The notes under the pieces: generated by a model
What the model was told of the DNA's origin: nothing
Database searches by the model: none
Seen by the model: only the letters and a program-made list of their open reading frames with translations
Position numbers and translations under genes: made by a program
Part shown: positions 1 through 33,778 of the stretch, in pieces
How the letters are laid out: each line of letters begins with the position of its first letter
Numbering within the stretch: the first letter of the stretch is position 1
DNA from: Bacilli bacterium
GTDB taxonomy: Bacteria > Bacillota_I > Bacilli_A > RF39 > UBA660
Length of the DNA stretch: 33,778 nucleotides
Assembly (NCBI GenBank): GCA_022793235.1
Contig: JAAWCL010000009.1
Span: forward strand, 1-33,778
Reading direction: 5' to 3'

Positions 1-1601
1 AGAACGATTTTAGAAAAAGTAAGAACTATTTATTATTAAAAAATAAAGAAGATGTTTTAAAAAAAGCGAATGTTTTATTTTTTTCTGATAGAAAAGAAGA
101 ATATAAAATGATGCAAGAATATGGTTTTAAAAATATAGATTCTTTTAAATCTATTATTTTAGCGGATTCTTATTTTAAAAAGAATAAAAAACAGTTAGAA
201 AAATATCAAATTATTATATTTGGAAGTCAAAGTATACGAACTATTTATTCCTATGGAAAAATAGAATTAGACAATACAATTCATAATTTATGTCAGGATG
301 GAAAAGTTCTTTCTGTTTCCATTCTTGTGGATGATCTTTTTGAGAATACTTTTTATTCTACACATTTATTTGATTCAGAATATAGTAGAAATTGGGAGGA
401 AAAATCAGATTCATATTTTAAACTTTTTGATAAGATAGTTGAAAATGCTTTTATCAATCATGTGATGGAGAAGAAAGGTAAAATTTATAGACAATATCTA
501 GATTATATGGCTTATGAACAGGCAAAGAGAATTTCTTTACCTGTAAAGAAAAGTGATTTGAAAATATTATATTTGGATTCTAGTTATATTGGTGATGATC
601 GAAATCTTCTTGCTAAGGAGTTGGGTTTAAATATTACCTTTCAAGAAGATAATAATTTTAGTTTAGCAAAATATGTTGGAAAACATTTAGGGGATTACGA
701 TATTATTCTTGCAAGTCATATTTATTCTAGTAATCTTCTTCTTATGGGTAAAGAAAGTGTGGAACAATGTAGAAATACAGGTAGGAATTTGACTCTTCTT
801 GTTACATATCAGGAAGAAGGGTTAATTTATCAGACTGAAGATTTTGAATATGAATATGGTGTTCTTGGAAATAAAATTACATTAAATTATATTTATGGTC
901 GTGAAAAGGATAGTGAAGTGTATCAGAAAGAGTTTAGGGTTGCGAGTGATAAGAAAAGTTTAAATGTAAAAAATCAGTATTTACAAAATGCTTATGTAAA
1001 TATGAAAAGTATGATAGAGACTTCTGTTTATCTTTATAACAAAGCCTTACCAAAAAATAAAATTACTGATTTGCGATTTAAGACAGCAGAAGAATATGAT
1101 CGGGAATATCAATTGTTAGAGGAAGCAGATAAAAATCGTAGAAATAAGATTTCTAACTTGATACAAGCTTTTGATGAAATGACAAGTGTTTTATTCTCTT
1201 ATCTTACCTATAAAAAATGTGGTTTAATAAAAGAACCATTGATTGGATTAACTGTTTGTGAGGATGATGTTAGTATTCGAATAGAAAATAATTGTGATGG
1301 TGATGTTTTATGTGCTATTACTTTATTAAAACAATATTTAGGTGGAGATAACATAAGAATTTTTGATGTAGAGGTTCTTACTAAAAAGAAAATACTACAA
1401 GCTCCTGATCGAGTAGGAATTTATATTAAGAAATATGAGAATATGGAAGGTGTTCCTAAGTTATTAAATGAAAAGCAGATGCAAGTTGTTTATTCTATTC
1501 AAAAGAAGGTTGATCATATCATGAAACCTTTAGTAGAAAAAAGAGACTTTGCCATTCGAAATGAGGAACGTTCAAAAGTGTATGTAAAGAAAAGTGAATA
1601 G
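1..1601 (+). CDS. Hypothetical protein, 5' end outside window
   Basis: I do not recognise this protein. The reading frame is open from base 3 to the TAG at 1599-1601, so the gene starts upstream of the window. Met codons occur at 108 and 111, but no ribosome binding site precedes them, so they are probably internal. At least 530 residues are visible. They look soluble, with no membrane segment or signal peptide. The C-terminal part is rich in charged residues and ends in a lysine-rich tail. It is followed after 14 bases by obgE, so the two are probably co-transcribed, but that does not identify its role. Codon use matches its neighbours. The coding call is firm; the function is unknown. Confidence 0.8.
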   Translation, partial: NDFRKSKNYLLLKNKEDVLKKANVLFFSDRKEEYKMMQEYGFKNIDSFKSIILADSYFKKNKKQLEKYQIIIFGSQSIRTIYSYGKIELDNTIHNLCQDGKVLSVSILVDDLFENTFYSTHLFDSEYSRNWEEKSDSYFKLFDKIVENAFINHVMEKKGKIYRQYLDYMAYEQAKRISLPVKKSDLKILYLDSSYIGDDRNLLAKELGLNITFQEDNNFSLAKYVGKHLGDYDIILASHIYSSNLLLMGKESVEQCRNTGRNLTLLVTYQEEGLIYQTEDFEYEYGVLGNKITLNYIYGREKDSEVYQKEFRVASDKKSLNVKNQYLQNAYVNMKSMIETSVYLYNKALPKNKITDLRFKTAEEYDREYQLLEEADKNRRNKISNLIQAFDEMTSVLFSYLTYKKCGLIKEPLIGLTVCEDDVSIRIENNCDGDVLCAITLLKQYLGGDNIRIFDVEVLTKKKILQAPDRVGIYIKKYENMEGVPKLLNEKQMQVVYSIQKKVDHIMKPLVEKRDFAIRNEERSKVYVKKSE

Positions 1602-1615
1602 AAAGGAATGAAGTT

Positions 1616-2893
1616 ATGTTTGTAGATGAGGTTGTAATAAAGGTCGTAGCTGGAAGTGGTGGAGATGGTTGCTGTGCTTTTCGTCGTGAAAAATATGTAG
1701 AAATGGGAGGCCCTTTTGGAGGAAATGGAGGACATGGTTCTAATATTGTTTTTCAAGTTGATGAGGGTCTTCATACTTTGCTTGATTTAAGATATCAAAA
1801 GCTTATTCGTGGTAAAAAAGGTGAAAATGGAGAGGGAAAAAATAGACATGGAAAAAATGCTGGAGATGTGATTATTAAGGTTCCTCTTGGTACTGTTGTT
1901 ACAGATATGGATACTAATCTTGTAATTTGTGATCTAAAATATAAGGGTGATTCTTTTATAGTTTGTCATGGTGGACGTGGTGGTAGAGGAAATACTGCTT
2001 TTAAAACACAGACAAATACTGCTCCTGATTTTGCTGAAAATGGTGAACCTGGTGAAGAAAAGGAAATTAAAGTAGAAGTGAAGATGCTTGCTGATGTGGG
2101 GCTTGTAGGACTTCCAAGTGTTGGTAAGAGTACTTTTATTTCTGTTGTAAGTCGTGCACATCCAAAGATTGCTGCCTATCATTTTACTACTCTTGTTCCT
2201 AATTTGGGAGTTTCTAAGAGTAGAGATGGTTATAGTTTTGTTTTAGCCGATCTTCCAGGATTAATTGAAAATGCTAGTCTTGGAGAGGGACTAGGAGATA
2301 AGTTCTTAAAACATATTGAAAGAACAAAAGTTATTGCACATGTTATAGATATGGCTGGTACAGAGGGACGGGATCCTTATGAAGATTTTCTTTTAATTAA
2401 TAAGGAGCTTGAAAATTTTAATAAAAAACTTTTGAAGAAACCAATGATTATTCTGGCTAATAAGATGGATGTAGAAGGTGCTTCTCATAATTTAGAAAAA
2501 TTTAGAGATCAACTTGATGAAAGTATTAAAATTTTTGAAATGAGTGCTTATACAAAAAAAGGTGTTGAGGAAATCATTGATTATTTGGCAAAAATATTAC
2601 AGAATATGCCTGAAGAACAGTTATTTGAGGAAGAGGAAATGGAGTCGCATGTTCTTTATAAATTTAAAAATGAGAAACCTTATACTATTAGTAAAGAAGG
2701 GGAGGATTTTGTAATTCGTGGCTCTGAGATAGAAAAATTATTTAAAATGACTAAGTTTTCTAGCGAGGAAGGGGCTCGTCGTTTTGCTAAGCGTCTTACT
2801 AGAATGGGAATTGATTCTGAACTTGAAAAAATGGGTGCTAAAGAGGGCGATATGGTTCGTATACTTGATTTTTATTTTGAATATAAGGAATAA
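1616..2893 (+). CDS. obgE: Obg-family GTPase ObgE/CgtA
   Basis: Ribosome-associated GTPase that acts in late 50S assembly and stress signalling. The 425 residues show the three expected parts. A glycine-rich Obg domain covers about residues 1-158 (GSGGDG, GGNGGHGS, GGRGGRGN). A G domain follows, with P-loop GLPSVGKST near residue 165, DLPGLIE as G3, NKMD as G4 and SAYTKKG as G5. A C-terminal OCT domain lies at about 345-425. The length is normal for Gram-positive Obg. The ATG at 1616 follows a GAAAGGAATG-type ribosome site, 14 bases after the upstream gene. All key GTPase motifs are intact, so I expect a functional protein. Confidence 0.97.
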   Translation: MFVDEVVIKVVAGSGGDGCCAFRREKYVEMGGPFGGNGGHGSNIVFQVDEGLHTLLDLRYQKLIRGKKGENGEGKNRHGKNAGDVIIKVPLGTVVTDMDTNLVICDLKYKGDSFIVCHGGRGGRGNTAFKTQTNTAPDFAENGEPGEEKEIKVEVKMLADVGLVGLPSVGKSTFISVVSRAHPKIAAYHFTTLVPNLGVSKSRDGYSFVLADLPGLIENASLGEGLGDKFLKHIERTKVIAHVIDMAGTEGRDPYEDFLLINKELENFNKKLLKKPMIILANKMDVEGASHNLEKFRDQLDESIKIFEMSAYTKKGVEEIIDYLAKILQNMPEEQLFEEEEMESHVLYKFKNEKPYTISKEGEDFVIRGSEIEKLFKMTKFSSEEGARRFAKRLTRMGIDSELEKMGAKEGDMVRILDFYFEYKE

Positions 2894-2895
2894 TT

Positions 2896-3692
2896 ATAAA
2901 AAGTGTTAGATATGGTGTTATTGATTTAAATCATATTGCTAATTTAGAAATAGTTGATAAACCGACATATGGTTCAAGAGAAAAGCAATGGTTTCGTTAT
3001 CATTCTGATCTGGTTCTATTTAAAGAGGAAAAACTTCCTTTTGAGTCAATTAAGGAAATAATTAATGAGTAAATGTCTCTTCAATATGGTCTTTCTAATG
3101 CGTCTTATGATCTTGCTAGATATAATGGAAAAAATGGTATTATTTCACTTGATTTTATAGGAAAAAATGAATTTGTACCCTTTCTTTTTTTACTATTTAA
3201 AAAACCAAAGATTTCTAATGATTTTGTCAACGTGATCGTAATGTGAATAATCAGGGCTTTTTGTATAATGGTAGTTATGTTTTAGCACCAAGATATGATT
3301 CAGCAAACAGTTTTCTAACTTTAACTGCTAGGCATAAATTAGATAGATTTTGTAATAAATATACACAAGATATGCTTGTAAAATATAAGGGATATCGTTC
3401 TAAATTTACTCTTTATCCTGGAACAGTAAAAATGAATGCTATTTCTGTTTTACTTGATTTAAAGTATTCTATTATTGAATACAATAATTTTTATTTGAAA
3501 GAAGGTCTTAAAGATTTAGATGATGAGTTGGCTAAAATATATAATATAAATCTTTCTGAAGCGTTTCAAAAAATGGAATTTTATGATATCAAAGTAGAAA
3601 ATTATTTTAAAAAGTTTATATCAAAGGTATTTGAAGTGAAAAAACAAGAATATGAGGAAAAAGAAAAAACATATCAGTTGTTTATAAGGTAG
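2896..3692 (+). pseudogene. Degraded HipA-like kinase
   Basis: Three pieces in two frames read as one protein. Frame 1 from 2896 contains GSREKQWF and LFKEEK, as in the N-terminal part of HipA-like kinases, but stops at a TAA at 3070-3072. The same frame continues with YGLSNASYDLARYNG and GIISLDF to about 3220. The homology then shifts frame near 3220-3233 and continues as RDRNVNNQGF, a HipA-type catalytic loop (D-R-H/N-x-x-N), and APRYDSANSF, the metal-binding Asp region, ending at the TAG at 3690-3692. No start codon with a ribosome site is visible at the 5' end. The family is known for Ser/Thr kinases, including HipA toxins. With a stop and a frameshift this copy is almost certainly dead. 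The 149-residue frame at 3243-3692 is only its C-terminal remnant. Confidence 0.75.
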
Positions 3693-3772
3693 AATTATTA
3701 AAACTTATATTAAATCTAGAAAAAGATGCTATGTTATGCTATTATTATTTTAGTGAAAGAGGAGGAATAAAG

Positions 3773-4498
3773 ATGAGTGGACATTCAAAATGGGCAACAA
3801 TTCATAGAAAAAAGGGGGAGCTTGATGCAGCTCGTGGTAAGGTGTTTCAAAAACTAGCCAAAGAAATTTATGTGGCAGCAAAAAGTGGTAGTCCTGATCC
3901 TGACAGTAATGCATCTTTAAGAATGGTGATTGAAAAGGCAAGAAGTGCTAATATGCCTAAGGATAATATTGAGAAGGCTATTCAAAAGGCTAAAGGGGCA
4001 ACAGAAGGAGAGCATTATGATGCTATTCGGTATGAAGGATATGGTCCAAGTGGTGTTGCTGTTATGGTTGATTGCTTAACAGATAATAAAAATAGAACAG
4101 CTAGTGATGTTCGAAGTACCTTTACAAAACGTGGAGGTAATCTTGGAACAAGTGGAAGTGTAAGTTATTTGTTTGAACGTCGTGGTATTATAGATATTCC
4201 GAGTGATTATAATGAAGAGGATGTTATGATGACTGCTCTTGATCATGGAGCGCTTGATTTTGTATTGATAGATAATGTTTATGAGATTGTTACTTCAGCT
4301 GAAAATTTTATTAAGGTAAAAAAAGCCTTAGAAGATGTGGGAGTTCGAGAATTTTTAACGAGTGAAGTTACTTTTATTCCAACGAATACAGTAGGAATAG
4401 ATGATGAGGAACAAAAAGAAAAAATTCATAATCTAATAGAACAATTAGAAGAATTAGATGATGTTCAAGATGTCTTTTGTAATTTAAAAGAGTCTTAG
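3773..4498 (+). CDS. yebC: YebC/PmpR-family protein
   Basis: YebC-family protein of 241 residues, the usual length. It begins with the family signature MSGHSKWATIHRKKGELDAA, and the GSPDPDSN and MPKDNIEKAI segments are present. I chose the ATG at 3773 because GAGGAGG lies just upstream and the protein then begins exactly at the family signature. A longer frame from 3731 has no ribosome site. Members have been described as transcriptional regulators and, more recently, as ribosome-associated factors that help translate proline stretches. Which role applies here cannot be told from sequence. It is a solo gene after the broken HipA-like kinase, 15 bases before the deacetylase gene. Confidence 0.95.
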   Translation: MSGHSKWATIHRKKGELDAARGKVFQKLAKEIYVAAKSGSPDPDSNASLRMVIEKARSANMPKDNIEKAIQKAKGATEGEHYDAIRYEGYGPSGVAVMVDCLTDNKNRTASDVRSTFTKRGGNLGTSGSVSYLFERRGIIDIPSDYNEEDVMMTALDHGALDFVLIDNVYEIVTSAENFIKVKKALEDVGVREFLTSEVTFIPTNTVGIDDEEQKEKIHNLIEQLEELDDVQDVFCNLKES

Positions 4499-4513
4499 TT
4501 TATAGGTAAATTT

Positions 4514-6214
4514 ATGAACAGGATAAGAAAAGAAAAAAAGGATAAGAAAAAATTAGGAAAAAAGAGTATTCTTCTATTTATAGTCATTTTCGTTTTTTTG
4601 TTATTTGCGGGTGCTTTTACTTTATATAAATATAAAGAGGTAGAAAAGCGTAAAACTTTAATAGTTGAAATAGATAAAAATTATAATCCATATGTTAAAA
4701 TTAGGAAAGATACTAATCTTTATACAAAGGATTTAGAGCAAATAGGTGAGATTTCTAAAGATATAGATATAGAAATTGAAAGAGATACACAAAAGGATTT
4801 TGCTTATTATAAAGTAAAAGATACAGAGTATTATGTTTATTATAAAGATGTAAAAAAGATCAAAAAACTGAGTGAACATGATACATATATACATTATATT
4901 ATGCTTAATAAAAATGCAGAAACAAAGAAAAATGCAAAACTTTATTTTGATGATCAAAAATATATTTTAATGAAAGATTCTATAACATTACCAATAAAAT
5001 TTATTGAGGGAAATTATTATTATGTAAAATATTTAAATAAGCTTTTTAAAATTAATGAAAAAGATATTAAAGAAGTTGTTGAAAGTAAAAATAGTGAGGA
5101 GATTGATGCTAATTATATTAGTTTAATTCATTATAGTCATGTAGCAGATACCTGTGTAAATGATGATTGTGTTACAACTAAATCTTTAGAAGAACAATTA
5201 CAGTTTTTAAAAGAAAATAATTATTATGCTATAAATGTATCAGAATATAAGAATTGGTTAAATGGGAATATAAGATTAAAAGAGAAGGCTATACTTTTAA
5301 TGGCAACTAATGATAATGACATTTTAAAAAATCTAAATGAAAAATATAATCATTTTGTTAATATAGTTGGTCTTGATTCTGGTATTGTATTCGTTGATAA
5401 TAATATGAAGACTACAAAAGAAAGCAGGTTGGATCAATTATCTAGATATTCTATTAAAAGTTATACAACAATAGATAATTTTCAAAAAATGGTTTTAGGA
5501 GAGAATGTAGTAGAAGTAAAACAGGAAGAGAAAGAACAAACACCTGCTACTGGTGAACAAAAAATAGCAGTTATTAATTATCATTTCTTTTATGATGGGT
5601 CAAAGGAAGGTTGTAATGAGAATATTTGTTTGGATATAAAGAATTTTAGAGAACAGCTTAATTATTTAAGAGATAATCATTATAAGACTTTGACTATGGA
5701 TGAATATAGAAAGTGGATGTATGGAGAAATTGAGCTTCCAGAAAAAAGTGTTTTACTTACTATTGATGATGGGGCTTTTGGTACAGGGCGTCATAATGGA
5801 AACCATTTAATTCCTATTTTAGAAGAATATAAGATGCATGCAACTTTATTTTTAATAGCAGGTTGGTGGGATATCAATAATTATCGTTCAGAATATTTAG
5901 ATATAGAGTCTCATACTTTTGATATGCATAATACAGGAGATTGTGGTAAGGCTCAAATGATTTGTTATGGATATGATCATTTAGTAGAGGATTTGCAAAA
6001 GTCTGTTGATGTAATTGGTAGTAAAAAGGCTTTTTGTTTTCCTTTTTATACTTATGATGATAAAGCGATACAGGCTGTAAAAGATGTGGGATTTTCTCTA
6101 GCATTTATTGGGGGAAATCGTAAGTCTAAACGAAGTGATTATAACTGGAAAATTCCAAGATATCCTATTTATAAAAATACTTCTTTACAACAGTTTATTC
6201 ATATGGTAAGTTAA
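4514..6214 (+). CDS. Membrane-anchored protein with two polysaccharide-deacetylase domains
   Basis: This 566-residue protein starts with a Lys-rich cytoplasmic tail and one membrane helix (about residues 19-40), so the bulk should be extracellular. An SH3-like segment follows (about 50-115). Two related NodB-type halves come next. The first (about 195-300) has HYSHV and LMATNDND where a catalytic TFDDG would sit, so it looks inactive. The second (about 350-566) has INYHFFYDG, LLTIDDGAFG with the catalytic and metal Asp pair, and ESHTFDMHN as the His motif. It probably deacetylates peptidoglycan or a surface polysaccharide; the substrate cannot be read from sequence. A terminator follows at 6261. 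Confidence 0.85.
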   Translation: MNRIRKEKKDKKKLGKKSILLFIVIFVFLLFAGAFTLYKYKEVEKRKTLIVEIDKNYNPYVKIRKDTNLYTKDLEQIGEISKDIDIEIERDTQKDFAYYKVKDTEYYVYYKDVKKIKKLSEHDTYIHYIMLNKNAETKKNAKLYFDDQKYILMKDSITLPIKFIEGNYYYVKYLNKLFKINEKDIKEVVESKNSEEIDANYISLIHYSHVADTCVNDDCVTTKSLEEQLQFLKENNYYAINVSEYKNWLNGNIRLKEKAILLMATNDNDILKNLNEKYNHFVNIVGLDSGIVFVDNNMKTTKESRLDQLSRYSIKSYTTIDNFQKMVLGENVVEVKQEEKEQTPATGEQKIAVINYHFFYDGSKEGCNENICLDIKNFREQLNYLRDNHYKTLTMDEYRKWMYGEIELPEKSVLLTIDDGAFGTGRHNGNHLIPILEEYKMHATLFLIAGWWDINNYRSEYLDIESHTFDMHNTGDCGKAQMICYGYDHLVEDLQKSVDVIGSKKAFCFPFYTYDDKAIQAVKDVGFSLAFIGGNRKSKRSDYNWKIPRYPIYKNTSLQQFIHMVS

Positions 6215-6260
6215 GCATATAGTAAATTCTTTATTTTTTTGTTATTATATTTAAAAAGTG

Positions 6261-6294
6261 GTTAATCTAATATTTTGTGGATTAGCTCTTTTTT
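6261..6294 (+). terminator. Rho-independent terminator after the deacetylase gene
   Basis: GTTAATC at 6261-6267 pairs with GATTAGC at 6280-6286 (seven pairs, one G-U) and is followed by CTCTTTTTT. It separates the deacetylase transcript from cassette C1. Confidence 0.65.
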
Positions 6295-6317
6295 ATTAAG
6301 TATAGTATACTAAAGAA

Positions 6318-6347
6318 GTAGTATATAGGCGAATTTTATTATACTAC
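6318..6347. repeat. Inverted repeat upstream of cassette C1
   Basis: GTAGTATA (6318-6325) and TATACTAC (6340-6347) form a perfect 8-bp inverted repeat with a 14-base loop, ending 13 bases before cassette C1. A related sequence precedes C4: both places have a TATA-TAAAGA-GTAGTATA string as the left arm. It could be a recombination or structural signal, or chance in AT-rich DNA. Confidence 0.45.
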
Positions 6348-6360
6348 ATAGGGTGTAAGA

Positions 6361-6519
6361 TTTTACGGTGATAGTACAGTTTTTATTGATGCTTTTAAAC
6401 CATGGGTTTCAAAGGGTGGCTCATGGTATTATGGAAGTCAAAATGGGGTTTTTTCATTTCATGTATATTATGGTTCTTTTATTTATGATCAAGGAAGTCG
6501 GTTGGGTAATATACTATAA
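6361..6519 (+). repeat. Variable-domain cassette C1
   Basis: First of five related cassettes. It begins TTTTACGGTGAT and has 44 codons before GGAAGTCGGTTGG at 6493. It ends with TAA at 6517-6519. The translated frame starts FYGDSTVF, carries W at 15, G at 19, 25, 29 and 38, F at 31 and GSRL at 45-48, and ends GNIL. The in-frame TAG at 6349 and the lack of ATG, GTG or TTG before the cassette mean that it cannot be translated as it stands. It resembles the C-terminal core of an FGE-like or C-type-lectin variable domain without the rest of the protein. C1 and C2 lie in tandem 239 bases apart. I read it as a silent donor segment; a decayed gene end is the alternative. Confidence 0.8.
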
Positions 6520-6572
6520 TATAATAGAATTTTAAATTACTAAAATATTGGTAATTGATGAGATATTATAGA
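6520..6572 (+). repeat. 3' flank element of cassette C1
   Basis: The bases after the C1 stop closely match those after the C2 stop (6765-6811). Both run through ATAATA, an AATTTAAATTA-type block, GGT(A/G)ATTGAT and TATT(A/G)TAGA. Here AATTAC and GTAATT can pair as a short stem. This shared non-coding tail suggests that the duplicated unit extends beyond the coding cassette. Confidence 0.55.
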
Positions 6573-6599
6573 CGAGATTGTTTAGGTAAAATTAAATGC

Positions 6600-6764
6600 T
6601 TTTACGGTGATTATTCTAACTTTGTTTTTCCAACAGGGTCTTGGGCCTATCATGGTTGTCAATGGTATGATGGTGTTTTTACAGGGGAGTTTGCTTTTTT
6701 GGGTAATATAGGTTTTGCACTTTATAAACATGGAAGTCGGTTGGCTTTTATTACTACAATATAA
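6600..6764 (+). repeat. Variable-domain cassette C2
   Basis: Second cassette, with the same ends as C1: TTTTACGGTGAT at 6600 and GGAAGTCGGTTGG at 6732, exactly 132 bases apart as in C1, C3 and C5. The reading frame gives FYGDYSNF, then SWAYHG, WYDG, TGEFAF and HGSRL, ending FITTI and TAA at 6762-6764. A TTG at 6555 and ATG at 6558 lie in frame upstream, allowing a 69-codon ORF. However, no ribosome site precedes them, and that leader lies in the 3' flank of C1, so translation is doubtful. The interior differs from C1 at most positions except the W/G/F framework. The ATA-rich tail resembles that of C1. Confidence 0.8.
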
Positions 6765-6811
6765 TAAAATTTAAATTATTATTTTTATGGTGATTGATAA
6801 GGTATTGTAGA
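6765..6811 (+). repeat. 3' flank element of cassette C2
   Basis: Homologous to the flank after C1. The possible stem is AATTAT with GTGATT, which keeps pairing through two G-U pairs where C1 has A-T or G-C pairs. It ends in TATTGTAGA at 6803-6811. Confidence 0.5.
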
Positions 6812-6877
6812 AATTTAATTCTTTTCTATTTAATTTTGGACAAATTTTGAAATGATTATAAGTCTTATTATTGGAAA

Positions 6878-6905
6878 TTGACTTTTTTTGCTTTTCCTAT
6901 ATAAT
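6878..6905 (+). promoter_or_regulatory. Promoter of the triple-HTH gene
   Basis: TTGACT at 6878-6883, a 16-base spacer and TATAAT at 6900-6905 make a good sigma-A-type promoter. A second TATAAT follows at 6905-6910. Confidence 0.7.
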
Positions 6906-6931
6906 ATAATGTTGTGTGAGGGGGGAAGGGC

Positions 6932-7705
6932 ATGGAATTGTCTGAAAAAAAATTAATTCATTTTATTGATTCTTTTTATACAAATCATTTACTTGATTTT
7001 TATTCATATAAGAAATTACGTATTGCTATTCATTTTTATTATCATGATGTTTGTTATAGAGAGTTAGAAAAAATTTATAAGACAAGTACTCATTTTATTC
7101 ATCAATCTATTCACGGAGATTTGGTAGAAAGATTTTTAGGAGAGGAGTTTTATAATTTATTACAAGATAAAATTCGCTCTCATAATCGTAATACTCGTGG
7201 AATAGGAGCTTTGTTTGCTATTAAATCGTTATCAGATGAAGAGTTGTTGTCTATTAGTATTGTAAAAAATGTTAATACTGAGATTCATACTGTAAGAGAA
7301 TTAAAAATGATGAAAACCTCTATTTTATATTTGGAGAAAAGTCTTACTTATACTCAAATGGCTTCTATTTTAGGGTATAGTAAATCTTCTATTGGTAATT
7401 ATTTGACAAGTGAGCATTTGCAAGATTTATTGAGAGAAGAATATTATAATTTTATTATTCAAAAGCTTTCTGATAAATATTCTGTTTTATCTAGTGATCT
7501 TGCTACAAAAAAGGAGAAGCTCGTTCAATTGCTTCAATTTATAGAAAAAGAACAATTCTCTTTAGAAGAATTAAGAAAGATAGATTTTTATTCTTTTGCT
7601 TCTCAATTTGATATAGATTCTTCTTTTATATATTCTTATTTTAATACTACTTATTTTGAAGAATTATTATTTCGTTCTTGTAATAAAAATACTAAAGGAA
7701 AGTAG
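6932..7705 (+). CDS. Protein with three SpoIIID-like helix-turn-helix repeats
   Basis: This 257-residue protein has no recognised name. It appears to be built from three related units. Unit one has YRELEKIYKTSTHFIHQSI, unit two has YTQMASILGYSKSSIGNYL, and the weaker unit three has FYSFASQFDIDSSFIYSYF. Each is followed by a helix such as LQDLLREEYYNFI. Unit two strongly resembles the SpoIIID-type DNA-binding helix-turn-helix. The ATG at 6932 follows an unusually G-rich ribosome site (GAGGGGGGAAGGG). It has its own promoter and a terminator overlapping its stop codon, so it is a single-gene unit. It could be a DNA-binding regulator. It lies immediately downstream of cassettes C1 and C2, but a link is speculative. 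Confidence 0.75.
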   Translation: MELSEKKLIHFIDSFYTNHLLDFYSYKKLRIAIHFYYHDVCYRELEKIYKTSTHFIHQSIHGDLVERFLGEEFYNLLQDKIRSHNRNTRGIGALFAIKSLSDEELLSISIVKNVNTEIHTVRELKMMKTSILYLEKSLTYTQMASILGYSKSSIGNYLTSEHLQDLLREEYYNFIIQKLSDKYSVLSSDLATKKEKLVQLLQFIEKEQFSLEELRKIDFYSFASQFDIDSSFIYSYFNTTYFEELLFRSCNKNTKGK

Positions 7706-7724
7706 AAAAATATTTCCTTTTTTT
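7694..7724 (+). terminator. Terminator overlapping the triple-HTH stop codon
   Basis: AAAGGAAA (7694-7701) and TTTCCTTT (7713-7720) form a perfect 8-bp stem followed by a T run. Confidence 0.75.
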
Positions 7725-7766
7725 GTATAAATAAGAAGTAGTCTTTTTTTTTCTATCTTTTTACGT

Positions 7767-7772
7767 TATAAT
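7767..7772 (+). promoter_or_regulatory. Promoter -10 for ruvAB
   Basis: TATAAT at 7767-7772 lies 24 bases before the ruvA start. The -35 region is T-rich without a clear TTGACA. It is the only start signal seen between the terminator at 7694 and ruvA. Confidence 0.5.
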
Positions 7773-7795
7773 ATAAAGGAAATGAGGTAAGACAT

Positions 7796-8356
7796 ATGTA
7801 TGAGTATATAAAGGGAATTGTTACAGAAATAAAAAGTAATGGTGTGGTAGTTGAAAGTCATGATATAGGGTATTTTATATTTACTTCTAATCCTTATGCT
7901 TTTAATGAGGGAGAAAATTATAAGGTTTATTTGTATCAAGTTGTTAAAGAAGATGAACTTAGTTTTTTTGGATTTAAAAGTATAGAAGAGAGGAATTTGT
8001 TTTTAAAACTCATTCATGTAAAAGGACTTGGTCCTAAAATGGCTTTACCTATTCTTGCTACAGGTTCTATTCCTGGAATTGTTGATGCAATAAATAGAGA
8101 AAATATTCTTTATTTAAAAAAGTTTCCTAAAATTGGAGATAAGTTGGCTAAGCAAATTGTTCTTGATTTAAAGGGAAAACTTGGGGAAATTACTGCTGTT
8201 GAAGAGGTAGAAGATCATGATGTAGTAGAACTTAGAGAGGTATTATTAGGTCTTGGTTATAAAGATAAGGAAGTCTCTTCTGTTCTTCCTAAGATATCAT
8301 CTGATTTAACAATAGAGGATAAGGTAAAGGAAGCTTTAAAATTATTATTAAAATAG
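7796..8356 (+). CDS. ruvA: Holliday junction DNA helicase subunit RuvA
   Basis: RuvA binds four-way DNA junctions and loads the RuvB motor for branch migration. The 186-residue protein has the N-terminal OB fold (MYEYIKGIVTEI, GYFIFTS) and the tandem HhH segments (LIHVKGLGPKMALPIL and LKKFPKIGDKLAKQIVLDLK). The C-terminal RuvB-binding domain is present (LLGLGYKDKEVSSVLPKI). The length is slightly short for the family but all parts are there. The ATG at 7796 follows AATGAGGTAA. ruvB begins 9 bases after the stop. RuvAB is housekeeping, but it would also process junctions in any gene conversion between the cassettes described here. Confidence 0.97.
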   Translation: MYEYIKGIVTEIKSNGVVVESHDIGYFIFTSNPYAFNEGENYKVYLYQVVKEDELSFFGFKSIEERNLFLKLIHVKGLGPKMALPILATGSIPGIVDAINRENILYLKKFPKIGDKLAKQIVLDLKGKLGEITAVEEVEDHDVVELREVLLGLGYKDKEVSSVLPKISSDLTIEDKVKEALKLLLK

Positions 8357-8365
8357 GAGGTCATT

Positions 8366-9385
8366 ATGCATACAGAAGATGTCTTAAATTGTGAAGAAAA
8401 TTGTGCTGATGAGATACTTGAAAATTCTATTCGACCTGAAAGTATTGATGAATATATTGGGCAAAAAGATGTAAAAGAGAATATTAAGGTTTTTGTAGAG
8501 GCTGCAAAAATGAGAGAAGAGGTGCTTGATCATGTTTTGCTTTATGGTCCACCAGGTCTTGGAAAGACGACTCTTGCTAATATTATTGCAAATGAACTTG
8601 GTAGTAATCTTAAAACAGCAAGTGGACCTAGTATTGAAAAAAGTGGTGATTTGGCTGCTATTTTATCTTCACTAGAACCAGGTGATGTTTTATTTATTGA
8701 TGAGATACATCGTATGCCTCGATTTATTGAGGAAATATTATATCCTGCCATGGAAGATTTTTCTTTAGATATTATTATTGGAAATGAAGGGAATACTCGA
8801 AGTATAAAAATTGATTTACCTCCTTTTACTTTGGTTGGTGCAACAACAAGAGCAGGAGATTTAACAGCCCCCCTTCGTGATCGTTTTGGAATCGTTTGTA
8901 AATTGCAATATTATACACAAGAAGAGTTATCTTTGATTGTTAAGAGGACGGCTCGGGTTTTGGGGACTGCAATTGATGAAGAGGCTGCTCATGATTTAGC
9001 TAGTAGGAGTCGTGGTACTCCAAGAATTGCTAATCGATTATTTAAGCGTGTTCGAGATTTTGCAATTGTAGATAAAAAAGGGATAATTGATAATGAAGTT
9101 TGTGATAAGGCCTTAGAACGTTTAAAAGTAGATAAATATGGTTTGGATGATACAGATCATGAGCTTTTACTTGCAATTATTAATAAATTTGGAGGAGGAC
9201 CAGTTGGTATTGAGGCGATTGCCTCTGCTATAGGTGAAGAGGTCACTACTATTGAAGATGTTTATGAACCTTATCTTATGCAGAATGGGCTTTTAAAACG
9301 AACACCTCGTGGACGTGTTGCTACTTCTCTTGCCTATGAAGTATTACAAATTAATTATCAAGAAAGTGTATTTGAGGAGATGTAG
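8366..9385 (+). CDS. ruvB: Holliday junction branch-migration ATPase RuvB
   Basis: AAA+ motor of the RuvAB complex, 339 residues. Visible are the N-terminal [11 protein letters not shown] box, Walker [12 protein letters not shown], Walker [10 protein letters not shown], sensor 1 LVGATTRAG, the arginine finger region APLRDRFGI and sensor 2 [11 protein letters not shown]. The C-terminal winged helix includes [12 protein letters not shown]. All the catalytic motifs are intact. GGAGG lies just upstream of the ATG at 8366. It is translated from the same message as ruvA and probably the small ORF and queA downstream, an order common in Firmicutes. Confidence 0.98.
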
Positions 9386-9387
9386 AG

Positions 9388-9480
9388 ATGGCAAATAAGC
9401 ATAGAATGTTTATTTATAGAGAAATTACTAAAATAGGTGCTAAAACAGTAATATTGGGAAATGAAATAGAAAGGAAATAA
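9388..9480 (+). CDS. Possible 30-residue protein between ruvB and queA
   Basis: An ATG two bases after the ruvB stop opens a 30-codon frame ending at TAA 9478-9480, just before queA. GAGGAG lies at a suitable distance, inside the end of ruvB. The product begins MANKHRMF, is basic and has no recognisable domain. The frame fills the gap between two operon genes, and its last codons carry the queA ribosome site (AAAGGAAA). It could be a real micro-protein or serve translational coupling to queA. Confidence 0.45.
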
Positions 9481-9485
9481 GATTT

Positions 9486-10514
9486 ATGAGAGTAGAAGAA
9501 TTTGCTTATCATTTACCAGAAGAATTAATTGCGCAAACCCCTTTACAAGAAAGAGATGAGGCACGTCTTTTAGTATTGGATAAAGAAACTGGAGATTTAG
9601 AACATAAACATTTTTATCATGTTCTTGATTATTTAGAAAAGGGAGATACACTTGTTCTAAATGATACTAAGGTACTTCCAGCACGTTTAATAGGTGAAAA
9701 ATATGATACAAAAGCAGTCATTGAAGTATTGCTTTTAAAAAATATAGAGAAGGATATATGGGAATGTTTAACAAAACCTGCAAGGCGTATAAAAGAGGGA
9801 GTGATTGTCTCTTTTGGAGATGGTAGGCTAAAGGCTAAATGTATTGAAGTAGGAGAAGAAGGGATTCGAAAATATGAATTTTTATATAATGGGATTTTTT
9901 ATGAGATTTTAGATAGTCTTGGTACTATGCCTCTTCCTCCTTATATTCATCAAAAATTGGAGGATGCTTCTATGTATCAGACTGTTTATGCAAAGGAAAT
10001 TGGTAGTGCTGCTGCTCCTACAGCGGGACTTCATTTTACAAAAGAACTTTTATCTAAAATTAAAGATAAGGGGGTTAATATTTGCTCTGTTACTTTACAT
10101 GTTGGTTTGGGTACATTTCGACCAGTTAATGTAGAGAAAATAGAAGAACATGAGATGCATAGTGAGTATTATACTATGAGTCAGGAGAGTGCGGATTTAC
10201 TTAACAAGACAAGAGAATGTGGTCATAAGATAATTAGTGTAGGAACAACAAGTTGCAGAGTACTTGAAACGATTGCTTCTAAAAATAATGGAATATTTAA
10301 ATGTGAGAGTGGATTTACTACTATATTTATCTATCCAGGCTATCGTTTTCAAGGTATTGATACTTTAATTACTAATTTTCATCTTCCTAAATCGACGCTT
10401 TTAATGCTTGTTTCTGCTTTAGCAGGAGTAGAAAATGTATTAGAAGCCTATAGGGTAGCTGTTGATGAGAAGTATCGTTTCTTTTCTTTTGGAGATGCTA
10501 TGCTTATCAAATAG
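9486..10514 (+). CDS. queA: S-adenosylmethionine:tRNA ribosyltransferase-isomerase
   Basis: QueA transfers the ribosyl group of SAM to preQ1 in tRNA to make epoxyqueuosine. The 342-residue protein has the family landmarks: [17 protein letters not shown] at the N-terminus, [47 protein letters not shown] and [14 protein letters not shown]. It appears complete and functional. It is the last gene of the ruvAB transcript, an arrangement seen in many Firmicutes. It ends at TAG 10512-10514, followed by about 390 bases without a conventional gene that hold cassette C3. Confidence 0.97.
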
Positions 10515-10619
10515 TTTATATTGTTAATTTTTTCACTATTTTTTGATAGCTATAATTTAATAAATATAAAACCATATTTTTGTGTTTTATAATAAATTAT
10601 AGTTTTTTTTCTTTCGTAC

Positions 10620-10772
10620 TTTTACGGTGATTGGATAGGAAATGTTCGTCTTACTCAATCTTGGCCTTGTTATGGTGGTTATTTTAATGTTGGAATGTAT
10701 ACAGGGCTTTTTGCTTATGGTTCAGAACAAGGACTGATTCATACTTTTTTTGGAAGTCGGTTTCTTGTATAA
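10620..10772 (+). repeat. Variable-domain cassette C3
   Basis: Third cassette, alone between queA and the Nudix gene. TTTTACGGTGAT begins at 10620 and GGAAGTCGG at 10752, again exactly 132 bases later. The frame gives FYGDWIGN, SWPCYGG, YTGLFAYG and FFGSRFLV with TAA at 10770-10772. After GSR it departs from the others with TTTC instead of TTGG, and it is the shortest. Upstream in frame there is a TAA at 10593 and no normal start codon, so it is silent as it stands. TATTATAGA follows at 10822-10830, as after C1, C2 and C5. The rest of the 10515-10901 gap is featureless AT-rich DNA apart from the promoter of the next gene. Confidence 0.8.
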
Positions 10773-10873
10773 AACTATAATAAAATAAAAAACAAAATTG
10801 TTTTTAGAATAATAGTTTATTTATTATAGAGTTCTTTATCTTTTTTATATATTGTTTATTTGTGTAATAGTGC

Positions 10874-10879
10874 TATAAT
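10874..10879 (+). promoter_or_regulatory. Extended -10 promoter of the first Nudix gene
   Basis: TATAAT at 10874-10879, preceded by TG one base upstream (GTGCTATAAT), lies 22 bases before the chosen TTG start. A weak TTGTTT lies at 10853. Confidence 0.55.
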
Positions 10880-10901
10880 ACAAGTATGGATGGTGATTGT
10901 T

Positions 10902-11378
10902 TTGAAAGAGTATATTGAACAAGGTGAATATGAACCTAGAAAAGGGTTAGAGTATGTAAAAAGAGATAATGTGGCTTTAATTACAGCTTTTGAGGATAAA
11001 TTTTGTGTTTTGCAATATAATGAGGTGAATTATAAATCTTTGATTACTGGTGGTGTTGAGAAAGGTGAAGATTTTGAATTAGCAGTTGCTAGAGAATTAT
11101 TAGAAGAAACAGGGTATTTTGATATCGCTAAGATTGTTTTAGTTGAGAATGGAATACATGTTGCTAAATTTTATGTTGAGCATAAACATCAAAATAGACT
11201 TGCTTTTTATTATCCTTATTTTGTTCAACTAAACTCTTTAGAAAATAAGGATATTGCTGAGAATGAAAGTAGGGAGCATGCTCATATTTGGTTGACTAAA
11301 GATGAGGTAGAACAGTTTGGGATGTTTGAAAATCATATTATGATGTTTGAAGAGGCTGTAAAAGTAAAAAAATTATAA
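10902..11378 (+). CDS. Nudix hydrolase
   Basis: 158-residue Nudix-fold hydrolase. The Nudix box is complete: GGVEKGEDFELAVARELLEE followed by TGY, with the metal-binding REUxEE core. These enzymes hydrolyse a nucleoside diphosphate linked to another group; the substrate is not evident. I chose the TTG at 10902 because GGTGAT sits just before it, matching the extended ribosome site used by other genes here, while an upstream frame from 10860 would run through the promoter. A possible GAGG/CCTC hairpin followed by a T run overlaps the gene end (about 11352-11392). Confidence 0.85.
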   Translation: MKEYIEQGEYEPRKGLEYVKRDNVALITAFEDKFCVLQYNEVNYKSLITGGVEKGEDFELAVARELLEETGYFDIAKIVLVENGIHVAKFYVEHKHQNRLAFYYPYFVQLNSLENKDIAENESREHAHIWLTKDEVEQFGMFENHIMMFEEAVKVKKL

Positions 11379-11415
11379 CCTCTTTTTTTTCCTTTTATCT
11401 TTCTGTAGATTTTGA

Positions 11416-11444
11416 TTTACTACTTTAAAAAAATGTTTTATAAT
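11416..11444 (+). promoter_or_regulatory. Promoter of rnc
   Basis: TTTACT at 11416-11421, a 17-base spacer and TATAAT at 11439-11444, just before the rnc ribosome site. Confidence 0.55.
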
Positions 11445-11460
11445 GAGGTAGGTGATTATA

Positions 11461-12123
11461 GTGCAAGAATTATTTAAAAAATTAAATATTGAACCTCAAG
11501 ACATGACACTTTATGAGAGAGCTTTTTCTCATTCTAGTTATGCCAATGAAAATCGTTTTATGCAGAGCTATGAGAGATTGGAGTTTTTAGGCGATGCTAT
11601 TGTTGATTTTGTAGTTGCAGAGTATTTGTATGCACATTTTAGGGAAGATGAAGGTGAAATGACTAAAGTACGTGCTAGCTATGTTTGTGAAAATGCTTTG
11701 TATGAGTATTCTATGGCTATGGGGCTGAATCATTATTTAAAATTAGGTCATGGTGAATTGTATAAAGAAAATGTTCAAAATAAAGCTATTATTGCTGATA
11801 TTTTTGAATCTTTTATGGCAGCGATTTATTTGGACTTAGGTTTTGATGTTGTACGCCGTGTTGTACTTTCTATTGTTACACCTTATATTCAAGATCAAGT
11901 TACTTTTTTTAGTGATTATAAATCTGCTCTTCAAGAGGCGGTTCAAACTGATAAAAAAAGCGTTGAATATATTTTGATTCGTGAAGATGGTCCTTCTCAT
12001 AAAAAAATATTTACTGTTGAGGTTCGTGTAGAGGGTATTGTATATGGTCAAGGTGTAGCAAGTAGTAAAAAAGAAGCAGAACAAAATGCTGCAAAAGAGG
12101 CGTTAGAAAAGCTTGCAAATTAA
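11461..12123 (+). CDS. rnc: Ribonuclease III
   Basis: RNase III cuts double-stranded RNA, including rRNA precursors. The 220-residue protein shows the catalytic signature ERLEFLGDAIVDFV, the upstream HSSYANE, and the second acidic cluster ADIFESFMAAIYLDLG. A C-terminal dsRNA-binding domain starts at DYKSALQEAVQ and includes GQGVASSKKEAEQNAAKEAL. I chose the GTG at 11461 because AGGTGAT lies 4-10 bases upstream. A GTG at 11452 would overlap that ribosome site. All the catalytic acids are present. It has its own promoter and is followed by the RNase J gene with a separate promoter. Confidence 0.95.
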   Translation: MQELFKKLNIEPQDMTLYERAFSHSSYANENRFMQSYERLEFLGDAIVDFVVAEYLYAHFREDEGEMTKVRASYVCENALYEYSMAMGLNHYLKLGHGELYKENVQNKAIIADIFESFMAAIYLDLGFDVVRRVVLSIVTPYIQDQVTFFSDYKSALQEAVQTDKKSVEYILIREDGPSHKKIFTVEVRVEGIVYGQGVASSKKEAEQNAAKEALEKLAN

Positions 12124-12136
12124 TTTAGAAGAAGAT

Positions 12137-12165
12137 TTGAAATAATAATTATTTTATGATATAAT
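12137..12165 (+). promoter_or_regulatory. Promoter of the RNase J gene
   Basis: TTGAAA at 12137-12142, exactly 17 bases, then TATAAT at 12160-12165 with an upstream TGA extension. One of the best sigma-A promoters in the window. Confidence 0.75.
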
Positions 12166-12210
12166 CTAGAAATATTTATCTAATAAAAAATTAAGAAGAA
12201 AGGAAGTATT

Positions 12211-13872
12211 ATGAGTAAAATTAAAATATTTAGTTTAGGCGGCTTAAATGAAAATGGAAAAAATATGTATGTTGTAGAAGTAGATAAAAGGATATTTGTT
12301 TTTGATGCTGGTCTAAAATATGATAATGATATAAAGCTTGGAATTGATTATATCATTCCAAATTACGATTATTTAATAAAAAATAAAAAGAATGTTGTAG
12401 GTATTTTTTTAACACATGGGCATGAAAGTCATATGGGAGCTGTTCCAGAGTTATTAAAGCAACTTCCCCATATTCCTGTTTATGGTAGTAAACTTACTTT
12501 AGATTTATTAAAAAGTGATTTAGATCCTAGAATTTTAAAAAAAGTAAAATTAGTTGAGTTGAAACCACATATTAAAATTAATTTTGGGAGACTTTCTCTT
12601 TTTCCTATTCGTGTTACGCATTCTATACCGGATTCATTGCTTTATGTTTTGTATACACACGATGGTGCGATTGTGTATACAGGAGATTTTGTATTTGACT
12701 CTACCGTTCCAGAAAATTATCAAACTGATATTGGAAAACTGGCATATGTTGGGAAACAGGGTGTTTTATGTCTTTTAAGTGAATCTTTATATGCAGAAAG
12801 GGCAGGACATACTAGTCCAAATAATAGAGTCTCTTCTTTTATTCGAGAAGTTTTAACGAAAAGTGAGGATCGAATTATTGCTACTGTTTTTCCAGCACAT
12901 TTTTATCGCTTACAAGAGATTTTTGATGAAGTTTTAAAAACAAATAGACAAGTTATCATTATGGGGAAGAAGTTACAGAGTATAATTATTAAGGCTATTG
13001 ATGATGGGTATTTGCGTTTTAATAAACAAAGAATTGGTAATCTTGCCAATATAGAAGATAAAAATTCTATTATATTGATTTCTGATGATAGAGAAAAACC
13101 TTTTGCTAATTTAGAAAGAATTATTAGAGGATATGATAAGTATATTACTATAAAAGAGCAGGATACTATTTTTATTACAGAGCCTACTTATGAGGGTATA
13201 GAAAAAATTACTGCTGAGATTATGGATGAGGTGGCTATGCTTGGTGCAGATGCTGTTAGTTTATCTTCTAAAGAGCATTTACTTCATCATGCCTCACGTG
13301 AAGATTTAATGCTTATGATTAATTTAATGAATCCTAAGTATTATTTTCCAGTTAAGGGTGAGTATAGGCATTTATATGCTAATGGTGTTGTAGCAGAGGA
13401 TGTTGGTATACCAAAAAATCATATTATTTTAAAACAGAATGGTGATATTGCTACCTTTATTAATGGTGAATTAAAGTCAGAAAACTTTGATCATATTAAA
13501 GTAGATGAAATATTTATAGATGGTACAAGTGGGGAAGATGTTGGAAATCTTGTATTAAAAGATAGAGAAATGTTAGGAGAAAATGGTATCGTTATTGTTA
13601 GCTGTACCCTTAATAAAGATACGAAAAAAATTGTAGGTGGACCTGAGATACTTACTAGGGGTTTTATTTATGTTCGTGATAATCAATCTTTGCTTGAGGA
13701 TACGAAGTCTTTAGCTAAAGAGGTTATTGAGATTAATATAGAGGATAATGTTAAAAGAGTGGACTATTCTAAGATTAAAAATGAGGTAAGAGATAAATTA
13801 GGAAAATTTTTCTATGAAAAAACTGAATCTAAACCTATGATTATAACTGTTATACAAGAAGTGGAAATATAG
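12211..13872 (+). CDS. Ribonuclease J-family protein with altered active site (RNase J2-like)
   Basis: 553 residues of the RNase J family: metallo-beta-lactamase fold, beta-CASP domain and C-terminal domain. Family landmarks include LGGLNENGKNMYV, IFLTHGHESHMGA, HSIPDS, YTGDFVFD, INLMNPKYYFPVKGEYRHL and TRGFIYVRDN. The metal motif is HGHESH rather than HGHEDH, so the Asp is replaced by Ser. In place of LSDS there is LSES, the usual SNIHRLQ is PAHFYRLQ, and the SGH motif reads LHHAS. Eroded ligands are typical of RNase J2, which supports J1 in a complex. A separate J1 is therefore expected elsewhere. The ATG at 12211 follows AGAAAGGAAG. An HD-like gene follows after 3 bases. Confidence 0.85.
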   Translation: MSKIKIFSLGGLNENGKNMYVVEVDKRIFVFDAGLKYDNDIKLGIDYIIPNYDYLIKNKKNVVGIFLTHGHESHMGAVPELLKQLPHIPVYGSKLTLDLLKSDLDPRILKKVKLVELKPHIKINFGRLSLFPIRVTHSIPDSLLYVLYTHDGAIVYTGDFVFDSTVPENYQTDIGKLAYVGKQGVLCLLSESLYAERAGHTSPNNRVSSFIREVLTKSEDRIIATVFPAHFYRLQEIFDEVLKTNRQVIIMGKKLQSIIIKAIDDGYLRFNKQRIGNLANIEDKNSIILISDDREKPFANLERIIRGYDKYITIKEQDTIFITEPTYEGIEKITAEIMDEVAMLGADAVSLSSKEHLLHHASREDLMLMINLMNPKYYFPVKGEYRHLYANGVVAEDVGIPKNHIILKQNGDIATFINGELKSENFDHIKVDEIFIDGTSGEDVGNLVLKDREMLGENGIVIVSCTLNKDTKKIVGGPEILTRGFIYVRDNQSLLEDTKSLAKEVIEINIEDNVKRVDYSKIKNEVRDKLGKFFYEKTESKPMIITVIQEVEI

Positions 13873-13875
13873 AAT

Positions 13876-14469
13876 ATGAAAAAAACTAAGGAAGAACTTG
13901 TAAATGATTGTTTAAAATTATGTAAAGAAAATTCTCCTAAAGATGTTATATTCTTTAATATCGGTATTGTAAAGGCAAAGTCGTTAGGTGCGTTTTATAA
14001 AGCAAATTTATTTGTTATTACTGTTGGTACTTTGCTTATGGATATTAAGTTGCAAGAAGCAAGAAAAGCGGGTATTATTGAGAAACATGTGGAGATGTCT
14101 ATAGAATTTGCTAAAGTTTTTTTAAAGAATTATTCTATTACAGAGGAAGAGTTTAATCAAATTATTTGTTGTATTAGAGAACATCATCTTATAGAACATA
14201 CAAGTTTGGAGGCAGAAATTGTGTCTAATGCTGATTGTTATCGTTTTTTGTATCCGATAAGTGTTTTTTCTTATTTGAAGATTTTGTTAGAGAGAGGATT
14301 AAATGTACATGAGGCTTTGCAACAAGTTAAGAATAAGGTTGATGAAAAGTATCATTTGTTAACTCTATCTAAGGCTATAGAGGAGCTTACAGATAGTTAC
14401 CATTCTTTTGAAATCCTATTAAGAAATATTGATGAAGATTATGTATCGTTAACTAAAGACTGTTTATAA
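13876..14469 (+). CDS. HD-domain-like protein
   Basis: 197 residues. The middle resembles an HD-type metal-dependent phosphohydrolase: the segment around residues 75-85, the IREHH string near 96 and EAEIVSNADCYRFL near 112-125, where the second His and the Asp of the fold are expected. The classic HD pair in the first helix is not clear (LMD near residue 55 is the best candidate), so the active site may be degenerate. It is translated 3 bases after the RNase J-like gene and is presumably co-expressed with it. The assignment to the HD superfamily is tentative, and the substrate is unknown. Confidence 0.6.
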   Translation: MKKTKEELVNDCLKLCKENSPKDVIFFNIGIVKAKSLGAFYKANLFVITVGTLLMDIKLQEARKAGIIEKHVEMSIEFAKVFLKNYSITEEEFNQIICCIREHHLIEHTSLEAEIVSNADCYRFLYPISVFSYLKILLERGLNVHEALQQVKNKVDEKYHLLTLSKAIEELTDSYHSFEILLRNIDEDYVSLTKDCL

Positions 14470-14501
14470 AAAAGACTAAAAAAATATAGAAAAATAATGA
14501 T

Positions 14502-14526
14502 AGTATAGTTATATATACTGTTTTTT
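14502..14526 (+). terminator. Possible terminator after the HD-like gene
   Basis: AGTATA (14502-14507) pairs with TATACT (14514-14519), followed by GTTTTTT. The stem is short and AT-only, so this is a weak call. Confidence 0.4.
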
Positions 14527-14575
14527 CTTTTCTAAATAATTTATCTTCAATACCCAGCATTTTTATCTCTTTTTA

Positions 14576-14604
14576 TTGTCAGGTCTTTTATTAAATGATA
14601 AACT
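14576..14604 (+). promoter_or_regulatory. Promoter of the glycosyltransferase gene
   Basis: TTGTCA at 14576-14581, a 17-base spacer and TAAACT at 14599-14604, 18 bases before the chosen start. Confidence 0.5.
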
Positions 14605-14622
14605 TAAAATGAGGTGTATGTT

Positions 14623-15627
14623 GTGAAAGTTTTATTATATACAGAGGGATTAAAAACTATAGGTGTTAGTGGTTTGGGAAAGGCGATTGAACATCAGAAA
14701 AAGGCTCTTAGTGATGTGGGAATTTCTTATACAATTAATGTAACAGATGATTATGATATTCTTCATATTAATACTTGGTTTTTTAAATCTTATTTTGTAG
14801 CGAAAAAGGCTAAAAAACGTGGAAAAAAAATTGTATATCATGCACATTCTACAGAAGAAGATTATCGTAATGGTTTTATTTTGGCTAATCAGACATCTAA
14901 ACTTATTAAATGGTGGCTTATTAAATGTTATTCTTTAGGTGATGTGATTGTTACCCCTACAGAGTATTCTAAAAAATTACTTGAAAATTATAAAGGTCTT
15001 GAAAATAAAAAAATTTATGCTATATCGAATGGAATTGAGCTTGATTTTTTTAAAGATGATCCATCTTATAGAGAAACTTTTAGAAAAAGGTATAACTATG
15101 AGGAAGAAGATAAGGTCATTATTAGTATAGGTTTATATATTCGAAGAAAAGGTATTGTTGATTTTGTTGAATTAGCTAAAAGACTTCCTGAATATCAATT
15201 TATTTGGTTTGGTGAAAGTCCTCTTATGGCGGCTACTGAGGATGTTAGGCGTGCTGTAAATACTAAACTTCCCAATCTAAAATTTGCAGGCCATGTGGAT
15301 CAAACTTTTATTCGAGAGGCTTTATCAGGTTGTGATTTATATTTATATCCAACATTTGAAGAGACTGAGGGTATTCCTATTATAGAGGCCACTATCATGA
15401 AATGTCCTGCTATTATTCGAGATATTCCAATATTTGATGAATTTGAGGATAAAAAGAGTATTTATAAGGCAAAAGATGTTGATGAGTTTGAATTATTAAT
15501 AAGATCTTTTTTTAAAGGTGATTTGCCTTCTCTTGTAGAAGAAGCTTATCTTCTTGCTAAAAAAAGAGATATAAAAGAGGTTGGAAAACAGTTAAAAGAA
15601 GTTTATAAAAAAGTATTGGAGGATTAA
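14623..15627 (+). CDS. GT4-type glycosyltransferase
   Basis: 334-residue GT-B fold glycosyltransferase. The N-terminal half has GVSGLGKAIEHQKKAL and YHAHSTEEDYR. The C-terminal donor-binding half has SNGIELDFF, SIGLYIRRKGI, FAGHV and the EETEGIPIIEA motif (E-x7-E type) characteristic of family 4. It resembles enzymes that transfer glucose to diacylglycerol or to surface glycans, but the acceptor cannot be read. I chose the GTG at 14623 because GAGGTG lies at 14611-14616; an in-frame GTG at 14614 is part of that ribosome site. The Nudix gene downstream starts 2 bases after its stop, so this is the first gene of a small operon. Confidence 0.85.
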   Translation: MKVLLYTEGLKTIGVSGLGKAIEHQKKALSDVGISYTINVTDDYDILHINTWFFKSYFVAKKAKKRGKKIVYHAHSTEEDYRNGFILANQTSKLIKWWLIKCYSLGDVIVTPTEYSKKLLENYKGLENKKIYAISNGIELDFFKDDPSYRETFRKRYNYEEEDKVIISIGLYIRRKGIVDFVELAKRLPEYQFIWFGESPLMAATEDVRRAVNTKLPNLKFAGHVDQTFIREALSGCDLYLYPTFEETEGIPIIEATIMKCPAIIRDIPIFDEFEDKKSIYKAKDVDEFELLIRSFFKGDLPSLVEEAYLLAKKRDIKEVGKQLKEVYKKVLED

Positions 15628-15629
15628 AT

Positions 15630-16091
15630 ATGAGTGATTATATTCGTTTTCTTAGAAATTATGTTGGAAGTAGAGCACTTCTTACAGTTGGATCTTGGAT
15701 TTTAGTTATTAATGATAAAAATGAAGTATTGATGCAATTTCGAAGTGATTTTCATGCTTGGGATTTTCCAGGTGGTACTATGGAAATTAATGAGACTATA
15801 GAAGAATCTGCTATTAGAGAGTTGAAGGAAGAGACTAATTTGGAAGCTGAAACTATTCAAATTTTGGATGTTTTTTCTGGAGAAGATATTTATAGAAAGT
15901 ATCCTAATGGTGATGAACTTTATGTAATATCTGTTTTGTGTGAAGTACGTAAATTTCATGGAGATTTACATATTAATGATGGAGAATCTACTCAGTTGAA
16001 ATGGTTTAAGTTTGATGAGTTACCAGAAAATCTTGCTCCTGTTACTCAAAGATGTATTGAACGTATTCGAAAATACTTAGTTGAATTATAA
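15630..16091 (+). CDS. Nudix hydrolase
   Basis: 153 residues with a complete Nudix box: GGTMEINETIEESAIRELKE followed by ETNLEA. The N-terminus MSDYIRFLRNYVGSRALLTV resembles MutT-like enzymes that act on nucleoside diphosphate derivatives. It follows the glycosyltransferase by 2 bases and precedes the DUF1848 gene by 1 base, so all three should be on one message. The substrate is not predictable; proximity to a sugar transferase makes a nucleotide-sugar or free nucleotide plausible. Confidence 0.85.
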   Translation: MSDYIRFLRNYVGSRALLTVGSWILVINDKNEVLMQFRSDFHAWDFPGGTMEINETIEESAIRELKEETNLEAETIQILDVFSGEDIYRKYPNGDELYVISVLCEVRKFHGDLHINDGESTQLKWFKFDELPENLAPVTQRCIERIRKYLVEL

Positions 16092-16092
16092 T

Positions 16093-16980
16093 ATGATACT
16101 TAATGTTAGTGGACGAACAGATATTGTTGCTTTTTATTCTGAATGGTTTATGAATCGTTATAGAGAGGGTTTTGTGGATGTTCGAAATCCTTTCTATTAT
16201 CATATGGTTAGTCGTATTTATTTTAAAGATGTTGATTTAATTTTGTTTTGTACTAAAAATCCTTTGCCTATTTTAGATCAATTAAAAGAGATAAATAAAA
16301 AAATTTTGTTTCACGTTACTTTGACTCCTTATAAAGAAGATATTGAACCTAAGGTTTTAAAGAAGAATATTATAGAAGGTATTAAACGAGTATCTAAGAT
16401 TATTGGAAAAGATTATGTATATGTAAGATATGATCCTATTTTTTTAAATGATAAATATACAGTTGATTATCATATCAAGGCATTTGATTCTATGTGTTCT
16501 ATGCTTGATGGATATGTTCATCATATTATTGTATCTTTTTTAGATGAATATAAAAATGTAAATAAGAATAAAACTATATTAAAAAATAGAATGATTACAG
16601 AAAAAGAGTATAGAAAGATTGGATTTTATTTTAGTAGCATAGCTAAAAGGCATCGTATGTGTGTTCAAACTTGTTGTGAAGAGAGGAATTTAGTTGAATA
16701 TGGTTTTATAAAGGATGATTGTATTTCGCGTGATTTAGCTTATAAACTTACTAAAAAGAAATATAAGAAATGGAAAGTACGTGATTGTCAATGTGTAGAG
16801 ATGGTCGATATAGGTGTTTATAATTCTTGTGGGCATTTCTGTAAATATTGTTATGCGAATTATGATGAGAAAAAAGTGTGTGCACATTTTAAAAAACATA
16901 ATAAGAATTCTTCTCTTTTAATTGGAGATTTAGAAGAGGAGGATATTATAAAAGTACGAGCAGATAATGGAAAAAAATAA
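16093..16980 (+). CDS. DUF1848 family protein with Cys cluster
   Basis: 295-residue member of the DUF1848 family. Recognisable blocks are NVSGRTDIVAFYSEWF, VRNPFYYHMVSRIYF, LILFCTKNPLPIL and YVRYDPIF. The C-terminal part has ARDCQC-like cysteines (RDCQC) and a CGHFCKYCYANY motif that should bind an Fe-S cluster, reminiscent of radical-SAM-type chemistry. The family has no firmly known function that I can name. The ATG at 16093 overlaps nothing and follows the Nudix stop by 1 base; a TTG at 16081 would overlap that gene. It is the last gene of its operon. Confidence 0.85.
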   Translation: MILNVSGRTDIVAFYSEWFMNRYREGFVDVRNPFYYHMVSRIYFKDVDLILFCTKNPLPILDQLKEINKKILFHVTLTPYKEDIEPKVLKKNIIEGIKRVSKIIGKDYVYVRYDPIFLNDKYTVDYHIKAFDSMCSMLDGYVHHIIVSFLDEYKNVNKNKTILKNRMITEKEYRKIGFYFSSIAKRHRMCVQTCCEERNLVEYGFIKDDCISRDLAYKLTKKKYKKWKVRDCQCVEMVDIGVYNSCGHFCKYCYANYDEKKVCAHFKKHNKNSSLLIGDLEEEDIIKVRADNGKK

Positions 16981-16987
16981 AAAAATA

Positions 16988-17032
16988 CACCCTAAAATTA
17001 AGATTTATTTCTAATAATAGAATTGGAGGGTG
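16988..17032 (+). promoter_or_regulatory. Inverted repeat able to hide the comEA ribosome site
   Basis: CACCCT at 16988-16993 is the exact complement of AGGGTG at 17027-17032, which is the comEA Shine-Dalgarno sequence. In this AT-rich context a GC-containing match is notable. It could form a translation-blocking hairpin, or act as a weak stem closing a 33-base loop. Confidence 0.35.
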
Positions 17033-17037
17033 ATTTT

Positions 17038-17781
17038 ATGACAATTAAATATCGTTATCGAAAGCAGATACTAGCTTGTGTTAGTGTTTTTGTCTTCTTT
17101 TTAAGTTTAGGAGGATTTGTTTTTTATCAGTATTCTTATAAACATAAGGGCTCTATTGCTAAAAAGGAAGTTCTTTTGTCTAACAAGAAATCCACTGTAA
17201 AAAAAACTAGTGTCTTGAAAAAGAAGGAGGAAGAAACAGAAAAGAAAAACAAAGAGGAAAAAGTGTCTGTTAAAGTTGATATTAAAGGGGAGGTGCAAGT
17301 TCCAGGACTTTATACTTTAGAAGAGGGTAGTCGTGTAAGTGATGTTATTCAACTTGCTGGTGGGCTTACTGAAATAGGTGATACTACTGTTATCAATCTT
17401 AGTAAAAAGATTGTAGATGAGATGGTCATTATTATTTATAGTAAAGAGGAAGTTTTAAATTTTAAAAAGACACAAGAGGTTTATGAGCAAGTTATTGATC
17501 AATGTCAGAATGGTCATGAGGGAATTTCTAATGATGCTTGTATTTCTATAGAAGAAGATTCTAATAAAGAAGAAAGTATTTTGGTTACAGGTCCTATTTC
17601 TCTTAATACGGCTTCTCGTGAGGAGTTACTTACTTTACCAGGAATAGGGGAGTCTAAGGCGGATTCTATTCTTCAATATAGAGAGGAACATGGTGAATTT
17701 ACTAGTATTGAAGAAATTAAAGAAGTAAATGGTATAGGAGATAGTCTTTTTGATAAGATTAAGGAAAATATTACTTTGTAA
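17038..17781 (+). CDS. comEA: Competence protein ComEA
   Basis: DNA-receptor protein of the transformation machinery. The 247 residues contain an N-terminal membrane anchor (about residues 10-30) and a Lys/Glu-rich linker. An SLBB domain follows (about 85-150: VKVDIKGEVQVPGLYTLEEG, AGGLTEIGD). Tandem helix-hairpin-helix DNA-binding motifs lie at the C-terminus (LNTASREELLTLPGIGESKA and VNGIGDSLFDKI). The ATG at 17038 follows GGAGGGTGAT; an upstream TTG at 17023 would precede it. The last 32 bases overlap comEC in another frame, so the two are translationally coupled. Both membrane anchor and HhH are intact, so DNA binding is expected. Confidence 0.93.
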   Translation: MTIKYRYRKQILACVSVFVFFLSLGGFVFYQYSYKHKGSIAKKEVLLSNKKSTVKKTSVLKKKEEETEKKNKEEKVSVKVDIKGEVQVPGLYTLEEGSRVSDVIQLAGGLTEIGDTTVINLSKKIVDEMVIIIYSKEEVLNFKKTQEVYEQVIDQCQNGHEGISNDACISIEEDSNKEESILVTGPISLNTASREELLTLPGIGESKADSILQYREEHGEFTSIEEIKEVNGIGDSLFDKIKENITL

Positions 17782-19831
17782 TTTTTTTTATTACATTCTT
17801 TTACTATTTGTTCTTATCTTTACCTGTTTTCGGGTTCATATTAAAAGAGTTAGTCAATATTCACTTTCTTCTACATCTTTTACTGGAACTATTTTGTCTA
17901 TTAAAATAGAGGGAGATTTACTTTCTCTTACATTAAGAGATAAAAAATGGGAAAATATTTTTGTTTCTTTTCGTTTTTCTAGTGAAGAGGAGAGAAACAT
18001 GTATCAAGATTTTTTTCTTTTAGGTGATTTCGTTCTAGTAGAGGGTGAATTTACATCTATAAAAGGTGCGACCACTCCAAATGTTTTTGATTATAAAATG
18101 TATGCTTATCGAAAAAATATTTTTTATTCTATTCAGGCAACTTCTATTGTTAAATTAAAAAGTAATAAAAATCTTTTGTTTTCACTTAAAAATTTTATTT
18201 ATCATTATTTTTCTACGTTTAAAAATGGTAAATATTTATCTTTATTGTTGCTTGGGGAGAAAACTTATATGGATAGAAATATTCTTTCTTCTTTTCAAAA
18301 TAATGGAATTAGTCATTTATTTGCTGTTAGTGGTATGCATGTGGGTATTTTATCTAGTTTGATTCTTTCTTTTTTTAAAAAAATTGGTTTTTTGGAAGAG
18401 AGGCGATATTTTCTTACTTGTTTCCTTTTATTTTTTTACATGCTTCTTACTGGATGTACTGCTTCTGTTACTCGAGCTTTTTTATTCTTTTTTCTTTTTA
18501 CTATTAATAAGATTTTTTATTTTCATGTTGAAGGTATTTATATTTTTATTTTGACAGCTTCTATTACTTTGCTTTGTAATCCTTACTTTATTTATGATGT
18601 CGGCTTTCAATATTCTTTTTTGATCAGTTTTACTTTGTTACTTTCCCAGAGGATTATTAATCGATATAAAAATTATTTTATGAGACTTTTTGTAACTTCC
18701 TTTTTTTCTTTCTTTGTTAGTATTCCTATTACTACTTATCATTTTTATCAAATTAATTTATTAAGTATTTTTTATAATTTGTTTTATGTGCCTTTTGTTA
18801 CGGTTTTACTCTTTCCTCTTTCTTTGCTTATTCTTATTGTCCGTCCATTAGCTTTTTTCTATGATTTTTTTATTTGGATACTTGAATCTAGCTCTTTATG
18901 TCTTACTAAAATTGATTCTTTTTGTTTTATTTTTGGAAAGGTTCCTTTTTTCATTTATATTCTGTATTTTTTATTCTTTTTTCTTTTTTTAAAATTTTTA
19001 CAAAAAAAGATACTATTCTTTTCTATTCTTCTTCTTATGTTTCATTATTTTTATTTTGATCTTTTTAATAGGGATTATTTAGTGATGCTTGATATTGGGC
19101 AGGGAGATAGTTTTTTGATACATAGTAGAGGACAATCTATTTTAATTGATACAGGTGGTGTTTTAGACTTTCAAACCGAACCATGGAGGGAAAGAGAGAA
19201 AAAAAATATTACAGATACGATTACGCTTCCTTATTTAAAAAGTAGAGGAATAAAAAAAATTGATTATCTTTTGCTTACACATGGAGATTTTGATCATTTA
19301 GGGGAGGCGATTCATATTATAGAAAATTATAGAATAGGAAAAATTTTTATTAATGATGGGAAGATTAATTTTTTGGAAGAGAAAATTATTCATTTGTTCC
19401 CTTCTGTAGAAATTTGTTATCAAAATACTTATTTTGAGGTAGGAGATTTTAAATTTTTTTCACTTAATACAGATTTAGGGGATGAGAATTCTTCTAGTAT
19501 TGTATTATATGTTCTTTATAAAGATTATAAAATGCTTTTTATGGGAGATGCTAACTTTAAAAGTGAGGAATATCTTATGAAAAATTATAATTTAGAAAAG
19601 ATTCATTTGTTAAAACTTGGACATCATGGGAGTAAGAGTAGTTCTAATGCTACTTTTTTAGAACTTCTTTCTCCTGATCTTGCTCTTATTTCTGCTGGGG
19701 TTGATAATAAGTTTAATCATCCTAATCAAGAAACTTTAGAGCGATTAAAAAAATTAAATGTAGAGTATTATGTTACAAATGAAGTGGGAACAGTTGAGAT
19801 TGATTTTAGTCATAATCATATAAAATATTAG
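17750..19831 (+). CDS. comEC: DNA uptake channel ComEC
   Basis: Membrane channel through which single-stranded DNA enters the cell. The 693-residue protein has an N-terminal membrane helix, an OB-like segment (about 40-130) and the multi-helix competence domain (about 150-440, with GISHLFAVSGMHVGIL). A C-terminal metallo-beta-lactamase-like domain starts near residue 443 (MLDIGQGDSFLI) and carries LLTHGDFDHLGE and LGHHGSKSSS. The start is the TTG at 17750, with AGGAG upstream inside comEA; no better start exists before the first helix. ComEA and ComEC in one operon indicate DNA uptake capacity, if the pilus genes exist elsewhere. Confidence 0.93.
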   Translation: MIRLRKILLCNFFYYILLLFVLIFTCFRVHIKRVSQYSLSSTSFTGTILSIKIEGDLLSLTLRDKKWENIFVSFRFSSEEERNMYQDFFLLGDFVLVEGEFTSIKGATTPNVFDYKMYAYRKNIFYSIQATSIVKLKSNKNLLFSLKNFIYHYFSTFKNGKYLSLLLLGEKTYMDRNILSSFQNNGISHLFAVSGMHVGILSSLILSFFKKIGFLEERRYFLTCFLLFFYMLLTGCTASVTRAFLFFFLFTINKIFYFHVEGIYIFILTASITLLCNPYFIYDVGFQYSFLISFTLLLSQRIINRYKNYFMRLFVTSFFSFFVSIPITTYHFYQINLLSIFYNLFYVPFVTVLLFPLSLLILIVRPLAFFYDFFIWILESSSLCLTKIDSFCFIFGKVPFFIYILYFLFFFLFLKFLQKKILFFSILLLMFHYFYFDLFNRDYLVMLDIGQGDSFLIHSRGQSILIDTGGVLDFQTEPWREREKKNITDTITLPYLKSRGIKKIDYLLLTHGDFDHLGEAIHIIENYRIGKIFINDGKINFLEEKIIHLFPSVEICYQNTYFEVGDFKFFSLNTDLGDENSSSIVLYVLYKDYKMLFMGDANFKSEEYLMKNYNLEKIHLLKLGHHGSKSSSNATFLELLSPDLALISAGVDNKFNHPNQETLERLKKLNVEYYVTNEVGTVEIDFSHNHIKY

Positions 19832-19937
19832 ATTTGCTCCTCTATTTCTTTAATTGAAATCAAAAAGAAGAAAAACTTTCAAGCATTCATTATAAGTTTT
19901 GGATTAGCTATTTTTTTGTTTCTTAGATATAATAAAG

Positions 19938-19990
19938 ATGTAGTATAGAATTTACAACTTTATTTTGATAAAGAAAACTTTCTACTACAT
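19938..19990. repeat. Inverted repeat upstream of cassette C4
   Basis: ATGTAGTA (19938-19945) and TACTACAT (19983-19990) form a perfect 8-bp inverted repeat, with GAA/TTC continuing after a two-base bulge. It ends 9 bases before C4. The left arm and its upstream bases (TATAATAAAGATGTAGTATA) resemble those before C1. Confidence 0.45.
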
Positions 19991-19999
19991 ATGATGCAC

Positions 20000-20164
20000 T
20001 TTTACGGTGATTATGAAAACTTTATTGGTTTATCTATGCCTTGGGCATACCATGGTGCTCATTGGCATGATGGAGTTCGTACTGGTGGTTTTTCTTTTAC
20101 TTGTACAAGTGGTGATCGTAACAATTTATATCGTGGAAGTCGGTTGGTATTGTATTTGATGTAA
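20000..20164 (+). repeat. Variable-domain cassette C4
   Basis: Fourth cassette. TTTTACGGTGAT begins at 20000 and GGAAGTCGGTTGG at 20135, 135 bases later, so it has one codon more than the others. The frame reads FYGDYENF, PWAYHGAHWHDG, TGGFSF, then a longer loop and YRGSRLVLYLM with TAA at 20162-20164. Two in-frame ATG codons lie at 19991 and 19994, three codons before FYGD, giving a possible 57-residue ORF. No ribosome site is apparent, and the ATGs sit just after the inverted repeat. C4 and C5 are the second cassette pair, between comEC and dnaI. No TATTRTAGA follows within 60 bases, unlike the other copies; a variant occurs at 20289. Confidence 0.8.
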
Positions 20165-20318
20165 TAGAAAAGTAGTAATGTGATAACTAAAACTTTATTC
20201 AGTAAAGTAGGTTTTTAATACTATATAATTGTAACTTTTTTAGTGATAGGGTGTTCTTTCTTTTATAATATTCATGAAAAATTCTAAATATTATAGTGAT
20301 TCATAATTTGTGGTATTT

Positions 20319-20477
20319 TTTTACGGTGATAATACGAATTTTGGTCATTCTACTTTTTCGTGGAGTTATCATGGAGGTTATTGGCTAGACGGAGTTATTG
20401 CTGGAGAATTTGCATTTTATCGTGATTGGGGTCCTGCTTATCCAAGTTCTGGAAGTCGGTTGGAATATCTACTATAA
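20319..20477 (+). repeat. Variable-domain cassette C5
   Basis: Fifth cassette. TTTTACGGTGAT begins at 20319 and GGAAGTCGGTTGG at 20451 (132 bases). The frame gives FYGDNTNFGH, FSWSYHGGYW, LDGV, AGEFAF and SSGSRLEYLL with TAA at 20475-20477. A GTG at 20310 is in frame three codons upstream without a ribosome site, and a TAA sits just before it. Its internal sequence is the closest to the textbook W-x-x-x-G-G ... G-x-F pattern of FGE-like variable domains. TATTATAGA follows at 20522-20530 as after C1, C2 and C3. It lies about 180 bases before dnaI. Confidence 0.8.
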
Positions 20478-20606
20478 TATTAAATTATTTTAGTTTTATG
20501 ATAAGAATAGAAAAAATAAAATATTATAGAAATTAATCCCTTAAAATATTTTATATAGAGTTAAGTTGCTTGTTTTATTTTGTTTCAAATTTTATTTGAA
20601 TCTTGT

Positions 20607-20634
20607 TTACTTTCCTTTTTTAATTCGTTACAAT
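20607..20634 (+). promoter_or_regulatory. Promoter of the dnaI operon
   Basis: TTTACT (20607-20612), a 16-base spacer and TACAAT (20629-20634), 25 bases before the dnaI ATG. Confidence 0.5.
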
Positions 20635-20658
20635 AAAAGTATATTAGGTGGTGATTTG

Positions 20659-21561
20659 ATGGAAAAATTAAAATCTGTTGTAAGTATAAATAAATTAGAA
20701 TCATCACAGTTAATGAAAGAATATATGAATGCTTGCTCTTCCAAAGAATTTAAAACCTATATAGAAAGTTTAAATATAGAAGAGACATTATTAGTTAAAT
20801 ATACATCTTCTATACAAGATGCTCTTTTAGAGAGAAAACAATGTGAAAAATGTCAATCTTTTCGGGAATGTACCCATGCTGTTAAAGGATATTGTATGGT
20901 TCCAGAAAAAGTGGGAAAAAGAGTGGTTTTTATCTATGTTCCTTGTGAGAAATATAAAAAATATAATGAATTGAATAAAAATGTGACTTATTTTGAGGTA
21001 TCTAGAGAGATAAAAGCTGCATCTTTTCAAGAACTTTATAAAGATGATAAGGCAAGAATACCTATTATTAAATATTTTAAGGAATTTATAGATCATTATT
21101 TGGAAAATAATAGATATAAAGGATTATATTTGACGGGAAATTTTGGAGTAGGTAAGACTTATCTTATTTCTGCTTTGTTTAATGAGCTTTCTAAAAGGGG
21201 AGTTAAAAGTACAATTGTGTATTATCCAGAGTTTTTGCGTAATTTAAAATCTTCTTTTAAAGATGATTATGAAGAAAAATTTAATTTTGTTAAAAAGAGC
21301 CCTTTATTATTACTAGATGATATAGGAGCAGAGAATTGTAGTGGTTGGAATCGAGATGAGGTTCTTGCACCTATTCTTCAATATAGAATGGAGGAAGCAT
21401 TACCTACTTTTTTTACATCTAATTTTAATTTAAAAGAGTTAGAGACTCATCTTGCTAGTACATCAAATGGTATTGAGAAAGTAAAAGCAAGGAGATTGAT
21501 TGAAAGAGTTAAGCAATTAAGCACAGATTTATCTTTAATATCTGAAAATAGAAGAGATTAG
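20659..21561 (+). CDS. dnaI: Primosomal helicase loader DnaI
   Basis: AAA+ ATPase that loads the replicative helicase in Bacilli. The 300-residue protein has an N-terminal helicase-binding region with a Cys cluster likely to bind zinc (CEKCQSFRECTHAVKGYC). The C-terminal ATPase domain has Walker A TGNFGVGKTYLI, Walker B LLLLDDIGAE, sensor 1 FFTSNFNLKEL and the terminal Arg-rich RRLIERVKQLS. I chose the ATG at 20659 because AGGTGGTGAT precedes it and the family N-terminus fits. A longer frame would start at 20566 inside the promoter. Three genes downstream follow closely. Confidence 0.93.
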   Translation: MEKLKSVVSINKLESSQLMKEYMNACSSKEFKTYIESLNIEETLLVKYTSSIQDALLERKQCEKCQSFRECTHAVKGYCMVPEKVGKRVVFIYVPCEKYKKYNELNKNVTYFEVSREIKAASFQELYKDDKARIPIIKYFKEFIDHYLENNRYKGLYLTGNFGVGKTYLISALFNELSKRGVKSTIVYYPEFLRNLKSSFKDDYEEKFNFVKKSPLLLLDDIGAENCSGWNRDEVLAPILQYRMEEALPTFFTSNFNLKELETHLASTSNGIEKVKARRLIERVKQLSTDLSLISENRRD

Positions 21562-21572
21562 AGGAGGATAGA

Positions 21573-21950
21573 ATGATAGAAAAAAATGAGAATGGTTTTA
21601 TTGATATAGAAGTTAAACAGTTATTAGATTGGGAGGAGAATGAAGGATGTATTGTAAGTGATAAGATTACAAAGGAGGGTTGGTGCGTTGGTTATATGTA
21701 TCGAGAAAAAGGGGAGAATCAATATCCTGATAGTGGTTGGAGATTTTTAAAGGGAGATGAGGATGATGTTTATATGAATGATGTCGATAATCATCATGTT
21801 TTTTCTTTAAATACTATTTGTAATTATGATCCTGCTATTCTACCTTATTTATATTCTTCTGTGGGTAGTGCTTATATTCGTGTTTCTGCTCATGAATTTG
21901 TTTTAGATAAGTGTGATAGGGAAATTTATTTTAAGAAACAGGATAGGTAG
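21573..21950 (+). CDS. DUF2185 (Imm33-like) protein
   Basis: 125 residues matching the DUF2185 pattern: CIVSDKITKEGWCVGYMYRE, DSGWRFLKGDEDDVYMN, VFSLNTICNYDPAILPYL and SSVGSAYIR. Relatives are often immunity proteins in polymorphic toxin systems, but many are stand-alone with no known partner. No toxin gene is visible nearby. AGGAGG lies before the ATG, 11 bases after dnaI. It is cytoplasmic with no signal peptide. It could be an orphan immunity protein or a housekeeping relative. Confidence 0.75.
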   Translation: MIEKNENGFIDIEVKQLLDWEENEGCIVSDKITKEGWCVGYMYREKGENQYPDSGWRFLKGDEDDVYMNDVDNHHVFSLNTICNYDPAILPYLYSSVGSAYIRVSAHEFVLDKCDREIYFKKQDR

Positions 21951-21968
21951 TTTTGGAGGGATGATTGT

Positions 21969-22304
21969 TTGAAAAAAATAGTTTTGGTTTTCATTTTTAT
22001 ATTATTATTTAGTGGTTGCTCTAATCAAGGAAGTAGCAGACTGGATAAGATACTGGATGAGGATAATTACATAGTAATTGATGTAAGAACAGAAGAAGAA
22101 TATAATACAGGGCATGTTGTAGGTGCTTTAAATATTCCTTATGATGAGATTGATGAGCATGTTGATTTAGATAAGAATAAAACAATTCTTGTTTATTGTA
22201 AGAGTGGGAATAGAAGTGGTACTGCATATACTATTTTAAAGGATTTAGGTTATAAAGTGTTTGATTTGGGAGCTTATCAGGATATTTCTTTAGAAAAAGA
22301 GTAA
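21969..22304 (+). CDS. Rhodanese-domain lipoprotein
   Basis: 111 residues with a signal peptide and lipobox (LLFSGC, Cys at about residue 17), so it should be an extracytoplasmic lipoprotein. The rest is a single rhodanese domain: YIVIDVRTEEEYNTGHVVGALNIPYDEI and the active-site loop YCKSGNRSGTA, whose Cys is the catalytic residue. Such proteins handle sulfane sulfur or other thiol chemistry. The start is TTG at 21969 with GGAGGGATGATTG before it. The domain is short but all the core motifs are present. It ends 10 bases before the -35 of the T-box leader. Confidence 0.88.
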   Translation: MKKIVLVFIFILLFSGCSNQGSSRLDKILDEDNYIVIDVRTEEEYNTGHVVGALNIPYDEIDEHVDLDKNKTILVYCKSGNRSGTAYTILKDLGYKVFDLGAYQDISLEKE

Positions 22305-22313
22305 GAAAGATTA

Positions 22314-22341
22314 TTGACAAAATAGTAAATCGTGTTATGAT
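22314..22341 (+). promoter_or_regulatory. Promoter of the T-box/thrS operon
   Basis: A perfect TTGACA at 22314-22319, a 16-base spacer and TATGAT at 22336-22341 with a TG extension. It is placed correctly for transcription of the T-box leader. Confidence 0.85.
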
Positions 22342-22347
22342 AAATAC

Positions 22348-22558
22348 ATAAATGCATGGATTAGGACGAGATGAATAAGCTTAACTTTACAGAGAGTAGG
22401 GATGCTGAGAGCCTATAAGAGATGTTTATTTGTTACTACCTATAAGCTGGACTCGAAAGATGTTCCCGGATTAGACCGTTAATTTAAATTAAGAAAAACA
22501 TAGGATGGTACCGTGTTTATGCACTCCTTATATATGATTATATATTGGGAGTTTTTTT
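22348..22558 (+). promoter_or_regulatory. T-box leader controlling the thrS operon
   Basis: A tRNA-sensing leader lies between the promoter and the next gene. The conserved T-box sequence AGGATGGTACCGTG is at 22502-22515. The upstream stem I region shows ACAGAGAG (22389-22396), GATGCTGAGAGCC and GCTGGACTCG. Candidate specifier codons are ACT (22435-22437) or ACC (22438-22440), both threonine. The terminator hairpin is ACTCC (22523-22527) with GGGAGT (22547-22552) followed by seven Ts. Uncharged tRNA-Thr should stabilise the antiterminator. The downstream genes are an unknown protein and thrS. This explains the 272-base stretch without a gene. Confidence 0.93.
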
Positions 22559-22576
22559 GTTATAGGAGGTATGAAA

Positions 22577-23044
22577 ATGACAAAAGTTATGATTAGTGAA
22601 AAGCAAGTTGTGCGTATTCAAGAGTTTATGTTGAATTATATAGGGATTTCTGTTCAAGAAAAGAAATTGTCTCATGATGAAGTGGTTTCTATTTTAATCG
22701 AAAAGGGTATTCCTATACCTAAAAAAGTTTCTTTTAATGTTATTAATAATGAGGCACTACTTAAAGGAGATTATGTTTTAGTGAAAGATAAAAATTGTCA
22801 GATATTGGCCTATCAAAATCCAATGCGTTTTTATTCTAATGCGCTTTTATTTGAACTTCGTTCTAAGTTTAATTTAGAAAAAGTGAAAAAAGCGAGAAGA
22901 AAATTTTTGGAAGAAAATGGATATATTGAAACAGAGTATGGAGTGATTGATCAATGGGAAGAAGGGGTTAATATTGATGTTACAGAACATGTAAATAGGC
23001 AAAAGCGATTCGTTATGTGTCAAAATAAATCATTTAGAAAATAA
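22577..23044 (+). CDS. Unknown protein in the T-box operon ahead of thrS
   Basis: 155 residues that I do not recognise. It begins MTKVMISEKQVVRIQEF and is predicted soluble and helical. The mid-section has SFNVINNEALLKGDYVLVKD and a Lys/Arg-rich segment follows (KVKKARRKFLEENGYIETEYG). The ATG at 22577 has AGGAGGT six bases upstream; an ATG at 22571 is in frame but abuts that site. Being first under the threonine T-box, it should be induced by threonine starvation together with thrS, 26 bases downstream. Its function is unknown; regulation is the only clue. Confidence 0.75.
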   Translation: MTKVMISEKQVVRIQEFMLNYIGISVQEKKLSHDEVVSILIEKGIPIPKKVSFNVINNEALLKGDYVLVKDKNCQILAYQNPMRFYSNALLFELRSKFNLEKVKKARRKFLEENGYIETEYGVIDQWEEGVNIDVTEHVNRQKRFVMCQNKSFRK

Positions 23045-23070
23045 ATTTATATAAGAAAAGAGGAAAGAAT

Positions 23071-24828
23071 ATGATTAATATAAAAGAGAATGAAAAATTA
23101 AGTGTTTTGAATCATTCTTGTGCTCATTTATTAGCACAAGCTGTAAAACATATTTATAAAGATGCAAAATTTTGGGTTGGACCTGTTATTGAAGAAGGTT
23201 TTTATTATGATATTGATTTAGGAGATAAAACTTTAACAGAAGAAGATTTACCTGTTATAGAAAAAGAAATGAAAAAAATTGCGAAAGATGGTAAACGAAT
23301 TATAAGAGAAGAATTATCTAAAGAAGAAGCTTTAGAAAAATTTAAGGACGATCCTTATAAAATAGATCTTATTTCACGTATGAATGAGGAAGAAAATGTT
23401 ATTAGTTGTTATAGTCAAGGTGACTTTACAGATCTTTGTCGTGGACCACACGTAGATACAGTTAAAGTGTTACGATACTTCAAGTTATTAAAAGTGAGTG
23501 GGGCTTATTTTAAAGGTGATTCTAAAAATAAAATGTTACAAAGAATTTATGGTATTTGTTTTGAGAATGAGGAAGATTTAGAGGCGCATTTAGAGTTTTT
23601 AGAGGAGTGTAAACAAAGAGATCATCGTAAGCTTGGAAAAGATTTAGATATTTTTATGTTTAGTGATTTGGTTGGAAAAGGACTTCCTATGTGGCTTCCT
23701 AATGGTTTTATTGTACGTAGAACTTTAGTTGATTATATTACAGATAAAGAGATTTTTCTTGGTTATAGACATGTTATGACTCCTTCTCTTGGAAATGTAG
23801 AACTTTATAAAACATCAGGGCATTGGGATCATTATAAAGAAGATATGTTTCCTTCTATGGAACTTGATGATGAGGCTTATGTATTAAGACCAATGAATTG
23901 TCCTCATCATATGATGATGTTTAAAAATAGTCTTCATTCTTACAGAGATTTGCCTGTTCGTATTGCAGAAATTGCGAATGATTTTCGATATGAAGCGAGT
24001 GGGGCTGTTTGTGGAATAGAAAGAACAAGAGCTTTTACGCAAAATGATTCTCATATTTTTTGTACGAATGATCAAATTAAAGCAGAATTTAAGGCTGTTA
24101 TCAAATTAATTCTTGATGTTTATAAAGATTTTGGTTTTACTGATTATAAATTTAGACTTAGTCTTCGTGATAAGGAAGATAAGGAAAAGTATTTTGGAAA
24201 TGATGAGTTGTGGGAAAGGAGTGAGAAGGAGCTTCGAGAAGTGTTAGAAGAGGTTGGAGCTGATTTTTATGAAGAAGAAGGGGAAGCTGCTTTTTATGGT
24301 CCTAAACTTGATGTACAAGTAAAGAGTGCTATTGGGCATGATGTAACTTTGTCTACTGTACAACTTGATTATCAACTTCCTGAGAGATTTGAGCTTACTT
24401 ATATTGATGAGAGAGGAGAAAAAGTAAGACCAGTTGTTATTCATAGGGCTATACTTGGTTCACTTGATCGTTTTATTGCTTTTTTACTTGAAGAGACTAA
24501 GGGTGTTTTACCTTTATGGCTTGCACCAGTACAAGTTCTTTTAATACCTGTTTCTACTATTCATCATGAAGATTATGCAAAAGAGGTATTCGAACAATTT
24601 AAGAAAAGGGGTATTCGAGTAGAACTTGATAATCGTAATGAAAAAGTTGGATATAAAATGAGAGAAGCACAAACTAGAAAAATTCCATATTCTATTGTTT
24701 TAGGAGATAATGAAAAAGAAAACAATTTAGTTACTTATAGAAAGCATGGGAGCGAGGAAAAAAGTACTGTATCTTTAGAGGGATTTGTTTCATTAGTAGA
24801 ACAAGAGGTTTATAATAAATCAAAATAA
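23071..24828 (+). CDS. thrS: Threonyl-tRNA synthetase without the TGS domain
   Basis: Charges tRNA-Thr. The 585-residue enzyme starts in the editing (N2) domain (LNHSCAHLLAQAVKHIYKDA, DLCRGPHVD) and lacks the N-terminal TGS domain of typical ~640-residue ThrRS. The catalytic core shows the zinc-binding MNCPHHMMMF, motif 2 FRYEASGAVCGIERTRAFTQ with NDSH, and motif 3 around VVIHRAILGSLDRF. The anticodon-binding domain follows from about residue 485. The ATG at 23071 follows AGAGGAAAG, leaving no room for a TGS domain upstream. It is under the T-box leader. TGS-less forms occur in some reduced Firmicutes and Mollicutes and should be active. Confidence 0.95.
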   Translation: MINIKENEKLSVLNHSCAHLLAQAVKHIYKDAKFWVGPVIEEGFYYDIDLGDKTLTEEDLPVIEKEMKKIAKDGKRIIREELSKEEALEKFKDDPYKIDLISRMNEEENVISCYSQGDFTDLCRGPHVDTVKVLRYFKLLKVSGAYFKGDSKNKMLQRIYGICFENEEDLEAHLEFLEECKQRDHRKLGKDLDIFMFSDLVGKGLPMWLPNGFIVRRTLVDYITDKEIFLGYRHVMTPSLGNVELYKTSGHWDHYKEDMFPSMELDDEAYVLRPMNCPHHMMMFKNSLHSYRDLPVRIAEIANDFRYEASGAVCGIERTRAFTQNDSHIFCTNDQIKAEFKAVIKLILDVYKDFGFTDYKFRLSLRDKEDKEKYFGNDELWERSEKELREVLEEVGADFYEEEGEAAFYGPKLDVQVKSAIGHDVTLSTVQLDYQLPERFELTYIDERGEKVRPVVIHRAILGSLDRFIAFLLEETKGVLPLWLAPVQVLLIPVSTIHHEDYAKEVFEQFKKRGIRVELDNRNEKVGYKMREAQTRKIPYSIVLGDNEKENNLVTYRKHGSEEKSTVSLEGFVSLVEQEVYNKSK

Positions 24829-24842
24829 ATAAAGATTTTTAG

Positions 24843-24875
24843 GAAATAGAAATGTCAAGAGTCTATTTCTTTTTT
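24843..24875 (+). terminator. Terminator after thrS
   Basis: GAAATAGA (24843-24850) and TCTATTTC (24862-24869), a perfect 8-bp stem, followed by TTTTTT. Confidence 0.85.
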
Positions 24876-24876
24876 A

Positions 24877-24913
24877 TTGTCAACTTGACAAGATATTTTT
24901 TTAAATATATTTA
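24877..24913 (+). promoter_or_regulatory. Promoter region of the mraZ operon
   Basis: TTGACA at 24885-24890 lies inside a perfect palindrome TTGTCAACTTGACAA (24877-24891). A TATATT/TATTTA -10-like sequence follows at 24906-24913. A second possible pair is TTTACT (24910) with TAGTAT (24933). The palindrome could be an operator. Confidence 0.5.
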
Positions 24914-24948
24914 CTAAAAGGATGAATTGTAGTAGTATAGAGTTAAGT

Positions 24949-24973
24949 AGTGGAAGATAGTGGTGAAAAGTGG
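24949..24973 (+). promoter_or_regulatory. Three MraZ-box-like repeats
   Basis: AGTGG occurs at 24949, 24959 and 24969, with exact 10-base spacing, just before and overlapping the mraZ ribosome site. MraZ binds arrays of short TGG-containing direct repeats at about this spacing upstream of its own gene, so this is probably its autoregulatory operator. The third box merges with the G-rich ribosome site. Confidence 0.7.
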
Positions 24974-24982
24974 GGGATTAAT

Positions 24983-25420
24983 ATGTTGATGGGTGAGTAT
25001 CATCATAATGTTGATGAGAAAAAACGATTGATCATTCCCTCTAAATTCAGGAGCGAACTTGGCGAGAAGGTTGTTATTACAAGAGGTCTTGAGAAGTGTT
25101 TGTTCCTATATAGAGAGGATGAATTTCAAAAACTTGTTGAAAAACTCAAAAACATGCCTTTTACGAAACAAAGAGTAAGAGAGTTTTCACGCTTTTTATT
25201 ATCAGGCGCTACTTTGGTAGAATTTGATAAACAGGGAAGAATTAATCTTGCGCCACACTTAGTTAGTTATGCCAACATAGTTAAAGAATGTACTATCATT
25301 GGTATTGGTGATCGAGTTGAGATTTGGTCAGATGATTCTTGGAATGATTTTTATAGTTCTACTTTTGATGATATGTCAGAAATAGCTGATGAGTTGTTTT
25401 CCGATAACTTTTCAAATTAA
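24983..25420 (+). CDS. mraZ: Transcriptional regulator MraZ
   Basis: DNA-binding regulator of the division and cell wall cluster. 145 residues with two AbrB-like halves: MLMGEYHHNVDEKKRLIIPSKFR and EFDKQGRINLAPHL, each with the basic DxKxR-type DNA-contact signature. The ATG at 24983 has GGGGG six bases upstream and gives the usual N-terminus; an upstream GTG start at 24950 lies among the operator repeats. MraZ normally represses or tunes its own operon. rsmH follows 13 bases after its stop. Confidence 0.95.
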   Translation: MLMGEYHHNVDEKKRLIIPSKFRSELGEKVVITRGLEKCLFLYREDEFQKLVEKLKNMPFTKQRVREFSRFLLSGATLVEFDKQGRINLAPHLVSYANIVKECTIIGIGDRVEIWSDDSWNDFYSSTFDDMSEIADELFSDNFSN

Positions 25421-25433
25421 GCGAGGGGATTTT

Positions 25434-26357
25434 ATGCATATTAGTGTATTAAAGGATGAGGTTTTAGAAAACTTAAACTTAAAAGAGGAAAGTATTATTG
25501 TTGATGCAACTCTTGGGTTTGGAGGACATAGCAGTAGCATCTTAAAGAGAATAAAAAAGGGGTTTTTATTCGCCTTTGATCAAGATAGTGAAGCTATAAA
25601 GTATAGTACCAACTACTTAAGTCAGTTTGGTACTAACTACACTATCATTCAGAGTAATTTTGTCTATATGAAAGATTGTTTAGAAAAGTTAGGCGTATTT
25701 GAAGTGGATGGAGTATTATTTGATTTAGGTGTTTCAAGTCCACAGCTTGATAATGAAGAGAGAGGTTTTTCTTTTCATAAAGATGCTTATCTTGATATGA
25801 GAATGGATAAAAATAATCAATTAGATGCTTATAAAGTTGTTAATCATTATAGTGAAAAAGAACTTGCTCGTATCTTCTTTCAATATGGAGAAGATAAGTA
25901 TAGTAAAAGTATTGCTCGAAATATCGTACGTGCTCGGGAGCAAAAGAGTATAGAAACTACCCTTGAATTAGCAGAAATTATTAAAAATAGTGTTCCAGAA
26001 AGTGTTAGGAGAAAGAAGCATCCTGCGAGGCAAATATTTCAGGCTATCCGAATAGAAGTAAATCATGAACTAGATGTTTTATTACCTGCCCTTCAAAATG
26101 CAGTTTCTCTTTTAAAAGTAGGTGGTAGGGTGGAAGTTATTACTTTTCATTCTTTAGAAGATAGGATTGTGAAAAAATACTTTAAATCACTTACAGATGT
26201 TGATGAAAGAGTAAAGGGACTTCCTAATGTGCCAGATGAATATTTACCTAATTATAAACTTGTAAATCAAAAGGCTATTTTTCCTAGTAGTAAAGAACAG
26301 CAGTATAATATGCGTAGTCGAAGTGCAAAATTAAGAATTATTGAGCGAATAAAATAG
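25434..26357 (+). CDS. rsmH: 16S rRNA m4C1402 methyltransferase RsmH
   Basis: SAM-dependent methyltransferase that modifies C1402 of 16S rRNA. 307 residues with ISVLKDEVLENL, the SAM-binding VDATLGFGGHS, DGVLFDLGVSSPQLD, GFSFHKDAYLDMRMD and the C-terminal VITFHSLEDRIVKKYF and RSRSAKLRIIERI. The length is normal. I chose the ATG at 25434 because GCGAGGGGAT precedes it; a longer frame from 25389 would overlap mraZ. It sits in its conserved place after mraZ and before ftsL. Confidence 0.97.
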   Translation: MHISVLKDEVLENLNLKEESIIVDATLGFGGHSSSILKRIKKGFLFAFDQDSEAIKYSTNYLSQFGTNYTIIQSNFVYMKDCLEKLGVFEVDGVLFDLGVSSPQLDNEERGFSFHKDAYLDMRMDKNNQLDAYKVVNHYSEKELARIFFQYGEDKYSKSIARNIVRAREQKSIETTLELAEIIKNSVPESVRRKKHPARQIFQAIRIEVNHELDVLLPALQNAVSLLKVGGRVEVITFHSLEDRIVKKYFKSLTDVDERVKGLPNVPDEYLPNYKLVNQKAIFPSSKEQQYNMRSRSAKLRIIERIK

Positions 26358-26374
26358 AAAGGAATCTTGTATTT

Positions 26375-26677
26375 ATGATAAAGAAAAAAGAGAAGAAAAA
26401 AGTAAAAATATCTAAATTTAGTAGGCTTTTGTATCATTTAGCAATTGTACTTGTTTTTGTATCTCCTTTAGCCATTGTATTTTCTAAGGCAACACTTTCT
26501 CAGATTAATTTTGAAGTGGAACAAAAAAAACGTGAGATAGAAAAACAAGAAAAAAATAATGCTAGTCTTGCTATGGCTATTGATCAGTTGGCATCTCTTA
26601 CAAAAATACAAGAAGTTGCTCAAGAGGCTGGTTTGAGTTATAATAATGCTAATATAAAGGTTGTGCAAGATAAATAA
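26375..26677 (+). CDS. ftsL: FtsL-like division protein
   Basis: 100-residue bitopic protein: a basic cytoplasmic start (IKKKEKKKVK), one membrane helix (about 19-38) and an extracellular heptad-rich coiled coil (INFEVEQKKREIEKQEKNN). This is the architecture of FtsL, which is poorly conserved in sequence. Its place between rsmH and the class B PBP is the standard one. FtsL would join the divisome complex with the downstream transpeptidase. The ATG at 26375 has GAAAGGAA upstream. Confidence 0.85.
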   Translation: MIKKKEKKKVKISKFSRLLYHLAIVLVFVSPLAIVFSKATLSQINFEVEQKKREIEKQEKNNASLAMAIDQLASLTKIQEVAQEAGLSYNNANIKVVQDK

Positions 26678-26692
26678 GTAGGTGAAAATCGT

Positions 26693-28849
26693 ATGAAGAA
26701 GAAAAAGAGAGAGAATACTGTTAAATATAGTCGGCTTGTTGTAGTTGTTTCTCTTTTTTTGTTTTGTCTTATTATCGGCAGATTAATACAGCTTTCTATT
26801 TCTTCTGAGATTGATGGGACTAATCTGGCAACACTTGCTAGCAAAAGAACAAATAAAACAGAAGTGATTGAAGCTAAGAGGGGGACTATTTATAGTGCCA
26901 ATAATGATGCTTTAGCACAGAATGTTACTTCTTATAAGTTAATAGCTTATCTTGATTCAAAAAGAACAACAAATGAAAATAGGCCACAACATGTGATGGA
27001 TAAAGAAAAAACGGCTAGAGAACTTGCACCTATTCTTGAAATGAGTGAAGAAGAAATTTTGAAGTATCTCAGTAAAACTGGTGTTTATCAAACTGAATTT
27101 GGTAGTAAGGGTAAAGGACTTAATGAGATAGAAAAAAGCAAAATTGAAGAACTTAATCTTCCAGGACTTGACTTTATTGAAAGTTATAAAAGATATTATC
27201 CTAAAGGAAATTTTATGTCTTATACATTGGGTTATGCTTTATCTAGTGATGAGGATAATACAATTGTGGGAAAGATGGGACTAGAACTTTATTATGATAA
27301 AATTTTAAAGGGTGAAGATGGATATGTGACTTATCAAAAGGATCTTAGAGGATATAAAATTGCAGGAACGAAAGAGTATCGAAAAGATGCTACACAAGGA
27401 AAAGATATTTATTTGACAATTGATAGTAATGTGCAGTTTTTTATTGAACAAGCTCTTACTAATGCTAAGAATAATTTTGGGTATGAATGGTTTACAATGG
27501 TTGTTATGGATGCTAAGACAGGAAAAATTATTGGAATGAGTTCTAATCCTAATTTTGATCCAAATACAAGAGAAAATATTACTAATTATCTTGATTATAC
27601 TGTTGCTTCTCCTTATGAACCTGGTTCTACTATGAAGACTTTTACTTACATGTGTGCCATGGAAAATAGTGTTTATGATGGTTCAGAGTCTTATAATTCT
27701 GGTATCTATGTTACGAGTGATGGAACAGAGATTGGAGATTGGGATCGTAATGGTTGGGGAATGATTTCTTTTGATAGAGGTTATGCTTTATCTAGTAATG
27801 TTGGAGTTATTAATCTTATTAATAGGCATATGAATAGTGCTATGCTTCGTAATTGTTTTAGAAGAATGGGATTTGGTAAAAAAACAGGTATTACTCTTCC
27901 AAATGAACAAACTGGTAAAGTGGCTTTTAAATATGAAACGGAAATATATAATGCAGGTTTTGGTCAGGGAATTACAACTACTCCTCTTCAAAATGTGCAA
28001 GCTTTAAGTGCACTAACAAATGATGGAGTTATATTAAAACCTTATATTGTTGATAAAATCGTAGATTCTGATACTGAAGAAGTGATTTATAAGGGGAAAG
28101 TAAAGACAGGTGAAAGGGTTGCTTCTACTGAAACCGTTAATAAAATGATACAGTTAATGGATGATACGGTTAATGGTCTTGGTAATACGGGTGCTCGTTA
28201 CCGATTAGATGGAGGGCAACTTATTGGAAAGACGGGTACAGCTCAGATGGCTGATATCAATGGAGGTGGATATTTATCAGGGCAAGAAGATATTATTTCT
28301 TCTTTTGCAGGTATTTATCCAAAAGATGACCCTGAAATTATTATTTATGCTTCTATGCAAAGGCCTACTGGTGGAGAACAAAGAGGGATTGCGACAGCTG
28401 TCAAAGAAGTGGTTACTAATATTGCAAAATATTATGGTAAAACGATTTCTTCTACTGAGGAAAAAGATGATGTTATTAGTTATAAAATGCCTTCTTTTAT
28501 TAATAAGTCTGTTGATATTGTAAAGACTACTTTGAATAGTCATAATATTGATAATATATTTGTTGTTGGAGATGGAGATAAGGTTATCATGCAATATCCT
28601 GATTGTTGTGAGAAAATAACAAATAAGGATAAGGTTTTTTTACTTACAAATGGTACTAATTATATTATGCCTAATGTTGTGGGCTATTCGAGCCAAGATG
28701 CCGCTATCTTTTTAGAAATGCATGGTTTTACAGTACATCTTAATGGATCTGGTTATGTTACGAGTCAAAGTATATTAGAGGGTACTCCTATTTCTGGTAC
28801 TATGGAAATTACTTTGGAACTTGCACCGAAATTTACTGATTCTGGATAG
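26693..28849 (+). CDS. Class B penicillin-binding protein with PASTA domains (PBP2B/FtsI type)
   Basis: Septal peptidoglycan transpeptidase, 718 residues. There is one N-terminal membrane helix (about 15-35) and a pedestal region starting EAKRGTIYSAN. The transpeptidase domain has the SxxK motif EPGSTMKTF near residue 312, SSN (YALSSNVGVINL) and KTG in LIGKTGTAQM near 515. Two PASTA-like domains end the protein (about 600-718, with MPSFINKSVDIVK and MPNVVGYSSQDAAIF). This layout is that of PBP2B/SpoVD. The ATG at 26693 follows AGGTGAAAAT. All the catalytic residues are present. The position after ftsL supports a division role. The mraY and murD that often follow are not here. Confidence 0.93.
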   Translation: MKKKKRENTVKYSRLVVVVSLFLFCLIIGRLIQLSISSEIDGTNLATLASKRTNKTEVIEAKRGTIYSANNDALAQNVTSYKLIAYLDSKRTTNENRPQHVMDKEKTARELAPILEMSEEEILKYLSKTGVYQTEFGSKGKGLNEIEKSKIEELNLPGLDFIESYKRYYPKGNFMSYTLGYALSSDEDNTIVGKMGLELYYDKILKGEDGYVTYQKDLRGYKIAGTKEYRKDATQGKDIYLTIDSNVQFFIEQALTNAKNNFGYEWFTMVVMDAKTGKIIGMSSNPNFDPNTRENITNYLDYTVASPYEPGSTMKTFTYMCAMENSVYDGSESYNSGIYVTSDGTEIGDWDRNGWGMISFDRGYALSSNVGVINLINRHMNSAMLRNCFRRMGFGKKTGITLPNEQTGKVAFKYETEIYNAGFGQGITTTPLQNVQALSALTNDGVILKPYIVDKIVDSDTEEVIYKGKVKTGERVASTETVNKMIQLMDDTVNGLGNTGARYRLDGGQLIGKTGTAQMADINGGGYLSGQEDIISSFAGIYPKDDPEIIIYASMQRPTGGEQRGIATAVKEVVTNIAKYYGKTISSTEEKDDVISYKMPSFINKSVDIVKTTLNSHNIDNIFVVGDGDKVIMQYPDCCEKITNKDKVFLLTNGTNYIMPNVVGYSSQDAAIFLEMHGFTVHLNGSGYVTSQSILEGTPISGTMEITLELAPKFTDSG

Positions 28850-28938
28850 AAAATTTTATTAGAATAGTGGATAATTTTTATAATATAGAGATAAAAAGGT
28901 TGAAATAATATCGTATTTAGGATAGGTGATAATATTCG

Positions 28939-29920
28939 ATGAATAAAATGAAGATTGATGAAGTGAAAGAAAAGTTAGTTTCTATTATTTTAGAGGAAAC
29001 ACAGCCATTTAATCCAAACTTTAAAGCTATGCCTATGAAAAATGGAGAGTTTTATAAAAGTCAATATTTTAAAAATATGTTAAAAACTTGTAATATACGT
29101 GATTTGCTTTTTCATTTAAGTATTCCAACTCGTTATGGGGCATTTTGTTTGGAAAATGAAATTATGGTTTTTTTGAGAACTATGTTAGGTTATACAATTT
29201 AGGCGATGTAACTATTTTTCCATCTCTGCTGGCTCTAACTTATCATGAAACTAGACATGTTCAACAGAGACATAAAATTTCTTTAAAAGAATTAAATTTG
29301 GAGTCTTTTTTGTATTATATGGATGCTATTTTAGTTTTAGATCAAGCTTTTTATGTAAGAGAACATGATTCCTTTTTTTCTGAATTGGATGCTAATTTAT
29401 ATGGTATTCGAAAAGCTAAAGATTATTTACAAAATAATTCTTTAAATACACCTAAGATTAACAAGTTTTTAGAAAAAAGAAGTAGAAAATATGAATATCA
29501 ATATAATAATTATAACTTTCAATTTTTCTTTTCAAAATTTTGTGCTTACTTAAGGAGTTTAGCTTCACAAGAATTGTTTGATGATTTAAGAGTTTCTTCA
29601 TTTTTTTTAGAGATGGCTCTTTCAAATCTATCATAGAACTAACTTCTTCTTTATTAATAGATGATAATCTTCTTTATGCAATTGTATCTAGTGATGTTTA
29701 TTTACAAGAATTCTCTTCTTCTAGTTTTTCTACGGAAGAACTTGAGATTGTAAAGAGAGCTTTAAAATATCGTGAACATATTGAGGATTATAAAGTTCAA
29801 GCCAATAATAATTATTATGAATATAAAAAGCAGGGAGCTTCTTTTCAACTAAAAAAAGTACAACAATATATAGAAGTTTTGGAAAGTAAAGAAAAGTCTG
29901 GTTCCCATTGTGTAAAATAA
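28939..29920 (+). pseudogene. Frameshifted HExxH metallopeptidase-like gene
   Basis: One protein reads through three frames. The first piece (28939-29202, from ATG with AGGTGATAAT upstream) ends at TAG. Its homology continues from about 29192 in another frame as YNLGDVTIFPSLLALTYHET then RHVQQRHK, which contains HETRH, an HExxH zinc-protease motif. That frame runs to a TAG at 29634-29636. A third piece continues from about 29622 in another frame to TAA at 29918-29920, with FKSIIELTSSLLIDDNLL and Lys/Tyr-rich repeats. The fragments join without large gaps, so two small indels split an originally intact gene of about 325 residues. Family unknown beyond the HExxH string. Sequencing error is the main alternative. 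Confidence 0.65.
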
Positions 29921-29924
29921 AAAA

Positions 29925-29980
29925 ACTTCCTAATTTGAATGTCTTTTTTTAATTAGACATCAAGTTAGAAGTCTTTTTTT
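29925..29980. terminator. Bidirectional terminator
   Basis: The arm at 29925-29943 (ACTTCCTAATTTGAATGTC) pairs imperfectly with GACATCAAGTTAGAAGT (29956-29972). A runs on the left and T runs on the right allow termination from both sides, between the + strand pseudogene and the minus-strand ferredoxin gene. Confidence 0.75.
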
Positions 29981-30198
29981 TATTCTGCTTGATTTTCTTT
30001 TTCCTCTACAATAGCACCAGTTGGACATGTATCCATGGCGTCTTGTATTTTTTCTTTTACTTCATCTTCTATATTTTCTTTTAGTTTATCTTTTTTGCAG
30101 GTAGATATACCTTCATCATTTAATTCGAATACTTCTGGGCATATTGCTTCACATGCACCACAACCAATGCAAGCTTCTTCATTTACTTTTACTTTCAT
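29980..30198 (-). CDS. Ferredoxin, [4Fe-4S] type
   Basis: 72-residue small electron carrier, the only clear minus-strand gene here. The cluster motif CIGCGACEAICP supplies three Cys plus the fourth in CPTGAI. The second cluster motif of 2[4Fe-4S] ferredoxins is absent, so one cluster is expected. This is the common short Bacilli ferredoxin type. A GAGAGGTGAAAG ribosome site precedes the start. It ends within the shared terminator at 29925-29980. Confidence 0.93.
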   Translation of the reverse strand: MKVKVNEEACIGCGACEAICPEVFELNDEGISTCKKDKLKENIEDEVKEKIQDAMDTCPTGAIVEEKENQAE

Positions 30199-30220
30199 TT
30201 TCTTTCACCTCTCTAAGATG

Positions 30221-30249
30221 ATTCTATCAAAAAAAAATGCCAAGGTAAA
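30221..30249 (-). promoter_or_regulatory. Ferredoxin promoter
   Basis: Read on the minus strand: TTTACC (30249-30244), a 17-base spacer and TAGAAT (30226-30221), about 22 bases before the ferredoxin start. Confidence 0.6.
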
Positions 30250-30317
30250 GTAATTTGTACTTCTAATTCATAGATATATATGGTAAAATGAGTATATGAT
30301 TATAAGAAGGTGAAGAT

Positions 30318-31187
30318 ATGAGTAGTAGAATGGATCGATATAAGTCATTAAATGATTCACAGACTTCTTCTAGAAGTGATAAAAATAAGAATTTATATAC
30401 ATCTCTTGCTGGTAAGGCTAGATATACTACTCTTGCAGATATAGAAAATAGTAATGCTGTATTACTTACTGGAAAAGAAAAAAAAATCAAGACTAGAGAG
30501 AGTTATCAGAAGACGAAGGATTATGGGAATCTTGATTTTGTAGAATATAATCCTATAAAAAAAGAGTTAGAGGATTTTAATTATATATATCAGGAACGAG
30601 GAAATCGTGTTTATGATATAAATACTGCTATTGAGGAGGCTAAAAAGAATAGATCTGCTGATGAAGAAATAGGAAATAAAAAAATAGATATTTCTAAGTT
30701 CTTTTTAACAGAAGAAGAAATAGAAAAATATAAGAAGATTCGAAACAAAGAAATTGTTCCTGCTCGTGAAGATGTTAAAGAACTTATTCATACGATTACA
30801 TCTAAAACTTTACGTGGTGAAATTGATCATGCAACAAGTGTTGATTTATTAAGTGATTTGATGGCTGTGGATGGAGAGGATAGGATTGAAGGACAAAAGG
30901 ATGCTTCTTTTTCTAATACTCGAACAGAAATGGTGGATGAGGCTTTATTGGAGAAAGTAAAGGAACAGGAAAAAAATTATACACCTTTGTCGAAGGAAGA
31001 GGCCATGATTCGGGATATGGATCAATCTTTTTATACTCGATCTATGGATTTGTCAGATAAGGATTTTGATTTAGGAATGGATTTTGTTGAGGAAAAGAAG
31101 GTTCCTAATATTTTTAAATTTTTCTTATTTGTTCTTTTAGTTTTGCTTGTTGCTGTACTTATTTATTTTATAGTACAAAGTATTTAA
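30318..31187 (+). CDS. Tail-anchored membrane protein, unknown
   Basis: 289 residues, charged and probably disordered or coiled for most of its length, with one membrane helix at the extreme C-terminus (about 262-287) ending in QSI. That topology puts the large N-terminal region in the cytoplasm. Repeated Lys/Glu-rich stretches (KIDISKFFLTEEEIEKYKKI and others) are visible, with no known domain. The ATG at 30318 follows GAAGGTGAAG. The next gene begins 47 bases downstream and polC after that. Function unknown. Confidence 0.75.
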   Translation: MSSRMDRYKSLNDSQTSSRSDKNKNLYTSLAGKARYTTLADIENSNAVLLTGKEKKIKTRESYQKTKDYGNLDFVEYNPIKKELEDFNYIYQERGNRVYDINTAIEEAKKNRSADEEIGNKKIDISKFFLTEEEIEKYKKIRNKEIVPAREDVKELIHTITSKTLRGEIDHATSVDLLSDLMAVDGEDRIEGQKDASFSNTRTEMVDEALLEKVKEQEKNYTPLSKEEAMIRDMDQSFYTRSMDLSDKDFDLGMDFVEEKKVPNIFKFFLFVLLVLLVAVLIYFIVQSI

Positions 31188-31234
31188 TTTTTTTAATTTC
31201 TATGATATATTAATGAATGGATTAGGGTGGTTAT

Positions 31235-32035
31235 ATGAACTTAAAATTTGTATTAAATGAATATATTTTGATATGGAATTTGTTATTTAAAAAATCTCTA
31301 TCAAAAGAGCTTAATCAATGTAAACAGAAAATTTGGTTAAATTATCAAAAGGAATATGATGCTTTATCTGATGAAGAGATTCATATACTGGAAGATCCTA
31401 AAAATTATATACCAGATGATGATACTATCTATAATCGGGTTCGAGAAGAGGATATTTATTTTGATCTTTATAAATTTACTGAAAAATATAAGAAAGATAT
31501 GAGTCAGATTTTTGATATTTATCTAAAGAAGATTATAAAAGAGTTTACAAATATAGTTAAATTGTCTTTTGATTATGATGTTTTGTTAGTTGATCCTAGG
31601 CTTAATTTAGTTGATTATATTGAAAATGAAGAGAACAATATTATTTGTTATGGAAAAGGCCGAGCAAGTATTGATACAATTATAGATATTATTTATAATA
31701 TAGTAAAAAAAGAGGTTTTATATAGATTAGATGATCAGATTAAGAATGAGAATGTTGTAGATGCTGTTATTGATTTGGCTATTCATAATGAGTTAAAGAG
31801 AAGGGTTACTGATAACGATTACTTGCTTGATACATCTGAGGGAAAATTAAAACCTAAAATTTATCCTTATTTTTTAGATTATTTAAAAGGTAATCAGGGG
31901 GAATATCATTTTGATCAGATGGACTTTTTTGATTTTATAAAATTTTGTGATCGAAAATTAGACTTATATGTAAGTAATCATTATTCTTATGCTAGTTATA
32001 GTAATGCTAATAATCAAATAGAAGAATTAATTTAA
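31235..32035 (+). CDS. Unknown protein upstream of polC
   Basis: 266 residues, soluble and rich in Asp, Lys and aromatics, with segments such as RVREEDIYFDLYKFTEKYKK and ASIDTIIDIIYNIVKKEVLY. I find no catalytic motif or membrane segment. The ATG at 31235 has AGGGTGG upstream. The following polC starts 28 bases after its stop, so the two may be co-transcribed, and the tail-anchored gene lies 47 bases before it. The coding call is firm; the function is unknown. Confidence 0.75.
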   Translation: MNLKFVLNEYILIWNLLFKKSLSKELNQCKQKIWLNYQKEYDALSDEEIHILEDPKNYIPDDDTIYNRVREEDIYFDLYKFTEKYKKDMSQIFDIYLKKIIKEFTNIVKLSFDYDVLLVDPRLNLVDYIENEENNIICYGKGRASIDTIIDIIYNIVKKEVLYRLDDQIKNENVVDAVIDLAIHNELKRRVTDNDYLLDTSEGKLKPKIYPYFLDYLKGNQGEYHFDQMDFFDFIKFCDRKLDLYVSNHYSYASYSNANNQIEELI

Positions 32036-32063
32036 TTTTGTCATAAAGCAGGGAGGTATATTT

Positions 32064-33778
32064 ATGGAAGAGAAAATGAAAAAGTTATTGGAAAGAATAC
32101 ATTTTGATACCTCCCATTATGATTTTCTTTTAGATGCTGTTTTAGTAAAGATTAAATTATTAAATAAAGGAAAAAGAATAGAAATTTATATAAAAAAAGA
32201 AAAACCTATAGATCAAGAGGTTTTAGAAGAGTTAGAAGAGAAAAAGGGGGCTTTTGCTACAGAAAGTCAAATTTTTCTCTATTTTGAAATAGAAAAGCAA
32301 GATTTAGAGTTGTTTCAAAATTTATATCCTTATATTTTAAAAAAGAGTGGTTTACATGTAAATGCTTATAATCAATCTTTGGTGGTAGAAGATAATCTTT
32401 TATTATTAGTTGCTAACAATGTAGTAGAAAAAAATAAATTAAGTGATGTATTAGAGTTTATTAATGAAGAATATCATAGATTAGGATATTTACAAGATAT
32501 ACAACTTGAGTTTCGAGAAGAACATTCTATTAAAAATGAAATTTTTGAGAGTTTAGTTGAAACTGTTAATCTTGCTAATCAGACTTTGGAAAGTTCTGTT
32601 CAGAATACGACTTTAGATGGGGAAGGTAAGAATACTTCTAAATATAAAAAGCGAGAAAAAGATCCAAATAGTATTATAGGTGTTACAATTAAAGAACAGG
32701 CTATTCCTATTAAAACGATTATGGGAGAAGATAATAATGTTGTTGTAGAAGCGCAAGTGTTTGGTGTTGAATATTTTGAATCCCCTAAAAGTGATTTTAA
32801 AATTATTACTCTTAAGATAACTGATAAGACAGATAGTATTTATTGTAAGGTATTTAGTCGAGATAAGAATGAGTATACTCGTCTTTGTGGAGAGCTTTCT
32901 GTTGGACAATGGTTTAAAATTAGAGGTTATACTAAAAATGATGTCTTTAGTAGAGAGCTTGTGTTAAATGCTAGAGATATTATTCGTATAGTTCATGATG
33001 AAGAAGATATTGTAGATATCAGTGATGTCAAAAGAGTGGAGTTGCATTGTCATACGAAAATGAGTCAAATGGATGGAGTGGTGGATGAGTGTGATATTGT
33101 AAAGCAAGCGATGAAGTTTGGCATGAAGGCTGTTGCTATTACTGATCATAATGGGGTGCAAGGTTTTCCACATGTTTTTAATATGGTCACAGGAAATAAT
33201 AAAAAACTTGGTGAAGGAGAAGAACCTTTTAAAGCGATTTATGGTACTGAACTTACAATGGTTGATGATGTAGTACATATTGTGTTGCATCCAAATGATG
33301 AGGTTATGCTTGATCAAACCTATGTTGTATTTGACTTTGAAACTACTGGTTTTAATGCAGGTGGTGTGGATTCTATTATTGAAATTGGTGCTGTTAAGAT
33401 AAAAGATGGTATGATTATTGAAAAATATGATGAACTTATTTCTCCTGGAAGAAGTCTACCTTCAAAGATTACTGAAGTTACTAATATTACAGATGCTATG
33501 TTAGAGGGTAAGGATAATGAGGAAAATGCCGTTCGTAGGTTTATTGAATGGTTTGGAGATTGTCCAATGGTTGCACATAATGCAAAATTTGATGTTTCTT
33601 TTTTGGAAATGGCTTATAAAAAGTATAATTTCGGAGAATTTACTAATCCTGTTATTGATACTTTAGAACTTTCCAGAACGCTTGATAATACCTTTGCAAG
33701 ACATTCTCTTTCTGCTCTTGTAAAGAGATATGAAATTCCTTGGGATGAATCTGCTCATCATCGAGGAGATTATGATGC
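32064..33778 (+). CDS. polC: DNA polymerase III alpha subunit PolC, 3' end outside window
   Basis: Replicative polymerase of low-GC Gram-positives. The window holds the first 571 codons. The N-terminal region with an OB fold covers about 1-320. A PHP domain starts near residue 327 with ELHCHTKMSQMDG and AITDHNGVQGF. The proofreading 3'-5' exonuclease is inserted after VVHIVLHPNDEV: VVFDFETTGF near 421, IEIGAVKI and AHNAKFDVSFLE, with more motifs to the end (HHRGDYDA). This PHP-exonuclease insertion distinguishes PolC from DnaE. The ATG at 32064 follows GGGAGGTAT. The polymerase core lies beyond the window. Confidence 0.97.
   Translation, partial: MEEKMKKLLERIHFDTSHYDFLLDAVLVKIKLLNKGKRIEIYIKKEKPIDQEVLEELEEKKGAFATESQIFLYFEIEKQDLELFQNLYPYILKKSGLHVNAYNQSLVVEDNLLLLVANNVVEKNKLSDVLEFINEEYHRLGYLQDIQLEFREEHSIKNEIFESLVETVNLANQTLESSVQNTTLDGEGKNTSKYKKREKDPNSIIGVTIKEQAIPIKTIMGEDNNVVVEAQVFGVEYFESPKSDFKIITLKITDKTDSIYCKVFSRDKNEYTRLCGELSVGQWFKIRGYTKNDVFSRELVLNARDIIRIVHDEEDIVDISDVKRVELHCHTKMSQMDGVVDECDIVKQAMKFGMKAVAITDHNGVQGFPHVFNMVTGNNKKLGEGEEPFKAIYGTELTMVDDVVHIVLHPNDEVMLDQTYVVFDFETTGFNAGGVDSIIEIGAVKIKDGMIIEKYDELISPGRSLPSKITEVTNITDAMLEGKDNEENAVRRFIEWFGDCPMVAHNAKFDVSFLEMAYKKYNFGEFTNPVIDTLELSRTLDNTFARHSLSALVKRYEIPWDESAHHRGDYD

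Follow-up and report, generated by a model that had tools for sequence, protein, structure and literature searches.

In vls and pilS, start-less variable donors lie between constant borders. DGRs, with that of Bordetella phage BPP-1 as their prototype, comprise an RT, bAvd, a template repeat (TR) and a C-type-lectin-fold protein with a C-terminal VR, and changes occur at TR adenines only. In phage DGRs a hairpin/cruciform lies downstream of the target VR; it is GC-rich, has 7-10 bp and a 4-nt loop, and its structure outweighs its sequence (PMC3240598). A survey found one TR in 79.9% of multi-VR DGRs and named cases with two and six (PMC6642488), and TR variants are on record for Treponema denticola (PMC4891356).

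The cassettes described here lie in a window (the whole 33,778-nucleotide stretch that was analysed) whose genome, G000 below, is a 1.6-Mb MAG in 279 contigs, 91.45% complete. Like the vls and pilS donors, they are start-less variable units between constant borders; unlike them, they bear what is probably a template-RNA hairpin and are likely to belong to an RT-based lineage, and their expression site was not found in the incomplete assembly. Close relatives possess the parts of the prototype DGR, with changes at TR adenines only. The lineage differs from the prototype in that 5-18 different TRs stand in tandem, or approximately 30-55 template units are spread genome-wide, most units being closed by a covarying hairpin; in G000 the templates are also adenine-poor, and RT and target were not assembled. 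As in phage DGRs (PMC3240598), the inverted repeat lies close downstream of a repeat, but here that repeat is the TR, and the stem is AT-rich, with 9 bp enclosing about 39 nt and an inner stem. DGRs with multiple TRs and numerous remote VRs have likewise been recorded elsewhere (PMC6642488, PMC4891356); in the literature that we searched, which covered few subscription journals, we found no description of hairpin-separated or tandem multi-template TR arrays.

Cassettes and hairpin tails in the window's genome

The window contains the following features.

6318 to 6347, + strand: leader inverted repeat before cassette C1, GTAGTATA (6318-6325) with TATACTAC (6340-6347); a homologous leader stands at the first cassettes of other arrays
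6361 to 6503, + strand: template-type cassette C1, from TTTTACGGTGAT to GGAAGTCGGTT
6512 to 6573, + strand: C1 tail hairpin, outer stem CTATAATAT (6514-6522) with ATATTATAG (6563-6571), inner stem 6535-6543 with 6548-6556; TATTATAGA at 6564
6600 to 6742, + strand: template-type cassette C2
6752 to 6812, + strand: C2 tail hairpin, outer stem CTACAATAT (6754-6762) with GTATTGTAG (6802-6810), a compensated variant; TATTGTAGA at 6803
10550 to 10602, + strand: like-shaped hairpin upstream of C3, CTATAATTT.../...AAATTATAG; weak, E 0.04-0.07
10620 to 10762, + strand: template-type cassette C3
10773 to 10831, + strand: C3 tail hairpin, TATTATAGA at 10822; E 3.5e-4, with this copy in the training set
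19940 to 19988, + strand: leader inverted repeat before C4, GTAGTA (19940-19945) with TACTAC (19983-19988); homologous leaders in other arrays
20000 to 20145, + strand: template-type cassette C4, common tail absent
20172 to 20224, + strand: leader-type hairpin between C4 and C5, GTAGTA.../...ATACTAT
20319 to 20461, + strand: template-type cassette C5
20470 to 20531, + strand: C5 tail hairpin, CTATAATATT (20472-20481) with AATATTATAG (20520-20529); TATTATAGA at 20522; E 0.007 in a model trained without it

Across G000 there are about 54 such cassettes, single or arrayed, spaced mostly 216-250 bp apart (units of approximately 230 bp), with cores mostly 144 nt long that run from TTTTACGGTGAT to GGAAGTCGGTT(G); the 50 exact occurrences of GGAAGTCGGTT in the genome all lie inside orphan cassette units. 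One reading frame was open in 52 of the 54 cassettes; the two alternative frames on that strand were open in 10 and 0, and shuffled interiors in 6%. An in-frame stop interrupts the remaining two cores, one of which is also frameshifted. The 54 share no consistent start codon and none is preceded by a long open frame; lacking N-termini, the cassettes are fragments of a C-terminal domain. Third codon positions were 96-99% identical in the borders and only about 50% identical in the interior; the near-invariance in the borders indicates that these are constrained as nucleic acid. A Pfam scan of single cassettes gave no match. When the exact-border pattern was searched in 291 genomes of the family together with the genome_contigs and viral_contigs sets, G000 alone matched, and the borders are therefore species-specific. 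The possibility that the cassettes are independent small genes was ruled out by the lack of start codons and of a conserved upstream frame.

The first cassettes of the arrays on G000 contigs C16, C42, C177, C5, C37, C83 and C243 (loci L045, L040, L038, L039, L043, L042 and L041) lie directly behind members of a repeated surface-protein gene family, with a Big_2 domain and a hypervariable C-terminal region ending in VRAVIDI(N/S)K, whose copies are often at contig ends; this family is itself likely to be hypervariable. Another hairpin, of leader type (GTAGTAT..ACTTTAT..ATAAAGT..ATACTAC) and closely preceded by TATAAT, was seen in the window (19928-19988 and 20172-20224) and at L035, L041 and L045, and upstream of first cassettes it is nearly identical between arrays. 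In the window, TATAAT occupies 19928-19933, just upstream of the C4 leader repeat. Promoter and terminator scans of two window regions gave no signal above shuffles; it is thus conservation that points to a leader promoter.

A reading of the window from its letters alone (the sequence-only reading) had noticed that the stretches behind C1 and C2 are homologous and that TATTRTAGA recurs behind C1, C2, C3 and C5. Both observations held: the motif is at 6564, 6803, 10822 and 20522, about 39-50 nt past in-frame stops. The AATTAC/GTAATT stem that it had proposed can form in both C1 and C2; this, however, is the inner stem, and the main conserved outer stem had been overlooked. TATT(A/G)TAGA forms the 3' side of a 9-bp hairpin; the 5' side, CTA(T/C)AATAT, starts about 10 nt past the cassette border and often overlaps the stop codon. 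The A/G variation of the motif is compensated in the opposite arm (CTATAATA/TATTATAG, CTACAATA/TATTGTAG), the pair at this position being UA in 31 copies, CG in 6 and AU in 1. Among 53 tails there were 34 double-changed pairs against 6.6 expected, with a maximum of 15 in 10,000 permutations, so that the covariation proposed as a check was indeed present. When the two arms were located separately by consensus and then permuted between copies, pairing fell from 92.7% of positions to 83.6% (maximum 87.2% in 10,000 permutations). In alignment A2, which includes G002 sequence besides the tails of the window's genome, 96.8% of cells were paired and double changes occurred at 7 of the 9 pairs, a result that 0 of 500 shuffles equalled; sliding the partner by one base reduced pairing to 24-28%.

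The motif was also far too frequent behind cassettes to be a common intergenic word. The window has 10 copies of TATTRTAGA against 2.7 expected, and on 16 contigs of its genome the density was 7.7 per kb in the 30-90 nt behind cassettes and 0.065 per kb elsewhere, a difference of approximately 118 times; a chance origin was ruled out by these two measures. The exact motif follows 25 of the 54 cassettes, and a compensated variant follows most others. A covariance model trained without the C1, C2 and C5 tails, but with that of C3 in its training set, placed its four highest-ranking sites in the window at 6752-6812, 6512-6573, 10773-10831 and 20470-20531. With model R2, built solely from G000 tails and excluding G002 sequence, the C1 tail scored 47.1 bits (E 2e-5, that copy left out) and the C2 tail 52 bits (E 4e-6). 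Behind C4 (20000-20145) the common tail is missing, and the hairpin that stands there (20172-20224) is of another kind. The suggestion that the tail ends sharply at TATTRTAGA was not borne out: AATTTAATTC-like similarity runs past the motif, which is therefore no sharp unit end. The reading of the repeated unit as a coding cassette joined to a non-coding, structured tail is supported, and the tail covaries.

DGRs of relatives and their template arrays

In related gut Bacilli the same module of about 48 aa forms the variable C-terminus of C-type-lectin-fold proteins that are diversified by a DGR with RT and Avd; in genomes of the same family it ends membrane-anchored proteins of about 500-650 aa, in many copies. 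G002, of the same genus, has a locus in the order variable protein (VP), TR, Avd and RT, with Avd and RVT_1 over the cut-off, and in the adjacent VR 18 of the 28 TR adenines are changed, against 0 of 82 other bases. This TR is followed by the hairpin ACTATAATATAATAATTG...AAAATATTAT (ACTATAATAT...ATATTAT). Over the whole G002 genome, model R2, from which G002 sequence had been excluded, gave its top rank to the site 3' of this TR (36.7 bits, E 0.05), a match that is persuasive by its position and not by its score. Directly behind their TRs, G018 has ACTAAAATTT...AAATTTTAGA and G028 has ACTAAAATGT...ATATTTTAGA. The G000 units are thus flanked by a hairpin like that found 3' of genuine TRs in G002, G018, G028 and the array loci described below.

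In the pooled best VR/TR pairs of relatives, 113 of 232 adenines were changed and 22 of 720 other bases, 19 of these 22 coming from one older pair. G011 showed a weak adenine asymmetry between TR and VR and no clean recent pair. Its template units, about 30 in number, are scattered, and every one has a separate 5' leader and a 3' end resembling a terminator; beside the G011 RT, the interval from target gene to Avd holds no TR. L085 (G011:C45) holds, within one short stretch, a template unit and a partial target gene; in the latter, the 3' end of the VR continues into TCGTTCCGCCAAG, an arrangement shared with the templates but not with most G011 targets. G002, G028 and G327 each have at least 40 module matches, mostly within full-length target-type genes, and are in this respect large remote-target DGRs.

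The model of the G002 target, built with an alignment of relatives, had a mean pLDDT of 71.6. Because the Foldseek TM-score of the full 612-aa model was low, probably owing to flexible parts, we compared structures by VIA-align Z. The nearest structure was the DGR variable protein TaqVP (Z 16.4), and Mtd stood further down but among the best (Z 9.4); on this model the G002 protein is a C-type-lectin-fold variable protein with a C-terminal VR. For the N-terminal part of the model, TasA and pilins gave a Z of about 7, a resemblance that may reflect a common arrangement only.

A search with the RT of this lineage gave 17 loci. In several of these, tandem and differing TRs accompany the RT: 13 at L237, 11 at L229, approximately 10 at L225 and at L224, 5 at L227 and 3 at L226; the 9.6-kb L237 contig carries 18 template-like units. 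The RTs of these array loci are intact, with YMDD, and most of the array TRs are followed by a CTATGATNN/NNATCATAG-type hairpin, with compensated variants. Over the whole lineage, the variable inner four pairs of the stem matched in 93% of cells, compared with 72% after permutation (maximum 81%). The L237 VR differed from the third listed TR of its array at 7 of 18 adenines and 0 of 85 other bases, whereas the next best listed TR had 10 non-adenine mismatches; similarly, the VRs of L227 and L226 each matched one array TR, with 18 of 30 adenines and 0 of 78 others changed in the former and 4 of 14 adenines and 0 of 85 others in the latter. As these VRs trace to specific array TRs, we concluded that array templates are in use. 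Fifteen equal-score matches to the RT query, in 477-aa frames, were also seen on G059:C1 and probably represent a group II intron family.

Since the same hairpin lies 3' of genuine TRs in relatives, we take the tail to be the 3' structure of a template RNA. From the hairpin at genuine TRs, the TR arrays beside RTs and the matches of VRs to array TRs, we consider it probable that the window cassettes are template repeats of a DGR lineage of gut Bacilli in which templates have been multiplied into arrays.

Missing DGR parts and the exchange of cores

No DGR-type RT was found in G000 by RVT_1 searches or with the G002 RT, and no Avd, which was over the cut-off in G002, G011, G018 and G028. The incomplete assembly has no full-length gene with the GGAAGTCGGTT border, so no VR/TR pair of its own was seen there; its sole full-length module homologue, C138, lacks the template border. 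Two Phage_integrase genes are present. In relatives, RT, Avd and target adjoin one another, and a single missing locus would therefore explain all three absences. Such loci often lie on short contigs (9 of 17 RT loci on contigs below 10 kb), which makes loss during assembly or binning plausible. Asn (AAY) codons make up 5% of the G000 templates, compared with 15-36% in most TRs of relatives, so that the G000 templates are VR-like in content. Codon endings in G000, examined for traces of earlier adenine mutagenesis, gave an NNY fraction of 0.665 against 0.688 expected from the residues, showing no signal beyond amino-acid choice. Adenine-poor templates also occur beside intact RTs, at L224 and L226.

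In ten pairs of G000 units with tails at least 80% alike, core similarity was 0.615, compared with a background of 0.623. Conversely, the sole near-identical pair of cores (93%), C16:1092 (L045) and C25:22455 (L034), has unrelated tails. These results indicated that cores are exchanged or rewritten between borders while the tails stay, and the borders that delimit the exchange are TTTTACGGTGAT and GGAAGTCGGTT at the core ends, not the tail. One copy of the near-identical pair has an in-frame TAG.

Core exchange without tails is also what silent cassettes for RecA-type gene conversion would display, serving as DNA donors for one expressed surface gene in the manner of vls or pilS, without reverse transcription and with the hairpins as terminators or recombination hot spots. 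The 54 units without a consistent start, their open and diverse cores between invariant borders, the adenine-poor templates and the RT not found in G000 fit such donors as well. We nevertheless regard this explanation as unlikely, given that the tail corresponds by homology, both in position and in structure, to the region 3' of real TRs next to the RT and Avd of relatives, that those relatives use array templates with adenine-only changes, and that an expressed acceptor with these borders is itself absent from the (incomplete) G000 assembly.

The units might instead be relics of a former multi-template DGR, decaying after the species lost its RT. Decay would erase open frames, invariant borders and compensated stems alike, yet 52 of 54 frames are open, the borders persist at 96-98% identity and the stems are kept by compensatory changes, despite core identity of about 62%; the absence of RT, Avd and acceptor from the assembly, and the lone full-length homologue without a border, agree with relics, but relatives' RT loci lie so often on short contigs that assembly or binning loss is plausible. 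Even with the in-frame stops in 2 of the 54 cores and the frameshift in one of these, we consider relics quite improbable.

Integron-like mobile gene cassettes, the tail being an attC-type recombination site as the sequence-only reading had proposed from the repeated unit of cassette and hairpin tail, would account for the arrays but are hardly credible, because the units are gene fragments without start codons rather than complete genes, cores and tails are not inherited together, exchange is delimited at the core ends, the stem arms CTATAATAT/ATATTATAG have no GTTRRRY-type core, and the same hairpin marks the TRs of DGRs.

Proposed working of the template arrays

For the multi-template DGR, we propose that a leader or promoter would yield an RNA carrying one or more template cores with hairpins between them, and that the hairpin at each 3' end would flag the template for RT-Avd, as a priming or recognition structure and/or as a processing site between array units. 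The RT would then copy one template into cDNA, with adenines, where present, being mutated, and the cDNA would replace the variable 3' end of the gene for a surface-anchored C-type-lectin-fold protein by way of the constant borders. With many differing templates, diversity would come from template choice plus adenine mutagenesis. The acceptor gene for the G000 templates would end in TTTTAYGGTGAT...GGAAGTCGGTT.

The hairpin would act in RT-Avd recognition, in priming or in the cutting of array transcripts; templates of an array would presumably be transcribed together, and the adenine-poor templates of the window would still be used. DGR activity in G000 itself is presumed for a 91%-complete MAG from which RT, Avd and matching target are absent and whose templates are adenine-poor. 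There, variation may come mainly from the choice of template and not from adenine mutagenesis. A stronger version, which we hold possible but on balance doubtful, is that the G000 DGR works as RT-based cassette switching, in which dozens of prewritten adenine-poor templates are written into a surface gene and are themselves overwritten by cDNA, the tail being kept and the core changed, so that diversity is stored as a library.

DGRs have usually been described with one and rarely with a few TRs; many-template arrays in which targets can be traced to their templates would add template choice to the ways in which they diversify. Through compensatory mutation of the hairpin, the role of template-RNA structure can be tested, and the hairpin provides a handle for template genes that lie far from an RT and are invisible to RT-centred surveys. 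A multi-template lineage of this kind would link DGRs to silent-cassette antigenic variation.
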